Of a DNA stretch of 47,691 nt, positions 1-47,691 are shown piece by piece. This DNA comes from a virus, in IMG/VR virus record IMGVR_UViG_3300006638_000006, positions 1 to 47,691 of that record; one strand, given 5' to 3'. The notes under the pieces were generated by a model, which was given only the letters and a program-made list of their open reading frames with translations, did no database searches and was not told the origin of the DNA. Position 1 is the first letter of the stretch; each line of letters starts with the position of its first letter. The position numbers were made by a program, and so were the translations under genes.

Positions 1-311
1 TCCTAGAAGCTTATACCTATAGTATAACTCCTATAGTACATATATAGGTACTGTTTTGGGTTTTGTCAAGGGGTAAGTGAAAATAAATATTGTTATACCC
101 CTTTTGGGGCTTATAAGCTTTTTGGAGGGAATAGGCTCCCTATGGGGCTTCCCTGCCTAAGTCCTTGTTATTACTTCATTATACTGCTCAGTTCTTCCAA
201 ATGGTGAATTTCTGCTAATAAACTCCGAGGTCAAGTTCTCAACGACCAAAGGAACCCAAACCCCCTTGCACGGGGTCAAAGCTTGAGTTTCCCTATTAGG
301 AGGGCCTATTA
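1..311. promoter_or_regulatory. AT-rich left edge of the control region, no gene
   Basis: No credible gene is visible. Inverted repeats are seen at 14-21/43-50 (8 bp, TACCTATA/TATAGGTA), 68-75/96-103 (8 bp, AAGGGGTA/TACCCCTT, 20-nt loop) and 260-264/272-276 (5 bp). CTATAGTA occurs at 17-24 and 31-38 and again twice at the right end of the window (47660-47667, 47670-47677), so the two edges look like halves of one divergent control region between the rightward early block and the leftward late block. TATA-rich stretches could serve as -10 elements, but I could not assign a convincing -35/-10 pair. Confidence 0.4.
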
Positions 312-430
312 CTCCGTGTACTGACTATCAGTGTACTGACGGTTATTCATCAGTGTACTGACTATCAGTGTACTGATTAAGTCTCAGCAATCGGGCTATC
401 CATCCGTATACAGACTATCAGTGTACTGAT
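312..430. repeat. Array of paired 13-14 bp palindromes (operators or iterons)
   Basis: Four near-identical copies of ATCAGTGTACTGA(T) lie at 327-339, 349-361, 364-377 and 417-430, with two degenerate copies at 312-324 and 402-414. The core is an inverted repeat, ATCAGT-GT-ACTGAT. Copies come in three pairs (312/327, 349/364, 402/417), each pair offset by exactly 15 bp, with 37 and 53 bp between pair starts. This layout suits a dimeric DNA-binding protein binding side by side, either a transcription regulator or a replication initiator. The array sits between the window edge and the first gene. It is not a CRISPR array, since the gaps are too short and irregular. Confidence 0.75.
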
Positions 431-699
431 GATAATCGTTTCGGATGCGTAATGACTCTAAGGTATTACCATTGGCGTGTGTGCCATCTATCTAACTATC
501 TGTAACTACTACAGTTACGGTTAGATCAAGCCGCCTAGCACAATCCCTAACTCTTGTCAACTTCTTTAGTGTTTGAGCCATGCTTCTATAGCATACCTGT
601 TATGCGTTATTATGTGTTTACATCCTATTCAATCCTGCTATTCTCAGGTTATCGGAAACGCCTAAGCAGAATAGCTTCATAAGCAGGCCAAATTCCGAA

Positions 700-773
700 C
701 ATAGGCAAGCCGCGTGTATCAAAGCGCGACCATTGGTTAGACAATGAACTAACTCACATGTGTGAGGCCTATG
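700..773 (+). ncRNA. Cloverleaf-like four-helix unit (tRNA-like, not a canonical tRNA)
   Basis: A 7-bp closing helix, CATAGGC (700-706) with GCCTATG (767-773), encloses three arms in order: 711-715/724-728, 731-735/742-746 and 753-757/762-766. The last arm abuts the closing helix without a gap, as the T arm does in tRNA, and the total is 74 nt. It deviates from tRNA in having a 6-nt middle loop, a 4-nt last loop and no GG in the first loop or TTC in the last. I therefore treat it as a tRNA-like fold or one domain of the surrounding RNA. Confidence 0.4.
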
Positions 774-1166
774 GCATAGTTATGAGATGAATTGGCAACT
801 TGTCTTATAAACAGCAGTCGGCGCGAAACGTGGTTAAAGCAGTAATGATGCAATATGCACTTCATTATCTTAACCTAACAGTAACCGCTTACATAAATTG
901 ATTGCATTGTGCAAAGCCTAGCAGGATAGAGGTGCGAACCCTCTTAGACTTGCGACAAGGCGGACAAAATCTAGCAGACTTGCTAGCGCGTGAGACTATA
1001 GCGAAACGGTCTTAAATCAGATAACCCCGCATGCAAGTTTTATATTCTCTTACAGTTTAGTAAGTATAGGTTAGCCAAATCATTCGCTGATATTGCAGCA
1101 AGATAAGGTTACATAGGAAAGCAGAATTGATAGAGCGAAACGACCATGCGGATTAACAGACTAACT

Positions 1167-1196
1167 AAGCCTAGGGAATATCAAAAACCTAGGCTT
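1167..1196 (+). terminator. Terminator-like hairpin before the first gene
   Basis: A perfect 9-bp stem, AAGCCTAGG (1167-1175) with CCTAGGCTT (1188-1196), has a 12-nt loop and is followed by TATTAGATTGTTT. The T run is weak, so it may be a processing or attenuation hairpin rather than a full terminator. It marks the likely 3' end of the structured leader. Confidence 0.5.
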
Positions 1197-1232
1197 TATT
1201 AGATTGTTTAACAAAGAAAGGAAGCTAAGGCT

Positions 1233-1436
1233 ATGAGCAAAGCACAAAACACATGGACAAGGGCACAACTTGGATGGGATAGTCCAATCTCAAATCCATA
1301 CTATACAAAGCCAAATGCACCAGATAGGGCTGAATTAAAGCACAAACTCTTTATTGAGATGCAAAGGATTCGTTATGACATTAACCAAGTAAACAAGCGG
1401 TTAAGTAATGGGTTCAGGATTTTACCAACTCTGTAA
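1233..1436 (+). CDS. Hypothetical early protein, 67 aa
   Basis: This is the first gene of the rightward block. I do not recognise it. The product is soluble and basic, with a Trp-containing N-terminus, a central charged segment and no membrane segment. The ATG is preceded by a good ribosome binding site (AAAGGAAG, 1217-1224, 8 nt away). It is isolated between two strong hairpins (1167-1196 and 1448-1474), so it may be expressed as its own short transcript early in infection. Its position next to the control region suggests a host take-over or regulatory role, which is inference only. Confidence 0.7.
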   Translation: MSKAQNTWTRAQLGWDSPISNPYYTKPNAPDRAELKHKLFIEMQRIRYDINQVNKRLSNGFRILPTL

Positions 1437-1447
1437 TGTTTACAGCT

Positions 1448-1474
1448 AAGCCCACAACTGGAAACTGTGGGCTT
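1448..1474 (+). terminator. Terminator-like hairpin after the first gene
   Basis: A perfect 9-bp stem, AAGCCCACA (1448-1456) with TGTGGGCTT (1466-1474), has a 9-nt loop and is followed by TACTGTTAG. It starts 12 nt after the stop codon of the 67-aa gene and precedes the 174-aa gene. It could terminate or attenuate transcription between the two. Confidence 0.55.
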
Positions 1475-1536
1475 TACTGTTAGCATAAGCTAGCAACAAC
1501 GGCCAATTAGGGCCAACCTTAAAAGGAAACTAAATC

Positions 1537-2061
1537 ATGTTTGATATTCAAATCTATCCAACGATTAAAGGCAAAATTGAGATTACAAAGGCAATTAAAT
1601 CAGTAATCGCAAGTATTACAAAAACTCAGCCTAAGCTGCACCAAGCTCTATTCTCAGCGGTAATTCACGCCGTTGAGACTAATGATACAACGGGCGTTTC
1701 AATGCTGTGGAACGGTGTGGGCAACTCTGTTAACAAGAAAAACGGCATTGCAATCTGGTTAAAAGCCTATACGAATTTATCTCTGCGGACTGCAAAAGAC
1801 GGGGAAATTCAATGGCTTAAGCCTGTAAAGGATAAAGCTGTATCGTTTAAAGTTGAAGGCATCGACATGCCATTTTATGATATGCCAGAAGTTGACAAGG
1901 CCAATAAGCCTTTTGACTTGTTTACCGCTTTCCGTGCCCTTGTATCCAAGGCTGAAAAGAAGGCCGAAGGTGAAGAAGCTCTCCCAGAAGCTCAACTTGC
2001 TTTTTTGAAGCAACTTGAAGCACTTATCCCTGCACTTCCACAAGTAGAGGTTGCAGCATAA
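1537..2061 (+). CDS. Hypothetical early protein, 174 aa
   Basis: I do not recognise the family. The protein is soluble. The N-terminal half (residues 1-80) looks helical with repeated Lys/Ile/Ala, a middle segment around residues 85-125 is rich in Lys and Asp, and the C-terminal 40 residues are Ala/Glu/Leu-rich and probably form a helix. No catalytic motif is visible. A good ribosome binding site (AAAGGAA, 1522-1528) precedes the ATG. Codon use resembles the rest of the early block. It is the largest gene near the control region, so it may act early on host or phage DNA, but no function can be assigned. Confidence 0.8.
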   Translation: MFDIQIYPTIKGKIEITKAIKSVIASITKTQPKLHQALFSAVIHAVETNDTTGVSMLWNGVGNSVNKKNGIAIWLKAYTNLSLRTAKDGEIQWLKPVKDKAVSFKVEGIDMPFYDMPEVDKANKPFDLFTAFRALVSKAEKKAEGEEALPEAQLAFLKQLEALIPALPQVEVAA

Positions 2062-2173
2062 CTACGTAGTAACGGATTAGTAGGCCGCGACTATAGGCTG
2101 AAAAACAGAGGTTTTTGGTGACTGTAATGGTTGGAACCATACTCTTTTCATTCTGTAACATTGGAGATTACAC
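2062..2173 (+). promoter_or_regulatory. Intergenic stretch with hairpins
   Basis: No gene is present. It holds a 10-bp palindrome ACTACGTAGT (2061-2070), a hairpin AAAAAC/GTTTTT (2101-2106/2111-2116) and a hairpin ATGGTT/AACCAT (2127-2132/2135-2140) followed by ACTCTTTT. The last could be a weak terminator for the 174-aa gene. Confidence 0.35.
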
Positions 2174-2335
2174 ATGACTAATTGGCGTAAAATGATAGGT
2201 CTTACAGATAGTGACAAGCCAAGTGCTATCATCGCAGTTCTGCTTATGTGTTTCATTGTTATTGGCTCAATAGTGAGCCTTGGCTTTATTACTACACTTA
2301 TTCTAATCAGATTAATCGACTATTTTGGAGTTTAA
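2174..2335 (+). CDS. Small membrane protein, 53 aa
   Basis: The translation begins MTNWRKMIGLTDSD and contains one long hydrophobic stretch (about residues 18-46), ending IRLIDYFGV. It is most likely a single-pass inner-membrane protein, or two tightly spaced helices. GGAG lies at 2163-2166, 7 nt before the ATG. The stop is 5 nt before the next membrane gene, so the two are probably translated together. No family is recognised. Small early phage membrane proteins often alter host envelope functions, but nothing here proves that. Confidence 0.6.
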   Translation: MTNWRKMIGLTDSDKPSAIIAVLLMCFIVIGSIVSLGFITTLILIRLIDYFGV

Positions 2336-2340
2336 CTATT

Positions 2341-2508
2341 ATGGATCATATTGCAAAAGCAGGCGAAGATATTGGCTTGAAATATATTGACTACCTCTAT
2401 TTCATGCGTGAAATGGACTTAGTATGCGGGTTCTTTGCTACGATTATGATAGTAACAGTAGCGTTAGCTTGCGTGTGGGCTATTTATGCTTGTTGCAAAG
2501 AGGATTAA
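2341..2508 (+). CDS. Small membrane protein, 55 aa
   Basis: I chose the ATG at 2341 because GGAG at 2327-2330 precedes it and the upstream extension would overlap the previous gene entirely. The product has an acidic soluble N-terminus (residues 1-27) and one hydrophobic segment (about residues 28-50) ending in CCKED, so it is a single-pass membrane protein. It sits directly behind another small membrane gene and in front of a small basic protein gene. No family is recognised. Confidence 0.6.
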   Translation: MDHIAKAGEDIGLKYIDYLYFMREMDLVCGFFATIMIVTVALACVWAIYACCKED

Positions 2509-2512
2509 CGCC

Positions 2513-2653
2513 ATGAAAAACGTTGAAATAGTAACACTTTCCGCCGCTGCGTTCCACCTTCGTAAATTAGGTAAGGGAACTAGACGCGGATTTGTTCAAT
2601 TCACAGATTTGCAGGAACTGCTTCACGCTAACCAGAAACTTAGGAGACACTAA
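2513..2653 (+). CDS. Hypothetical small basic protein, 46 aa
   Basis: It begins MKNVEIVTLSAAAFHLRKLG and is rich in Arg, Lys and His, with no membrane segment. It starts 5 nt after the stop of the preceding membrane gene and ends 6 nt before the next gene, consistent with one compact operon. The basic charge would allow nucleic-acid binding, but no motif supports a function. AGAGG (2499-2503) serves as its ribosome binding site. Confidence 0.55.
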   Translation: MKNVEIVTLSAAAFHLRKLGKGTRRGFVQFTDLQELLHANQKLRRH

Positions 2654-2658
2654 CAATT

Positions 2659-2871
2659 ATGACAACGACTAATAAAAAATACATCGCTGTACATGATGGA
2701 ACATCTTGTTCTTCTGCTTGTTCTACAATAGAGGCTGCTGTAGAAGAGCTGCAAAACTTTGTTGGCTTTGAAGATGAAGAACTGAATGAAGTTCAGATAT
2801 TTGAAGTCTGTGGTGTAGCTACCGTGGAGACTGTCAAGAAATTCAAATTTAGCAGAGTTGAGCCGTTATGA
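2659..2871 (+). CDS. Hypothetical acidic protein, 70 aa
   Basis: A soluble acidic protein with a Ser/Cys-rich segment (residues 13-25, GTSCSSACST) followed by an acidic helix. No known domain is seen. AGGAGA (2642-2647) precedes the ATG at 11 nt. Its stop codon overlaps the start of the next gene (ATGA arrangement), indicating translational coupling. Confidence 0.65.
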   Translation: MTTTNKKYIAVHDGTSCSSACSTIEAAVEELQNFVGFEDEELNEVQIFEVCGVATVETVKKFKFSRVEPL

Positions 2872-3113
2872 CACAACAAGGTAACAAGATGCTACTATCG
2901 GATTTTACACCTGATAACACCAGCCTTAATCCGTTCAAGCGTGGGCAGATATCTTTGCATTTACTTAAGGTGAAGAACTTGTCCGATCAAGCGGAGTTCT
3001 CAGTTAAATCCGGTTATCTCCGTGAAGCTGTGTTCTGCTATGATCACATGGTGAAAGAACTACAAGGATTAGCCAACGAATTTGGCTATGAACTTAAACC
3101 TAAGGGAGTTTAA
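2868..3113 (+). CDS. Hypothetical protein, 81 aa
   Basis: The start codon overlaps the stop of the preceding gene (ATGA at 2868-2871). The product is soluble, mixed alpha/beta by appearance, and carries a phrase around residues 44-75 (YLREAVFCYDHMVKELQGLA) that looks like a helical hairpin of the kind seen in repeat-type adaptor proteins. I do not recognise a family. It is followed within 5 nt by a secreted-protein gene. Confidence 0.65.
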   Translation: MTQQGNKMLLSDFTPDNTSLNPFKRGQISLHLLKVKNLSDQAEFSVKSGYLREAVFCYDHMVKELQGLANEFGYELKPKGV

Positions 3114-3117
3114 CATT

Positions 3118-3489
3118 ATGAAAAAGTACATTCTAGCTTTATGTCTACTACTCTCAGTCTCACCAGCTTATTCAGCGTGTTCGCTGCATAACGATACAAA
3201 GGCACAAATTTTAGAACGATATAAAGCTTATTATCCTGACGTAACTCCACGGGAGCTGACCAAGGAACAGGCTGCTAAGCTATCGGACATGGTTACAGAA
3301 TACGCAGGATACCCGAAGCCTGATTGGTTTCTAGAGCGTTTTGATGGTCTACTGTTCGATACAGGTAAAGAAGATGCTCAAATCGAGTTCTCTGTGTACG
3401 ACCGTAGCGGAAACCTGTGTGGTGACGCTAAACTAACTCCAGAGGAATGGAGACTAATCTTCAAATCCGCCGCTGACAATAGCATGTAG
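3118..3489 (+). CDS. Predicted secreted or periplasmic protein, 123 aa
   Basis: The ATG at 3118 gives a classic signal peptide: MKK, a hydrophobic core (residues 4-14) and an SPAYSA-C cleavage region near residue 20. Upstream in-frame ATGs only extend into the preceding gene. AAGGGAG (3104-3110) precedes the start. The mature part has two further Cys features (one right after cleavage, one near residue 101) that could form a disulfide in the periplasm. No lipobox is clear and no family is recognised. A phage-encoded secreted early protein may act in the periplasm on superinfection or envelope functions, which is inference. Confidence 0.7.
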   Translation: MKKYILALCLLLSVSPAYSACSLHNDTKAQILERYKAYYPDVTPRELTKEQAAKLSDMVTEYAGYPKPDWFLERFDGLLFDTGKEDAQIEFSVYDRSGNLCGDAKLTPEEWRLIFKSAADNSM

Positions 3490-3497
3490 TTACCGTC

Positions 3498-3584
3498 ATG
3501 CAAACACCAACTGATGAAGACGAATACGCTAGGCTCTATGTTCAGCAAATTCTTTTGGGCGCAGTAAAGGAGAAAAATAGATGA
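3498..3584 (+). CDS. Possible tiny protein, 28 aa
   Basis: A very short reading frame beginning MQTPTDEDEYARLYVQQ whose stop overlaps the ATG of the next gene (ATGA at 3581-3584). That coupled arrangement is the main reason to list it. No strong ribosome binding site is seen. It could be only a leader for the next gene. Confidence 0.35.
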   Translation: MQTPTDEDEYARLYVQQILLGAVKEKNR

Positions 3585-3733
3585 ATAAATCATTAAGAGA
3601 AATCCTATCCGATGTCTCCATTAACCTGCACGAGAAGCTGCGTCTACTAGAACTAAAGCTTCCAAACGCTGATAAAGACAAACTATATCAGATGGCTATT
3701 AGTAGTTATCTTCGCGTGTGGCAAAGTATGTAA
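3581..3733 (+). CDS. Hypothetical protein, 50 aa
   Basis: A short soluble protein, MNKSLREILSDVSINL..., predicted mostly helical and rich in Leu and Lys. It has a strong ribosome binding site (AAAGGAGA, 3566-3573) 7 nt before the ATG. It lies in the compact run of small early genes and overlaps the tiny gene before it by 4 nt. No family is recognised. Confidence 0.6.
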   Translation: MNKSLREILSDVSINLHEKLRLLELKLPNADKDKLYQMAISSYLRVWQSM

Positions 3734-3748
3734 TAGGATGATGATACC

Positions 3749-3982
3749 ATGGAATACTACAAACTACACAAAATCACGAGCTTTCAAAGGCGTGGCAATG
3801 CACTCCAAGCTAGGCGTGATGCTAAGGATAAAACAGTTAGATATGAAATCTCACCTAGGAAAGACGGCTGGTGGCTGCTAACGGAATATAAACCAGTTAA
3901 CTTGCTCGAAGCCATGACTATGCTAGTGGCTGGACGTGAGAAAATCTACGGCAGTGAAATTAAAAATTTAGATTGGTATTAA
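3749..3982 (+). CDS. Hypothetical protein, 77 aa
   Basis: A basic soluble protein with many Arg and Lys in the first 35 residues, then a Trp-Trp segment (KDGWWLLTEYKP, about residues 40-51) and a C-terminus ending NLDWY. It ends 3 nt before the amide-ligase cassette. No domain is recognised. Given its position, size and exposed C-terminus it could be a peptide substrate or accessory of that cassette, but this is only a guess from location. Confidence 0.6.
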   Translation: MEYYKLHKITSFQRRGNALQARRDAKDKTVRYEISPRKDGWWLLTEYKPVNLLEAMTMLVAGREKIYGSEIKNLDWY

Positions 3983-3985
3983 ATT

Positions 3986-4840
3986 ATGACAGAAAGAAAA
4001 AGCATACACTCATTTAGAGAAATCCCAGCAGATGCTTGGGGGTTTGAACCACCTGATATGGAAGTAGCAGACCGAGTATTAGCTATGTTCTGCAAAGAAG
4101 ATCAAGAGCAGTTTACAGGTGGTGGATACAAAGACGGTCGATGCTGGTACACGACGAATTACCATTTTGATAGGCACTTTCAAGGCTGCCACAGCCAATT
4201 AGGCTACGATCAAAAGAATAATCCGTTCTTATTCAACGCAGTCCTTCGCATACCTTTTAACAGTCGAGTCCGAGTACCATTGAACATCTACGCTGAATGG
4301 ATGACCTCAGAGAATAATCCTGCGTGGCGAGAGTCTCTGGATACTGCCTACGTCTGCAGAAATCCTAAGAACGAAGAGATAATTGGCTGGATATGGCCTA
4401 ATATGAAGATAGTTCCTGCGTTGCAGACAACTCATTTCTGTATCTCTACTAGGGATTTAACAGAGCACAGCTTCATTTTAAACCGTTTTATGACTTACCT
4501 TGAAGGAGACGACCTTGCAGAGGGTGATCCTAGGCTTGCGTGGATGTTAGCGCAGTACTTTCAAGGTGAGACAAACGAACTTAGCCCTAATCCTAACACT
4601 CACTCGGCGTTTGAGCCAAATCTCGATGGTAAAATCCCAAAGAGTTACATAACCGGCCCTGCGAAGGAGACTGAAGACCCAACTAAGAATTGGACGTTAA
4701 GAGTTAACCGTTTCTATCAAGTTTGGGATACGAAGAAGAATGATACTGTCTCAGAGTTTATCTCACGGTATAAACAACTCGTAGCTAACGCTGAGAAGAA
4801 ACAACTGAAATTAGAAGCACAGATAGGAGATGAAGAGTAA
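3986..4840 (+). CDS. Unknown protein opening the amide-ligase cassette, 284 aa
   Basis: I do not recognise this protein. It is soluble, with many aromatic and His residues in the first 140 residues (for example DGRCWYTTNYHFDRHF near residues 48-63), an acidic loop near residue 175, and a C-terminal 60 residues likely helical and charged. No Walker, Rossmann or nuclease motif was found. It ends 1 nt before the class I amidotransferase start, so it is co-translated with the cassette. Its place as the first of seven coupled genes suggests a dedicated role such as substrate or scaffold for the amide-forming enzymes, but nothing in the sequence proves it. Confidence 0.75.
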   Translation: MTERKSIHSFREIPADAWGFEPPDMEVADRVLAMFCKEDQEQFTGGGYKDGRCWYTTNYHFDRHFQGCHSQLGYDQKNNPFLFNAVLRIPFNSRVRVPLNIYAEWMTSENNPAWRESLDTAYVCRNPKNEEIIGWIWPNMKIVPALQTTHFCISTRDLTEHSFILNRFMTYLEGDDLAEGDPRLAWMLAQYFQGETNELSPNPNTHSAFEPNLDGKIPKSYITGPAKETEDPTKNWTLRVNRFYQVWDTKKNDTVSEFISRYKQLVANAEKKQLKLEAQIGDEE

Positions 4841-4841
4841 T

Positions 4842-5732
4842 ATGAAAATTATCCAAATCGGACAAGACGGTGGTATACAGAAGTGGCTTGAGAACCTCGG
4901 CCATGATGTTAAAATTGTAGACGGGCTTGGTGCTGACTTAGAGAAAGTTTATACACCAGACCTCGTGGTATTTACTGGTGGAAGTGACGTTTCACCATTC
5001 TTATACAACCAGACCAATACTCACAGTCATTCTGACGCAAGGCGTGATCTGACTGAAATCGCTTGGTATCATAAATTCTACTCTGTTCCTAAGCTCGGTA
5101 TCTGCCGTGGTGGACAGTTTCTACACGTTATGAACGGTGGGGAGATGGTGCAGGATATCTCTCGTCACGCTATCTCCGGTGAGCACGACTGCAAGTTCTG
5201 GAACAGAGATGCGCCTTACCAAGTAACGAGCACTCACCACCAGATGATGAAGATGAGGCCTGATACTCCTGCTATAGCCTATGCTAATCTAAATGGTAAT
5301 AAAGAGCGTGAAGCTGAGTGCCAGTACTACGGTCAGAGTAAATCAATGTGCTTCCAGCCTCATCCAGAGTACGAAAAGGTTAATCCGGCGACAGGGTTAT
5401 ACCCCGCTCGCGGTACAAACGCACTACTTCGTGTCTGTTACGGTGATATCGGTGTAGCTTCGGTTTACGGAAAGAACTATAAATTTGATGAGCCTGTACA
5501 ACCTAAACCAGCAGCTAAACTGCAACCAGTCAACATGGAATGGAGAGATATCGCCTTTCAACAGCCTGGATTCCTACAACAAGCTCGTGCGGCTCTTAAC
5601 AATGGTGGCGAACCCGGAGTGATCGTCGTAGACGAAGCTCATAACATTGAGCCAAAGGATATTGAAGACGAAGAGCCATTTATAGAAGAACATAATGAAG
5701 AAGAAGTTGATGAAGAAGGAGACGTTGCATAA
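4842..5732 (+). CDS. Class I glutamine amidotransferase (GATase I), 296 aa
   Basis: Class I GATases release ammonia from glutamine with a Cys-His-Glu triad and pass it to a partner enzyme. Here the nucleophile elbow GICRGG places Cys at about residue 88, and CFQPHPE supplies His 174 and Glu 176. An early LVVFTGGSDVSP segment gives the usual oxyanion region. The fold is complete in the first 190 residues. The last 100 residues are extra and end in a strongly acidic Glu/Asp tail. I prefer ATG 4842 over 4830 because AGGAG (4825-4829) is too close to 4830. Its stop overlaps the next start (TAATG). The acceptor of the ammonia is unknown, and the neighbouring ligases are the obvious candidates. Confidence 0.85.
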   Translation: MKIIQIGQDGGIQKWLENLGHDVKIVDGLGADLEKVYTPDLVVFTGGSDVSPFLYNQTNTHSHSDARRDLTEIAWYHKFYSVPKLGICRGGQFLHVMNGGEMVQDISRHAISGEHDCKFWNRDAPYQVTSTHHQMMKMRPDTPAIAYANLNGNKEREAECQYYGQSKSMCFQPHPEYEKVNPATGLYPARGTNALLRVCYGDIGVASVYGKNYKFDEPVQPKPAAKLQPVNMEWRDIAFQQPGFLQQARAALNNGGEPGVIVVDEAHNIEPKDIEDEEPFIEEHNEEEVDEEGDVA

Positions 5733-7024
5733 TGTGTGGACTTGTAGGATGTGTAGGAGAGTTAACTGATGCTGACATCGTAGCGTTCTCCTACCTTGGT
5801 AGCCTAGCTTCTCTTCGTGGTGTAGATAGTACTGGTTTTATGGACTGGCGAGATAAGGGTAAGAACCGAGAACAGCCGGGATGGACTTATGGTAAATCAC
5901 TCGAAGACGCTCACTCTGTCTTCGCTACGAATGGTAAGTTCTACTTCGATTTTGTTTGGAAGAGCTACGTTAAACATAACCCAACGGTCCTTGCAGCTCA
6001 CGCTAGGGCTGCCACTATAGGAAAGATTACAGTGCAAAATGCTCATCCATTTAGAATTGAGCACGTCCTTGGGATGCATAATGGGACTATCCGCTTCGGA
6101 CTAGACAACGCTGATAAATTCGAGACTGACTCACAAGCTCTCTTCGATAACCTCGTCCGAGAGGGTGACGTAGCAATTCAGAAACTTGTAGACAACTCTA
6201 ATGCTGCTTATGCTTTAGTTTGGATTGACAGTCGGGATAAAACTCTTAACCTGATGCGTAACGCAGAGCGTCCTTTGTACCTTCTTAAGAGCTATAGTAC
6301 TCAGATTTGCTTCTGGGCAAGTGATAAATCGTGGCTGGAAGCTGTCCTTCCTTACTTCAAATATCCGTGTGCACAAATCGTTCCTGCTTCAGTTAATATG
6401 AAGTATTCTTTCAACCTTAAGAACCCAAAGAAAGCTGTCTCAGAAGTAAAGGAGACACTTTATACAAAGACGTTTCACTTTCGCGGGTACTCGACGTCGG
6501 AGAGGGATTGGGTACGTGACTCAAAAGAATGGACAGAAGCAAACTGGATTAACCAGCCAGACGCTAAAGAGACTAACAGCGTGGCTGAGAAGTCCAATAA
6601 CGTAGTAAGACTGCCTCTTAACCACGGGGGTCAGGTCTCTGGTGCAGATGGTGTTCAAAGGTATTGGTATGAGAAGTACAAAATGTATTTAACATACGAA
6701 GAGTTTCAAGAGAAAGAGAAGAAGAACGCTTCTGCGATAATCCCGTTCCAAGAAGATGGCACTTCGGCTTTACGTAAGACTTTTGGTGAACTCTATGTAA
6801 CCAATGAAGTCTATGATAAAATTCTTCATAATGGTTGCTGCGGTTGTCCAAAGATCGCCGAGAAGTACGAACTAATAGAGTTCATAGACCGAGACGCTTA
6901 TCTCTGTCCAACGTGTAAAGAAGACGAACATTGGCGTAGTGTCGTTATAAAAGATTACATCGACGCTAAACTAATTGGTGAGAATATTGGTAAAACTGAA
7001 GGAGACGAAGTAACATGCCACTGA
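5732..7024 (+). CDS. Class II glutamine amidotransferase (Ntn type), 430 aa
   Basis: Class II GATases use an N-terminal Cys nucleophile exposed after Met removal. The sequence starts M-C-GLVGCVG, so Cys2 is the nucleophile. Other family marks are LRGVDSTG (around residue 29), AHARAATIG (89-97), GMHNGTI (114-120) and an Asp in ETDSQ (133). The amidotransferase fold spans about residues 1-240. Beyond it are a charged linker and a C-terminal zinc-ribbon-like part with Cys 369, 370, 372, 392 and 395. No synthase domain is fused, so ammonia must go to a separate partner. The TAATG overlap with the class I enzyme is notable because the two GATase types are unrelated. The end overlaps the ATP-grasp gene by 10 nt. 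Confidence 0.88.
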   Translation: MCGLVGCVGELTDADIVAFSYLGSLASLRGVDSTGFMDWRDKGKNREQPGWTYGKSLEDAHSVFATNGKFYFDFVWKSYVKHNPTVLAAHARAATIGKITVQNAHPFRIEHVLGMHNGTIRFGLDNADKFETDSQALFDNLVREGDVAIQKLVDNSNAAYALVWIDSRDKTLNLMRNAERPLYLLKSYSTQICFWASDKSWLEAVLPYFKYPCAQIVPASVNMKYSFNLKNPKKAVSEVKETLYTKTFHFRGYSTSERDWVRDSKEWTEANWINQPDAKETNSVAEKSNNVVRLPLNHGGQVSGADGVQRYWYEKYKMYLTYEEFQEKEKKNASAIIPFQEDGTSALRKTFGELYVTNEVYDKILHNGCCGCPKIAEKYELIEFIDRDAYLCPTCKEDEHWRSVVIKDYIDAKLIGENIGKTEGDEVTCH

Positions 7025-7905
7025 AACCGGGTAATAACGGTAAGCCTGCTTTAGCTTACATTCTGCGACGCAGGAAGCTAGGACGAACTAGTGTTGTAGA
7101 AATACGAAAGGCTAGCCAGCACATTGGTAAACGTATTATAGGCAAGCGCATCGAAGACGATGCAGTTACTTGTATCCGATGGGGGTTTACCGAACAGGTT
7201 CCTCAGAAGAAGGTATTTAACACCGCAGAAGCTATCCACGAAGTTAACGATAAGAAAGCGTTTCGATTAAAGACTGCTGCTGCGGGGCTAGCCCCTATAA
7301 GCTGGGGTACTTGCAAAGAATATATGAGTCACCTTCAACCAGACCAGAATATGCCGTGTCCAGTTATTGTTCGACCAGCGCAACACGCACAGGGCAGGCA
7401 TGTGTACCTTTGCCCTAATCACGATACGTTAAAACATGCTTGCGGACTGTTTAAAGACTATTATATCAGTCAGTACATCAACAAGACCGCTGAATACCGT
7501 GTATTCGTTGCTCAGGGTCGTGCGGTGTGGGTAGCTAAGAAAACTCCGGGTAATCCGAAGGATATCGCTTGGAATGTAGCTAAAGGCGGTCGGTTTGATA
7601 ACGTATCATTCTCAGAGTGGCCGCTGAAGATCGTTAAAACGGCTATTGAAGCGTTTAACTTAAGCAGTCTTGACTTCGGTGGTGTAGACGTTATGGAAGA
7701 CGAAAAGGGTAATGCGTACGTCTTAGAGATTAACTCTGCACCATCGCAGACTAGTCCGTATCGTCAGAGCTGTTGTGCTAAGGCATTTGACTATATGCTA
7801 GAATATGGTAAAGAGCGTATTCCACTAGTTAAAGAAAAGGGTGGGTATTTGAAGTTTATCCATCCGAGTATAGACGAGAAAGCTAAAATCGGAGTAAAAG
7901 AATGA
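7015..7905 (+). CDS. ATP-grasp ligase, 296 aa
   Basis: ATP-grasp enzymes activate a carboxylate as acyl-phosphate and join it to an amine. Visible marks are a basic-VRP segment followed by a small-residue loop (VIVRPAQHAQGRHV, about 117-130), EYRVFVAQG (160-168), FGGVDVMED (221-229) and the metal-binding YVLEINSAPS (235-244), which resembles RimK and cell-wall ligase relatives. The first 100 residues are a variable substrate-side domain with many Arg and Lys. It overlaps the upstream amidotransferase by 10 nt and the downstream ligase by 4 nt (ATGA). Together these suggest stepwise amide or peptide bond formation; the substrate is unknown. Confidence 0.85.
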   Translation: MPLKPGNNGKPALAYILRRRKLGRTSVVEIRKASQHIGKRIIGKRIEDDAVTCIRWGFTEQVPQKKVFNTAEAIHEVNDKKAFRLKTAAAGLAPISWGTCKEYMSHLQPDQNMPCPVIVRPAQHAQGRHVYLCPNHDTLKHACGLFKDYYISQYINKTAEYRVFVAQGRAVWVAKKTPGNPKDIAWNVAKGGRFDNVSFSEWPLKIVKTAIEAFNLSSLDFGGVDVMEDEKGNAYVLEINSAPSQTSPYRQSCCAKAFDYMLEYGKERIPLVKEKGGYLKFIHPSIDEKAKIGVKE

Positions 7906-8657
7906 CTAAAACTAAAATCTTAATCGGTTGTGATCCTGAACTATTCGTTGTAGATAAGGACAAATTCCCGGTATCGGCACACGATCTTATCGCTGGTGAT
8001 AAACTCAATCCTTCACCTGTTCCAAATGGTGCAATCCAAAAGGACGGTGTAGCTGCTGAGTTCAACATCCTTCCTGCTGACTCCGAGAATGACTTTGTTC
8101 TTAAAATTAGTTGCGTTCGTCAGCATCTTCTAGATGCTGTTCAAAAGAAGAACAAAGATTATATCTTAGTAGCTAAGCCAACGATGAAGTTCACACGTCG
8201 TCAGTGGGCTGATATCCCTTGGGATGCTAAGCAACTTGGGTGTGAGCCTGATTACTCGGCTTATTCTCCTAATATTCCTAATACTCCGCCTCAGACAACG
8301 AAGTTCATGCGTACCGGTTCAGGCCATGTACACGTCTCGTGGGGTCGTGAGAATATTGACTATAGGGATGACACACGATATCGTGAGAATATCTCTACAC
8401 TTATCTGGCACTTCGATAAGCATCTATACCCTAACAGCTTGATTTGGGATAAAGATAAAGAGCGTCAGGAATTGTACGGTAAGCAAGGGGCGTTTCGTCC
8501 TAAACCATATGGTGTAGAGTACCGCACTTTGAGTAACGCTTGGTTAAACGACGAGAAGACTATGCGGTTTGTCTATCGGACTACAGTACAGTGCACTAGG
8601 AACTGGCTGGACGGGGCTAATCCTAATGACTACGCTATGCCTAGGTTTGAAGGTTAA
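7902..8657 (+). CDS. phiEco32-like COOH-NH2 ligase, type 2, 251 aa
   Basis: The N-terminus IGCDPELFVVD and the DGVAAEFNI stretch (near residues 48-56) match the phage COOH-NH2 ligase-type 2 family, a glutamine-synthetase-fold group first noted in phage phiEco32 and proposed to make amide bonds with ATP. A conserved GSGHVHVSWG (about 146-155) and PYGVEYRTLSN (about 204-214) supply the His, Glu and Arg expected for metal, ATP and substrate. It is full length. The start overlaps the ATP-grasp stop (ATGA). It is the second of three predicted ligases in the cassette. Family assignment is by recognition of these motifs, not by a search. Confidence 0.82.
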   Translation: MTKTKILIGCDPELFVVDKDKFPVSAHDLIAGDKLNPSPVPNGAIQKDGVAAEFNILPADSENDFVLKISCVRQHLLDAVQKKNKDYILVAKPTMKFTRRQWADIPWDAKQLGCEPDYSAYSPNIPNTPPQTTKFMRTGSGHVHVSWGRENIDYRDDTRYRENISTLIWHFDKHLYPNSLIWDKDKERQELYGKQGAFRPKPYGVEYRTLSNAWLNDEKTMRFVYRTTVQCTRNWLDGANPNDYAMPRFEG

Positions 8658-8672
8658 GGAGAAAGTATTATC

Positions 8673-9308
8673 ATGGCCATCCATGAACTAGACTATATCG
8701 ACAACCGTGATTTACAGCGAAACTTTCATTGTGTCCTAGTAGAATACAAATCCAAACACTACTATATTCTTAACAAGAATGGCAGTTTTGTAGAAGCAAT
8801 ACCATTGCAAGACGACGGTATGTACTCCGATGAGCGTATTCAAATTAATATGAACGAAAGGCCGGAATTTAAAATTCCGAAACTAGGGTATTTTCTTAAC
8901 CCAAAAGACGGGTATAGTCTGGTGATAATTAACCGGTCTGTCCGCAGACAATGGATGTTTGGTGTTTGCCCTAGTAACGTAGTCTCATATCAAGTAGGTT
9001 TTGACAAGAAAGGTGCGCTCAGTCTGACCTATAGACAAGGTATTAGTGCGTATTTATTTGAGACCAGTGTTGGATGTCAGATGTCCACTCGGAATAAAAC
9101 TCTTGATGATTGGGATGGACGGATGGCTTTTGTCCTTCGCCCAGACTTCGCAGTGTATAATGGAAAACTTCTACATACAGACGGAGTAATCGGAGAATTA
9201 GATATTCAGAATAAAAGGGTAGTCATTCAAGACCCGGAGCTAGATGACAGTCTTATGCGCGATCAAATTCAAATGAAATTAGGATGGAGAGTAACGAGTG
9301 TTAAATAA
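8673..9308 (+). CDS. Unknown cassette protein, 211 aa
   Basis: I do not recognise this protein. It is soluble and appears beta-rich, with many Tyr, Asp and Asn and no clear catalytic motif. A strong ribosome binding site (AAGGAGAAAG, starting near 8656) precedes the ATG. It sits between two predicted amide ligases and its end overlaps the amidoligase start by 11 nt, so it is an integral member of the cassette. It may be a substrate-binding subunit or an acceptor protein, which is inference from position alone. Confidence 0.75.
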   Translation: MAIHELDYIDNRDLQRNFHCVLVEYKSKHYYILNKNGSFVEAIPLQDDGMYSDERIQINMNERPEFKIPKLGYFLNPKDGYSLVIINRSVRRQWMFGVCPSNVVSYQVGFDKKGALSLTYRQGISAYLFETSVGCQMSTRNKTLDDWDGRMAFVLRPDFAVYNGKLLHTDGVIGELDIQNKRVVIQDPELDDSLMRDQIQMKLGWRVTSVK

Positions 9309-10377
9309 ATCAGACTTCCCTAAAGACCAAGGATATCTATCCAGTCTTTTAGAGGATAAAATCTCAGTGTTTTCAGAGGCTCCTTGTAAGAAAGGTCTTC
9401 TCTTCGGCGTAGAAATTGAAAACGAAGCTTTTGGTCTAGACGAACCTAGGTTGCCTGCTCAGATTAGAGCTATGTTTGCTAACGGTAACTGGAAAATCAT
9501 TACCGATAACAGCCTTCGTGGTAATGGATATGAATTTGTATCCCCTCCTAAGAAGAAGAAGGATATTACTGACTTTCTACAAGAAGGCTACGAAACTACA
9601 AAGCTTGTTAAGTGGTCAAATAGTCGTCGGACTAGTGTGCATATCCATACTAACGTAGCTGATCTTACCGTAGAACAGCTACTTATTTTCTTATCTGTTT
9701 ATTGGATTTTTGAGCCTCTCTTATTTTTGACTACCGATAAAGTCCGAAAGGATAACACATTCTGTGTCTCAGGTAGTGTGGAAAGCAGGAACATCCTTGA
9801 GCAGATGCTGGTAGAGCAAAACCTGCTTAATAACATGCCAGATGAAGAAGAGCAGAAATATGCTAGCTTGAACCTATACCCACTGCGTCGATTTGGCACA
9901 GTTGAATGCCGTATCTTTCATTCTACGTTTGATCCAAATGAGTTCAACTTCTGGCTAAGTCATTTAGAAGCTCTGTACAACTTCTCCCTTAAGAAACAAA
10001 CACTTACGGATGTAAAGAAACTGTTTATGGACTTAACTCCACTGCAGTTTAGCAAGACTATTTTAGGTGAAGAATTGGTTAAGAAGTATCAATCTCTTTG
10101 TAAAAAAGACGACGTAGACCTTGACAACCTAGTCCGGGATGGTTATATGTTCTCTAGACCTATCCTTTCACTCGGCAGTGTGCTCAAGGACTTGCGTGCA
10201 GATTTTTTTACAATAAAAGAAGCCGGAAGAGTGAAAGCACAAGAAGCCCAAGAGTTCGCAAGAAAGCACGCAATTGACGATAATTGGCTTGACCAAGAGA
10301 TTATTCAAGCAAGGAACGCTGAACTCATTCGACGGGAAATTCAAGCTGCTCAAATTATAGATGTGAGGCAACAATGA
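9298..10377 (+). CDS. Amidoligase (GS-fold COOH-NH2 ligase), 359 aa
   Basis: The region LFGVEIENEAFG (about residues 30-41), DNSLRGNGYEFVSPP (about 66-80), SVHIHTNVADLT (about 107-118) and ECRIFHSTFDP (about 202-212) match the amidoligase family, whose members are predicted to ligate amines to carboxylates in peptide or small-molecule tagging. The conserved Glu, His and Arg residues of the GS-like active site are present. The C-terminal 100 residues are helical and charged. The start is GTG (9298-9300) with AGGATGGAGA upstream, inside the end of the previous gene. It ends with a 4-nt overlap onto a zinc-finger gene. Confidence 0.85.
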   Translation: MLNKSDFPKDQGYLSSLLEDKISVFSEAPCKKGLLFGVEIENEAFGLDEPRLPAQIRAMFANGNWKIITDNSLRGNGYEFVSPPKKKKDITDFLQEGYETTKLVKWSNSRRTSVHIHTNVADLTVEQLLIFLSVYWIFEPLLFLTTDKVRKDNTFCVSGSVESRNILEQMLVEQNLLNNMPDEEEQKYASLNLYPLRRFGTVECRIFHSTFDPNEFNFWLSHLEALYNFSLKKQTLTDVKKLFMDLTPLQFSKTILGEELVKKYQSLCKKDDVDLDNLVRDGYMFSRPILSLGSVLKDLRADFFTIKEAGRVKAQEAQEFARKHAIDDNWLDQEIIQARNAELIRREIQAAQIIDVRQQ

Positions 10378-10568
10378 GATGCTACATTTGTGACTTTACA
10401 AATCAGAGTAACGTGAACGAGAACCACACAGGACTGTTTATTAAACACAGTGATGAGAACCGTGTAATAAAAGTTAAAAACCAGTATATCTGTACAGACT
10501 GCTACTCTGAGACAGGTAAAATCCTAGGAAAGAGTAAAGAAGAGATGATGTTTGACGATGGCGAATAA
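10374..10568 (+). CDS. Small zinc-finger protein, 64 aa
   Basis: Two CxxC pairs (CYIC at residues 3-6 and CTDC near residues 42-45) predict one zinc-binding treble-clef or ribbon-like finger. Short phage proteins of this type occur beside replication genes. The start overlaps the amidoligase stop (ATGA at 10374-10377) and the end overlaps the primase-helicase gene by 17 nt, so it bridges the two modules. It may serve DNA or RNA binding, or be linked to the ligase cassette; the sequence cannot decide. Confidence 0.7.
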   Translation: MRCYICDFTNQSNVNENHTGLFIKHSDENRVIKVKNQYICTDCYSETGKILGKSKEEMMFDDGE

Positions 10569-12090
10569 GCCGTGCCCTTGTGGCAAATCAAGTGATGGTT
10601 TTGAAGAATACCCCGACGGTGGTTATTGCTTTCCGTGCAGAAAGAAATTCTTCCTAGATAACAATGGAGACATGCAGAATTTGGACAACGCAAAACTTAG
10701 TAAACAGGTTATTCCTTACCGTGGGCATAGTATTCCTGCACTGGAGAAGTACGGGGTATACGCTTTAGTAAATGAAGAGGGGAGCATAGTTGAAAATGTC
10801 TACCCTTATCCTAAGCAAGAGAAGCACAGGGTGGTTAAGACTAAGCAGTTTTACTCAACTGGTGAAGACACAAAGGCTCCTGCACTATTCGGTATGGATA
10901 AATTCCAAGCTGGATCGGCCCCCGCTATTACTATAACCGAAGGTGAAGAAGATGCTCTATCGGTGTATGAAATCTTTGGATGTAAATACCCCGTTGTATC
11001 CGTCCGTAGTAGCACGTTTGCTGTCAAAGACTGTGCTGCAGAGTTCGAGAAGCTCAACGCTTATGATAAAATCTACTTATCCTTCGATATGGATGAAGCT
11101 GGACAACGAGCTGCTCAAGCTGTGGCAGTTCTATTTCCGTTTAATAAAGTACATCTAGTAAAACTAGACCGGTATAAAGACGCTAACGCTGCTCATCTAG
11201 CCGCTGGCGGGGCTGAAGAGTATAAAAAGGCGTGGTATAACGCTAAACGGTACATCCCTGAGAATATTATCTCATCGCAGAAGGATTTTGAGAATGTATT
11301 CAACGAGAAAGAGAAAGAAGCCCTCTGTACATATCCATTTGATGATATGCAACGGATGTTACTCGGTATCAGACCCGGTGAGACAGTACTCTTAAAAGCC
11401 CAAGAGGGTATTGGTAAAACCGAAGTCATGGGCGCTATTGAATACCACGTTTTAAAGAATACAGACCTTAACATAGGGATTATACATCTTGAAGAACCAG
11501 TACGACGCTCGTTACAACGCTTCGCCAACTATGAACTCGGAAGACCTGTACATCTTGACAGTACAACGCCTCGTGGAGAGATACTTGAAGCTGTATCCAG
11601 AGTTACCAAGAGGGACAGTCGGCTCCACTTCTACAAGAACTTTAATTCTGAAGACCTTAACGGAGTTCTTAACTCAATTAGATTCCTTGTCGCCTCGTGT
11701 GAGTGTAAAGTCGTCTTCCTCGATCACATCTCACGACTTGTATCTGGCACGATGGAACCGGATGAAAGAAAGGCACTTGACTTCATCTCTACGAAGCTTA
11801 GCCAACTTGCTGAAGAATTACAATTCGGACTTATAATGGTAACTCACGTCAACGATGATGGTAAGACTCGTGGCTCAAGGAACATATCCAAAGAAGCGTG
11901 GGCGGTTATCAACTTGGAAAGAGATATTATTAATGCTAACGAAGTAGTCCGTAATACTACAACGTTGACTATCGAGAAGAACCGGTTCGGCAGTCTGACA
12001 GGGCCTGCAGGACGGTTGTACTTCGATATTAATACGTTTACGTTATCAGAAGACGTACCTGAACTTATCTTACCATTGGAGAAACCATGA
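10552..12090 (+). CDS. DNA primase-helicase, T7 gp4-like, 512 aa
   Basis: One protein makes primers and unwinds the fork. In order: an N-terminal zinc-ribbon (CPCG and CFPC, residues 8-29), a TOPRIM primase domain with TEGEEDALS (near residue 127) and SFDMDEAGQ (near 177), then a RecA-like hexameric helicase with Walker A LKAQEGIGKTE (about 282-292), IHLEEP, Walker B VVFLDH (about 388-393), IMVTHV and RGSRN. All motifs look intact. At 512 aa it is a little shorter than T7 gp4 (566 aa). The start may be ATG 10552 or 10558. The end overlaps the next gene by 4 nt. Confidence 0.93.
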   Translation: MTMANKPCPCGKSSDGFEEYPDGGYCFPCRKKFFLDNNGDMQNLDNAKLSKQVIPYRGHSIPALEKYGVYALVNEEGSIVENVYPYPKQEKHRVVKTKQFYSTGEDTKAPALFGMDKFQAGSAPAITITEGEEDALSVYEIFGCKYPVVSVRSSTFAVKDCAAEFEKLNAYDKIYLSFDMDEAGQRAAQAVAVLFPFNKVHLVKLDRYKDANAAHLAAGGAEEYKKAWYNAKRYIPENIISSQKDFENVFNEKEKEALCTYPFDDMQRMLLGIRPGETVLLKAQEGIGKTEVMGAIEYHVLKNTDLNIGIIHLEEPVRRSLQRFANYELGRPVHLDSTTPRGEILEAVSRVTKRDSRLHFYKNFNSEDLNGVLNSIRFLVASCECKVVFLDHISRLVSGTMEPDERKALDFISTKLSQLAEELQFGLIMVTHVNDDGKTRGSRNISKEAWAVINLERDIINANEVVRNTTTLTIEKNRFGSLTGPAGRLYFDINTFTLSEDVPELILPLEKP

Positions 12091-12305
12091 CAAATAGTAA
12101 AAGTCCAGCATTTCCTATAGAAGAACTCTTCAAGGAATATGGAGAGTACGGGCTGACAAAAAGAGAGTATTTTGCAGCAAAAGCTTTAGCCGCTATTATC
12201 ATCTCAGATGGTGCTCAGTACTCATTTGGGCATGAGAGTAACCACGCTAGAGCAGCCTACGCTCATGCTGACGCTATGATAGAACAAGGAGATAACCATG
12301 AATAA
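12087..12305 (+). CDS. Hypothetical protein, 72 aa
   Basis: A small soluble protein with an acidic N-terminus, a TKREYFAAKALAA helix (about residues 24-36) and a His/Ala-rich C-terminal helix. The TKREYFAAKAL phrase is common in small phage proteins of unknown function. It is coupled by overlap to the primase-helicase gene (ATGA) and to the following small gene. No function is assigned. Confidence 0.7.
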   Translation: MTNSKSPAFPIEELFKEYGEYGLTKREYFAAKALAAIIISDGAQYSFGHESNHARAAYAHADAMIEQGDNHE

Positions 12306-12465
12306 AAAACCTTCACAGACAGATATGGACTATTTCTATCACAAACTAATCCACGACACTGTTCTTCCGGTCTGGATGGAAGTAGCGTTTATGCACAGCT
12401 TCTGCTCACAACGAGCGTTGTACTTGTTTATACCTACTAATACGGTAAGGAGCAGACTGCAATGA
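12298..12465 (+). CDS. Hypothetical protein, 55 aa
   Basis: The translation begins MNKKPSQTDMDYFYHKLIHD and is soluble with a hydrophobic middle (residues 22-45) that is not long or clean enough for a confident membrane helix. It overlaps the previous gene by 8 nt and the next by 4 nt (ATGA at 12462-12465), and AAGGAG (12284-12289) precedes its ATG. No family is recognised. Confidence 0.55.
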   Translation: MNKKPSQTDMDYFYHKLIHDTVLPVWMEVAFMHSFCSQRALYLFIPTNTVRSRLQ

Positions 12466-12629
12466 TTAGTGTTATCGCGTTAGTATTTTGGACTGGTGGG
12501 GTGTTTATAGCAGCATATGCTATTGGATATTCATACGGCTATGACAAAGGTTTTGATGTACACCTGAACGAATTTTACTTCAAAAGCCTATCACCAAAAG
12601 TGAAAAGCAAGCCGGAGGAAACCCCATGA
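12462..12629 (+). CDS. Small single-pass membrane protein, 55 aa
   Basis: It begins MISVIALVFWTGGVFIAAYA, a clean N-terminal membrane helix, followed by a Tyr/Gly-rich segment and a basic soluble tail. The start overlaps the previous stop and the stop overlaps the next start, so it is part of a chain of coupled small genes. AAGGAGC lies 13-7 nt before the ATG. Function unknown. Confidence 0.6.
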   Translation: MISVIALVFWTGGVFIAAYAIGYSYGYDKGFDVHLNEFYFKSLSPKVKSKPEETP

Positions 12630-12856
12630 CCCAAACCCCCTTCCCAGCGCCAAACATTGATGCCGTGCGTGAGGCGTTAAAAGACGGACAGAATTTGGCG
12701 GAAAACTTTCTGGCCTATTTGGCTGGCGAACATGGACTGCATTTCAAGGATGTTGACGACCACAACGTTGAAAAGTTTCTTGCGTGGGCGCACGACGATG
12801 CCTCCGCCGCCCTCGCGCTGCTAGATGAAAAAGTTTCGGAGAAAGACAATGGCTGA
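12626..12856 (+). CDS. Hypothetical protein of higher GC, 76 aa
   Basis: An acidic helical protein with many Ala, Asp and Glu (for example HDDASAALALLDEK, about residues 58-71). GCCGGAGGAA (12611-12620) precedes the ATG. Codons here favour G and C at third positions (GCC, CTG, GCG), unlike the A/T-rich codons on either side, which suggests recent acquisition together with the next gene. It overlaps both neighbours. No family is recognised. Confidence 0.65.
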   Translation: MTQTPFPAPNIDAVREALKDGQNLAENFLAYLAGEHGLHFKDVDDHNVEKFLAWAHDDASAALALLDEKVSEKDNG

Positions 12857-13076
12857 TGAACTTTCAAAAGCTCTTGACACATTGATGAAACGCCCAGTGG
12901 AACGCGTATTGGCTGCGCCATCACCCCTAGACGAGGCCCGCGCATTGATAGTGGAGGTAGAAGACTGGCTAGATATTTCGTTAAATATCCTACGCCATGA
13001 TGGTGAATTTGAAGGGTATAATGAAATGAAAGAAACCCTCGCCAAAGTTCGAGCGTGGCTCGCGGCAAACCAATAG
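12849..13076 (+). CDS. Hypothetical protein of higher GC, 75 aa
   Basis: I chose ATG 12849 because GGAG at 12838-12841 is well spaced and an upstream ATG at 12825 only adds residues overlapping the previous gene. The protein is helical, with ALDTLMKRPVERVLAAPSP near the N-terminus and WLDISLNILRHDGEFEGYNE in the middle. Codon use is GC-rich like the preceding gene, pointing to a shared foreign origin. No function is recognised. Confidence 0.6.
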   Translation: MADELSKALDTLMKRPVERVLAAPSPLDEARALIVEVEDWLDISLNILRHDGEFEGYNEMKETLAKVRAWLAANQ

Positions 13077-13088
13077 GAGGATGGTGAC

Positions 13089-13337
13089 ATGACTGAGAAA
13101 GTAGTCGGACTAGACGGTAAACCTGTTTCTAAACAGCATGGATACGCTACAATTATCTCTATGCTTGAAGAGGCTCTAGAGAGAGCAAAAGCTGGCGAAC
13201 TAAGTGGAGCAGCTATGATCTTAGTAGGTATAGATGGTGGTGTTTTTACAAAGGCTGAGCACAACGGTACTAGACACGACCTAGTAGCGGGGACGGTGTA
13301 CCTACAACATGATTTAAGCTGTAAGGAGTACGAATGA
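13089..13337 (+). CDS. Hypothetical protein, 82 aa
   Basis: A soluble protein with VVGLDGKPVSK at the N-terminus and a central LEEALERAKAGELSGAAMI helix, then a beta-rich part with VGIDGGVFTKAEHNG. Proteins of this look occur in other phages beside DNA polymerase, but I know no function. GGAGGATGG (13077-13085) provides the ribosome binding site, and the stop overlaps the polymerase start by 4 nt (ATGA). Confidence 0.7.
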   Translation: MTEKVVGLDGKPVSKQHGYATIISMLEEALERAKAGELSGAAMILVGIDGGVFTKAEHNGTRHDLVAGTVYLQHDLSCKEYE

Positions 13338-15241
13338 AACAGCCGTGGATTTGTGATACAGAGACTAACGCACTCCAGGATTACACGAAGTTTCATGTCT
13401 GCGTCTTCCGGAGTTTAGACGACAAAGAGGTTCATGTCTTTAGGCGGATAAACGAATATAAATACGAGAAGAACAGACTGCGACAATTTGTCGCTAATCA
13501 CGTCTCAGGGCTTATCGGCCACAACTTCATAGGCTATGACATAGGTGTTCTACGCCACTTCGGGATAGTCGATATCGATCTATTTAATCCTGAGAATAAG
13601 GTAGAAATTACTGATACTTTAGTCCTTTCTAGAATGATGAATTATAAACGAGAACAAGGACATAGCTTAGAAAGCTATAGTAAAGACGTAGGGACTGACA
13701 AGGTACAGATTACTGATTTCTCTGAGTGGACACCAGAGCTAGAAGAACGTTGCGTGTCCGATACTAAAATCAACTTGGGAGTATATAACTTGTATAAGAA
13801 ATACACAGAAGCAGCCCTCTGGAAGGAGCCAATTCGGTTAGAGCACTTGACAGCCGCCCTATGTAATACTATAGGATACAATGGTATATCCTTTAATACT
13901 CCTTTATGTTTATCCCTTATAAATACCTTAGATACTATAGTATCCTCCCTTAGAGAAGAATTTAACGTTGTGTTTCCTCCTCAATCAGTTTTGTTAAGGG
14001 AGATAACACCAAAGGTTACTAAGAAAGGAACTTTAAACTCTAAGGACTTTAGGTGGAAGGAAGATAACGATCTGACTATGTTTAGACCAGATCAACCTTT
14101 TTCTTTGTTTGAATATAAACCATTCAATCCCGACTCACCACTTCAACGTGTCCAGCGTCTGAACGCTGCCGGGTGGAAACCAACGGATAAAACAGACGGA
14201 CATAAGGAAGCTATCCGAACAGACGACAAAGAGAAAATAGCTAAATTTAAGATAACCGGATGGAAAACTAACGAAGAGAACCTAGATACACTTCCTGATA
14301 CGGCTCCAGAAGGCGCTAGGAAGCTCGTACAGTACCTTCTTCTATCCAGTAGGCTAGCAGACCTCCGCGAGTGGATTGCTCTTGTACGGTCTTCTAATGA
14401 CGGTACAGACCGTATCTACGGGACTATCAACAGTATTGGCTCGTGGACAATGAGGTGTTCTCACCAAAATCCTAACCTAGCTAATATCCCAGCAACGTAC
14501 AATCGTCAAGGGAAGCTAGCGCTGTACGGGAAGGAATGTCGTAGTCTCTTCGGAGTCCCTCCGGGGTATAAACAAGTTGGTGTAGACGCAGAGGGTATCC
14601 AGCTTCGGATATTCGCTAACTTGTGTGAGGATGAAAAATTGATTAAAGCTATCGAAAGTGGTGAGAAAGAAAAGAAAACTGACGTTCACCACTTGAATAT
14701 GGGCATATTACTCCCCATATTAGTAACTCGTGAGGTCGCTAAAACTTATATCTACGCTCTGCTCCTCGGAGCTGGCTTTGCTAAACAAGCTAGTATCCTA
14801 AACTGCACTGTGAAACAAGCGATAGCTGCCTATCGTAGGATACTTGATTTCTACCCCGGTTGGGCTAAACTCCAGCAAGGTCGTCTAGCCAGAGAGTCGG
14901 AGAAAGGTTATATCGAAGCCTTAGATGGTAGGTATATACCATTAGCAGAGCCTCGGCTCGTTCTAACTGCTCATCTTCAATCAGGTGAGAAGATCATTAT
15001 GGCGAAGGCTGCGGCGAACTGGATCAAGTCCTTAGAGTATTACAAACAGTACTATAAACTAATTAACTGGGTTCACGACGAATGGCAAACTGAGGTCTAT
15101 AACGATGAAGAAGAGTTTCTTCCTTGGGTTGTAGGTCAAAGGCAAGTAGAAGGAATACGGCTAGCAGGCAGACAGTTGAATATGAATATCAAACTAGACG
15201 GTAAAGCAGTAATTGGGGAGAACTGGAGCATGACACACTGA
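13334..15241 (+). CDS. DNA polymerase, family A, T7 gp5-like, 635 aa
   Basis: A replicative family A polymerase with proofreading. The 3'-5' exonuclease motifs are present: DTET near residue 9, GHNFIGYD (about 60-67) and an Asp in CVSDTKINLG (about 136-145). Polymerase motif A is GVDAEGIQLRIFANL (about 416-430), motif B is in TYIYALLLGAGFAKQA (about 471-486) and motif C is WVHDEWQTE (about 579-587). All key acidic residues are kept. At 635 aa it is shorter than T7 gp5 (704 aa). Its TGA stop overlaps a CTG that probably starts the downstream HNH gene. Confidence 0.93.
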   Translation: MKQPWICDTETNALQDYTKFHVCVFRSLDDKEVHVFRRINEYKYEKNRLRQFVANHVSGLIGHNFIGYDIGVLRHFGIVDIDLFNPENKVEITDTLVLSRMMNYKREQGHSLESYSKDVGTDKVQITDFSEWTPELEERCVSDTKINLGVYNLYKKYTEAALWKEPIRLEHLTAALCNTIGYNGISFNTPLCLSLINTLDTIVSSLREEFNVVFPPQSVLLREITPKVTKKGTLNSKDFRWKEDNDLTMFRPDQPFSLFEYKPFNPDSPLQRVQRLNAAGWKPTDKTDGHKEAIRTDDKEKIAKFKITGWKTNEENLDTLPDTAPEGARKLVQYLLLSSRLADLREWIALVRSSNDGTDRIYGTINSIGSWTMRCSHQNPNLANIPATYNRQGKLALYGKECRSLFGVPPGYKQVGVDAEGIQLRIFANLCEDEKLIKAIESGEKEKKTDVHHLNMGILLPILVTREVAKTYIYALLLGAGFAKQASILNCTVKQAIAAYRRILDFYPGWAKLQQGRLARESEKGYIEALDGRYIPLAEPRLVLTAHLQSGEKIIMAKAAANWIKSLEYYKQYYKLINWVHDEWQTEVYNDEEEFLPWVVGQRQVEGIRLAGRQLNMNIKLDGKAVIGENWSMTH

Positions 15242-15750
15242 AAATTTGCTCTGTATGTAAAGTCAATAAGGGTCTTTCGGAATTTTACAACTACAAGGCT
15301 AAGCCTGATGGAAAATCTTATCGTTGCAAGATTTGTGATGATAAAGCGCGTCGAGCTTATACAGTTAAGCATAGAGATAGTTTTCTAGCATCTTGCAGAA
15401 AGAAAAACCTAAAACACAAATATGGTATTTCGATTGAAGAGTATGAAAATCTACTAATTAGTCAAAACTTCGGTTGTGCAATTTGTGGCCTTAACCAAGA
15501 AGATAATAACTCTAATAAAGCTTTAAACGGCTCTAAAAGACTTTCTGTAGACCATTGTCACGAGACAAACAAAGTTAGAGGTCTTCTCTGTAACAACTGT
15601 AACAGAGGGTTAGGACTTCTAGGAGACAGTGAAGAAATAATAATAAAAACACTAGAATATATTAGGAGAGAGTACAATAGAAAACACGGAAGCAATGCCA
15701 CAACAGCAACAAGATTTATTCAAGTTCTATTTAGTAAACTGGAGCTTTGA
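15238..15750 (+). CDS. Free-standing HNH endonuclease, endonuclease VII type, about 170 aa
   Basis: An HNH/recombination endonuclease VII domain is clear: an N-terminal zinc pair (KICSVCK and RCKICDD), then CAICG (about residues 81-85), LSVDHCHET (about 101-109), KVRGLLCNNCNRGLG (about 111-125). Such genes are usually homing endonucleases. No ATG, GTG or TTG exists in frame between the upstream stop (15202) and the zinc motif. The best start is CTG at 15238, which overlaps the polymerase TGA as CTGA and has GGAG 9 nt upstream (15225-15228). The start is therefore non-canonical, or the gene has lost its ATG by one substitution. The 3' end overlaps the next gene by 56 nt. Confidence 0.75.
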   Translation: MKICSVCKVNKGLSEFYNYKAKPDGKSYRCKICDDKARRAYTVKHRDSFLASCRKKNLKHKYGISIEEYENLLISQNFGCAICGLNQEDNNSNKALNGSKRLSVDHCHETNKVRGLLCNNCNRGLGLLGDSEEIIIKTLEYIRREYNRKHGSNATTATRFIQVLFSKLEL

Positions 15751-15955
15751 TGAGCCAGTACACTTGACCGGTGTATCAATCGGTAAGAGCCCTGAGGAAG
15801 CGCAGAGTAAGATCGCAAGGTCATTTGACGGTGCTCCGAATTTGAAGTTCGACTCTACTGAGGAAGTTTCTAAAGAGAAGATCATTGAGATGGGTACGTC
15901 AGAAGAGAAACTCCAAGAGCTAATACTCGAAGCTCAAAACGAAAGGCTAAACTAG
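15695..15955 (+). CDS. Hypothetical protein, 86 aa
   Basis: A soluble acidic protein starting MPQQQQDLFKFYLVNW, with a beta-like first half and a Glu/Lys-rich helical second half (residues 50-86). Proteins with an N-terminal 'KFYLVNWSFDEP' look and an EEAQSKI helix accompany other phage replication genes but have no known role. It overlaps the end of the HNH gene, which fits later insertion of the HNH gene upstream of it. Confidence 0.65.
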   Translation: MPQQQQDLFKFYLVNWSFDEPVHLTGVSIGKSPEEAQSKIARSFDGAPNLKFDSTEEVSKEKIIEMGTSEEKLQELILEAQNERLN

Positions 15956-16161
15956 TGACAACTTCAGTTACAATAAACGCTCATGCAGGATGGGCAGTAG
16001 AGGTTACACCAATCTCAAAAGAAGGCAAAAAGGGTATAACTACGACTGTAGAGCCTATGACTAAAGAAGTCTTTTCTATTTGGGATGGTCGAGATTTACT
16101 TATTCACGAAGTTACTCAGACTGAACTAGCTCGTGATCTTTTAACTCGTGACGGTTATTAA
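15955..16161 (+). CDS. Hypothetical protein, 68 aa
   Basis: The start is GTG at 15955, overlapping the stop of the preceding gene (TAGTG). The protein looks beta-stranded, with VTINAHAGWAVEVTPI at the N-terminus. Phage proteins of this size with the AHAGWPV/AV-type motif are widespread near replication genes and of unknown role. The stop overlaps the next start as TAATG. Confidence 0.65.
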   Translation: MTTSVTINAHAGWAVEVTPISKEGKKGITTTVEPMTKEVFSIWDGRDLLIHEVTQTELARDLLTRDGY

Positions 16162-16697
16162 TGGATTTCTTTGGGTATAGCGAGTTTGCAGACCTACCAC
16201 CGGGGTATTTCTACTCCGGTAGTACAGATTTAGACAATAACAATAGAAAGAAGAAGAGCATGTCAGAGACAAAATATATTTGGGTTGAAGGAATGGCTAA
16301 GTGGGCACGGTTGTATCCACACAATATGGATCAGAAATATGGTGATAAGTTCACGGTGTCTTTGTATCCAAACGAGAAGAGCAAGGCTATCCTAGCCGAG
16401 GTCGGCTATCGTGGGAAGGAACGTGAAGATGAAGATGGTAGTTTTATCAAACTTGCACGGGATAACGCCAAGCAGTTCTCAAATGGTATGCAAACTCTCG
16501 GCCCACCAGACGTTAAGACTGCTGATGGAAAACTCCCATTTACCGACACTATCGGTAACGGCAGTACACTTGCAATCCTACTGGAAATCTTTCCAAGTAA
16601 ATATGGCATTGGTAGTCGGATTAAGGAAGTCCGTGTACTTAAACTGGTAGAATACATCGCACCTGCTACAGACCTTCCGGGTCTGCCTGTAGAATAA
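16161..16697 (+). CDS. Probable single-stranded DNA-binding protein (gp2.5 role), 178 or 145 aa
   Basis: From residue 34 on (MSETKYIWVEGMAKWARLYP) the sequence resembles phage single-stranded DNA-binding proteins of T7-like replication modules, with an OB-fold-like strand pattern and aromatic residues that could stack on bases. Two starts are possible: ATG 16161, coupled to the previous stop (TAATG), or ATG 16260, preceded by AGAAGAAG, which removes a 33-residue Tyr/Gly/Lys-rich extension. The position between polymerase and recombination nuclease supports the role. A strongly acidic C-terminal tail, usual for such proteins, is not present, so the assignment is moderate. Confidence 0.55.
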   Translation: MDFFGYSEFADLPPGYFYSGSTDLDNNNRKKKSMSETKYIWVEGMAKWARLYPHNMDQKYGDKFTVSLYPNEKSKAILAEVGYRGKEREDEDGSFIKLARDNAKQFSNGMQTLGPPDVKTADGKLPFTDTIGNGSTLAILLEIFPSKYGIGSRIKEVRVLKLVEYIAPATDLPGLPVE

Positions 16698-16824
16698 CTT
16701 CTAACCTCAGTCGTGGAGAGGTTAAATCCCACGAGTAGCTATAGGCGTGACTGAATAGCGATCAGGAACGGCAGGATGCGGGGTAGCTGCCCTATCAAAG
16801 CCCGCACATTTTAGGAGAAGTACT
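16698..16824 (+). ncRNA. Structured intergenic RNA with H-type pseudoknot (candidate cis-regulator)
   Basis: No gene fits here. A first unit has TCAGTC/GACTGA (16707-16712/16749-16754) enclosing GTGG/CCAC (16713-16716/16729-16732), with a competing hairpin AACCTC/GAGGTT (16703-16708/16718-16723). A second unit has GGCAG/CTGCC (16770-16774/16787-16791) interleaved with TGCGGG/CCCGCA (16777-16782/16801-16806). That is H-type pseudoknot topology with loops of 2, 4 and 9 nt. It ends just before the ribosome binding site AGGAGAAG (16813-16820) of the 69-aa gene, so it could control translation. It matches no riboswitch consensus I know. Confidence 0.5.
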
Positions 16825-17034
16825 ATGGCCAAGCAATATGATATGGATGCGTTATCTATGTCTAAAAAGAAGAAACGAGCAGTTCCTAAACTCAGTCCAG
16901 TAGAAGAAGCTTTAGTCAATCTTCAGAAGGCTATTGAAGACTATAAAGATCGTATTCGAGAAGCTGCTTGGTCTGAAGGCTATGACTCATGTGAGTCAAT
17001 GGTGCATGAAGGATATTTCAGTGAAAACTATTAA
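16825..17034 (+). CDS. Hypothetical protein downstream of the pseudoknot, 69 aa
   Basis: The N-terminus carries a basic patch (SKKKKRAVP, residues 12-20), followed by a helical, possibly coiled-coil, segment (residues 25-50) and an acidic, aromatic C-terminus. AGGAGAAG precedes the ATG directly after the structured intergenic RNA, so it is the likely regulated gene. Its stop overlaps the nuclease gene by 14 nt. No family is recognised; it could be a DNA-binding accessory to the nuclease. Confidence 0.65.
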   Translation: MAKQYDMDALSMSKKKKRAVPKLSPVEEALVNLQKAIEDYKDRIREAAWSEGYDSCESMVHEGYFSENY

Positions 17035-17863
17035 AACTCTAGTTGACGACATCTACTCGCTTTGGGACCCTAAGGTAGAAACGGTAATCCCACAGGAGCA
17101 CCTAGATAACTTCACAAAGACAGTTTCTAATAAGCTCGTAGAGCGTCTAGGTGAAGACAAACAGAACAGATCGACTAGGATGAGTAACGTAGGTAATCCT
17201 TGTCACAGAGAGATGTGGTACTGGCATAATACACCTCACCTTGCTAGGAAGCAACATCCTAGTACGTTAATTAAATTCTTCTACGGTGACATTCTAGAAG
17301 CTCTTATGTTAATGTTAGCTAAAGTTGCTGGGCATGAAGTTACTGATGAGCAAACGAAGTTAGATTTTCAAGGAGTTCCGGGGAGTTGTGACGGAGTAAT
17401 TGACGGGGTTCTAGTAGACGTTAAATCGGCATCACCTTTGAGTTTTAAGAAGTTTGAGAAGCATTTAGACAGACAGGATGATACATTCGGGTATCTAACA
17501 CAGCTAGGGTTGTATAATCACGCTAAATTCAAGGGTGAGAACAAGCCCGCTGCATTCCTCGCTGTAGACAAGGTCCATGGTACGTTGAAACTCGATGTAC
17601 ACCATGACTTATCAGATGTTAACTATCTACGATTAGTTTCCGAACGTAAACAAGCTATTGAACTTCCTGAACCACCACCTCGTCCTTACACTGACGAACC
17701 AGAAGGTAAATCAGGTAATCGTAGTCTTAAAGTTAAGTGCAGTTACTGTCGTTTCTCAAAGACTTGCTGGCCGGGTTTGAGAGCTTTCAGTTATTCCGGT
17801 GACAGTGTGACTTATCTAACTCACGTAGAACGACTGCCACGAGTACCAGAAATTGAAGCGTAA
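17021..17863 (+). CDS. PD-(D/E)XK exonuclease with Cas4/AddB-like Fe-S cysteines, 280 aa
   Basis: The start GTG at 17021 has AAGGAT upstream and avoids a 29-residue extension that overlaps the previous gene in another frame. The core nuclease motifs are GSCDGVIDG and VLVDVKS (near residues 124-140), with a Gln in YLTQLGLY. One Cys in NPCHREMW (about residue 56) and three in KCSYCRFSKTCW near residue 247 give the C...CxxCx5C pattern of Cas4 and AddB nucleases that hold a 4Fe-4S cluster. It probably resects DNA ends for recombination or degrades host DNA, replacing T7 gp6. The stop overlaps a TTG-started HNH gene. Confidence 0.82.
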   Translation: MKTIKTLVDDIYSLWDPKVETVIPQEHLDNFTKTVSNKLVERLGEDKQNRSTRMSNVGNPCHREMWYWHNTPHLARKQHPSTLIKFFYGDILEALMLMLAKVAGHEVTDEQTKLDFQGVPGSCDGVIDGVLVDVKSASPLSFKKFEKHLDRQDDTFGYLTQLGLYNHAKFKGENKPAAFLAVDKVHGTLKLDVHHDLSDVNYLRLVSERKQAIELPEPPPRPYTDEPEGKSGNRSLKVKCSYCRFSKTCWPGLRAFSYSGDSVTYLTHVERLPRVPEIEA

Positions 17864-18203
17864 AAAGACAGCTAGAAAGAAAGGACCTTGGAAACCAAAT
17901 GACTCACCCGCACGATGGAAAAGTATACTCAAGCAGTACGGTCTTAGCAGAGACGACTATCTCAAAATTCTTTCAGACCAAGGCGGAGTATGCTATATTT
18001 GCGGAAGATCTCCTGAAGATATTAAGCCAAGGAGAAATCTCGCAGTCGATCACGATCACGTCACAGGGCGTATACGGGGGCTTCTGTGCTTTAACGATAA
18101 CCATAGACTTCTCGGATGGTACATTAGAGACGACCTTGAGAAGGCAAAAAGAATTGTTGAGTATCTAGAAAGAAAGACTGATTATGGCAAAGTACCTAAT
18201 TGA
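17853..18203 (+). CDS. Second free-standing HNH endonuclease, endonuclease VII type, 116 aa
   Basis: Motifs are GVCYICGRSPE (about residues 45-55), LAVDHDHVTGRIRGLLC (about 63-79) and FNDNHRLLGW. They place it in the endonuclease VII/HNH group, with a basic N-terminal DNA-binding extension. The start is TTG at 17853, inside the end of the nuclease gene, since no in-frame ATG exists. Like the HNH gene after DNA polymerase it sits exactly at the stop of a replication gene. The final zinc pair is weaker than in the first copy (the second Cys of CNNC is replaced by FNDN). The 3' end overlaps the next gene by 20 nt. Confidence 0.8.
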   Translation: MKRKKTARKKGPWKPNDSPARWKSILKQYGLSRDDYLKILSDQGGVCYICGRSPEDIKPRRNLAVDHDHVTGRIRGLLCFNDNHRLLGWYIRDDLEKAKRIVEYLERKTDYGKVPN

Positions 18204-18393
18204 CGTTGATGAAAGATATCCTACCTACGCATTGTACAAACCAAATGAGGGTTTGTTTGGCTGGGGTAGTGAAGTAGAAGTTCCTGATGATCTATATATA
18301 GAATATATCAATATTGAACAGGCTTATGATGCTTTCCAAGAAAAACTCAGTGAACTCTATAAAACAAGACGTAAGAGTGGATACTTGGTCTAA
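18184..18393 (+). CDS. Hypothetical protein, 69 aa
   Basis: A Tyr-rich acidic protein (MAKYLIDVDERYPTYALYKP) with a C-terminal helix ending in a basic stretch. AAAGAAAGA precedes the ATG. No membrane segment or known domain is visible. It overlaps the HNH gene before it and probably the small reading frame after it. Confidence 0.6.
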   Translation: MAKYLIDVDERYPTYALYKPNEGLFGWGSEVEVPDDLYIEYINIEQAYDAFQEKLSELYKTRRKSGYLV

Positions 18394-18529
18394 AACTACG
18401 TTACTCGCTGTTTGGTTTAACGGTGAACGAATAGAACTACCGAGGGGAGATAGTAATAGTATGAACAAGAAAGAAGCCAAAACCAATGACACTAAGAGTA
18501 ACTCTAGAGATTGTCCCGCACGGACATGA
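18377..18529 (+). CDS. Possible small protein, 50 aa
   Basis: A GTG-started frame (VDTWSKTTLLAVWFNGERIE...) covers the gap between the 69-aa and 86-aa genes. The first half looks like a small beta hairpin with WFNG, the second half is Lys/Asn/Ser-rich. A longer form would need an ATG at 18314 inside the previous gene. No strong ribosome binding site is seen, so it is a moderate to weak call. Confidence 0.4.
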   Translation: MDTWSKTTLLAVWFNGERIELPRGDSNSMNKKEAKTNDTKSNSRDCPART

Positions 18530-18746
18530 AAGTCATAAATACGTAATTGGGGTTATAGATATCTCAAACCTTGAAGCACTAACTGAGAGCATCTCGTGCT
18601 ACTCAGCACATAAATATTCTGACGGGGATACTCTACTCGCTGAGTGTGTCGATGGTAGTCTAACCCACTGTCGAGACGAAGGCGCTTGGGTACTCGTAAG
18701 AAAAGTTCTAGAATTGGAAGGATTTTCAACATTACAACACATTTAG
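18486..18746 (+). CDS. Hypothetical protein, 86 aa
   Basis: It begins MTLRVTLEIVPHGHESHKYVIG, a beta-strand pattern seen in other phage proteins of unknown function, and continues with a Cys/His-containing middle and a short helical end. It sits immediately upstream of the phosphoesterase gene, which starts inside its 3' end. No function is assigned. Confidence 0.6.
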   Translation: MTLRVTLEIVPHGHESHKYVIGVIDISNLEALTESISCYSAHKYSDGDTLLAECVDGSLTHCRDEGAWVLVRKVLELEGFSTLQHI

Positions 18747-19489
18747 TCGTTAGCGATCCACATGCCCATTATCAACATCATAACAAACGTGCTGAATGGG
18801 TTGGTAAACTCATTAATGATATCAAGCCTGATGTTGTAATCAATATGGGTGATAACTTTGATATGCCCAGCCTCAGTGGTTTTGATAAAGGAACTAGAGC
18901 AGCTATTGGTAGGACTTATCGTGCTGACGTTAACGCAGGTATCGACTTTAACGATAGACTCTGGAACGAAGTAAAAAAAACTAAACGAAAGCTTCCTCGT
19001 CGTGTCTGGTTAGAAGGTAATCATGAGCACAGAATTGAGAAGGCTATTAATCTTCAACCTGAACTCGAAGGTGCTATCTCATTTAACGATTTAAAGATAG
19101 ATGAGTATTATGATAACATAGTTAGGTACAACGGGCGTTCACCCGGAGTAATAGAAATTGATGGTATCAGTTACGCACACTTCTTCATCTCAGGAGTTAT
19201 GGGAAAAGCTATTGGTGGTTTGAACCCTGCTTATTCTATCCTTCAGAAGGGGCACAAGTCAGCAACGGCTGGTGACTTGCATCTACTGAGTTACGGTATT
19301 CAGACAGGGATAGATGGAAAACGTATTCAAGGTTTAGTATGCGGGGTCTGTCAGGATTACGATGCCGATTGGGCCGGAGAAGCGAATAAACTCTGGTGGC
19401 GGGGTGTGGTAGTCAAACGTAATGTCTCCAATGGAACCTACGACCCAGAATTTATCAGTCTAGAAAGTTTAAGGAAGATGTATGGCTAA
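18731..19489 (+). CDS. Calcineurin-like metallophosphoesterase, about 252 aa (start uncertain)
   Basis: The metal-binding motifs of the calcineurin-like fold are present: VVSDPHAHY, VINMGDNFDMPS, WLEGNHEHRIE and a late AGDLH segment in place of the usual GHxH. Such phage enzymes act as phosphatases or nucleases in DNA metabolism. No in-frame ATG exists before the first motif. Options are TTG 18686, whose Shine-Dalgarno is too close, or ATT 18731, which has GGAAGG (18716-18721) at 9 nt and leaves the protein starting TTHLVVSDPHAH. I favour 18731, but a TTG start is possible. It overlaps the next phosphoesterase gene by 8 nt. Confidence 0.75.
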   Translation: MTTHLVVSDPHAHYQHHNKRAEWVGKLINDIKPDVVINMGDNFDMPSLSGFDKGTRAAIGRTYRADVNAGIDFNDRLWNEVKKTKRKLPRRVWLEGNHEHRIEKAINLQPELEGAISFNDLKIDEYYDNIVRYNGRSPGVIEIDGISYAHFFISGVMGKAIGGLNPAYSILQKGHKSATAGDLHLLSYGIQTGIDGKRIQGLVCGVCQDYDADWAGEANKLWWRGVVVKRNVSNGTYDPEFISLESLRKMYG

Positions 19490-19964
19490 TATTTTTATAA
19501 CAAGTGATACTCATTTCCACCATGAAAATATAATCAAGTATTGTAACAGACCATTCAATTCTATATACGATATGGATGAAACTTTAATAAAAAATTGGAA
19601 CTCTGTGATAAAGCCACAGGATAAGGTGTACCACTTAGGGGATGTTTATTTCCCTCAGAAAGAAAAGTCTGACTACCTTTTCTCTCGCCTGAACGGCACT
19701 AAAAGACTGATACTAGGCAACCACGACAATGGTAAAGATCAGACGCTACATAAATACTTCAAAGAGATTTATATGTGGCGATTTCTAAAAGAGTTCGGAC
19801 TTCTTCTGACTCATGTGCCTGTCCATCCTAGCTCTTTATCAGAAAAACTAAAGTATAATGTCCACGGACATATACATAACAAACCTGCTTATAGCAGACA
19901 GTATAAGAATGTGTCTGTAGAGATGACTAATTACACACCTGTTGCCATAGAAGACCTAGTGTGA
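19482..19964 (+). CDS. Small calcineurin-like metallophosphoesterase, 160 aa
   Basis: A compact enzyme with the complete motif set: FITSDTHFHHENI (residues 5-17), VYHLGDVYF (about 49-57), LILGNHDNG (about 77-85), LLTHVPVHP (about 108-116) and VHGHIHNKP (about 127-135). It belongs to the small phage and bacterial phosphoesterase group whose substrate is not settled. It overlaps the larger phosphoesterase gene by 8 nt and the next small gene by 1 nt (TGATG). Two unrelated-looking members of the same superfamily side by side suggest distinct substrates. Confidence 0.82.
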   Translation: MANIFITSDTHFHHENIIKYCNRPFNSIYDMDETLIKNWNSVIKPQDKVYHLGDVYFPQKEKSDYLFSRLNGTKRLILGNHDNGKDQTLHKYFKEIYMWRFLKEFGLLLTHVPVHPSSLSEKLKYNVHGHIHNKPAYSRQYKNVSVEMTNYTPVAIEDLV

Positions 19965-20131
19965 TGCCAAGTTACCAAAAGAAGAAGTTTGATAAAATCC
20001 ACCAACGGAACTATTACGCTAAAGACCTTTACGAAGGTAGAGTGTTCAAACCGCAGACAGTGCCAGACAAGTCAAGAGCAGAGAAATACAGACTACTAGA
20101 AAAGGATGTAGAACTATATGAGGAAGATTAA
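19964..20131 (+). CDS. Hypothetical basic protein, 55 aa
   Basis: It begins MPSYQKKKFDKIHQRNYYAK, is very Lys/Tyr-rich and ends in an acidic helix. The ATG overlaps the phosphoesterase stop (TGATG) and the 3' end overlaps the following gene by 14 nt. The basic N-terminus could bind nucleic acid. No family is recognised. Confidence 0.55.
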   Translation: MPSYQKKKFDKIHQRNYYAKDLYEGRVFKPQTVPDKSRAEKYRLLEKDVELYEED

Positions 20132-20282
20132 AGTTAACTACCAGCAGCTACTCGATGCTATTAGTTGTCATCTAAACGCTATAGACGCAATACATAATAA
20201 CGAGCACATCGAGTTAACTCCGTTAGTCCTCGATAAGAACGGATTGATTACAGTGTACGTCTACAAGAATGTAAGGGGATAA
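20118..20282 (+). CDS. Hypothetical protein, 54 aa
   Basis: A soluble protein, MRKIKVNYQQLLDAISCHLN..., with a helical first half and a beta-like second half ending ITVYVYKNVRG. It overlaps the previous gene and ends 5 nt before the next ATG, whose ribosome binding site AGGGG lies within its last codons. Function unknown. Confidence 0.55.
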   Translation: MRKIKVNYQQLLDAISCHLNAIDAIHNNEHIELTPLVLDKNGLITVYVYKNVRG

Positions 20283-20287
20283 CAGCT

Positions 20288-20563
20288 ATGTTTGGGTGTA
20301 AGAAAAAGAAAGAAATAGACTATAAAATAATAAAGTCATCTAAACGTCCAGTTCTGAACTATGCTCATGGTTATATCTATTTGAATAGGGATTTAGAGAG
20401 TCTGCTTTCATCTGTTGATCTTCTAGACGATGTAGATAAGTTAATACAAATTCTTAGAGAAAGTAGCACGTTCCGCTCTTGTGAACAGTATTATAAACAG
20501 AAGAAGATTGCTGATCTCGAAAGTCAGATTAAAGATTTAAGGAAGGGTGATAACACACTTTGA
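20288..20563 (+). CDS. Hypothetical protein, 91 aa
   Basis: A basic N-terminus (MFGCKKKKEID) is followed by an acidic Asp-rich helix (about residues 42-58) and a C-terminal likely coiled coil (KKIADLESQIKDLRKG). It is soluble. The stop overlaps the TTG start of the ribonucleotide reductase gene, so it is co-translated with it. It may be an accessory of nucleotide metabolism, but no domain is recognised. Confidence 0.6.
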   Translation: MFGCKKKKEIDYKIIKSSKRPVLNYAHGYIYLNRDLESLLSSVDLLDDVDKLIQILRESSTFRSCEQYYKQKKIADLESQIKDLRKGDNTL

Positions 20564-22296
20564 CACAAGAAGTTGCCACAGAACTACGTAGTGAAGAGTA
20601 CGGTCCAAAGACTAAGATAGCACAGGATAAACACGCTGAGAAGTACCGTCAGAAGGATGAGACTTTTACCGCGGCTATGAACCGTATCGCTAATCATTTG
20701 AAGGACTCGGACGAGCACTACCACGCCTTTCGGGATATACTCCTCAACCAAAGGTTCTTACCCGCTGGCCGCGTGCAAGCAAGTTGTGGTGCAGCTAGAC
20801 AGGTAACACCGTTTAATTGTTTTGTCTCTCAAACCATTCCAGACAGTATGGAAGGGATTATGGAGAGTGCTAAACGCGCAGCTATTACCATGAGATATGG
20901 TGGAGGTATTGGATATGACTTTTCAACGTTACGCCCGTACGGTGATTATATCAAGAGTCTTGATGCTAGCAGTAGTGGTCCCGTTTCTTTTATGGACATC
21001 TTTAACTCCGTTTGCGGCACTGTTGCTAGTGCTGGTAATCGACGTGGCGCTCAGATGGGCGTTCTTCGCGTGGATCATCCTGATATCGAAAAGTTCATCC
21101 GAGTCAAACAAGACCTCTCAAAACTCAAGAACTTCAATATATCCGTTGGAGTAACTGATGAGTTTATGGAAGCTGTTCAGAATGATAAAGAGTTTAACCT
21201 TGTCTTTGAAGGTAGGATTTATGAAACTATTCAAGCAAAGCCCCTGTGGGAAGAAATCATGCGGAGTACGTGGGACTACGCAGAACCCGGAGTCTTATTC
21301 CTTGACACAATCAACAGGAATAACAACCTATCTGCAGTTGAAACCATCTCCGCTACGAACCCTTGTGCAGAGCAGCCTCTACCTCCTAATGGCGCTTGTC
21401 TTCTTGGGAGTTTTAATCTGGTTAAGTATCTTGACTACTTCGCTGGAGATAAACTACATTTTAACATTAGTCAGTTCTTAGCTGATATCCCTCACGTCGT
21501 CAGGGCTATGGATAACATAGTAGACAGAGCTATCTATCCTCTTCCTGAGCAGGAGAGAGAGGCTAAGAACAAACGACGGATGGGGATTGGTGCTACTGGT
21601 CTGGCTAACTGTATTGAAGCTATGGGACACCGGTATGGTGATGAGAAGTTTCTCGTCATCCAGTACACTCTACAAGCTGAACTTGCCGATGCGGTTTACG
21701 CTGCATCCGCTATGCTTGCTAAGGAAAAAGGAGCCTTCCCGTTATATGACGAAGCTACTTTTAACTATCACTTCGTAGATAAATTAACTCCTGCAACTCA
21801 AGCATTGGTACACGAATATGGATTACGCAATTCTCACCTTCTTTCTATTGCTCCAACGGGGACGATTAGCCTAACCGCTGATAATATCAGCAGTGGTATT
21901 GAACCTGTATTCCTGCACGAGTCTGAAAGGGATATCATCACTCCTGAGGGTAAAGAAACAGTCACGCTGAAAGATTATGGAGTCTCAAAATATGGTGTCT
22001 ATGGTAAAACCTCAGAAGAATGCACAATTGACGATCACCTTGGAGTACTCTTACTTGCTCAAAAGTGGGTTGACAGCTCAGTATCGAAGACTTGTAACAT
22101 TGGGCCAGATACATCCTTTGATGAATTCAAACAAGTTTATGTCAGAGCTTATAAGGGAGGTGCCAAAGGCTGCACTACGTTCAGGAGTGAAGGTAAGAGG
22201 GCTGGCATGATGAGGAAAGTCACTGAAGTTAAAGACGAAGACTTCGGTGCTGCTTGCTTCATCGACCCAGATACAGGGGAGAAGACTTGTGAGTAA
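20560..22296 (+). CDS. Ribonucleotide reductase, class II (B12-dependent), 578 aa
   Basis: Converts ribonucleotides to deoxyribonucleotides with adenosylcobalamin, without oxygen or a second subunit. Marks are FNCFVSQTIPDSMEGI (near residue 85), the loop RYGGGIGYDFSTLRP (about 112-126), NPCAEQPLPPNGAC (about 267-280) with the active Cys and Glu, SIAPTGTISL (about 429-438) and C-terminal redox Cys in AACFIDPDTGEKTCE. The start is TTG at 20560, overlapping the stop of the previous gene. It is smaller than many cellular NrdJ proteins but all expected core motifs are there. The host must supply cobalamin. Confidence 0.9.
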   Translation: MTQEVATELRSEEYGPKTKIAQDKHAEKYRQKDETFTAAMNRIANHLKDSDEHYHAFRDILLNQRFLPAGRVQASCGAARQVTPFNCFVSQTIPDSMEGIMESAKRAAITMRYGGGIGYDFSTLRPYGDYIKSLDASSSGPVSFMDIFNSVCGTVASAGNRRGAQMGVLRVDHPDIEKFIRVKQDLSKLKNFNISVGVTDEFMEAVQNDKEFNLVFEGRIYETIQAKPLWEEIMRSTWDYAEPGVLFLDTINRNNNLSAVETISATNPCAEQPLPPNGACLLGSFNLVKYLDYFAGDKLHFNISQFLADIPHVVRAMDNIVDRAIYPLPEQEREAKNKRRMGIGATGLANCIEAMGHRYGDEKFLVIQYTLQAELADAVYAASAMLAKEKGAFPLYDEATFNYHFVDKLTPATQALVHEYGLRNSHLLSIAPTGTISLTADNISSGIEPVFLHESERDIITPEGKETVTLKDYGVSKYGVYGKTSEECTIDDHLGVLLLAQKWVDSSVSKTCNIGPDTSFDEFKQVYVRAYKGGAKGCTTFRSEGKRAGMMRKVTEVKDEDFGAACFIDPDTGEKTCE

Positions 22297-22510
22297 TGAC
22301 ATGAATGACAACAATACAATACACTTACATCCGGTTAGTGAACACAGAACAGAATGGATGTACCATGGGTTTAAAACAGAAGAAGAAGCTAACTCTTGGT
22401 TAGAGGAAGTCAAAAAGCTTTACCCTAATGGAAGGTCTAGGACACAACAAATGGTAACGGGGATATGGCTAGCAGCTTATCTGCCAGAAGAGAAGGAAGA
22501 AGAAGAATGA
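22289..22510 (+). CDS. Hypothetical protein, 73 aa
   Basis: The GTG at 22289 has GGGGA (22276-22280) upstream and overlaps the reductase stop. A later ATG at 22301 is an alternative. The protein has HLHPVSEHRTEWMYHGFKTEEEAN near its N-terminus, resembling small proteins that fold as a beta-alpha unit, and an extremely acidic C-terminus (EEKEEEE). No function is assigned. It overlaps the next gene start. Confidence 0.55.
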   Translation: MSNDMNDNNTIHLHPVSEHRTEWMYHGFKTEEEANSWLEEVKKLYPNGRSRTQQMVTGIWLAAYLPEEKEEEE

Positions 22511-22878
22511 AAGTCTATATTGCAGGACGATACGCTAAACTAGATGAGTTAAAGAAAGAGTCAGTCCAGTTCACTGACGCCGGTATTGAAGTCACTAGTT
22601 CGTGGCTTGATGGTGGTGAAAGTGGTTTGACATTTAACGAGATTGCACAGCTTGATTTAGATGATGTAGATAACGCTGATGCAGTAGTACTATATACTGA
22701 ACCCTATGGTACACCTATCCCCGGTGGTGGCAGGCATGTAGAGTTCGGCTATGGACTAGGTAGCGGTAAGAAAGCTATTATAGTTGGGCCTATGGAGAAT
22801 ATATTCCACTGGCATCCGTCTGTTTTAGTATTCCCTTCAACAAAGTACGTAATAAGGTATCTAAACCATGAAAAATGA
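22507..22878 (+). CDS. Nucleoside 2-deoxyribosyltransferase-like protein, 123 aa
   Basis: Members of this fold cleave or exchange bases on deoxynucleosides or deoxynucleotides. Marks are MKVYIAGRYAKLDEL (N-terminal strand and loop), an LDLDDVDNADAVVLYT stretch (about residues 56-71), GGGRHVEFGYGLGSGKK (about 79-95) with the catalytic Glu candidate, and IVGPMENIFHWHP. I chose ATG 22507, since it gives the typical N-terminus and overlaps the previous stop as ATGA. It probably works with the reductase and the pyrophosphohydrolase in dNTP salvage or in purging particular nucleotides. Confidence 0.75.
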   Translation: MKVYIAGRYAKLDELKKESVQFTDAGIEVTSSWLDGGESGLTFNEIAQLDLDDVDNADAVVLYTEPYGTPIPGGGRHVEFGYGLGSGKKAIIVGPMENIFHWHPSVLVFPSTKYVIRYLNHEK

Positions 22879-23464
22879 CGTAGGCAGATTAGACACCCAA
22901 CCGTGGGAAAAACCACAAAGGAATTGGGGTACAGAACCAGAAATCTACGAAGGTATTGGTGCTGTTCATACTTACGGTTATGGTCAAAAGCCGATTAAGG
23001 CTATAGAGTTCATCAAACAAGCACAACAAGCAGAACAACCTGTATTCAGCCAACCACAGGCAGGACAAAAGGACGAACCAGCACTACGTTATGACGCTGG
23101 CAAGCCAAGGTATGATCTACTCCCCGCTGATGGTTTGGAAGAATTAGTCCAAGTTTATACTGTAGGAGCTAAGAAATATGCAGACCGGAATTGGGAAAAG
23201 GGTATGTCGTGGAGTCGCTGCTTCGGTAGTCTACTTCGGCATTCGTGGAAGTTCTGGCGTGGAGAACTTCTCGATCCAGAAACCGGTTGTCATCACATGG
23301 CCCACGTCGCTTGGAATGCAATCGCTTTAGTCTGCTACTCTATGCGAAAGGTAGGAACTGATGATCGTCCTAGGCTTAGTATTGATACTTTAAATAAGCT
23401 TGTAGAGTTTCCGTACACCGATGATGACGTTCGTGGTACACTGAAGTTTAACATAGGAAAGTAA
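22868..23464 (+). CDS. dATP/dGTP pyrophosphohydrolase-like protein (DUF5664 type), 198 aa
   Basis: The C-terminal two thirds carry LRYDAGKPRYDLLPADGL (about residues 75-92), GAKKYADRNWEKGMSW (about 102-117), LLRHSWKFWRGELLDPETG (about 124-142) and HHMAHVAWNAIALV. These are hallmarks of the phage dATP/dGTP diphosphohydrolase-type all-alpha NTP pyrophosphatase family related to MazG-like folds. The first 70 residues are Gln/Pro-rich and not recognised. In base-Z phages a relative (MazZ) cleaves dGTP, but no PurZ gene was seen here. It overlaps the deoxyribosyltransferase gene by 11 nt. Confidence 0.78.
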   Translation: MKNDVGRLDTQPWEKPQRNWGTEPEIYEGIGAVHTYGYGQKPIKAIEFIKQAQQAEQPVFSQPQAGQKDEPALRYDAGKPRYDLLPADGLEELVQVYTVGAKKYADRNWEKGMSWSRCFGSLLRHSWKFWRGELLDPETGCHHMAHVAWNAIALVCYSMRKVGTDDRPRLSIDTLNKLVEFPYTDDDVRGTLKFNIGK

Positions 23465-23470
23465 ATTAAT

Positions 23471-23638
23471 ATGAAAAATGAAGTAAAAGTATACACTGTA
23501 AAAGATTTAGATAAAGCTGCAGATGAAAAAACACTTGTTCAACTGCCATTTCTATTTCTGAATAACTCACAAGAAGTCTATCTTGTAGATGGTAACTTTT
23601 CTTATCTAACAGCAAGTGATAAGCTAGTAGTTGAATAA
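23471..23638 (+). CDS. Hypothetical protein, 55 aa, last gene of the rightward block
   Basis: MKNEVKVYTVKDLDKAADEK... is a small soluble protein with a beta-alpha-beta look and no known motif. It starts 6 nt after the pyrophosphohydrolase stop with AGGAAAG (23456-23462) upstream. It is the last rightward gene before the structured RNA and terminator. Confidence 0.6.
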   Translation: MKNEVKVYTVKDLDKAADEKTLVQLPFLFLNNSQEVYLVDGNFSYLTASDKLVVE

Positions 23639-23639
23639 A

Positions 23640-23786
23640 AATAGAGTTTTGGGAACTGAGCCTACGTTGACCTAAGCTTACGCTGGGTCTATGAAGTAGA
23701 GCTCTATAGTACGGTAAACTTGGCTTGAGACGTACAAAAACTAAAGGATTAACCACAGCCAAGTGGTTGTATCGCCCAAAAAGAAA
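23640..23786 (+). ncRNA. Candidate structured RNA with H-type pseudoknot and alternative hairpin
   Basis: Between the last rightward gene and the terminator lie several helices: ATAGAG/CTCTAT (23641-23646/23702-23707) enclosing GACCTA/TGGGTC (23669-23674/23684-23689). An 8-bp helix ACTTGGCT/AGCCAAGT (23718-23725/23757-23764) is interleaved with GTACG/CGTAC (23709-23713/23731-23735), giving pseudoknot topology with an A-rich 21-nt third loop. A competing 6-bp hairpin, AACCAC/GTGGTT (23751-23756/23763-23768), would break the 8-bp helix. It may be a 3' UTR-derived small RNA or a protective 3' structure. The strand is inferred from the upstream transcription direction. Confidence 0.5.
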
Positions 23787-23815
23787 CCCCAGAGGAGAAA
23801 TCTTCTGGGGTTTTT
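23778..23815. terminator. Bidirectional rho-independent terminator between convergent blocks
   Basis: A 10-bp stem with one G-T pair (23787-23796 with 23801-23810, CCCC/GGGG outer pairs) and a GAAA loop is flanked by an A run on the left (AAAAAGAAA, 23778-23786) and a T run on the right (TTTTT, 23811-23815). It can therefore end transcription from both sides. It lies between the last rightward gene or RNA and the end of the leftward late block. Confidence 0.88.
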
Positions 23816-23821
23816 CTATGT

Positions 23822-24082
23822 CTATTTTAGTTTCTTAGTCTTTATAATCCAATCCTTTGGGATGGATATCCTTCGGTTAGTCTCTGTCTCTTCATCGTTA
23901 TCTCCTATATCAGAAGCTAGCGTAAGAATGGTATCTGAGTCTGAGATACACCAACCTACTGATTTAACCTCAGAGGGATGTGACACTGTGTCTACACTCT
24001 TCCAACCATCGTCTGTAGCCGCATCATTCCAGACTACAAGCATCAATTGGAAGCTCTTATGTTTAGACTCGACTACTGCCAA
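23822..24082 (-). CDS. Hypothetical protein, 86 aa, last gene of the late block
   Basis: An acidic soluble protein: VESKHKSFQLMLVVWNDAATD (N-terminal part), KSVGWCISDSDTILTLAS in the middle and a basic C-terminal IPKDWIIKTKKLK. Phage proteins of this shape, with a DDGW...GWCxxD pattern and an IPK/IPTxxI end, are common and of unknown function. It starts 2 nt after the large virion protein gene and is read just before the terminator. Confidence 0.7.
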   Translation of the reverse strand: MAVVESKHKSFQLMLVVWNDAATDDGWKSVDTVSHPSEVKSVGWCISDSDTILTLASDIGDNDEETETNRRISIPKDWIIKTKKLK

Positions 24083-24084
24083 GG

Positions 24085-26715
24085 TTATTTCCTTCCAGTA
24101 ATACTAGCTAGTTCTGCATAGTTTGCATGAGCTTTATTACCGTTCACACCATCGTAAGCACCTGCTCCTGATGGTTCCTTAGGCAGCGAAGCCCACACTC
24201 CTGCGAGTTTAGCAGGGTCTGTACCACCACCAGCACGGTTGTCAATTATCCAGTTAGCAATACGGTCTTGGGTCTTAGCATCGAATTTGTCCGATCCTTT
24301 AATCCCCAAAGCGTCCATAGCTTCATGGAGTGTACTGTCTACTACTTGGTATTTACCCATAGCTGTACTCGTCGAAGCACCACTATCTAGGTTGGATTTA
24401 GCGATAGCAGAAGCGTGGTCGATAGACATACCCGTTAGTGGAACCTTCTGTCCACCTTCCAGAGTGTTGTAATCAGCGCCTTCTGATTTACCGATGTAGT
24501 CTCGTAGTTCTTGGTGTGGATCACCTTCCATTCCATTCGTATGACCTTGGCCAAACAGGCTGGTCATCTGGTCGTCTAGAGCTTGCTTCTTACTATCAAT
24601 CATACCTTGTTGAGCTGGCATACCGTCTACCGGTAATCCAGTTTTATTCATAGCATCGGATACTTTACCTAAACCAGACATGACAGCACTCCCAATCTGA
24701 CTGAACATACTCGTTGGAGGATGCCCACCATCGAGTACACCGGTGTTCTTAAACAACTCTTCCACCGCGGTATTAGGGTCTTGCCCTGTATTCACCATTG
24801 CTTGTTTGAAATTACCGAGGAACTTATTAACGTCCTGCATATCAGACCTTTGGCTGCTATTCCTCCAAAGGTCATATACTGAGGAGTTATTCCCCGGAAT
24901 GTTATTCGGATTTCTGCTACCTGCAGGATAGGGCATCTGATTGCCATTGCCGTTTATAACACCGGGAGATGCTCCAGCTTGAGGTTTAGCTACTTCTTCG
25001 ATCTGGAAGGTCTGTGGATTGAATTTAAAGCCCACTGCAGATGAATATTGGTTTGCTGATACTTCGTTATCAATTTTAGATTTAAACAAGCCCTGAAAGC
25101 CTGCAAACAACGTATTCTGGTATTTTTTAGCTATATCAGGATCGGTCTTAGCCATCTCGCCTACTGATTGAGACATAGCAGGACTCGTGAGCTTATTAAA
25201 CACTAACATTCTGTCTGATACGCCACTAGCACCTTTACTCGCTGAGAACTTGGTTAAGAAGTCTGCATTGTCGTCAGAAAATATATTATGTGCTAAAGCG
25301 ATCTTGCCATCTATCTTCGCGTTTGGATCGGTTAGGATATTCGTAGTATCTGTAATAACTTTGTTAACCGAGGCAGGGTCTGCTTGCTTACCGGGGTTAG
25401 CGTTAGACATATTACTAACAACATCGGTTAACGGTTTATTCCCTGTAATCAGTTGCATATTAGAGATTTTAGCAGCTAGAAGGTCTTTATTAGTTTGATC
25501 TGGATTAGTCGGGTCACGGCCACTTTTCTGTGATAGGAACGTATTAGCGTACACCGGACCAAGTAGTTTATTAGTAGCTTGGTACATTTTAAACACGTCT
25601 GAAGCATCACCTTGCATCAGATTTGAAACAACCTTATCCGAGCCAGCTTGAGTTAGACTGTTATTAAGAGAAAAGAAGCCTGTATCACGATTAGTGATCG
25701 CATCCTTCATTCCTTGGATAGGAGCCATAGCTCTATTCTCGATGTCCGTTTTCTGGACAGGAGTTAGTTTGTCATAGACAGGATTAAGCAGTGTCTTCTC
25801 AATCTGAAGTTTGCTCTGTAGGATCACAGGCTCTACCTGAGCAGCCATACCAGCTAGATCAGAGTCTGATACCTTAGTCGGATCAGTAATCGCTATTTTA
25901 TTAACAAGATCGCCTGCGGCAGAACCAGCCTGCATAAATGTCTTTGAAATTTGGTTTACATCTTGCTGTGCTACGTCAAACGTATGATTTAAGTCTTCTT
26001 CTCTTTGCGACTGTTGGTATTTAATCATAGCCTGTCCAGCAGTAACCGTTGCCTGCCCAGCAGCTACCTGACCTACTTTAGCAATGATTTCATCTCGGTC
26101 TGGTTGCTGACCTTTCTGAACGAGTTGATCCCAATTAGGAAATGCTTGATAGAGCTTACCATCAGAGGCAAACTCTTTAATCATCTGGTCTTCTTTATCT
26201 TGTTCGTGCTGGCCTTGCGTCTTCTCAGCCTGCCACTGTGTAGCAAGTCCCTTCCAGAGATCGTTAGCGGTAGACCGGTTTAGGGCACCACCGATTAGTT
26301 TATCGATGTCATCACCATACCCTGGGTTGTTCATACGCATCTGCCGACTTAGAGCGTCTACACGGATATTTAATCCAGTCTGGGAGAGCGCACCAGACAT
26401 ATAAGCTTTCTTAGTGTTGTCTAATTGACCAGCGTAATCTTGGAGTTCTGCAGGAGTTCCTGTCTCACTGTTACCAGCGGTACGAAAGCCAGCGTCGTTG
26501 AAGATTGAATTTACACCTTGATCGACTTGTCCTTTAATATTCTGCTGCTGGGCTTCGTCAGCTACTGCAGTCCCTTGCATAGCAATCTGTCCTACGCCTT
26601 TAAACAGACTAGCTAGAGGCTCTGTAGAGTCTGTGAACCCTTGACTACGATCTGATATGAAAGTAGCTGGAGGTAAGGAGTTAGGAGCGACTGGCGCTTG
26701 AGTAAAACTTGCCAT
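24085..26715 (-). CDS. Internal virion protein with C-terminal lambda R-like lytic domain, 876 aa
   Basis: It lies where T7-like phages encode internal (ejection) proteins. Residues 1-730 are Gln/Asp/Asn/Ala-rich and helical, typical of ejected core proteins. The last about 143 residues resemble the lambda R lytic transglycosylase: GKSEGADYNTLEGG (catalytic Glu near residue 745), TAMGKYQVVDS (about 784-794) and VWASLPKEPSG (about 840-850). It probably cuts peptidoglycan locally during DNA entry. T7 gp16 has its lytic domain at the N-terminus instead. Its ATG shares a base with the stop of the 1692-aa gene (26715). Confidence 0.8.
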   Translation of the reverse strand: MASFTQAPVAPNSLPPATFISDRSQGFTDSTEPLASLFKGVGQIAMQGTAVADEAQQQNIKGQVDQGVNSIFNDAGFRTAGNSETGTPAELQDYAGQLDNTKKAYMSGALSQTGLNIRVDALSRQMRMNNPGYGDDIDKLIGGALNRSTANDLWKGLATQWQAEKTQGQHEQDKEDQMIKEFASDGKLYQAFPNWDQLVQKGQQPDRDEIIAKVGQVAAGQATVTAGQAMIKYQQSQREEDLNHTFDVAQQDVNQISKTFMQAGSAAGDLVNKIAITDPTKVSDSDLAGMAAQVEPVILQSKLQIEKTLLNPVYDKLTPVQKTDIENRAMAPIQGMKDAITNRDTGFFSLNNSLTQAGSDKVVSNLMQGDASDVFKMYQATNKLLGPVYANTFLSQKSGRDPTNPDQTNKDLLAAKISNMQLITGNKPLTDVVSNMSNANPGKQADPASVNKVITDTTNILTDPNAKIDGKIALAHNIFSDDNADFLTKFSASKGASGVSDRMLVFNKLTSPAMSQSVGEMAKTDPDIAKKYQNTLFAGFQGLFKSKIDNEVSANQYSSAVGFKFNPQTFQIEEVAKPQAGASPGVINGNGNQMPYPAGSRNPNNIPGNNSSVYDLWRNSSQRSDMQDVNKFLGNFKQAMVNTGQDPNTAVEELFKNTGVLDGGHPPTSMFSQIGSAVMSGLGKVSDAMNKTGLPVDGMPAQQGMIDSKKQALDDQMTSLFGQGHTNGMEGDPHQELRDYIGKSEGADYNTLEGGQKVPLTGMSIDHASAIAKSNLDSGASTSTAMGKYQVVDSTLHEAMDALGIKGSDKFDAKTQDRIANWIIDNRAGGGTDPAKLAGVWASLPKEPSGAGAYDGVNGNKAHANYAELASITGRK

Positions 26716-29700
26716 TATTGAGTAGTTCCTTGGGTTGCGTCAGGTTCGGGAGAGAGTGAGTATAGGTTAGCCAGACCGTTAGGGCCTTTCTTTAACCACA
26801 GTTTATCGTTAGCATCTACTTTAGAGATATACTTATCAGATACCGCCTGCTTACCAGCAGCTATATAGTCCTGCTCATTCATACCGCCACCGATAGCAGC
26901 CAGTTTAGCAATCTTCATATATCTCATCCAAGCATCAGGGTCTTGAGCGTTATCAAGAGCACGTTGAATATTTAACACGACTTCTTTCTGTGCTCCAAGC
27001 TTCTGAGTTTTAATACTACTCAGCATCTCTTGTTTGATATTAGCATCAGAAATACTTCTAGGTTCAGCACCCATAAACGCTCCTAGCGCACCATCTGTGC
27101 TATCAGCATCTGCTAGGTTGACTCCATTCTTATTCATGTATTTATGGAAGTTAGCAGCAGTATAGAACTTCATCGCACTATCGACAGTTGTAATGTTTCT
27201 AAACGCAGATATGAAATCTTCAGCATTAAGCGGGTAACTCTCATTTGTTCCCTTCCCAGCATCTGCGATAGCGGAAATGGTTGGGCTGGCTAGTCGGCTA
27301 GCTGCTTTAAACAGATCAGCGGTGAATTGTCCTGATGGACCCGTAGCAAGTTCCCATGCAGTTTTCTTACCGGAGACTGCATCCGAGACAAAGTTTAAAG
27401 GATATGGTCCTACACGATCACCGAATGTTGTCTGTTTACCAGTTACTCCTTCAATACCAGTAGAAAGAATACCGTGCATAATACCGTCTAACGCCCCTGA
27501 ATTTAGGTCTATACCGCGATTAAGAGCAGCTTCTTTAATATCTGTACCCCAATCTACTAGAGGCATAGTTGCGGTAGCAGCAGCAGGTAGGCCGTACAAC
27601 GTCGAATACATCAACATAGCTCGTGTCTTTTCTGCAACTGTCAGCCGCTTGCCAAGCATCTGTTCAGACATATGGATAGCATAGGTACTAAACTGCAAAG
27701 GAGTTGAAAAGATACCCTTCTGCATAGCAGCGGTAGATTTAGCAGACATATTCATAGATAGGTCGTCAGCACGTGTTAAGACTGAGTTAATCGCACGCTG
27801 ATTACCAGCGAGAAGTTCTCCCGGATGGGCAGCTTTCCATTCTAGATAAGCAGTGTTATAAGCGTGTAAACGAGTAGCACGAACTGTTTCTTTAAATAAG
27901 ACAAGTCCTTTATTAAGTACACCTCTCCCTTTACTGCCTAAGTAGTTAGATGACATGGCATCGTCAAGCTGTGCTACGTCACCTTCAACGTTCCAGATAC
28001 CACTAGACTTCATAATACTATGAGCCTCTTTAAAGTCCTCTGGGTTCCAACCGAATGCGCTAGCCTTCTTCGCAAAGCTATCAATTACGTCTGGGTTATC
28101 AGTAAGACTTAAGAAGCGCATCAAACCACTCCCTGCTATAGCCTTCCACGACCTAATAGGATTACCAGTCAGCGCAATAGTGTGAAAAGCAGCTTGGCTA
28201 TGAATAAACATCATAATAGGATTGAATAAACCAAGTTTCATATGGAATGCTATACTTCTAGCGTACTTAGCAGGATCGGTTATACTGAAGTGCGAATAGT
28301 CTGATACCTTCTGAGCAAAGTCTTCACCAAAGCGTTCGTATGCTGAAGAAGCTACCTTGTTCATGTACCAGTCTACATTCCGAGAGAAGTCACTAGGAGA
28401 GTTTAGGAGTGTTTGAATACTCCGGTGGACGTTCTGTGCAGCAGCAAGCCTGTCCTTATTAAGTACGTTCTTGTCCCACTTAGGGTCAGCAATGAATGAT
28501 AAAGGATTATTCTGAATACCCTTCATATCCCACCGGGTGACAGAACCACCAAATGCTTCTGGGTTAGCGAAGTCTTTTATGAAGCTATTAATGCTTTGTT
28601 TAACGTAGTCGTCGTAGACACGCATACGTACTAAAGAGTGCATCTGCCTTTGCATAGTAGCCATAGGAGAGATATTCTGACTAGGTTTGAAATCAAAGAC
28701 AGGTTTAAACTCCCCGTTATCTCGGATAGTAGGGAGTGCTAGGTTCTTCTCTTGAGTGAACTTCTTATTTACACCCCATTGTTTGACTAAGCTGTGTTGA
28801 CTAGCTGAAAGGTCCTGTGCACCGTCGAACAGCCCAGCGTGCTCTCCCATGTGCCCGGTAGCAGCCTCTGAGGTAGACATACCTTGCTTGGTGTACATAA
28901 ATGGGGTATTAACGTCAGCACCACTCTTTGCATAGATACCTTTAAACTCTTCAGGGGTGTGTGGAAGGTTCTTAGTAACGAAGGCGTTAAAACCAGCTTC
29001 ATCTCCATCCTTTAACATTCCCCTAGCTTGGTTCATAAGCTTAGTATACTTACTAGCCTGAGCTTCAGTTGTAAAGTGTGAGATAGAAAGATCACTGCCG
29101 ACGTACTTCTGACCTTCAGGGTCATGGAAGAATGTAGGGATTTTGGTGTAATATCCATTAGGGTATTCTACGTGATACCCTGCTTTATAAGGTATCATAT
29201 CCGCTGCATTAAGGTTAGCTGTATCAGCTCCCTTCATTACGTAATAACTAGCAGGAGCTTTATCTCCAGTTATATCCGCAAATGGTGATGTATGAGGATC
29301 AGCAGCTTGGTATACTTTATACCCCTGTTCTTCTGTCAGCTTCTTTAACTCCGTCCGGTCAACAGACTGAAGACTCTTCCACTCTAGACTGTGGCCGCCG
29401 TCGTATCCACGTTTCTGCACGTATACTCCGGGGTTGTCTTTACCAGCAGCTTCAGGAAGGTGGTCTACTTCCTTACCTTGGAACTTAATCTTATCTACCT
29501 TGTAAGCACTAGCACCGCCGGGATGAGGGACGTTAGTCTCATGCTCGCCGAGTACGTTTACAATACCCTTACTACCAAGGTCACGCTTCATAGCAAGACT
29601 TCGGACAGTTAAATCAAAGTCTGACATATCTCTCATAGCGAGATAAGCGTCGGTTATATGCTCCTTTGGATACGTCTTAAACAGATCGTTGTACTTCTGC

Positions 29701-31793
29701 TCAAACTCACCAACGGAGTCTGCAAACTTGCCACGAGTTTCTCCATCTTGAAAGTCTCGTTCAGTCTGCATATATTTATCGAGATTGCCTTTTTCTTTAC
29801 TAGTCAGCCTTTGAAGCGAAGGAGCGATAGCGTCTTGATATAGACGGATGTGCTCTTGTGTAGCAGAGGTAACAACAGATCGGTTGTCACGGCTTTCTTG
29901 AGATAGTAAATCTTCTGGAGACCTGAATTTACCCAAGAATGTATTCCAAAACCCTTGTGGAGTTTGAGTATACGAAGTGTTAAGTTTAACATTAGTAAGA
30001 CTAGGATCAGTTTCATCTATTGGGCGGCTCACTTTAATTGTAAATGATTGGCCCTTTTGGTCAACGGTATAGTCCGAGGGCTTGATACCGTATTTTACTT
30101 CCGCAGCTTGGACTGCTTCTTCTTTTGTATCAAACGGTAAAGCACTTGTTTTCCCCAGTCTCATCGTTACTTGGTTTAACTGTCCTTCAGTCTTTGTCTG
30201 ATCTGCAAAGCCAAAATCCATAATAGCGTCATTTGACCTAGTATATAAGCCCGTCAACAGAGTTTTAGTATTCTCAATCCCCTGTGCCTCTGCCTCTGGG
30301 GTCAAGCGCATAGCAGCACTAGAGTTATATAAAGTTTGATCCAGTAACGCTCGACGACGTGCAGTAGCCTCTAACAGTCTAGCAGAGTTCTCTGCTGAAA
30401 GGGTTGTCGTATCTGATAAGAACTTTGTAGTATTGAAGACTGAACTAGTTGAATTAAGTTTATCCGCCATCTCTGAGGCGTCCGTCCCACGGATAGTAGG
30501 ATCAGAAGCTTTCATAAACTCTTTCTGGACTATAGCGTCTGTCGCTTTATCAACCTGACCAGTCTGGTCTAAAACCTTGATAGGGTCGATGTTAGCAGGC
30601 TTAAGAGCAAGCACAGAGTCCTGAGCAGCTTTATCAACTTGAGCGATTACCTGACTCCTAGCATCACCGGTAGTTAAGTCTCTAGCGGGGACTGGAACAC
30701 CGGGACCTTGAGCGGTTATGCTTCTTGTGTCCCCAGCGGTAATGTCTCGTGCTGGTGCAGCAGCTCCGGGACCTTTAAGTACTTGGCTACGAAGATCACC
30801 CTCTGCTAGATCAGCAGCGCCTTCAGCAACACCTTTACCAACTGCGCCAGCAGCTTTCAGTCCCTTAGCAACAGTGCCGATTGGGATAACTGAGGCTACG
30901 TCTACAGCAGTCATTAAGTTCTTCCAACTTGCGTCAGAAGTACCAAAAGCTTTAACGTTGTCTAACCAATCTAAAGCATCCTGAGGGTTGACTGATTTGA
31001 TACTGTCAAACTGCTGTTGGATTTTAGCTTCACGGTCAATAGGCTTCATCAGCCAGAGGTTTTCCATCTGCTGAGCCATGTTGTCACCGGGCATCCAGCT
31101 TTCACCTGATGCAGCGGATTTGTCGTACTTAGCCCAATCTGAGACTAACGGAACGAATTGAAGTGCTTTGTCACCGAGGTACTTACCCCACGATGAGACA
31201 GAGTTACTGGTATCAGTGTTATCCTCAGATAGTTTTTGTATAAACTCTTTAGTTCGAATGATACCATTAGCTACGTCGTGGGCATGATCTGTACTATCTG
31301 GGTCTTGATAGACACCGGTGGTATAAACCTTACTATCTGCATTAGCGAATGTAACTCTAGTAGCAGCTTCAGCGTATTTCTGTTCTAGTATCTGAGGGTC
31401 ATAGTTGACCTGATGCAGTTGGTCATCTGATAGATTACGGATATACCCGATCTCATCAGGAGACATAGGCTTACTCGGATCACGATCAGATATCATACCA
31501 TTAATCAGATCAATACGTTTCTGCTGATTGTCTAAAGCGTTGTTCTGATTAGCTCGTTGAACAAGTCTATCAGCACCACCGGGAGACTGCAGTTGTGGTT
31601 TGACGTTCTCAACCGTATCACCAGTAGCCATAGCTGTTTTAACTGCGCGTTGGTCGATAGCATCTGCGCTAGCTGTAACAGGCTGGGTTGTAGGGCCAGA
31701 CAACGATAAGCTCTGACCTGCGTTAGGATCAGAGACACTAAGCAGCGAACCGGTGTTATCTAAACTAGCGTTATCTGGGATTACTTGATCCAA
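26715..31793 (-). CDS. Giant internal virion protein, 1692 aa
   Basis: The longest gene of the window, placed after the gp14-like gene and before the lytic virion protein, as internal core proteins are in T7-like phages. It is Ala/Gln/Asp/Lys-rich and mostly helical, with a moderately hydrophobic stretch near residues 296-330. A tandem 22-residue unit occurs at residues 331-385 (GDxRSxxxxGPGxxxPARDxT, about 2.5 copies). No lytic motif was recognised. It probably forms part of the ejected DNA-transfer conduit; T7 gp15/gp16 are the functional comparison, not proven homologues. Confidence 0.78.
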   Translation of the reverse strand: MDQVIPDNASLDNTGSLLSVSDPNAGQSLSLSGPTTQPVTASADAIDQRAVKTAMATGDTVENVKPQLQSPGGADRLVQRANQNNALDNQQKRIDLINGMISDRDPSKPMSPDEIGYIRNLSDDQLHQVNYDPQILEQKYAEAATRVTFANADSKVYTTGVYQDPDSTDHAHDVANGIIRTKEFIQKLSEDNTDTSNSVSSWGKYLGDKALQFVPLVSDWAKYDKSAASGESWMPGDNMAQQMENLWLMKPIDREAKIQQQFDSIKSVNPQDALDWLDNVKAFGTSDASWKNLMTAVDVASVIPIGTVAKGLKAAGAVGKGVAEGAADLAEGDLRSQVLKGPGAAAPARDITAGDTRSITAQGPGVPVPARDLTTGDARSQVIAQVDKAAQDSVLALKPANIDPIKVLDQTGQVDKATDAIVQKEFMKASDPTIRGTDASEMADKLNSTSSVFNTTKFLSDTTTLSAENSARLLEATARRRALLDQTLYNSSAAMRLTPEAEAQGIENTKTLLTGLYTRSNDAIMDFGFADQTKTEGQLNQVTMRLGKTSALPFDTKEEAVQAAEVKYGIKPSDYTVDQKGQSFTIKVSRPIDETDPSLTNVKLNTSYTQTPQGFWNTFLGKFRSPEDLLSQESRDNRSVVTSATQEHIRLYQDAIAPSLQRLTSKEKGNLDKYMQTERDFQDGETRGKFADSVGEFEQKYNDLFKTYPKEHITDAYLAMRDMSDFDLTVRSLAMKRDLGSKGIVNVLGEHETNVPHPGGASAYKVDKIKFQGKEVDHLPEAAGKDNPGVYVQKRGYDGGHSLEWKSLQSVDRTELKKLTEEQGYKVYQAADPHTSPFADITGDKAPASYYVMKGADTANLNAADMIPYKAGYHVEYPNGYYTKIPTFFHDPEGQKYVGSDLSISHFTTEAQASKYTKLMNQARGMLKDGDEAGFNAFVTKNLPHTPEEFKGIYAKSGADVNTPFMYTKQGMSTSEAATGHMGEHAGLFDGAQDLSASQHSLVKQWGVNKKFTQEKNLALPTIRDNGEFKPVFDFKPSQNISPMATMQRQMHSLVRMRVYDDYVKQSINSFIKDFANPEAFGGSVTRWDMKGIQNNPLSFIADPKWDKNVLNKDRLAAAQNVHRSIQTLLNSPSDFSRNVDWYMNKVASSAYERFGEDFAQKVSDYSHFSITDPAKYARSIAFHMKLGLFNPIMMFIHSQAAFHTIALTGNPIRSWKAIAGSGLMRFLSLTDNPDVIDSFAKKASAFGWNPEDFKEAHSIMKSSGIWNVEGDVAQLDDAMSSNYLGSKGRGVLNKGLVLFKETVRATRLHAYNTAYLEWKAAHPGELLAGNQRAINSVLTRADDLSMNMSAKSTAAMQKGIFSTPLQFSTYAIHMSEQMLGKRLTVAEKTRAMLMYSTLYGLPAAATATMPLVDWGTDIKEAALNRGIDLNSGALDGIMHGILSTGIEGVTGKQTTFGDRVGPYPLNFVSDAVSGKKTAWELATGPSGQFTADLFKAASRLASPTISAIADAGKGTNESYPLNAEDFISAFRNITTVDSAMKFYTAANFHKYMNKNGVNLADADSTDGALGAFMGAEPRSISDANIKQEMLSSIKTQKLGAQKEVVLNIQRALDNAQDPDAWMRYMKIAKLAAIGGGMNEQDYIAAGKQAVSDKYISKVDANDKLWLKKGPNGLANLYSLSPEPDATQGTTQ

Positions 31794-31796
31794 CTT

Positions 31797-32288
31797 TTAA
31801 GCTATCCCTTTATCTGCGTTCCACAGACCATAACTGCTACCAACTTTGCTAATCGTAGCAGCGTTGTTAACAAGACTAGAACCCCAACCGGACAGTGCAG
31901 AACCAAAGCCTGCAATACCCTGTCCGCGACTAGCATCTGCATTAGCAGCAAAGGTTTGCCTACCAAGATCAGCGTTCTGGTTTAGTGCGTTTAAACTTCC
32001 TGCTGCGCTACTGGTACTCTCTCCTACAGCTCCTGCAATACTGGAGTCTGATCCATTAGCGCCTTGGCTTGTCGCTGTCGCTGTTGTCTGTGCTGCAGCT
32101 ACCTGACGCTGACGAAGAAGTTGCCTAGTCTGGCGTGTAGTATCGAGTTGTAACTGCTGAGCACGGAGATCTTCGGACCTTTGACTAGCCTGTGCGGTTT
32201 GGTTCTGCCCTATAACCGTTGCAGCAGTACCTGCAGCGGATAACGCTACACCTAGTCCTGCGATGATGAGTGTTGTTGCTACTGGCAT
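31797..32288 (-). CDS. Internal virion protein B-like (gp14 position), 163 aa
   Basis: An N-terminal hydrophobic segment (about residues 6-26, IIAGLGVALSAAGTAATVIG) is followed by a Gln/Arg-rich helix (residues 30-70) and a Gly/Ser/Ala-rich C-terminal half. This layout matches small ejected proteins such as T7 gp14 that insert into the outer membrane. It starts 4 nt after the GNAT-like gene stop and is followed within 3 nt by the giant virion gene. Confidence 0.72.
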   Translation of the reverse strand: MPVATTLIIAGLGVALSAAGTAATVIGQNQTAQASQRSEDLRAQQLQLDTTRQTRQLLRQRQVAAAQTTATATSQGANGSDSSIAGAVGESTSSAAGSLNALNQNADLGRQTFAANADASRGQGIAGFGSALSGWGSSLVNNAATISKVGSSYGLWNADKGIA

Positions 32289-32292
32289 AGTA

Positions 32293-32796
32293 TTATGTTA
32301 CCTTCTTGACGTATGTATGTTCTGTTAACTTATAACCAAGTCTTTTATAAAATCTGTCTACTGACTGTGAGTGTTCATTCTCCATACTAGACAATACTAT
32401 CCTAGATACGCCTACTCGGTTACACCAATAGTGGAATGCGTGGATTAACTGAAGTTGTAGTCTAGACTTTCTAGCATCTTGAGCAACCCACCAGATAACT
32501 TCCATAGCTGTAGGTTCAAAACCCATTGTAGTAAACGTTTTAATAGCTGCGAGGATACCTACTATTTTACCGGTATCATCTTCTGCTAGTAGTATAATAG
32601 CGTTGTCTTTACCAAGGTTTAGTAAATCTAGTATCAGCTTAGCTGTTCGCATCTCATCGAATGTATGAGTATCCCCATACGGAGACTCTTTTTCAAAGAT
32701 GTCTCTCCCGATAGGCAGAAGCTTCTTAACGTCTGACACGTTTGCCAGTCTGAGTTTAAAGCGCGGTATTTTGTGTACTCCAGACGCTCCAGCCAA
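32293..32796 (-). CDS. GNAT-fold protein at the T7 gp13 position, 167 aa
   Basis: The sequence has the GNAT layout: FKLRLANVSDVKKLLP at the start, AIILLAEDDTGKIVGI (about residues 67-82), EVIWWVAQDARKSRLQLQLIHAF (about 99-121) and a C-terminal FYKRLGYKLTEHTYVKK. The usual acetyl-CoA loop Q/RxxGxG/A is not well kept (RKSRLQ), so catalysis is doubtful. T7-like phages often annotate the gp13-position protein as an acetyltransferase, so it may be a structural assembly protein. It overlaps the nozzle gene by 41 nt and lies before the gp14-like gene. Confidence 0.72.
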   Translation of the reverse strand: MAGASGVHKIPRFKLRLANVSDVKKLLPIGRDIFEKESPYGDTHTFDEMRTAKLILDLLNLGKDNAIILLAEDDTGKIVGILAAIKTFTTMGFEPTAMEVIWWVAQDARKSRLQLQLIHAFHYWCNRVGVSRIVLSSMENEHSQSVDRFYKRLGYKLTEHTYVKKVT

Positions 32797-34921
32797 TTAG
32801 GCTAAAAGGTTTACCGGTTTCCGAGAAGAAGTGGAATTGAATACTCCTACCACGTCCGCGTACTCTCATACGCTTCTGTAGGATTGAGAATGCAGCAGCA
32901 GCAATATTCGTAGGATAGATTTGCTGCGGATTGGATACTCTTGCGTTAGTCGTAGTTGTAGTGAACTCCAGCCATGCCTCAAAGAAAGCACTACCCGAAG
33001 AGACAGCATCCATATAGACAACGATGTAGTTATTTTGGAAGTATCTGATAGCGTCACCATCGAGTTGGTACGACGTGAAGAAGTAACTTGAGTAGTCTAT
33101 AGCAGTATCTACTTTACCCCAGTCTTTATACGTCGTGTTAATAGTCTGACTCCAAGTAAAGTCCCAAGTTGTACTAGACGTTTCCTTACTAGATAGGAAA
33201 CGTACAGTATAGTTTGGCAGACTGTTAGTTAGCGCGTAGGCTTGTATCTGCTCACCGGCTGATGTAACAACCATTGTGGATAAGTCAGCCTCAGAGACAT
33301 CATTTAAAAATGAACCAGAGGCAGGCCCACGAGTCGCTACTAGCCCGTTAATAGTAGGATTAGAGTTTGGTAACGTCCATTTGTAAAAAGCATTACTAAC
33401 AGTATTAAGAATTAATGCTGAGTCATATTCAAATCTACTTTGAAGGTCGCTAGCTAATGTCGAGCGATATAGCCAAGTAATAGTTTTATCATAAGGATTA
33501 AATACAGCTTTAACATATTCCTTCATATCAGGATGAATAGAGTCTAGGACTGTTTTAACGGTCAGATCAGATATGCTCTTTGCAGCAGCCTGTCCGGTTG
33601 TTTCATTTGGCAGTATCGAGAAGATACCATCTGTATTCCACCAGATAGGTACACCATAGACTTCTACAAAGCTGCTAGCGGACAAAGCTGAAGTAGAGCT
33701 TATTCTAGAGACAGAGTAGTCCGTAGCAGAAAAACCTATACCACTGCTACCTGAGATACTCCAAATACCATTAGTACCGAAGACTATAAGACTGTTAGCA
33801 GTCGCAAATAGTTTAATAACTGTACCAACGTCAGGGATAGATAAAACACCACCGTCTGTTGGTAACAGCAGGTTTAAGTTATCACTTGTCGGATCGTCTT
33901 GTTGAAAGCAATTACCGTATTCATTTTGATTTACTATGATCTGGCTGTAGTATAGTTTCTGACTATACCCTTCAGCGGATACGCCCGCATACCATATCCG
34001 TCCTGCAAAGGCGGCCACTGCACTTGGTCTTTGGCCACCTGAAGAGTCTTCTATACCGACTGAGAAGCCGCTCTGCGCTCCACGATTAGTGCTAAATGGG
34101 TTCATAATATAGAAACCCTTTGGTGCAGGGGTATTACCGATGGAGATTGTATTGACAAAATTTGTATTTAATAAATCTGAAGTATCTTTAAATAGATACC
34201 AGATATCTGCGTTACCGGGAATAGTAGTTAGGTTTGCGTCCCAATAGGTTACTGGATTTAGAGCGCCTGATGTAGTGGTAACCGTAAGCGCCCAGCCTTG
34301 GTTATACAGGTTGTACATATGAGGTCCACCTACAGTACCAGTAGTCGCAGTAGGTCTGACAGTAACATCGGCTAGATAAGGGTCAGTAGTATCACCCTTC
34401 TGGTCGCGTATCTTTATGTTAATAATCGTACCGGTAACAGACGGTGTCGTATCGTTGTAGACGATGTAGAACGGATCACACAAAGGATGAACTACGAATA
34501 GTCTACCCTCAGAGGCTGAGAACTGGCAACCGTATAGTGGTATACTAGTTGTCCCACCTGCGGCGTAGGTATTAAGATTGATAGTTAACCCAACGTAAGT
34601 ACTAGACAGCGCATTAACCGAGCTTTCTTTATAGAAATATAGATGATTACCAATTTGTGAGACAACTAAGTTAACAAGCCCTGTGCTGCCAGCATTCTTC
34701 CAGTAGTATTCATAGACTACTGCGTTATTTCTGTTAAACGTATTTAACGAGTAACTGCTTTCGTATTCAATACCCAAACGACGAGTCACTCTGGACTTAG
34801 GGTCGAAGACGCAATTAAGCGTGCCTGTACAAGAGTCAGGCGGGAAGTTTAATCCCGTAGCCTCTGTAATCAGACCCTTAGTAAAAGTCCTCTCAATCTT
34901 TGTCCCAGCAGAACTAGCCAT
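32756..34921 (-). CDS. Tail nozzle protein (tail tubular protein B-like), 721 aa
   Basis: A large beta-rich virion protein starting MASSAGTKIERTFTKGLIT and containing NFPPDSCTGTLNCVFDPKSR near residue 27, a pattern typical of phage tail nozzle proteins (T7 gp12 role). The middle is rich in Thr, Ser, Asn and aromatic residues. Its position downstream of the adaptor gene and upstream of the gp13/gp14-like genes supports the role. It forms the distal part of the short tail. The ATG shares a base with the previous stop, and its 3' end overlaps the GNAT-like gene. Confidence 0.82.
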   Translation of the reverse strand: MASSAGTKIERTFTKGLITEATGLNFPPDSCTGTLNCVFDPKSRVTRRLGIEYESSYSLNTFNRNNAVVYEYYWKNAGSTGLVNLVVSQIGNHLYFYKESSVNALSSTYVGLTINLNTYAAGGTTSIPLYGCQFSASEGRLFVVHPLCDPFYIVYNDTTPSVTGTIINIKIRDQKGDTTDPYLADVTVRPTATTGTVGGPHMYNLYNQGWALTVTTTSGALNPVTYWDANLTTIPGNADIWYLFKDTSDLLNTNFVNTISIGNTPAPKGFYIMNPFSTNRGAQSGFSVGIEDSSGGQRPSAVAAFAGRIWYAGVSAEGYSQKLYYSQIIVNQNEYGNCFQQDDPTSDNLNLLLPTDGGVLSIPDVGTVIKLFATANSLIVFGTNGIWSISGSSGIGFSATDYSVSRISSTSALSASSFVEVYGVPIWWNTDGIFSILPNETTGQAAAKSISDLTVKTVLDSIHPDMKEYVKAVFNPYDKTITWLYRSTLASDLQSRFEYDSALILNTVSNAFYKWTLPNSNPTINGLVATRGPASGSFLNDVSEADLSTMVVTSAGEQIQAYALTNSLPNYTVRFLSSKETSSTTWDFTWSQTINTTYKDWGKVDTAIDYSSYFFTSYQLDGDAIRYFQNNYIVVYMDAVSSGSAFFEAWLEFTTTTTNARVSNPQQIYPTNIAAAAFSILQKRMRVRGRGRSIQFHFFSETGKPFSLIGWSVWSTQNTAL

Positions 34922-35232
34922 TAGATGCTTGCGTATCCGCCTTTACTATTAGGAGTTTGTTGCTCTTTAGTAGGAAGTACGATAGCAAGTTTCTTCTCTT
35001 GTGTCCATGTCTGAGCAGCTCGGATGGCTTGGGATAGATGCGTATAAGCACCTTTATACTTCTCAGGAAGCTGGCCTTTATCTAAGGAGAGATGCCAGAA
35101 GCCATAAGGGTCTTCCGAACGAATGTGAATGATGTTATTACTAACAGTTATTTTATGTGACTTGCCGTTATTGTGTTTATCATATTCGTCGATGAAGATA
35201 TCGGTAAGTTCAAGTGGTTTTTCTGCGGTCAT
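34921..35232 (-). CDS. Hypothetical virion-region protein, 103 aa
   Basis: A soluble protein with ITVSNNIIHIRSEDPYGFWHLSL in the middle and a basic/acidic helical part after it. It sits between the adaptor and nozzle genes with 1-3 nt spacing, so it is expressed with the tail proteins. It could be a minor tail component or a chaperone; no family is recognised. Confidence 0.7.
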   Translation of the reverse strand: MTAEKPLELTDIFIDEYDKHNNGKSHKITVSNNIIHIRSEDPYGFWHLSLDKGQLPEKYKGAYTHLSQAIRAAQTWTQEKKLAIVLPTKEQQTPNSKGGYASI

Positions 35233-35234
35233 GG

Positions 35235-36017
35235 TTAAGTTGTCCTTTTTCCATAGTTAGGTACGTAGTCTAAGTTGTTTCGAGGAGAGTTAATTTTATT
35301 ACCAGTCTTCTGCGATGATATCCACCCACGACGAGCTTTCTTAGCAGAGTCTGTATTAGGCAGTTGGAGTAGTTCAATGAAAGCAGTTGTCTTTGCTTCA
35401 TTTCGAAGTATGGTAAATTGTTTCTCAGATAAAGCTGGGATGAATGAGTCTGAGTTAGTCCAAGTCGGATTAACTTCTCCGTAGCACAGTGTCTTGCTAG
35501 ATTGTAAGATATTATCTACTGAAGCATCATAACTATCAAGCAATATGGTATTGTCATCGAATGTAGTGTAATACTTAGGATGAGTATCATTCCTAGATAT
35601 AACGGATAGTGTGCCAGTCCCAAGAGTAGGGATTTGGTATTGGACTACGTTTGTCTCCGTAGCATCTAGGTTATACATATTTGCTATAAACTCAGCAGGG
35701 AGTTGAAAAATAATTGGGCTATATTTTGGACTAGGGTCAGTTGCAGTATGCCAATCGTAAGATAAATCTTTTAACGTTACGACGGTATCAGGAAGATACA
35801 TAACAGTGGGTTTAGCGCTATCAGAGCTTGCGATTAGCTGGTAGTAGTTGAAAGCTGATCCAAACGAAGAGTTACTAACAATGTCCCAATAGGTATTCTC
35901 AAGTATACCTGCGACTTGAAGACTTTCCGTGGTATCAGCATAAGAGTTGACTTCACCACTGCCAGTAGATGACATAATCTCTTGAACCATCTCTAACAGT
36001 GTTTTCTTATATCCCAT
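35235..36017 (-). CDS. Head-tail adaptor (tail tubular protein A-like), 260 aa
   Basis: The N-terminal MVQEIMSSTGSGEVNSYADT and C-terminal SEKQFTILRNEAKTTAFIEL followed by a basic ARRGW segment match the adaptor (T7 gp11-type) proteins of podoviruses, which join the portal to the nozzle. The central part is beta-rich with several Asp/Thr/Tyr. It lies just after the lysis genes and directly upstream of the other tail genes in the direction of transcription. Assignment rests on this pattern and gene order. Confidence 0.75.
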   Translation of the reverse strand: MGYKKTLLEMVQEIMSSTGSGEVNSYADTTESLQVAGILENTYWDIVSNSSFGSAFNYYQLIASSDSAKPTVMYLPDTVVTLKDLSYDWHTATDPSPKYSPIIFQLPAEFIANMYNLDATETNVVQYQIPTLGTGTLSVISRNDTHPKYYTTFDDNTILLDSYDASVDNILQSSKTLCYGEVNPTWTNSDSFIPALSEKQFTILRNEAKTTAFIELLQLPNTDSAKKARRGWISSQKTGNKINSPRNNLDYVPNYGKRTT

Positions 36018-36308
36018 CTAGTATACCTTACCGTCTCGTTTTGAAAAGAAACTTACTACGTGGTCCTTACTAGCGCGACATAGGATTAAAGACTTCCTAT
36101 CACCTGCCCAAAGGATTTCTACTTGTGCATTCGTAACGTTATTAGGAACAGTATTCGGTCGAGCACAACTCTGTGTAACCCAGCTTCCCGGACTAGCTAG
36201 AGTAGTAGTAGCTTTATCTAATCTTGTTGAGCCTGAGCACCCCGTCAGGAGTAAGACAGACATTACCGCTATTAGGCTCGCTTTGTGTTGCATTTTTGAT
36301 CTCGTCAA
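36018..36308 (-). CDS. Outer-membrane spanin lipoprotein (Rz1-like), 96 aa
   Basis: A lipoprotein signal is clear: a basic start, a hydrophobic run and the lipobox LLTGC (Cys near residue 24), so the mature protein is anchored by lipid in the outer membrane. It begins inside the i-spanin gene in another frame and continues past its end (shared 36214-36308), the classic Rz/Rz1 nesting. It lacks the usual proline-rich tail and has two more Cys, which is unusual. With the inner-membrane spanin it would fuse the membranes at lysis. Confidence 0.8.
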   Translation of the reverse strand: MTRSKMQHKASLIAVMSVLLLTGCSGSTRLDKATTTLASPGSWVTQSCARPNTVPNNVTNAQVEILWAGDRKSLILCRASKDHVVSFFSKRDGKVY

Positions 36309-36528
36309 TTTGTTTGTTAAGTTGTTGTTCTTGAGCTAACAAGTCTTTCTCTTTTACTCTAAACTCAGCTTCTACTTGGTTTTGATGTTGGACTTCTGCC
36401 TGTCTAGCTATTTCGTACTTAGCAGCTTCAGCAGCTTTAGTATACTTATAACCTTCGTACAAACCAAAAGTAAATAAACCTGCAGCAAGAGCAATACTAG
36501 CAAGAATTTTGTAAACAAATAATGGCAT
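36214..36528 (-). CDS. Inner-membrane spanin (Rz-like), 104 aa
   Basis: One N-terminal membrane helix (about residues 5-26), then a periplasmic coiled coil rich in Ala, Glu, Gln and Lys (about 30-80), and the C-terminal CLTPDGVLRLNKIR that is typical of i-spanins. It follows the endolysin by 3 nt. It would link to the outer-membrane lipoprotein encoded by the overlapping gene and complete lysis after peptidoglycan cleavage. Confidence 0.85.
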   Translation of the reverse strand: MPLFVYKILASIALAAGLFTFGLYEGYKYTKAAEAAKYEIARQAEVQHQNQVEAEFRVKEKDLLAQEQQLNKQIDEIKNATQSEPNSGNVCLTPDGVLRLNKIR

Positions 36529-36531
36529 AGT

Positions 36532-36999
36532 CTAATTCACTCCATCTAGGCAAAACGCCCGTTCACGCTCACGTCGTCTAGTCAAGCCGGGGAATGTGAT
36601 ACCAGCAGCCTTGTTCCACTTTAACAAAGCGTCACACCCTGCTCGTGTCTCTCCAGCGTTTATAAGCCGGATAGTGCTTGAGTTACACGCACCACGAACT
36701 CCTACGTTATAGGCGAATGAGATAAGAGCTACTTCTCGTTGATCGGTCAAAGGAGCTGTGACACAACGTTCAACTCCAGTTGCGTACTTCTCTAAATCTT
36801 TGACCAGCATAGCCTTACATTCGGCTAGTGAGTAGTGATCATCTGGAAGTACACCAACAGTGTGACCATAACATACCGTCCAAGGTTCACCTTGTGTTGC
36901 AGGATCAGGGTAAGCACTTTGGCGCAAGCCTTCCGCACTACCCACTAATGAGACACACATAGCAGCCGCTGCTGCACTCTTAGTTAACCTACTAGCCAT
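36532..36999 (-). CDS. SAR-type endolysin, GH24 lysozyme, 155 aa
   Basis: The catalytic Glu is in SAEGLRQSAYPDP (Glu 23), Asp 32 follows at the usual distance, and WTVCYGHT supplies the Thr. These mark a T4/P22-type muramidase with a short insert after the Asp. The N-terminal MASRLTKSAAAAAMCVSLVG is a weakly hydrophobic, Ala-rich signal-arrest-release anchor, so the enzyme can reach the periplasm without a large-hole holin. Several further Cys (43, and near 58, 78 and 107) could form activating disulfides. It lies between the holin-like gene and the spanins. Confidence 0.87.
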   Translation of the reverse strand: MASRLTKSAAAAAMCVSLVGSAEGLRQSAYPDPATQGEPWTVCYGHTVGVLPDDHYSLAECKAMLVKDLEKYATGVERCVTAPLTDQREVALISFAYNVGVRGACNSSTIRLINAGETRAGCDALLKWNKAAGITFPGLTRRRERERAFCLDGVN

Positions 37000-37005
37000 A
37001 GACTG

Positions 37006-37200
37006 TTAATAATCCTTATTATGATAACGGAGGTAGACGTAAATCTGAACTATGACTAGAATTACACCAAGGATGGGTAGGATTAGCTGCGCGTCAGCAG
37101 AAATACTCGGCAGGTTGACACTAGGATAGACAATAGCAGATGCGGCTACAAATCCTGTAATGTAGTCATTTGCCACTGATTTCATAAAATTCTGAAACAT
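37006..37200 (-). CDS. Holin or pinholin candidate, 64 aa
   Basis: Two hydrophobic segments (about residues 12-28 and 38-58, the second ending LVIVQIYVYLRY) and a basic C-terminus fit a small class II holin. It is read just before the SAR endolysin, which pairs with pinholins that depolarise the membrane and free the enzyme. No sequence family is recognised, so the call rests on topology and position. Confidence 0.7.
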   Translation of the reverse strand: MFQNFMKSVANDYITGFVAASAIVYPSVNLPSISADAQLILPILGVILVIVQIYVYLRYHNKDY

Positions 37201-37201
37201 C

Positions 37202-39712
37202 CTATGCTGTCACACTTTTAATTACTGAGAAGTTTATCACAGGAGTATCTGTTGCAACACCACCTGTAGTATAGAATGTAATATTAAACGATCCTGCAGC
37301 TACTGCTGTAATAAGAAGATTATAAAGGTTAGTACCTGATTTCTGGTTTAATATGATTGTATCCGTCGCTACAACTGAACTATTAGTAACAGTAAACGTA
37401 GTAGCAGTAACCAAACCAGCAGCAGAGAACATTGTTATCGCGCCTGCTGTTTTATTTATAGTAACACCCGTAGTACGCGATGAAGCCTGTGTAACAGTAC
37501 CACCAGCACCTGTAGCATAGCCAACACCACCTGACGGGCTACTTGATAAGATAGCGCCAGCGAAAGTATTAGCAGTTCCAAGAGCAGCGTATTTAGTAAC
37601 TAATGAAGTGCCTTGCTCATAGAGTGTTGTAGCATTTATAGTATCAATGCCCTTGTCACCGCCCGTTGCGTTGAGTGTAAACACGCCAGCACCGATGGTA
37701 AGACGAGTAGCAATAGCGCCAGCCTGTCTGGTATTAAAGTTAAAATGAGCTGTTTCCGCTGCGGCTGTGACAACATCAAAAACAGCAGCTATAGAAGCAG
37801 CGGGAGTAATAAGAGTCCCTGAGCCATTCTCAAGTCCGAATGGAAGGCGAATACCTATGCCTGCTGCGGCTGTTCCTGATGTAGTGTGATTTAACGCGAT
37901 TATATCACTAGTTGAATTGTTTACAGCGTCGTCTACTGTTATTGTTTGCAGGGCAGTAAAAGTGTTTGAAGATACAAGCTGAGCGTATTTGGTGGTCAGC
38001 AGCGAACCGCCTTCTGAGATCGTGCTAGAAGCGGTGACAGTCGTAAATGCGCCAGTTGATGCCACACCTGAACCAATAGCGCCGGGGGAAGCAAAGGTAG
38101 CTCCGGATAGTGTGGAAGCATTGAGATTAGGTACATTAGTAGTGCTGGTAATGACGAATGGCGCAGTACCTATTGCTAGTGTACTAGTGATCTGGCCAGA
38201 AGCAGAAATGGTGGTTGCTTTTATAGTGGATGCGGTTGTGGCGCCAATTGTTGCGTTATCAATTGTACCACCTGAAATAACAGGACTTGTTAACGATTTG
38301 TTCGTCAAAGTGTCTGGAGTTGCACGTCCTACAAATGTGTCGGTTGCGGCTTGCAGTATCCATGCGCCCGAAGCTATGGCTGGCGCAAGGATAGCGGTAG
38401 CGCCGGACGTTGAACCGTTAAGAGAAATACCGCCTGAGAACGTCCATAGTCCTAATGGGCTGACGTTCAATGTTGCGTTTAGAACCGATGAACCGTTACC
38501 ATAAGTCATCGTCAAATAATCGGAATAAGACGATGCACCGCCTGAAGTTTGAGCAGGGATGTGCAGGCCGCCCCCTGTAAGATTAAGGTCGCCTATAGTG
38601 TCAACTTGCAGTGAAGTGCTTTTAGATACTCCGCCACTGGTATTGTAACCAAATTGCACATATTGAGAATACGAACCTGTAGTTGGTGCTGGGTTCCCAT
38701 CAAGCGCACCAGCAAGTAGAGCGATGCTCCCTGCACCTGCTTGTGATAAAAAACCTATATCCCACGGGATAGAGTTAGTCATGACCACGCCGGAAGCGCT
38801 GCCAGTCGCCGCTTGTGACATAACCATTGTTGCCGCGCCGACGTTAACCGAAACCACATAGGTTTTTGCGGGGATGCCAGCACCTGAAACTGGGCCATTA
38901 ACAACGATGCTGGCTGCGTTTGTGAGTGCGCTTACGGTCGTTGTGCCATTGGTTGTTCCTGTCCAATAATGGACTTGAGCCATATTTCCAACAACATAGC
39001 CGAGTGATTGCGCTGGCTGCACCCAAGAGTTGCCAGCGAGTTGACGCCCGACGACTGTCGTGTCATCGTGATAGACGTAGAAATCCATCTCCGTACCGAT
39101 CAACTCTCGGAACGTTGCGCTGGAATAGTAATGACCCGGAGTGTGATCGTCTGCAATCGCGCCATTGCCAAACCAGCCAGCGGAGGTGCTACTTGACGAG
39201 ATGCCTTGGCCTTCAACGGTTACTGCACCGAAGTAGTTAACACCTAGTCCACCGTTACCGGGTGATATGTTATTAGCGTGAACACGCAAATAGGACGCAT
39301 AGCCGTTCGCTTGAAGCTTGGTGCTACCAAGCGGGAGGTCTGTGATACTAGTGACACCATCAATACTTGTGTAGTTTGAGAAGATACCGAGTATAACATC
39401 ACTTGCGTTGAATAAAGAGGTATTAGTAAAGACTGGAGTTAGGGTCAGAGCAGAGCCTGTCAAAACAGCGGCTGCTAGTGCGTCTAGTTGGTCTTTTCTA
39501 ACCGGCTCTGTAGCAGTAGTAGGAACAGGAAGATTGATAATCTTAAAACTATTCATATCCAAGAAAGCCTGCATCTGGTTTGGAGCGGAGCCGTCACGGG
39601 ATAGAGTGTTGTTTAAAGCAGCGATTAAAGCAGCATTATTCGCATTCGTATTAGATACGATGGTAGATGCCTGAGTATTACTCAGATTAAGTAATGAGAT
39701 TTTATCTGCCAA
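37202..39712 (-). CDS. Tail fibre or spike, 836 aa
   Basis: The N-terminus has the common tail-fibre attachment pattern: NNTLSRDGSAPNQMQAFLDM (about residues 34-53), FKIINLPVPTTATEPVRKDQL (about 56-76). The rest is Thr/Ser/Gly/Asn-rich beta structure with repeats such as TKYAQL/TKYAAL followed by SNTF/ANTF. The middle (about 38200-39400) has clearly higher GC than its flanks, as expected from receptor-binding domain exchange. It binds the host surface. It precedes the holin gene by 1 nt. Confidence 0.85.
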   Translation of the reverse strand: MADKISLLNLSNTQASTIVSNTNANNAALIAALNNTLSRDGSAPNQMQAFLDMNSFKIINLPVPTTATEPVRKDQLDALAAAVLTGSALTLTPVFTNTSLFNASDVILGIFSNYTSIDGVTSITDLPLGSTKLQANGYASYLRVHANNISPGNGGLGVNYFGAVTVEGQGISSSSTSAGWFGNGAIADDHTPGHYYSSATFRELIGTEMDFYVYHDDTTVVGRQLAGNSWVQPAQSLGYVVGNMAQVHYWTGTTNGTTTVSALTNAASIVVNGPVSGAGIPAKTYVVSVNVGAATMVMSQAATGSASGVVMTNSIPWDIGFLSQAGAGSIALLAGALDGNPAPTTGSYSQYVQFGYNTSGGVSKSTSLQVDTIGDLNLTGGGLHIPAQTSGGASSYSDYLTMTYGNGSSVLNATLNVSPLGLWTFSGGISLNGSTSGATAILAPAIASGAWILQAATDTFVGRATPDTLTNKSLTSPVISGGTIDNATIGATTASTIKATTISASGQITSTLAIGTAPFVITSTTNVPNLNASTLSGATFASPGAIGSGVASTGAFTTVTASSTISEGGSLLTTKYAQLVSSNTFTALQTITVDDAVNNSTSDIIALNHTTSGTAAAGIGIRLPFGLENGSGTLITPAASIAAVFDVVTAAAETAHFNFNTRQAGAIATRLTIGAGVFTLNATGGDKGIDTINATTLYEQGTSLVTKYAALGTANTFAGAILSSSPSGGVGYATGAGGTVTQASSRTTGVTINKTAGAITMFSAAGLVTATTFTVTNSSVVATDTIILNQKSGTNLYNLLITAVAAGSFNITFYTTGGVATDTPVINFSVIKSVTA

Positions 39713-39716
39713 CTGA

Positions 39717-40325
39717 TTATGCTAACTTGGTAATGTTGACTTGTGAATAGATTTCAGGTCTTCCGTCAGTAGCAGGAGAACCACCTGCATACCCAGCAGA
39801 TGATTGCATCCTTAATTCAAAGGTCTTTGCAGAAGCGATAGTAACGACTCCTGAACCGTTGGTAATCAGAGTACCTTGATTAGAACCAGAGATATTATAA
39901 TAAATAGCCCACGTAACTGTGTTACCCGGCATGATGTCTGCAGAGTCTGTGATATTACGAATATATGATCTAGCGTTAGCCGCAAGGCCAGATGATGCAA
40001 AAGCAGACCAGAAATCCATGTAATAAGTCCCAGCACCTAATGTAAACTGGTTACTAGATAGACTTGCAATGGTATTATAGTTTAATGCTAGATTATTTAG
40101 ATTTCTTGTATTAACACCAGTAGTTAGAGTTTGTGGGGCAGTGCCAGTTGTCTTTTGATCTTGGATGATTACATGTGGTCCTGCACGGAAGTCAGTATAG
40201 GTCAATGCTCTCCAAGTCCCAGAACCAGAGCCGTTGGCGACATAAATAAACCCAAGGCTTGCGCTTTCGACGCCCTTGGGTTCGTGATTTTCTGATCCGG
40301 TGATAGTTGCGTGAGAGACTGTCAT
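39717..40325 (-). CDS. Accessory fibre or tail protein, 202 aa
   Basis: The N-terminal HEPKGVESASLGFIYVANGSGSGTW (about residues 13-37) matches a short attachment motif shared by many phage head or tail fibre proteins. The remainder looks like a compact beta-sandwich of the C1q/TNF-like type (NSGSGVVTIASAKTFELR near the end). It is read directly before the large fibre gene and after the capsid terminator. It may be a short fibre or a head fibre. Confidence 0.68.
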   Translation of the reverse strand: MTVSHATITGSENHEPKGVESASLGFIYVANGSGSGTWRALTYTDFRAGPHVIIQDQKTTGTAPQTLTTGVNTRNLNNLALNYNTIASLSSNQFTLGAGTYYMDFWSAFASSGLAANARSYIRNITDSADIMPGNTVTWAIYYNISGSNQGTLITNGSGVVTIASAKTFELRMQSSAGYAGGSPATDGRPEIYSQVNITKLA

Positions 40326-40360
40326 ACTGGTATCCTAGAATAAGATTAATGAAAGAAGAG

Positions 40361-40393
40361 GGATGGCCCTTGAATAAACCAGAGGGGCCATCC
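40361..40393 (-). terminator. Terminator-like hairpin after the capsid genes
   Basis: A 10-bp stem (40361-40370 with 40384-40393, nine Watson-Crick pairs plus one G-T) has a 13-nt loop. Read leftward it is followed by a T/C-rich run (CTCTTCTTTC). It lies just after the decoration protein gene. T7 has its T-phi terminator at the same relative place, after capsid gene 10. Confidence 0.68.
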
Positions 40394-40409
40394 GTATTAG
40401 TGTATACTG

Positions 40410-40922
40410 TTAAGGGTGGGTAAATCCAATGCGAATTGAGATACTACCTGCGGTAAACGCAGCGGTATCGTACTTCGCGGTTAGATAGCAGACAGCCGTA
40501 TCCGAGGCTGGAAGGCCAAGGTAAGCGCCTGCGCCGGTTACACCAACCTGATAGCGCTTGATCGTACCAGCAGTTGCCCAATCGGATAACGGAGCAGCGG
40601 CTAGAACACCAGTCGCGGAGAGTAGTGTACTCTGGTCTGTTTGCATCAAACCAACGGTCAGAGTAGCACCCGTACCGGTAATCGTTGCACCGTAAGTGTT
40701 AACTACGTCAACCCATTCTAGACGGGAAGATTTACCGATGTAAGCATTTTGATCTAAGATTACAGCAGTCGTAGTAAGTACGGTTAAGTCAGGGATGCGT
40801 ACTTCAAGAATACGCACGTTACCCGCTTGTTCACCGACTTCACCGGCTTGACCGGCTACGCCTTCACTTGTGCCAAATTTAACGGCAAGGCCATCTGAGT
40901 TCAGCCAAACTGAGTTTGTCAT
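40410..40922 (-). CDS. Capsid decoration or head protein candidate, 170 aa
   Basis: A soluble beta-rich protein with many Thr, Ala, Val and Gly. It starts MTNSVWLNSDGLAVKFGT, has an acidic Gly-rich loop (EGVAGQAGEVGEQAGN, about residues 20-35), and ends SISIRIGFTHP. A strong AAAGGAGA precedes the ATG, as for the capsid gene, predicting high expression. It follows the major capsid gene by 18 nt and precedes a terminator-like hairpin. It is most likely a head decoration or minor capsid protein; no family name is certain. Confidence 0.68.
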   Translation of the reverse strand: MTNSVWLNSDGLAVKFGTSEGVAGQAGEVGEQAGNVRILEVRIPDLTVLTTTAVILDQNAYIGKSSRLEWVDVVNTYGATITGTGATLTVGLMQTDQSTLLSATGVLAAAPLSDWATAGTIKRYQVGVTGAGAYLGLPASDTAVCYLTAKYDTAAFTAGSISIRIGFTHP

Positions 40923-40940
40923 AAGATTATCTCCTTTCCA

Positions 40941-41894
40941 TTAAACCTGAGTCGTGTCAGTAAGCACACACACCATGTTTTCAGGGCGGAAGAGCTTAAA
41001 GTCATAACGACAGGTGGTTACATATTCTTCACGCTGCAAGTCTTTCTCATATTCTGAGTCAACTTGAGGCGGCTGACGCATACAACCTACGATAGGCAGT
41101 ATGGTTGAGTCAGCAGAGAAGAAGAGGTTATTAGCAGAGTTGATCGGAGCTACTACAGAGTTAATAGTTTCTGAAGCGGCGTTAGGGTAGAGGTTGTTGG
41201 AAACGTAGATATCAAAACCGTAGATGTTACGTGAGAAACGCATACCATCGGATAGACCGGTCGTGACAATACCCTGCCATTGTGGGTTGTTGATTACGTT
41301 CGTGATATTAGCCAGAGTATTAAGCGCGTACTCGACTGAAGGATCAACGATTGCAATACGGTTAGACTCAGGAACGTTGGCTTTATCCAAAGCGTATTTA
41401 GCCTTAGCAAAGTCACCAACGGTGATAACTTGGTTAGTACCAGCACCTACCCAACGATGTGATGCACCGTTAATAGCGTTCAAGCTAGCGTTAGTCTGGG
41501 CCAAAGGACCAGTAGCCAGCATGTCTACTTCCATTACCTTACCAATAGCACGAGCTTGTTTAGGCACGAACTGAGAGATAAGACGATTGGTGTAGTAGCT
41601 GTCCTGCTTCATTTTATTAGTAATGAAAGTAGCAGAACTCTTATACTTACCAACGGTAAACGTAAAGTTACCGGTATCCATTGCCTGATAGCGAACTACT
41701 TCGCCTTCAGTGTAGTTCAAAGTTTCCATTTGACCGATGGATGGGATGTTAATCGTATCACCATCTGGGAAATCAGTCAACCAGTCTACCCATTGCATTG
41801 CAATGAGTTTGTCCAGCAGCACTTCTTTTAACTCTGTGCTCCAGAGATTAGAACGGACGAGATGTTCGTTCGTGTTATATGAAAAACCTGACAT
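40941..41894 (-). CDS. Major capsid protein, 317 aa
   Basis: Position between scaffold and decoration genes and a strong ribosome binding site (AAAGGAG, about 10 nt before the ATG) indicate the main head subunit. The start SGFSYNTNEHLVRSNLWSTELKE and the segments FVPKQARAIGKVMEVDML (about residues 109-126) and FSRNIYGFDIYVSNNLYP (about 220-237) fit HK97-fold podovirus capsids, with a long spine helix near residues 155-180. The length agrees with T7-type capsids (345 aa). No delta-domain or protease is seen, consistent with separate scaffolding. Confidence 0.87.
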   Translation of the reverse strand: MSGFSYNTNEHLVRSNLWSTELKEVLLDKLIAMQWVDWLTDFPDGDTINIPSIGQMETLNYTEGEVVRYQAMDTGNFTFTVGKYKSSATFITNKMKQDSYYTNRLISQFVPKQARAIGKVMEVDMLATGPLAQTNASLNAINGASHRWVGAGTNQVITVGDFAKAKYALDKANVPESNRIAIVDPSVEYALNTLANITNVINNPQWQGIVTTGLSDGMRFSRNIYGFDIYVSNNLYPNAASETINSVVAPINSANNLFFSADSTILPIVGCMRQPPQVDSEYEKDLQREEYVTTCRYDFKLFRPENMVCVLTDTTQV

Positions 41895-41925
41895 AGTGAG
41901 GTTTTACTCCTTTGTTGCGTTGTTA

Positions 41926-42708
41926 CTAGTTATTGTAAAACGCTTCACCATAAGTCCCAGCAGCTTTGTGTCGCTTCTGAGTCTCTGGAACGGAGTGGTA
42001 CTGTTTCGGATTTGTATCTCGCATAGCCTTCCAATAGGAGTATTTAGCTTCTGGAGGGAGGTTACTACTAGATGCTCGGTTGAGTCCTGCGGAATTAATA
42101 CCAGTCGGTGATGGGACAAATAAGTTGTCCTGAACCTTCTGCTTGCCTGTCTCACCTTGTGTTACAAGGGTTAACAAGACCTTGGGAGTCGTCCTAGCGG
42201 CTTGAGTGATCCAATCTTCGGATACACCAAGCTCTTTAGCTTTAGCCTGCAATACTGCTGGGTATTCATTACCCCAGAGTCCGGTTAAAGCTTCTCGTAC
42301 AGTATCTACGTTCCTTTTTGCTTCAGCTTCTGTAGACAGTGATGTTACAGCTTCTGAAACACTTCGTTTGATGAGAGCGTCGATTTGTTCGGGTTTTAGT
42401 AACGGAGCATCTCCTTGGTCTCCAGCAGCGAGGTTACCCGCATTAGGCAGATTTGGTGATTGGTTACTTTCCTTAAGCTTTTGTAGAAGCTCTTCGGTTG
42501 TCATACGCTTATTGAGGTCATCGCGTAATGCTTGTGCGTCGGTCTGAACGCGGTTAATGTGCACGTCTTTTTCTAGGAGTGCCCTAGCTGCGTCTTTAAC
42601 GGTGGCATACTTCTTGCCTTCTCCGATAAGGTCAGCAGAGTAGTCTTTCGTCGGGTCAATATCTAGTACTGTCGTACCGGGTACTGATTTAAAGAGTCCA
42701 TCGGTCAT
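41926..42708 (-). CDS. Capsid scaffolding protein, 260 aa
   Basis: A charged, helical protein rich in Lys, Glu, Ala and Gln lies directly upstream of the capsid gene, the usual place of the scaffold in podoviruses. The N-terminal 55 residues are acidic, a coiled coil spans about residues 55-95, and a basic C-terminal region (KQYHSVPETQKRHKAAG) could contact the capsid. Sequence family is not certain, so the call rests on composition and gene order. Confidence 0.78.
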   Translation of the reverse strand: MTDGLFKSVPGTTVLDIDPTKDYSADLIGEGKKYATVKDAARALLEKDVHINRVQTDAQALRDDLNKRMTTEELLQKLKESNQSPNLPNAGNLAAGDQGDAPLLKPEQIDALIKRSVSEAVTSLSTEAEAKRNVDTVREALTGLWGNEYPAVLQAKAKELGVSEDWITQAARTTPKVLLTLVTQGETGKQKVQDNLFVPSPTGINSAGLNRASSSNLPPEAKYSYWKAMRDTNPKQYHSVPETQKRHKAAGTYGEAFYNN

Positions 42709-42710
42709 GG

Positions 42711-42989
42711 TTAGTTTCCTTTAGTAGTGTGGTTAGTGTTCTCGAAATCGAAAAGTCCTTCGATCTCTTTAATCATAGAGCGCTTACCATTAGCGTAAGC
42801 TTGCTTAAACATATAACCTTCATTGTAGAATTCAGGCTTAGCTTCGTCTCTTTCTAGAGACTCTTTCATAGAGTCTAGAAGTTCTAAGAAGCGATCTACC
42901 AGAACCCTAGAGTTTACTATAGAGTCTTGAAAGTCTTTTTTCTTCTTAAGGTCTTTATGGTGCTCTGGTCGGAGCCATACAGTTTTCAT
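42711..42989 (-). CDS. Hypothetical head-region protein, 92 aa
   Basis: A strongly charged, helical protein (WLRPEHHKDLKKKKDFQDSI at the start, SMKESLERDEAKPEFYNEGY in the middle). No domain is recognised. It sits between the 115-aa gene and the scaffold gene with 2-6 nt spacing, so it is part of the head operon. It may assist assembly or bind nucleic acid through its basic N-terminus. Confidence 0.68.
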   Translation of the reverse strand: MKTVWLRPEHHKDLKKKKDFQDSIVNSRVLVDRFLELLDSMKESLERDEAKPEFYNEGYMFKQAYANGKRSMIKEIEGLFDFENTNHTTKGN

Positions 42990-42995
42990 ACTGAG

Positions 42996-43343
42996 TTAAG
43001 CTGCAGGTGTTACTGGAGCAGGAGCTGCAAGAGTATTAGCAGCGATAGTGTTAACAACTGCAAGAGTTGTATTAGTCTGACCGAGTTGTGCTACTAGAGT
43101 ATTAACTGTCGCCTGTTGAACAGCAGGGTCGGCTACAGGATTAGCTAAAGTATCAGTTAACTGTTTAGCAAGGTTTACAACTTTAGCGGTCAAACCTGCG
43201 ATATACAACTCTACAGACTTAACGATATCAGTACACTCTTGTACAGCGGCTTCGAGGGTAATTTCTACTTCATCCATAGTTTCATTCTCCATTTCAAGGG
43301 TCTCTTGTTTAGTATTATCTTTAAATAGTTTATTCCAAAACAT
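42996..43343 (-). CDS. Hypothetical head-region protein with coiled-coil look, 115 aa
   Basis: Acidic residues dominate the first 45 positions, then a long Leu/Val/Thr/Ala/Asn helix (about residues 48-105) and an Ala/Pro tail (APAPVTPAA). It probably forms a coiled coil. It follows the portal gene by 5 nt and may be an assembly factor. No family is recognised. Confidence 0.65.
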   Translation of the reverse strand: MFWNKLFKDNTKQETLEMENETMDEVEITLEAAVQECTDIVKSVELYIAGLTAKVVNLAKQLTDTLANPVADPAVQQATVNTLVAQLGQTNTTLAVVNTIAANTLAAPAPVTPAA

Positions 43344-43348
43344 AGTTG

Positions 43349-45292
43349 TTATTGTCCTACTCCATAGGGTGCAGTACTATCTCGGTTAGGCTTAGTAGGA
43401 GACGGGAAGTTCAGCCCACCACCGGGTTTAGCTCCGGCTAGTGTAGGTGTTGCTCCTGATCCCGATTGAGCACGTGCACCGGGAGGCGCTCCAGCAACTC
43501 CGGGAGACACATCATCAGGGGAAACACCAGAGGGAGTTTGACCTTCCATGGCTACTTGTTCCTGAGCAGCTTGTTGTAGCCGTTGCATATCAGCAATTTC
43601 TGATACTTGGATATAAGGCTGAACGACTTTATAGTCTTCGATTTGGAAGAACTCTTCAATCATCGTAGCCATAGCAATACCAGAGAAGTGAACACGGACT
43701 GTTGGGTCTTGATACATAGCAGAGTTAACAAAGGTGTTAAGATTTTGTAGTACTTCAGCCTGTTCAGCAAAGTGTCTAGCGGCTAGTGGATACAACCTAC
43801 CTACACCGGTTATGTCTTCTGGGGTTAAAGATTTAAACGTCTCTAAAGATAGTGAGTCATCCCAGACAGAAATCTGAGTATCGTCCATATTCCTTCGAGC
43901 CATTTCAAGCATACCGTTGAGTAGAGGTTCTAGGACAAACTCTTCAAACTGTGAAATCTTGTTCTGGAAGACTCGGTTATAGGCATTCTCAATACTCTGT
44001 ACTTCGTACATTGTCTTTTCACCGGGGTTACGGAAGCCCATAGACTCCTTCGGAGAACCTGCCATTGCTTCCATAGTATCAGTGTAAGTTTTAATAGCTG
44101 TGTCTAGTTGGAGTACTTCATAGGGTGGTGCGATCATCTCTACATCGCCGTCATCACCGCAGATAATCCTCTCCATAGGCTGCCACTCGAAGTCTTCGAC
44201 ATAACCTTTGATTTTAAGTAGTGGGTAGCCGATTAAATCTAGAACGTCCGCTTTAAGGTTTTCGAGATGGTCAACGCGATACTGCATACCGACAAGATTA
44301 GACAAAGGACCCATAGCCCAAAGATTGTCCTGTCGTACGCGCCAACCGGCGTGATAGATGGGAGCAGTACCAAAATAGCTAGGATTAGGGTCTTGAGAAA
44401 TAACTTTGTGCCTATCCGCGACGATGAACTTGAAGTTCTTGTAGTTAATGTCAGCCTGTTGGTCATAGAAGTCTCCGTAGAAATACAGTAGCTCAACGTA
44501 ACCCGAACCAAGATATGCTTGGTAGGATGTGAAACCATCCATCTTAAGGTAAGCATCTTTCTGAGAGACAGAAGCAGGAGTTAACGTAGCTGAGTTGCCA
44601 CGAATGTCCTTCATATAAGTCCAGAGAGCATCAATAGTCTCTTTAGTCTCATCAGTCGTCAACGCCTCAAGCATTGACTTGACTTCACCCATAGTAACGA
44701 GTACTCTTATGATCTTAGGAGAGTCTGTAAAGTTACTGGCGATAGGGTTGAATACGATATCAAGCGGTGCTACACGCTTAGCTGTAGGCCCGACGTAGCC
44801 TAGTTTTAGGACAGTATCGCTGCCCTTCTGAGGGACTTCCATACGATTGTCTACCCATTCAGGCATGACAATACAGTTGCCATCGTCTACGTAATCTGTT
44901 AACGCTTTCCTAACCTCCTTCTTGAAATTAGGATTTGAGATAACAAGCTCCATGTATCCTTCGATAGCTTGGCGCTTCGCTTTCATATTGGATTTTTCGT
45001 CGCCACCCTTCCAGAACAGCCACTTACGTTTTGGAAACAAAGAAGCTTCGTAGTTAGCGATGAGGTTATCACGTATCTGGGTTAGCTTAGGAGTAGTAGT
45101 CTTGTTCTTCCAAGGTAGGGTAGAGTTACTAGTCTGCGTTGTATCTCTGGCGAAGACATATTGACGCACTTCTTTAGACTGGTCTTTCCACTCTTGTCTG
45201 AGGGTATCCCATTCTTGGAACTTATTAGCGATAGCCATCCCGATTGTGTCGGGAGTCAATATCGTTGAGATGTCTACGCTTGTGCCAGCCAA
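43349..45292 (-). CDS. Portal (head-tail connector) protein, 647 aa
   Basis: The portal is the dodecameric ring for DNA entry and tail attachment. Length and position fit, directly after terminase and before scaffold and capsid. Segments of note are FQEWDTLRQEWKDQSKEVRQ (helix, about residues 25-44), LFPKRKWLFWKGG (about 86-98), TMYEVQSIENAYNRVFQNKI (about 426-445, the long stem helix) and FEEFVLEPLLNGMLEMARRN. The Gly/Pro/Ser-rich C-terminal 70 residues look disordered. AAGGA precedes the ATG. T7 gp8 (536 aa) is the functional comparison. Confidence 0.85.
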   Translation of the reverse strand: MAGTSVDISTILTPDTIGMAIANKFQEWDTLRQEWKDQSKEVRQYVFARDTTQTSNSTLPWKNKTTTPKLTQIRDNLIANYEASLFPKRKWLFWKGGDEKSNMKAKRQAIEGYMELVISNPNFKKEVRKALTDYVDDGNCIVMPEWVDNRMEVPQKGSDTVLKLGYVGPTAKRVAPLDIVFNPIASNFTDSPKIIRVLVTMGEVKSMLEALTTDETKETIDALWTYMKDIRGNSATLTPASVSQKDAYLKMDGFTSYQAYLGSGYVELLYFYGDFYDQQADINYKNFKFIVADRHKVISQDPNPSYFGTAPIYHAGWRVRQDNLWAMGPLSNLVGMQYRVDHLENLKADVLDLIGYPLLKIKGYVEDFEWQPMERIICGDDGDVEMIAPPYEVLQLDTAIKTYTDTMEAMAGSPKESMGFRNPGEKTMYEVQSIENAYNRVFQNKISQFEEFVLEPLLNGMLEMARRNMDDTQISVWDDSLSLETFKSLTPEDITGVGRLYPLAARHFAEQAEVLQNLNTFVNSAMYQDPTVRVHFSGIAMATMIEEFFQIEDYKVVQPYIQVSEIADMQRLQQAAQEQVAMEGQTPSGVSPDDVSPGVAGAPPGARAQSGSGATPTLAGAKPGGGLNFPSPTKPNRDSTAPYGVGQ

Positions 45293-45303
45293 AAGTTAAA
45301 TCC

Positions 45304-45498
45304 TTAAGCGCCTTGATAGGCTGCAGCTTGATTGAGTCTGTCTTGAAGAGGCTTAAAAGCAGGAGCAGGAGGTTTAAGTGCGGCTGAAGCTAAAGTGTCA
45401 CTATTATAAGCGGGCGCTAAGTGAATATTCTTAGTAGCATCGGTTTGCCCTGAATAGGCTGGAGCTTGGTGACTAGAGTCTGATGGGTTATTTGACAT
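45304..45498 (-). CDS. Small Ala/Pro-rich protein with APAY-type repeats, 64 aa
   Basis: It contains QAPAYSG, LAPAYNS and QAAAYQG at roughly regular positions (residues 11, 27 and 57) with a proline-rich segment between them. It is likely disordered. Coupled within 2-11 nt to terminase and portal genes, it may be a linker or assembly factor at the packaging vertex, but no family is recognised. Confidence 0.6.
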   Translation of the reverse strand: MSNNPSDSSHQAPAYSGQTDATKNIHLAPAYNSDTLASAALKPPAPAFKPLQDRLNQAAAYQGA

Positions 45499-45500
45499 AG

Positions 45501-47063
45501 TTAAGTTATTCCTCCAAAGCGATTTTCTTGATATGTTTTAGGGTTATTCAACCCCTGTGTGCTCTTACCAGAGTTACCACTAGGAGCTACTGCGAATGAG
45601 ATACACGACGCGAGAGCGTCTTTAACGTCATCGTGTGGTGGGTTGTCTAGGACTAGTTCATCTTCGAGGACCTGACAGTTACCACCGCGATAGTGAAACA
45701 TCTGCCGGTTCTCGTATCTGTGTTGAAGGATAGCTTTTATCCGCTCTTCCTTCCGTCCTTCATTCCTTGTAGGTCTGTAGTCTTCTACAGTTAGTATTAA
45801 CCCGTGAGGTTTGATGTAGTTCTCTCGGATGTCTTTAACGATAGTGTCCTGAGCGGTTGTTACTTCAGCTCGTAGTTTACGGAAGTCCCACTTCTGATGG
45901 AGGGCAAGGATTTGAGTGAAGTACTCTGAGATACGGTCTGTTTTAAATCGGGATATGTCTAGGACATAGTAGTTATGGTAGGCATCTACCCCAATGACTA
46001 CGATACTAGTGTAATCTGCTTTCTTATTCAGGGAAAATGCAAAGTCGATACTAGCGAATACATTAAGCCTATTGCCTTTGTAATACCATTTACCACCATC
46101 TCGTCGTATGTGGTTCTTTTCATAATACTGAAAATGATCCCGCTTAATACTAGAAGAACTAACATCGTTAGGATCATTATAGTATTGAGCGCGGAATTGA
46201 GTCTTATCAAGGTACTGTGCTCGCTTTCGGGCCAAAATCTTTTGATCGAAACCAAACCACTTACCGTCTGGAGTGACTTGGCGAGGCCAGATATACTCGC
46301 CTGAGCCGTCACCTGCAGACTCAACTTGACGTTCGAATAACTCGTATAGAGAGTACTTCTCAGTAGACTCACCTTCTTCATTGACTTCCTCGACTTCCAT
46401 TCCCTGCATCTTGGAGTACAGATCGTTTGGATGGTAGCGTGTTCCTACGGCAATCTCTTCGCCTTCAGCACCTTCAATAGACGAAAGCAATGAGTATTGT
46501 TCTATGACCTTCTTCCGACCTTCTTCGTTATAGGCGTTCTCACGAACTACAACGTCATCTAGGAGGCTGGTATCACAGTGCATACCGGTAATCGTAGTGG
46601 TCAAACCAGCAGTAAAGATGGTCGGGTCGCGGATCAAGTCCGCTTTCCTCTGAGGATGGTCTACCGAGATTTCAGTCTCAGTCCACTTCTCTCTGTCACT
46701 CTCGTTAGGGTTGATTAGCTCCGGCCAGTAATACCGGACACGGTTAGAAGTCAGAATGTCTTTAATAAACTTTAACTGCTTAATAGCTAGGTTGGCAGTA
46801 CTGCTGATATACAGTATTCGGATACTAGGGTTACGGACTACCTTCCAAGCGGCTAGATAGCCTAGCATGGCTGATTTCTGGTGGTCCCGTGGTAGGAGGA
46901 CTAGCTGATGGGACTTATGATCCTGTCTAGTAAGCCATAGGAGCAGTTCCTGATGCACTGAGCCTAACAAGCGGTTAGGGTGCACTAAGCGTATGAAAGT
47001 CTCTAGGCTGGCCTCTGCGGCCTCTCTAATGGCATCTTTCTTGTTCTTATTGTCTGAAGCCAT
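45501..47063 (-). CDS. Terminase large subunit, 520 aa
   Basis: The packaging motor ATPase and nuclease. LVLLPRDHQKSAM (about residues 53-65) is the variant Walker A, TSLLDDVV (about 166-173) the Walker B with catalytic acidic residue following, and the RNase H-like nuclease shows FASIDFAFSLNKKADYTSIVVIGVD (about 325-349) and further Asp near KDALAS. The length agrees with T7-type large terminases (gp19, 586 aa). It starts 5 nt after the small terminase gene. Confidence 0.9.
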   Translation of the reverse strand: MASDNKNKKDAIREAAEASLETFIRLVHPNRLLGSVHQELLLWLTRQDHKSHQLVLLPRDHQKSAMLGYLAAWKVVRNPSIRILYISSTANLAIKQLKFIKDILTSNRVRYYWPELINPNESDREKWTETEISVDHPQRKADLIRDPTIFTAGLTTTITGMHCDTSLLDDVVVRENAYNEEGRKKVIEQYSLLSSIEGAEGEEIAVGTRYHPNDLYSKMQGMEVEEVNEEGESTEKYSLYELFERQVESAGDGSGEYIWPRQVTPDGKWFGFDQKILARKRAQYLDKTQFRAQYYNDPNDVSSSSIKRDHFQYYEKNHIRRDGGKWYYKGNRLNVFASIDFAFSLNKKADYTSIVVIGVDAYHNYYVLDISRFKTDRISEYFTQILALHQKWDFRKLRAEVTTAQDTIVKDIRENYIKPHGLILTVEDYRPTRNEGRKEERIKAILQHRYENRQMFHYRGGNCQVLEDELVLDNPPHDDVKDALASCISFAVAPSGNSGKSTQGLNNPKTYQENRFGGIT

Positions 47064-47068
47064 TAGAT

Positions 47069-47620
47069 TTAAGAGAATACTCGGTTGTGGTCATCGGCGA
47101 GTGATTGATCTTCCTTAGCGATCTCTTTAACTGCTAATGCGATCTCATCGTTAGAAGGTCTGCCTCTGCCCGGACCTTTAGACTTTTTACCGTCCTGAAG
47201 ATCTAGGTTCCCGTTCAAAATTAATTTGTTAGCCTCGAAATAGTTCTTATCTTGAGGATTAGTTGAGACAGACTTTATAGCTTGGACTGCTCTTGAGCGT
47301 AGCTTAAGTCTTAGTTCATTACGCCACCGGTAGATGTGGGGTTTAAACCACTCACATTGGCATAGTATTTTAAAGTGTTCGTAGGACTCGAAGTATTGGT
47401 TAGCGAAGTCAAACTCTAAAGTGTCCTCTAGGTCTAGATACCTCTGGTATAGGGAGATATAAGTCTCACCGTTATAGCTGTGGTCGAAGTCCTTAAGCGT
47501 GTATATGCAGGTGGACTTGTCGTTTACCAGCGGACACATTTCAAAGAAGAGTCTCTTGGTATAAAGCTGGTTATTACTATTCTTAAAGATTGGGGTAGGG
47601 GTTGCCAAAGAAGGGTCCAT
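47069..47620 (-). CDS. Terminase small subunit candidate, 183 aa
   Basis: It lies directly upstream of the large terminase at the start of the leftward block. The last 45 residues carry KKSKGPGRGRPSNDEIALAV, a basic Gly-rich stretch then a helix, common in phage small terminases. The central part (residues 85-150) is basic and helical, fit for DNA binding. No clear ribosome binding site precedes the ATG (AACCAAGA), so it may start near a leader-poor transcript. The role is inferred from position and the C-terminal motif. Confidence 0.72.
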   Translation of the reverse strand: MDPSLATPTPIFKNSNNQLYTKRLFFEMCPLVNDKSTCIYTLKDFDHSYNGETYISLYQRYLDLEDTLEFDFANQYFESYEHFKILCQCEWFKPHIYRWRNELRLKLRSRAVQAIKSVSTNPQDKNYFEANKLILNGNLDLQDGKKSKGPGRGRPSNDEIALAVKEIAKEDQSLADDHNRVFS

Positions 47621-47651
47621 TCTTGGTTAAACAAAGTAAATTAAACAAAAT

Positions 47652-47685
47652 AAATATCTCTATAGTATACTATAGTATATACTTA
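47652..47685. promoter_or_regulatory. AT-rich palindrome upstream of the late block
   Basis: A perfect 16-bp palindrome, CTATAGTATACTATAG (47660-47675), with a second CTATAGTA at 47670-47677, lies about 40 bp upstream of the first late gene. It holds several TATA-like -10 candidates on both strands and may be an operator or promoter for the leftward genes. I could not define the -35 element. Confidence 0.4.
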
Positions 47686-47691
47686 AGGGAC

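Follow-up and report, generated by a model that had tools for sequence, protein, structure and literature searches.

Early-operon leader of a Cobavirinae-like Zobellviridae podophage with a probable diverged fragment of a small cobavirus leader RNA

The antitermination leaders of the nut, put and rrn types, known from lambda, HK022 and rRNA operons, are RNA elements that stand at the start of a long operon. Phages also carry large RNAs, of which GOLLD and ROOL are often encoded near tRNA islands (PMC12286853). For the cobaviruses, the 172-bp direct terminal repeat (DTR) of Lentibacter phage ICBM1 has been mapped from PacBio reads, and cobaviral DTRs have already been reported to carry conserved G+C-rich sequence at the 5' end (PMC6775973). 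Between the DTR and the first early gene, ICBM1 (positions 172-911) and ICBM2 (159-741) have a leader with no annotated gene. The words promoter, leader, riboswitch, sRNA and regulatory are absent from the main text of the cobavirus paper, no Rfam family matches the cobavirus leader RNA described below, and neither Rfam nor the literature searched holds a description of it; Rfam models applied to the relatives return tRNAs only.

The window analyzed here is a complete IMG/VR virus record of 47,691 bases. Judged from its proteins, it is a Zobellviridae-type podophage nearest to the Cobavirinae: its terminase shares about 60% identity with its counterparts in Roseobacter phage SIO1, ICBM1 and Celeribacter phage P12053L, and the PHROGs matched by its head, tail and replication genes are ones known from such podophages. 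The genome has the divergent Zobellviridae layout, with late genes on the minus strand from 47620 and early genes on the plus strand from 1233, and about 22 kb of co-oriented early genes lie downstream of the leader. The two features that frame the locus are:

443-1232, plus strand: gene-free leader of the early operon, with no ORF longer than 42 aa, like the leaders in ICBM1 and ICBM2
1233-1436, plus strand: first early ORF, 67 aa, no PHROG match

Positions 29-76 are the one control-region stretch with a match (81.6% over 49 nt) in L006, the closest terminase relative. In L006 the matching DNA is upstream of the terminase, at a distance of about 690 nt; the ends of the contig are therefore probably neighbours, and the gene-free divergent region would span about 1.3 kb. 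The stretch as a whole has no nucleotide relatives in phage records and none above chance in 30 related records, and no leader match is found at the contig ends of three terminase relatives. In the IMG/VR protein search for relatives of the early region, the genes at 1233-1436, 1537-2061, 5732-7024 and 7902-8657 return no match, and the primase/helicase returns matches of 33% identity only. Downstream, positions 4830-10377 hold a cluster of glutamine amidotransferase, aminotransferase, glutaminyl-transferase-like, COOH.NH2 ligase and amidoligase genes, a cluster also present in CW02, PQ867842 and PQ867843. Positions 1367-1481 (plus strand) resemble the threonine operon leader below threshold (24.3 bits against a gathering score of 55), mainly through a AAGCCCACA..TGTGGGCTT terminator-like hairpin 3' of gene 1.

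The original prediction had placed a stretch of about 720 nt without a credible gene at 480-1200, and this holds for the whole of 440-1232, where the longest ORF is 42 aa and the six-frame translations give no PHROG match at E<=0.1. That one or more short or decayed genes occupy the region is very improbable: two consecutive ORFs of 33-37 aa (800-901 and 902-1015) could be read in this way, but no gene is annotated at this place in ICBM1 or ICBM2, and the lack of any PHROG match speaks against short and decayed genes alike. Because like-placed gene-free leaders occur in ICBM1 and ICBM2 and the terminus anatomy is shared, 480-1200 is the start of the early operon, its leader, lying between predicted terminus and operator repeats and the first early gene. 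The elements on its upstream side are:

41-69, minus strand: predicted late promoter, TTGACA (69-64), 17-nt spacer and TATATA (46-41), read from sequence
195-290, minus strand: conserved genome-terminus element, with a G-run box (C-runs on the plus strand, 257-279) and a AGAAATTC box (GAATTTCTG on the plus strand, 204-212)
313-339, 350-376 and 403-429, plus strand: three 27-bp units TCNGTGTACTGA-CTA-TCAGTGTACTGA, operator-like or DTR repeats
407-436, plus strand: candidate early promoter TATACA-18-GATAAT, from a consensus scan only, the number of such sites being not above chance

A TTGACA..TATAAT pair stands at the place of the late promoter in L085 and L030 as well, and both terminus boxes recur in the divergent regions of 11 other phages aligned with the window. 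In ICBM1 the mapped DTR has the C-run box CCACCCCCTAACCCCCC close to its 5' end, and the AGAATTTCTGTTAG box is just outside it. Since these boxes are common to the window and ICBM1, the DTR of the window is predicted to start, probably, at about 225-245, and since they flank the mapped DTR start in ICBM1, they may be a packaging or cleavage signal. The same order, a G-run box (GGGGG..AAGGGGGGT..GGG) followed about 40-50 nt on by a TCTNACAGAAATTCTAGG box, is seen upstream of the terminase operon in very diverged Zobellviridae, the records listed being the window (195-290, minus strand), L085, L047, L030, L026, L074, L050, L079, L016, L086, L088, L004, L116 and L089. The three 27-bp units probably lie inside the predicted terminal repeat; their pattern is matched 17 times in the window (5.3 expected), with nine of the 17 within 313-429. 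Each unit is a pair of near-palindromes TCAGTGTACTGA, and the units overlap the candidate early promoter. Within the leader, all on the plus strand, stand the only three copies of GCGAAACG in the genome (823, 1001 and 1135, spanning 823-1142), the first two extending to GCGAAACGNNNTTAAANCAG; the extended pattern finds only unrelated matches in IMG/VR.

The helices that had been named at 832-875, 700-773 and 1167-1196 are real and are present in the MFE fold, where the 700-773 unit is closed by CATAGGC/GCCTATG. The other two are listed as follows:

832-875, plus strand: nested hairpin GGTTAA..TTAACC, in both the MFE and the centroid fold
1155-1208, plus strand: hairpin with a 9-bp core AAGCCTAGG/CCTAGGCTT at 1167-1196, z -3.96, just before the gene 1 ribosome-binding site

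The claim that their density and nesting are unusual for this genome is not borne out by folding energies. Compared with shuffled sequence, 440-1150 gives z -1.3 to -1.6 on the plus strand and +0.01 to -0.6 on the minus strand, so that no excess folding is seen, and these values fall within the range of 711-nt control segments elsewhere in the genome (+2.1 to -4.5). Including the terminal hairpin (440-1200) brings z to -1.97. None of the 150-nt windows starting at 451-976 reaches z -2, and the local fold around the nested hairpin (815-935) has z +0.89, not better than shuffles. Local folding stands out only at the 1167-1196 hairpin (windows starting at 1051 and 1126) and in the repeats around 300-430. 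ICBM1, ICBM2 and L130 likewise have a hairpin in front of gene 1 at a like place, the sequences being unrelated among the four leaders including that of the window.

The original prediction had proposed one large ornate non-coding RNA, either like GOLLD or ROOL or of a new class of that size, which would be a separate transcript running from a promoter near 407-436 to the hairpin at 1167-1196. The gene-free stretch is indeed bounded by a promoter-like site and a strong hairpin, and its folding is slightly biased to the plus strand (z about -1.5, about 0 on the minus strand). Rfam, however, gives no match to any family at the gathering threshold and, for positions 1-2300, no relevant match even at E<=10, GOLLD, ROOL and HEARO included; the folding lies within the range of coding controls, the window has no tRNA, and the leaders of relatives are mosaic, with a single element of about 100 nt in common. 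A large RNA is thus unsupported and is an improbable account of the locus. The further suggestion of a new or divergent RNA class survives in reduced form: it fails as a 720-nt ornate RNA and stands as a small leader module, by way of the covarying RNA of about 100 nt in relatives, the 3' part of which is detectable in the window at 906-987.

The common element of about 100 nt is found in the leaders of ICBM1, ICBM2, SIO1, SIO1 strain OS and CRP-4, the remaining parts of which are mosaic. Scanning IMG/VR for ATCGGCAARCAAACACCG added nine metagenomic leaders for a total of 14 sequences; two matches that were the ICBM1 and ICBM2 genomes again, and the unrelated L128 and L137, were left out. The loci are:

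cobavirus leader RNA (14 loci): L116:347-451 (ICBM1), L117:473-577, L120:865-967, L121:613-715, L122:1109-1209, L125, L126 and L130-L136

RNAalifold predicts three helices from the 14 sequences, and in every one of them one or more pairs have changed in both partners. Pairing combinations fill 96.4% of the alignment cells at paired positions, compared with 86.2% after shuffling. The covariation score is 0.315 compared with 0.143 for shuffled alignments (0/500 as high), a test that sequence relatedness can inflate, and slid versions, which keep the relatedness, reach at most 0.074. L135 carries an insert of about 35 nt that separates the 5' domain from the 3' hairpin. The loci are immediately preceded by a promoter-like sequence and followed by a second TTGACA. 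Occurrence is patchy, as the element is not found in P12053L, CRP-5 or PQ867845. For the two cobavirus elements tested, folding is not better than for shuffled sequence (z +1.57 and +0.74), so energy z-scores can miss a real covarying RNA and cannot decide for or against one of this kind.

The corresponding feature of the window is:

906-987, plus strand: probable diverged counterpart of the cobavirus leader RNA, covering its 3' part and flank, GTGCAAAGCCTAGCAGGATAGAGG ... AGACTTG..GACA..GCAGACT, the best profile match in the window

A first profile, built from five sequences with long flanks, missed this site, and the element profile built from 14 sequences (A2) found it: its best match on both strands of the window is 907-933 on the plus strand, with 5.7 bits and an E-value of 0.37 for the whole window or 0.007 for the leader alone. 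A 14-sequence profile with slightly longer ends scores 9.3 bits (E 0.048), and a CRP-4-type profile with about 50 nt of flank, built after the flank similarity had been noticed, scores 11.7 bits over 906-986 (E 0.0065). The best scores of these three profiles in 621 kb of controls, 20 other Zobellviridae-type or otherwise related sequences, are 4.5, 5.8 and 5.9. At most 1 in 1,500 shuffled leaders scores as well as 906-987, and 1 in 400 shuffles does when the alignment allows long inserts. The 3' core of the cobavirus RNA, GWGCA-N3-CCTAGCA-N4-AGAGG, is present at 909-932, and the site lies in the early-operon leader of a Zobellviridae phage on the sense strand. On direct reading, the window sequence breaks three of the six GNCC/GGNC pairs in the 3' hairpin, and a shifted 4-bp GCCU/AGGU pairing is possible there. 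The 5' domain, CGGCAARC..GYUACCG, is not recognised in the window, and the best leader matches to the full covariance model (R1; 7.7 and 5.7 bits) are like chance matches elsewhere. For these three reasons 906-987 is not filed as a member of the cobavirus leader RNA family; on the sequence comparison, it is quite likely a diverged relative.

An unlikely alternative is that the leader consists of spacer DNA that evolves fast and holds promoters, operators and repeats, and that the 906-987 match arose by chance. The lack of excess folding and of nucleotide relatives fits spacer DNA, as do the result with the full covariance model and the chance occurrence of the core pattern elsewhere: 84,980 genomes hold seven matches, below a rough chance estimate of about 15, and four of the seven, of Akkermansiaceae type, span the stop codon of an open frame. 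Against chance, 906-987 is the best match of the genome, on the right strand and in the right place, and scores above everything in the 621 kb of controls.

Taking together the gene-free leader, the like anatomy in relatives with mapped DTRs, the covariation in relatives and the above-chance 3' match, we favour, with moderate confidence, the reading of about 443-1232 as the 5' untranslated leader of the early operon in a Cobavirinae-like Zobellviridae podophage, with a diverged RNA part at 906-987 and a hairpin before the gene 1 ribosome-binding site. Transcription of the leader would start near 443, and the leader RNA would then act in cis on host RNA polymerase by antitermination, or on mRNA processing or translation, with the outcome that the long early operon is expressed. 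Such a cis-acting role is somewhat favoured; antitermination in particular would be an obvious candidate ahead of a long operon, but taken singly is somewhat less likely than not. The gene 1 hairpin could serve in mRNA processing or protection, or as a terminator. One sequence in the leader may bear on antitermination:

1047-1054, plus strand: CTCTTACA, lambda-type boxA core, a weak lead (an 8-mer that could be chance)

This is the only match in the window to strict boxA patterns. On the sense strand of other leaders, rrn-type boxA motifs (TTCTTTAACAA) account for three of four genome matches in CW02, two of two in the 31.5 kb of PQ867842 examined and two of five in ICP2; the leaders of CW02, ICP2 and PQ867842 are L118:41361-42452, L119:25213-26990 and L004:9528-11282, and the leaders of other relatives have none. 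In CW02 every boxA has a promoter-like TTGACA ahead of it, and two also have a GAAGC..GCTTC hairpin in front.

Zobellviridae early leaders might, more speculatively, form one ancient class of modular cis-acting RNA, absent from Rfam, by which phages that seem to be without an RNA polymerase of their own steer the host enzyme through the early operon. The window would then hold a strongly diverged member, its structure rebuilt around a kept core. This generalization is rather unlikely. No phage RNA polymerase is seen among the window proteins scanned, which raises the question of how such phages take over host transcription, and the covarying RNA at the start of the cobavirus early operon offers a defined target for deletion or a reporter.

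Among known systems, the window resembles GOLLD, ROOL and HEARO in size range, phage setting and a gene-free stretch with many short helices, and differs in the Rfam, tRNA and folding results given above and in that its relatives share just a module of about 100 nt. With nut, put and rrn-type leaders it would share RNA elements placed where a long operon begins and perhaps the CTCTTACA in its leader; rrn-type boxA motifs cluster in the leaders of its relatives CW02 and PQ867842. It differs in that its leader has no rrn-type boxA and no recognised boxB, and in that no N-like protein is identified. From the cobavirus early leaders (ICBM1, ICBM2, SIO1 and CRP-4) it differs in the unrecognised 5' domain, the low covariance-model scores, the three broken hairpin pairs and about 20 nt of extra sequence before the 3' module. 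In position, strand, gene-free length (580-790 nt), the adjoining C-run terminus element, the hairpin just before gene 1 and the 3' RNA module it is like them. The region is of this known kind, the early leader of a phage, and probably holds a fragment of a small structured RNA.
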